Assembly (NCBI GenBank): GCA_023250585.1
Contig: JAHFAK010000097.1
Span: 1-7,656 of the forward strand
Length of the DNA: 7,656 bases
Reading direction: 5' to 3'
From: Deltaproteobacteria bacterium
GTDB taxonomy: Bacteria > Bdellovibrionota_F > JAHFAK01
The notes below the pieces were generated by a model. The model saw only the letters and a program-made list of their open reading frames with translations. It made no database searches and was not told the origin of the DNA. This document shows, in pieces, positions 1 to 7,656 of this stretch; position 1 is the stretch's first letter, and the number at the start of each line of letters is the position of its first letter. The position numbers were made by a program, and so were the translations under genes.

Positions 1-1068
1 ATGAAAAAAGAAATCGCACAGCTTATTTTAGAAGATGGGACTGTTTTTGAAGGAGTTTCTTTTGGATCAGAACAATCCGTAACTGGGGAAGTTGTTTTTA
101 ACACAGGGATGGTCGGTTATCCCGAAAGTTTGACTGATCCTTCATATACGGGGCAGATTTTAGTCCTTACGTATCCTGAAATTGGCAATTATGGAGTTCC
201 TTCGAAAGTTAGAGAAGATAATATGTCTAAGTATTTTGAATCAGAACATATTAATATCAAAGGATTAATCGTGGTAAATTACTCAGAACATTTCTCCCAT
301 CCCACCGGAGAAAAATCTTTGGGCAGTTGGCTACAAGAAGAAAATATTCCCGGGCTTTCAGGTATTGATACACGAATGCTTACAAAAAAACTCAGAGAAA
401 AAGGGACAATGATCGGAAAAATCGTTTTTAAAAATAACGAGATAGATTTTGAAGATCCCAATAAAAGAAATCTTGTCCAGGAAGTAAGTATTAAAGAACC
501 TATTGAATACCAAAAAGGGAAAAAAAAGATAGCGCTCATTGATTGTGGAGTTAAAAATAATATAATTCGCGCATTTTTGAAACGCGATATTACGGTGCTT
601 CGATTTCCATGGAATTATGATGTGTCCCGAGAAGATGTTGATGGAGTTATTGTTTCTAATGGCCCGGGCGATCCTAAAATGTGTGGAGAAACGATTGAAA
701 ATGTACAGAAGCTCATACAAAAAAATATTCCCATTTTGGGAATTTGTTTAGGCTCTCAGCTGCTTGCCCTTGCTTCAGGTGCGACTACATATAAATTGAA
801 ATATGGACATCGAAGTCATAATCAGCCATGTATTGAAGCTGGATCAAAACGATGTTTTATTACATCGCAAAATCATGGATATACGGTAGATTTAAAGAGC
901 ATTTCAGGCGATTGGAGAGAATGGTTTTATAATAATAACGATAAAACGTGTGAAGGTATTATGCATTTATCTAAACCATTTTTTGGAGCGCAGTTTCACC
1001 CCGAAGCGTCTCCAGGGCCCGATGATACTGAATTTATTTTTGATATGTTTTTACGAGCAATGGAGTAA
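1..1068 (+). CDS. carA: Carbamoyl-phosphate synthase small (glutaminase) subunit, CAD-like
   Basis: Hydrolyses glutamine and passes the ammonia to CarB in the cytoplasm, the first step of pyrimidine (and arginine) synthesis. The 355-residue protein has the N-terminal CPSase small-chain domain (about 1-165; LEDGTVFEG, TGMVGYPESLTDPSY, GIDTR) and a C-terminal class I glutamine amidotransferase domain (about 175-355). Visible active-site parts are SNGPGDP (219-225), nucleophile Cys249 in GICLGSQ, and His333/Glu335 in FHPEA, so the Cys-His-Glu triad is complete. Ser252 sits where GICLGHQ enzymes have His. Several stretches (QILVLTYPEIGNYG, TKKLREKG, VQEVSIKEP, SQNHGY) recall the N-terminus of eukaryotic CAD more than E. 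coli CarA. Length is slightly short for bacterial CarA. The ATG is the first base of the window, so its promoter and RBS are not visible. carB follows in the same direction after an inverted repeat. Function is near certain; CAD-likeness is judged from remembered family sequences. Confidence 0.97.
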   Translation: MKKEIAQLILEDGTVFEGVSFGSEQSVTGEVVFNTGMVGYPESLTDPSYTGQILVLTYPEIGNYGVPSKVREDNMSKYFESEHINIKGLIVVNYSEHFSHPTGEKSLGSWLQEENIPGLSGIDTRMLTKKLREKGTMIGKIVFKNNEIDFEDPNKRNLVQEVSIKEPIEYQKGKKKIALIDCGVKNNIIRAFLKRDITVLRFPWNYDVSREDVDGVIVSNGPGDPKMCGETIENVQKLIQKNIPILGICLGSQLLALASGATTYKLKYGHRSHNQPCIEAGSKRCFITSQNHGYTVDLKSISGDWREWFYNNNDKTCEGIMHLSKPFFGAQFHPEASPGPDDTEFIFDMFLRAME

Positions 1069-1083
1069 AAGATTACTAATGCA

Positions 1084-1198
1084 GAATCGGTGTCATATGT
1101 TCTTTTTGTATTTCCTATCGACGTCGCTTCCATAATAATTTTAAGAACAGGAAAGCGCGCTCGATAGGAAATACAAAAAGAACATATGACACCGATTC
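1084..1198. repeat. Perfect 38-bp inverted repeat between carA and carB
   Basis: The arms 1084-1121 and 1161-1198 are exact reverse complements over 38 bases. After a 3-by-3 mismatch, the stem continues for 7 more pairs with one bulged base (1125-1131 against 1150-1157), leaving an 18-base AT-rich loop (1132-1149). The element begins 15 bases after the carA stop and ends 14 bases before the preferred carB start, so it fills nearly the whole gap. No U-run follows the right arm, so it is not a textbook intrinsic terminator. I see no flanking direct repeat that would mark an insertion. It could be an attenuator or RNA-processing hairpin that sets the carA:carB ratio, a boundary hairpin, or a small palindromic element. 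The structure is directly visible; any role is inference. Confidence 0.97.
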
Positions 1199-1212
1199 GA
1201 TGTATCCTTAAT

Positions 1213-4200
1213 ATGAAACAACAGTACAAAAAAGTCCTCGTACTCGGTTCGGGGGCAATAAAAATTGGTCAAGCCGGCGAATTTGATTATTCGGGAAGCC
1301 AGGCTATTAAAGCGCTCAAAGAAGAGGGTATTGAGACTATTCTCATTAATCCCAATATTGCGACAATGCAAACATCCGCAGATTTTGCGACAAAAGTGTA
1401 TTTTCTTCCTGTCGATCCTTATTTCACCGAAGCAGTTATTAAAAAAGAAAAGCCAGACGGTGTTCTCTTAGGTTTTGGAGGACAGACCGCTCTCAACGTT
1501 GGTATTAATCTTGCGAAAAAGGGAATATTTAAAAAATATAATGTTGCTGTCTTAGGATCGCCAGTCGAAGCAATTATTAATACCGAAGATCGTGAGCTGT
1601 TTGCAAAAAAGATTAAAGAAGTTGGATTAAAAATTCCTCAAAGTAAAGCGGCGCCTAATCTCCAAACAGCATTTCGAGTGGCGGATGAAATTGGCTATCC
1701 TGTTATGTGTCGTATTGCTTTTGCTCTTGGCGGGTTAGGATCAGGAGTTGCCTATAATAAAAATGAATTACAAAAACTTGTCCAAAAAGCATTTCGGTAC
1801 ACAAAACAAATTTTGATTGAAGAATATCTTGAGGGTTGGAAGGAAATTGAATGCGAAATTGTTCGTGACGAATACAATAATTCGACGGTGGTTTGTATCA
1901 TGGAAAATCTTGATCCCATGGGTATTCACACTGGCGAGAGTATTGTCGTTGCTCCTACTCAAACACTTTCGGCAGATGAGCTTTTTCAATTGAGATCGAT
2001 GTCGATTCGTGTAATTCGTCATTTGGGAATTATTGGAGAATGTAATATTCAATTTGCTCTCAATCCTCGCGAATGGGATTATCGTATCATTGAAGTTAAT
2101 GCGCGGCTCTCCCGCAGTTCGGCGCTTGCTTCAAAAGCTACGGGATATCCACTGGCTCATGTGGCGACAAAACTTTCATTGGGATTTAATTTAGGAAAAG
2201 TTCGTAATATTGTTACTCAAGATACCTCTGCGTGTTTTGAACCAGCGCTTGATTATGTGGTTGTTAAATTTCCTCGATGGGATTTACAAAAATTTAAAAA
2301 TATTAGCCTTGAGCTTGGATCAGAAATGAAATCGGTTGGCGAGGTTATGGCTATTGGTCGTTCATTTGAAGAAGCCCTGCAAAAGGCTACACGTATGCTT
2401 GATGTTGGGGTCGATGGAGTAACGAGTAGAGGTATGGAGTTTAAAAATTTGGACCGAGAACTTTCTCATCCATCTGATAAAAGAATTTTTGCGATTGCCG
2501 CTGCTCTTCGAAATGGATATTCGCTTGAGAACATTTATTCACTCACCAAAATTACTCCGTGGTTTCTTGGAAAAATTAAAAATATTGTGGATATTGAAAA
2601 GACATTAGAGAAGTATACTTTCGACACCCTTTCATCTCAGCTTTTATTAGAAGCAAAACAAAAGGGTTTTTCTGATCTTCATATAGCAAATCTCATCGGT
2701 TGTGAAGAAAGAGAAGTTCGTGAAAAAAGAAAACAGGAAAAAATTATTCCTGTTGTAAAGCAGATTGATACACTCGCTGCTGAATATCCTGCAAAGACAA
2801 ATTATTTGTATGTGACCTATAATGGAAAAACTGATGATAGTGAATTTACCACAAAAAAACAGGTTGTTGTATTGGGAGGAGGCCCGTATCGTATAGGTTC
2901 AAGCGTTGAATTTGATTGGTGCTGTGTCAATGGAGTTAGTTCATTACGGAAATTGGGATATCAAACAATTATGATCAATTGTAATCCCGAGACTGTCAGC
3001 ACAGACTATGATTACTGCGATAAACTCTATTTTGATGAACTTTCTCTGGAACGGATATTAGACATTTATGAAAAGGAAAAGCCTCTGGGCATTGTTGTTT
3101 CTCTCGGAGGGCAGACTCCTAATAATCTTGCATTGCCTCTTTCTCATTATGGAGTGAACATTTTAGGGACAGCGCCTTCTTCGATTGATCGAGCAGAGGA
3201 TCGACATCAGTTTTCAAAAATGCTTGATGACCTTTCAATTGCACAGCCACAATGGAAGGAGCTTACTCATATACAAGATGCTCGCCAATTTGCCCAAACA
3301 GTTGGATATCCGGTACTCATTCGGCCAAGTTATGTTTTGAGTGGCGCTGCAATGAGCGTTGCAGCAACAGAAAAAGAGCTTGAGGAATATCTCCAGAAGG
3401 CCGCAGCTGTGTCTAAAAAATATCCTGTTGTTATGAGTAAGTTTATTACCGGCGCAAAAGAAATTGAAATTGATGCGGTTGCAGCGAAAGGAAACCTTGT
3501 CATATTTGCAGTTTCTGAACATGTTGAAAATGCGGGGGTTCATTCCGGGGATGCGACTCTTGTATTTCCCCCTCAGAGAACATATCTTGAAACTATCAAA
3601 CGCATTAAAAGTATTGCCAAAAAAATTGCGCGTAAACTCGAAATTACAGGGCCATTTAATATTCAATTAATTGCAAAAGACAATGATGTTCAAGTCATTG
3701 AATGCAACGTGCGTGCTTCGCGCAGTTTTCCTTTTGTGTCAAAAGTAATACGCCTTAATTTTATTGACCTTGCCATCAGAGCAATCATGGGCGAAAAAGT
3801 TGCCGAAATAGAGAAATCTTTTTTTGATTTAGATTACGTGGGCGTAAAAGCTTCACAGTTTTCATTTACACGGCTGAAAGGTTCTGATCCTGTGCTCGGT
3901 GTTGAAATGGCCTCAACTGGCGAAGTTGCATGCTTGGGCGATAATTTCTATGAAGCCTTTCTCAAAAGCATGTTCGCGCTTGATCATAAACTTCCTCCAA
4001 AAAATGTTCTGCTTTCTACGGGACCGATCGAAAGTAAAGCAGGATTTTTAGAAAGCGCGCAAAGCTTGCGTGATATGGGAATGCAGCTGTATGCAACGAA
4101 AGGCACTGCTGCTTTTCTGAAAGATAATGGCGTCACCGCTCGAGTACTCCATTGGCCACTTGATAAAGAAGAGCCGAATATTTTGAGCTTTTTAGAAAAA

Positions 4201-4401
4201 GGCAAAATAGATCTTGTAATTAATATCCCTAAAAATGAAACGAAAAAAGAACTCACCAACGGCTATCTCATTCGCCGAAAAGCAATCGATGCGAACATCC
4301 CTCTATTTACCAACTTGCAACTTGCAAAACGTCTTGTTGAAGCGCTGACAAAGACTTCAAGAAAAAAACTATCGATTAAAAGTTGGGATGAGTATTGTTA
4401 A
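1213..4401 (+). CDS. carB: Carbamoyl-phosphate synthase large subunit, CAD-like
   Basis: Makes carbamoyl phosphate from bicarbonate, CarA-derived ammonia and two ATP. The 1062 residues show the standard duplicated plan: first ATP-grasp half (about 1-400; GSGAIKIGQAGEFDYSGSQA, ALGGLGSG, MGIHTGESIVVAPTQTL, NARLSRSSALASKATG), oligomerisation region (about 400-550), second ATP-grasp half from about 551 (GGGPYRIGSSVEFDW, NPETVSTDYD, RPSYVLSGAAM, HVENAGVHSGDATLV) and a C-terminal MGS-like allosteric domain (about 931-1062; YATKGTAAFL, LIRRKAI). Length matches the family (E. coli 1073). An in-frame ATG at 1186 exists, but it lies inside the inverted-repeat arm and would add nine residues before the conserved start. 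The ATG at 1213 (MKQQYKKVLVLGSG) fits the family better, though neither has a clear Shine-Dalgarno. Signature segments (SSVEFDW, VLSGAAM, KQIDTLAAEYPAKTNYLY) match the eukaryotic CAD/CPS type rather than E. coli. It is a free-standing subunit with no fused dihydroorotase or ATCase. Confidence 0.97.
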   Translation: MKQQYKKVLVLGSGAIKIGQAGEFDYSGSQAIKALKEEGIETILINPNIATMQTSADFATKVYFLPVDPYFTEAVIKKEKPDGVLLGFGGQTALNVGINLAKKGIFKKYNVAVLGSPVEAIINTEDRELFAKKIKEVGLKIPQSKAAPNLQTAFRVADEIGYPVMCRIAFALGGLGSGVAYNKNELQKLVQKAFRYTKQILIEEYLEGWKEIECEIVRDEYNNSTVVCIMENLDPMGIHTGESIVVAPTQTLSADELFQLRSMSIRVIRHLGIIGECNIQFALNPREWDYRIIEVNARLSRSSALASKATGYPLAHVATKLSLGFNLGKVRNIVTQDTSACFEPALDYVVVKFPRWDLQKFKNISLELGSEMKSVGEVMAIGRSFEEALQKATRMLDVGVDGVTSRGMEFKNLDRELSHPSDKRIFAIAAALRNGYSLENIYSLTKITPWFLGKIKNIVDIEKTLEKYTFDTLSSQLLLEAKQKGFSDLHIANLIGCEEREVREKRKQEKIIPVVKQIDTLAAEYPAKTNYLYVTYNGKTDDSEFTTKKQVVVLGGGPYRIGSSVEFDWCCVNGVSSLRKLGYQTIMINCNPETVSTDYDYCDKLYFDELSLERILDIYEKEKPLGIVVSLGGQTPNNLALPLSHYGVNILGTAPSSIDRAEDRHQFSKMLDDLSIAQPQWKELTHIQDARQFAQTVGYPVLIRPSYVLSGAAMSVAATEKELEEYLQKAAAVSKKYPVVMSKFITGAKEIEIDAVAAKGNLVIFAVSEHVENAGVHSGDATLVFPPQRTYLETIKRIKSIAKKIARKLEITGPFNIQLIAKDNDVQVIECNVRASRSFPFVSKVIRLNFIDLAIRAIMGEKVAEIEKSFFDLDYVGVKASQFSFTRLKGSDPVLGVEMASTGEVACLGDNFYEAFLKSMFALDHKLPPKNVLLSTGPIESKAGFLESAQSLRDMGMQLYATKGTAAFLKDNGVTARVLHWPLDKEEPNILSFLEKGKIDLVINIPKNETKKELTNGYLIRRKAIDANIPLFTNLQLAKRLVEALTKTSRKKLSIKSWDEYC

Positions 4402-4432
4402 GATAATATTCATAGTCTATAAATAGTAGTAG

Positions 4433-4463
4433 TTGACAACAACAATGCAATATATTATATAAT
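4433..4463 (+). promoter_or_regulatory. Sigma-70-type promoter for the exported receiver-like protein
   Basis: A perfect -35 box TTGACA (4433-4438) is followed by TATAAT (4458-4463) with a 19-base spacer, or by TATATA (4456-4461) with the ideal 17-base spacer. The surrounding 30 bases are AT-rich. Transcription would begin near 4470, leaving a leader of about 25 bases before the ATG at 4495. An in-frame ATG at 4462 overlaps the -10 box, so it cannot be on this transcript. This separates the downstream gene from the carAB unit. Confidence 0.75.
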
Positions 4464-4482
4464 GTTTAAAAATAACGTACAT

Positions 4483-4487
4483 GGGGG
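4483..4487 (+). promoter_or_regulatory. Shine-Dalgarno-like GGGGG setting the start at 4495
   Basis: A run of five G's (4483-4487) in an otherwise AT-rich leader ends seven bases before the ATG at 4495. It can pair with the CCUCC end of 16S rRNA with wobble. Together with the promoter position, it favours 4495 over the ATG at 4462. Confidence 0.6.
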
Positions 4488-4494
4488 TCTATCT

Positions 4495-6045
4495 ATGAAT
4501 TATATTAAATTAGATTACTATAAAATTAGTCGATTGATTGTGAGTATTGCTCTTCTTTTATTCCTGTCTTTACAAACTGCACGATCAGATGAACCAGTCA
4601 AAGTTTTAATTGCTCTCCATGAAAAGATGCTTGCGGATCTTTATGGAACATGGATGGATGATGAGTTTCTTTCGAAGATGGGCGTTGCTTATGAAATAGA
4701 CGTTGTATACTCATTATCTGAGACAAAAAAAGCACTGTCAGGTAAAGAAAAAAAGTATAAGATTTTGATTATTGATGCTAATTTTCAGGATACTAGCGAT
4801 GGAGAAGGTAGAGCATTAGCTGAAGCAGAAGCAATTAAGAATCCCGAATTAATATATTTTATTACTGCCAGTTCTCGTAAGTCTCTGACTGGTTATGAAT
4901 TACTTTCAGATATTAATCCGAGAAATTATGCAGAGAAAAATGGATTTGGGTTAGTGGTGGAAAAGCCTGATACTCTCACTAAGTATGGAGGAAAATTAAC
5001 ATTATTGCTTCCTCCTCACATTGTATCTCAAAATTTAGCTGTAACACAGCCTATAACGAGGCTCGACATTCTTCTCGTTGATGATACAGAGCTTAGAGCT
5101 CGTATATACAATGAACTTGTTCGTTTATTACAAGGTGACTATATACTAAATATTACAGAATCAGATGGAGCAATAAGGGGTGGTATCCTTGGTGGGACTA
5201 AAAATCCAGCTTTGGATCTTTTGCAACATGTACACTTTAATCTTGTTATAGCAAATCGAGATTTAAAGCCTGTAGGCAGTGGCCAATCAATTCATGATGC
5301 TTGTGAAGGACTACCATCAACGGCTTTTCTTGGTTACTTTGATGAGAAACCTGGGCAAAAACCCACTAAACCTGATAGTGATTCACCTTTTATTCCATGG
5401 AATGTACTATCTCCTGAGTTTAGTAAGTATCTCGTTGGAGCTTTTGCTCAAAAGGGTAAAACAATCACGGTAAGTTTACCTTTTCAGAAAGAAGAAGAAG
5501 ACGTTCTTAGAGATCCGAAAAACGAATTAAAGATTCTTATGATTGATGATAGAGGTGTCGAGCGGATGCAGAATAAGTCTAAAATCGCTACATTATTAAA
5601 AACAGAACATACGAATGTTGAAATAGTTGAAGTTGATAATACAAGAGATGCTGAGCGGGAGCTGAAGAGCGGAAATATAGATATAGTTATGGCCAATTTA
5701 TTTACAGGGAAAGATTTTGGCGGGGTAGTAAGCGATAAAGATTTACGATCAACAGATGTGCGTGGAATGTTCGATACTTTACAAACAATAGCTAATCATC
5801 ATATACCCATTATTCTTCTTGCACAAACGCGAGACGTTGAAGCAGATATTCTTAAAGGTAAAGTTCCTGTATCACGTACTCTTTATGTTCAAAATTCATT
5901 GATAGAATTAACGGGAGAAGATCAAGATGAAATTCGGAAAATAGCCAAGGAACGCATGTCAATGAAAAGTCAAAATCTTTCTCAGACAAAAAATGGAAGA
6001 TTCTCAGATCCTAATAGCTGTGGGCATACATTTAGTACGAAATAA
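4495..6045 (+). CDS. Exported protein with three degenerate receiver-like modules
   Basis: I do not recognise a named family. The 516 residues begin with a Sec-type signal peptide or anchor: a lysine-bearing n-region, a hydrophobic core at about 14-26, and a plausible cleavage site ARS|DEP after Ser31. The rest therefore lies outside the cytoplasm. Three repeated alpha/beta segments resemble two-component receiver domains. Module 1 (about 35-175) keeps an Asp at the phospho-acceptor position (LIID, Asp94) and a Lys-Pro (157-158) but lacks the acidic pair. Module 2 (about 189-325) has ILLVDD (Asp196-Asp197), but Asn254 replaces the acceptor Asp (LVIAN). Module 3 (about 345-490) has ILMIDD (Asp351-Asp352), Asn401 at the acceptor site (IVMAN), and IPIILLAQT as a beta-4-like strand. 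The tail after about 490 is polar and low in hydrophobics. No kinase, DNA-binding or enzymatic output domain is visible. Start 4495 is chosen over 4462 on promoter and Shine-Dalgarno evidence. The fold assignment is inferred from motifs; another Rossmann-like fold is possible. Confidence 0.85.
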   Translation: MNYIKLDYYKISRLIVSIALLLFLSLQTARSDEPVKVLIALHEKMLADLYGTWMDDEFLSKMGVAYEIDVVYSLSETKKALSGKEKKYKILIIDANFQDTSDGEGRALAEAEAIKNPELIYFITASSRKSLTGYELLSDINPRNYAEKNGFGLVVEKPDTLTKYGGKLTLLLPPHIVSQNLAVTQPITRLDILLVDDTELRARIYNELVRLLQGDYILNITESDGAIRGGILGGTKNPALDLLQHVHFNLVIANRDLKPVGSGQSIHDACEGLPSTAFLGYFDEKPGQKPTKPDSDSPFIPWNVLSPEFSKYLVGAFAQKGKTITVSLPFQKEEEDVLRDPKNELKILMIDDRGVERMQNKSKIATLLKTEHTNVEIVEVDNTRDAERELKSGNIDIVMANLFTGKDFGGVVSDKDLRSTDVRGMFDTLQTIANHHIPIILLAQTRDVEADILKGKVPVSRTLYVQNSLIELTGEDQDEIRKIAKERMSMKSQNLSQTKNGRFSDPNSCGHTFSTK

Positions 6046-6057
6046 GAAGATCTTCTT

Positions 6058-6280
6058 TGGGGCCGAAGGGGCAGAGTGCCAGGACTTGAGCCGTGGGTGA
6101 ATGAGCCCGCTGGAGATATTTGCAGACCCTAAGATATAGTTAAGGGATGGGATTCATGAAATAAACGCATAGGGTTATACATTGCAGTATCATGTTGTAT
6201 GGGTCTGCACATATCGGAGGCTGATTCAGATCAATTTCGTCTGAAGTTGTAACGGTAAGAACCCCGCGCATGCGCGGGGG
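6058..6280 (+). ncRNA. Candidate structured RNA or structured 3' UTR, class unknown
   Basis: This lies in a stretch of about 310 bases without a gene. Positions 6059-6113 are about 69% G+C (38 of 55) in an AT-rich window. Possible helices are 6070-6073 with 6077-6080 (GGCA/TGCC); 6093-6098 with 6105-6110 (GTGGGT/GCCCGC, with wobbles); a long-range helix of 6115-6129 with 6201-6215 (14 of 15 positions pair, core TGCAGACCC/GGGTCTGCA) enclosing 71 bases; 6225-6231 with 6239-6245; and the GC palindrome 6262-6279. No promoter is evident just upstream, so it may be the 3' UTR of the exported-protein gene. I could not match it to tRNA, tmRNA, RNase P, SRP RNA or a riboswitch class I know. Strand is uncertain, because the helices also form on the minus strand apart from the wobbles. 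Confidence 0.4.
6262..6279. repeat. Perfect 18-bp GC-rich palindrome
   Basis: CCCCGCGCATGCGCGGGG equals its own reverse complement. As RNA it can form a 7-bp GC stem with a CAUG tetraloop. No T-run follows on either strand, so it is not a canonical intrinsic terminator. It may be the last hairpin of the candidate RNA to its left, or a protein-binding palindrome. Confidence 0.9.
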
Positions 6281-6293
6281 GAATCTATGAGTT

Positions 6294-6364
6294 TTTCTAG
6301 CATAGCAAAGTATAGTTGGCTAAATTATGACAATAACGTAAACTATACTTTGCTATGCTAGAAA
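6294..6364. repeat. Perfect 24-bp inverted repeat at the convergent gene boundary
   Basis: The arms 6294-6317 and 6341-6364 are exact reverse complements, separated by a 23-base AT-rich loop (6318-6340). The right arm contains the stop codon (6358-6360) and last codon of the minus-strand dehydrogenase. The element lies between two converging transcripts, where a two-way terminator or mRNA 3'-end-protecting hairpin is expected. Neither side has a downstream U-run. Its sequence is unrelated to the inverted repeat between carA and carB. Confidence 0.95.
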
Positions 6365-7656
6365 TAGTGAATAGAGTCATCCAAAATTCCCAATTCATCG
6401 GCGATGTCGAGAACCGTAAAGCGGCCACGAATATAACGGGCAGACTGAATCGCTCGATGAGCTAATTCATCTGAAACTCCAATGTCTTTAAAGTGTAGTG
6501 GACACTCGGCTTCTGTTAAGTAGTGCTTAATTTTTGGTGGAGTATGTACCAATGAAAATGCTTCTTTTTGCATGCGAGGCCAGAGAGCGGAGAGTTCATT
6601 TTTCCATGTGGCGATTATAGGAATTTTTTTCTTAAACTCATTGGTAATTAATGCTCTATCGTCTGGGAATAATTTTGCAATTTCTCGATCGTAATCAATA
6701 TGTTGTTTGGCGAGCAGAGTTTGTACATCAGTAATGGACAATTTTTTGAGCTCTTCGTAAATTGCGGAAGAAATTCGTACGCCTAAGCCGACTTGCAAAC
6801 CATGATATGCATAGACATTCTGACCATGCTTATGTGCGTACATATCAAGAAAATGCGAGATGAGATGCTCGCCTCCTGATGCTGGCGATGATGCTCCTGC
6901 AATAACCATCGAGAATCCGCCGAGATGTAAACCTTCAAGTAAACCTGCAACTGAATTTCGATCGCGAGAAATTAATTCCTTTCCTTTGGTGATATATTTT
7001 TTCTCAGCTTCAGTTGCTATTTGAAATGGTAATAAACAGAACGGTTCGTTGGTAAGCATTGATGAAATACACCAATCGGCATTTGCAAATGATTTGGCGA
7101 GGCTGTCGGCAAATCCTGATTTAATAAGTAAAAGCGGACTTTCGGCCAGTATGTCAATATCTGCAATTACTCCTCGTGCAGGAGATACAGGGAGTGTAAC
7201 TTTTAAACCATGCGATAAAAAGGCAGCAACATTCGATGTATATGCATTCATTGAAGGAGCCGTCGGGAAACAAAAAACAGGAATTTTTAAAATATTTGCG
7301 CTATATTTGCCAATATCAGTAATGCTTCCTGTTCCAACCGTAAGTATTGCCGATACATTGGTTGAAGCATTAATGACTTTTGTTATATGTTTTTCTTCAG
7401 CATGGACAGCTTCTCCCCGTTCGGGTTTCAGCACGAGGGATGTTATTTTTCCTTTGCTTTGGAGCGTTTCTTTGCATTTTTTTCCCGCAATTTCATAGGT
7501 GATCGCATCGCTGAGAATAAGAATATTCAAGCTCTTGTCAGGCATAAGGCGTTGAAGAAAAGATGGAAGTTCTGCACATGCATTTTTCTTTGAGATAACT
7601 TCTTGAGTAGGGATAAAATGTTCGCGATTACAGGAGGAACAGGTGAATTTTTTATT
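6358..7656 (-). CDS. sn-Glycerol-1-phosphate dehydrogenase-like protein, 5' end beyond the window
   Basis: Probably reduces dihydroxyacetone phosphate to glycerol-1-phosphate with NAD(P)H, as in the G1P dehydrogenase / AraM branch of the iron-type alcohol dehydrogenase fold; another polyol substrate is possible. The frame stays open to the window edge, giving 432 visible residues. An internal ATG (complement of 7543-7545) is not the true start, because the 37 residues before it look like family sequence (CSSCNREHFIPT, then an ELPSFLQRL helix). Visible parts, numbered from the edge: Cys6-Cys9-His13, nucleotide-binding GTGSITD (108-114), PTAPSMNAY (131-139), and probable metal ligands Asp184 (GFADSLAK), His264 (GGEHLISH) and His285 (YHGLQVG). 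Their spacing of 80 and 21 residues fits the family. The C-terminus has ARYIRGRFTVLDIADELG. It is longer than typical archaeal enzymes (about 350 residues), which suggests the bacterial type. It converges on the exported-protein gene, and its stop lies inside an inverted repeat. Confidence 0.88.
   Translation of the reverse strand, partial: NKKFTCSSCNREHFIPTQEVISKKNACAELPSFLQRLMPDKSLNILILSDAITYEIAGKKCKETLQSKGKITSLVLKPERGEAVHAEEKHITKVINASTNVSAILTVGTGSITDIGKYSANILKIPVFCFPTAPSMNAYTSNVAAFLSHGLKVTLPVSPARGVIADIDILAESPLLLIKSGFADSLAKSFANADWCISSMLTNEPFCLLPFQIATEAEKKYITKGKELISRDRNSVAGLLEGLHLGGFSMVIAGASSPASGGEHLISHFLDMYAHKHGQNVYAYHGLQVGLGVRISSAIYEELKKLSITDVQTLLAKQHIDYDREIAKLFPDDRALITNEFKKKIPIIATWKNELSALWPRMQKEAFSLVHTPPKIKHYLTEAECPLHFKDIGVSDELAHRAIQSARYIRGRFTVLDIADELGILDDSIHYF

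Follow-up and report, generated by a model that had tools for sequence, protein, structure and literature searches.

The window, the whole stretch of 7,656 nt that was analysed, belongs to a genome of 2.24 Mb in 164 contigs, from a phylum with one other genome in the collection. A search of the assembly for SSU rRNA gave no match. An open reading frame on its forward strand starts with the ATG at 4495, and its stop codon ends at 6045, giving a product of 516 aa. The in-frame log-likelihood of this frame was approximately that of carA, carB, and the dehydrogenase gene; because its codon usage resembles that of its neighbours, the 516-codon frame was taken as coding. The neighbours are carA and carB, a glycerol-1-phosphate dehydrogenase-like gene on the opposite strand, and, on the far side of a run of Ns, an RmuC-like gene recognised by eye. 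They gave no functional hint. The features of the gene are as follows:

4433..4463, + strand: promoter, TTGACA, 19-nt spacer, and TATAAT (exact pattern)
4483..4488, + strand: probable ribosome-binding site GGGGGT, G-rich, 6 nt 5' of the ATG (sequence)
4495..6045, + strand: whole gene, 516 aa (ORF call, translation, codon usage)
4495..4587, + strand: predicted export signal, residues 1-31, n-region of +2, h-region LIVSIALLLFLSLQT, possible cleavage at TARS/DEP (composition, charge)
4594..5028, + strand: module 1, receiver-like, residues 34-178 (profile comparison)
4774-4776, + strand: Asp94 of module 1, kept acceptor-position residue
4864-4866, + strand: Thr124 of module 1, kept residue
4963-4968, + strand: Lys157-Pro158 of module 1, equivalence to the receiver Lys-Pro uncertain
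5053..5520, + strand: module 2, receiver-like in its first half, residues 187-342 (profile comparison)
5080-5085, + strand: DD196-197 of module 2, acidic pair kept
5254-5256, + strand: Asn254 of module 2, at the acceptor position
5506..5994, + strand: module 3, complete CheY-like (beta-alpha)5, residues 338-500 (predicted structure)
5545-5550, + strand: DD351-352 of module 3, acidic pair kept
5695-5697, + strand: Asn401 of module 3, at the acceptor position
5995..6042, + strand: C-terminal tail, residues 501-516, with Cys509; no output domain (translation, Pfam search)

The exact promoter pattern occurred once in the window, and 2 of 200 shuffled sequences held one. The gene had been credited with its own strong promoter. 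Both hexamers are perfect, which agrees with a promoter of its own, but the word "strong" is unsupported, with a spacer as long as 19 nt. The upstream ATG at 4462 was considered as a start and ruled out, because it overlaps the -10 box.

Several structured elements were observed around the gene. The hairpin between carA and carB (window 1084-1198) represents a dispersed element that is present 76 times in the genome, with another copy at L011 9003-9076. Its tip contains approximately 45 conserved nt (CGACGTCGCTTCCATAATANTNTTAAGAACAGGAAAGCGCG.TCG). Its stem of approximately 37 bp differs in sequence between copies at almost every position (41 copies measured), is Watson-Crick paired in nearly all of the measured copies with G-T pairs almost absent, and stops pairing sharply at pair 39. 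Such a pattern suggests that complementarity of the two arms is maintained in the DNA itself, for example if the sequence of one arm is copied onto the other. The element was absent from the phylum's other genome, and exact matching to 84,980 species and to viral contigs gave no further copy; it is undescribed as far as tested. Another hairpin (window 6294-6364; 24-bp perfectly complementary arms, 23-nt loop of unrelated sequence) overlaps the 3' end of the dehydrogenase gene. Within the intergenic region 6046-6300, GCAGACCC and GGGTCTGC make up a long internal pairing, and CCCCGCGCATGCGCGGGG is a GC hairpin. The region did not reach the gathering score of any Rfam family, folded only slightly better than shuffles (z -1.8), and may be a structured RNA. 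The glycerol-1-phosphate dehydrogenase-like gene (window 6358-7545), here in a bacterium, matched PRK00843 at 161 bits, below the cut-off of 413. A run of Ns (L011 7657-7756) lies at the window end; the dehydrogenase and RmuC-like frames span it and are joined only because Ns carry no stop.

At the N-terminus of the 516-aa product, a net charge of +2 is followed by LIVSIALLLFLSL and then by TARS/DEP. The hydrophobic core has 15 residues with a mean hydropathy of 2.3, and the rest of the protein does not exceed 1.3. TARS/DEP satisfies the -3,-1 rule for signal peptidase. The positive n-region, the hydrophobic core, and the -3/-1 motif of Sec export are thus all present, as judged by composition and charge only, and the host is a diderm, with Omp85 proteins (E 4e-52). 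The signal peptide of the original prediction is consistent with these data. The net charge after the hydrophobic stretch is -1, and from +2 before and -1 after it, the positive-inside rule predicts an N-in/C-out orientation and export. The signal could be an uncleaved membrane anchor rather than a cleaved peptide; cleaved or anchored, the remainder of the protein is predicted to lie outside the cytoplasm.

Three receiver-like modules of approximately 150 aa follow this signal, as the original prediction had proposed and as our analysis confirmed. Module 3 was modelled alone with AlphaFold from its single sequence (pLDDT 68.5, pTM 0.67). The predicted order was E-H-E-H-E-H-E-H-E-H, so that each of the five strands is followed by one of the five helices. 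Because it was folded without an alignment, the model was not steered towards receivers. When it was compared with solved structures, receivers came out on top (Foldseek E 3e-5), and the comparison with ComE REC gave a VIA-align Z of 13.4 and an rmsd of 2.7, with 130 residues aligned. Module 3 is thus predicted to have a CheY-like receiver fold. The single-sequence model of the full-length protein was poor (pLDDT 34) and usable for the third module only. For module 3, the fold search agreed with the original prediction. The matches of the full-length model were mostly receivers and receiver-like decarboxylase wings, over residues 340-471, and the wings ranked alongside receivers for this part. 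The wings of AdiA and LdcI, which are among the top structural matches, are similar to this protein in that a non-phosphorylated CheY-like fold is reused structurally. The decarboxylase wing is cytoplasmic, single, and fused to an enzyme, unlike this array.

The modules were also compared with a profile built from 24 receivers encoded in this genome. The hhalign scores of modules 1, 2, and 3 were 31.8, 25.3, and 29.8, respectively, and all three exceeded the controls: 100 shuffles per module reached at most 18-21, and the CarA, CarB, and dehydrogenase decoys at most 18.8. With hmmsearch, modules 1 and 3 scored above all of 1000 shuffles. The match of module 1 spans about residues 36-130, from beta1 to beta4, and a weak in-register match to the solved response regulator 6m8o was also found (E 0.045). 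Module 2 is the weakest of the three: its hhalign score was obtained over approximately 54 columns, its profile match is limited to its first ~70 residues, its second half aligns poorly, and in plain hmmsearch 7 of 1000 shuffles scored as high. Modules 2 and 3, which open with LDILLVDD and LKILMIDD, respectively, align in register (23% identity over 79 columns, BLAST E 0.18); the BLAST search for internal repeats in the protein gave no other in-register pair. Of the three CheY-like modules that had been claimed, module 3 therefore stands by its predicted fold and modules 1 and 2 by profile, module 2 in part; a complete receiver fold of modules 1 and 2 would be an extrapolation from these alignments. 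The end of module 1 was also considered as the G2 box of a histidine-kinase ATPase, to which KNGFGLVVEKPDTLTKYGGKLTLLLPP is similar by eye. This was rejected, as the HATPase profile score was below shuffles; module 1 did not match a profile of the genome's HATPase domains (hhalign 10.6, below the shuffle mean).

The active-site positions named in the original prediction (Asp94, DD196-197, Asn254, DD351-352, and Asn401) were all found at these positions in the translation. Module 1 has Leu41/His42 in place of the acidic pair. The numbering of Lys157-Pro158, described as its Lys-Pro, is right, but the equivalence to the receiver Lys-Pro is unproven, because these residues lie outside the aligned residues 36-130. 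In module 3, Ala443 replaces Thr, and Lys is also replaced (around Gln466). The acidic pair, the acceptor Asp, Thr/Ser, and Lys occur together in none of the three modules. The acidic pair (modules 2 and 3) and the acceptor Asp (module 1) never share a module, and the loss of phosphorylation is therefore well supported at the level of residues; standard receiver chemistry would be impossible in each module. On this point, the original prediction that phosphorylation has been given up was borne out.

Neither the whole protein nor the separate modules matched any Pfam family up to E 10 or reached the curated cut-off of the receiver family PF00072, and NCBIfam, PHROGs, and PDB sequences gave no significant match. 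Homologues were sought in 386 genomes, among them the second genome that the collection has for this phylum, in viral contigs, plasmids, and phages, and by a pattern scan of 84,980 species, a type of scan that reaches close relatives only; none was found. The search for lineage spread thus left the protein as an orphan within the collections searched. The idea of an undescribed family agrees with the lack of any matching known family, but a single protein is what has been found so far. The protein resembles PF00072 members (CheY, ComE REC, and PmrA REC) in the predicted fold of module 3 and in the profile similarity of modules 1 and 2; it differs from them in having no Pfam match and no intact active site and in being predicted to be exported.

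Bacterial pseudo-receivers (PsR) have a receiver fold, lack at least one of five catalytic residues, and are thought to act independently of phosphorylation (Bourret et al. 2025, PMC12632262). How they switch has been called a mystery (PMC12632262). This protein is similar in that catalytic residues are missing from a receiver fold: module 3 fits the definition by its predicted fold, and module 1 and the N-terminal half of module 2 fit it solely by profile. The PsRs in that review are parts of regulators, whereas here three in tandem follow an export signal, and an output domain is absent. The reviewed PsRs usually lose the second acidic residue (PMC12632262), whereas in modules 2 and 3 both acidic residues are retained and it is the acceptor that is lost. 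The main text of PMC12632262 mentions neither the periplasm, secretion, and signal peptides nor tandem arrays. In the titles and abstracts covered by our literature search, no exported or periplasmic receiver was found.

Approximately 18 receivers are clearly recognisable in the genome, along with several proteins of the order kinase-receiver-receiver. Membrane kinases that end in two receivers are located at L058 1345-4479, L059 1011-3785, L062 295-2409, and L064 2910-5258. They are similar to this protein in having tandem receivers, some of them degenerate, and differ in that kinase domains are present and the receivers are cytoplasmic. Some of the hybrid kinase receivers of C14, C91, C5, and C101 have weak or broken active sites. 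The receivers of the two-receiver kinases C101 and C5 are partly degenerate. An NtrC-type regulator gene lies directly 3' of the C14, C75, and C91 kinases, and the C14 and C5 kinases are each closely preceded by a gene for a periplasmic binding protein. Among the genome's receivers, no single parent of the modules stands out. The paired, partly degenerate receivers of the hybrid kinases are a plausible source of the array.

The topology and the fold can each be read differently. If the anchor were inserted the other way, the modules would remain cytoplasmic and form a membrane-tethered pseudo-receiver hub serving the hybrid kinases, and Asp94 would be a possible residual acceptor. Receivers normally partner cytoplasmic kinases, this genome has many receivers and several kinase-receiver-receiver proteins, and module 1 keeps Asp94 together with Thr124. 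However, the charge difference across the hydrophobic stretch predicts the opposite orientation, the stretch is short and has a typical cleavage site, and module 1 is without the metal-binding acidic pair. We regard this arrangement as rather unlikely. It could also be that only module 3, perhaps with module 1, is related to receivers, and that the rest (module 2, with or without module 1) consists of lobes of another Rossmann-like or flavodoxin-like kind, such as occur in other periplasmic proteins. The short match of module 2, equalled by some shuffles, and its poorly aligned second half would fit such lobes, as would the fact that, where the full model covers module 3, the fold-sharing decarboxylase wings rank alongside receivers. 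Nevertheless, the start of module 2 resembles that of module 3, the two align in register, and the match of module 1 runs from beta1 to beta4; we consider unrelated lobes unlikely.

A decaying or lineage-specific functionless gene, surviving by chance in one genome, would account for the lack of homologues in the phylum's only other genome and elsewhere in the data searched. Such a gene is very improbable here: the 516-codon frame is intact with normal codon usage, a promoter and a ribosome-binding site are present, and module 3 is still predicted to fold.

We lean, with modest confidence, towards an exported tandem array of three receiver-fold modules that has lost phosphotransfer and binds independently of phosphorylation. 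The protein would enter the periplasm by the general secretory route and be freed by signal peptidase or remain tethered by its N-terminus. Its three receiver-fold modules may descend from receivers of the cytoplasm, for instance those paired in the hybrid kinases, with phosphotransfer lost in all three modules. Each module would then offer the surfaces that receivers normally use for contact with partners, and the array may scaffold or sense a partner in the envelope, possibly the sensor domain of a kinase. With the chemistry probably gone and the protein probably outside, binding through receiver surfaces would be the simplest use.

Few domains are as abundant as receivers, whose usual partners are cytoplasmic kinases. 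We give about even chances that this protein is the first example of an extracytoplasmic receiver array, stripped of phosphotransfer and acting as tandem binding modules in the envelope. If this is true, a signalling fold would have been recycled for binding in the envelope, where ATP and cytoplasmic kinase domains never reach. The array would then separate the binding surfaces of receivers from their chemistry, and it would be a clean system for the study of receiver function free of phosphorylation.
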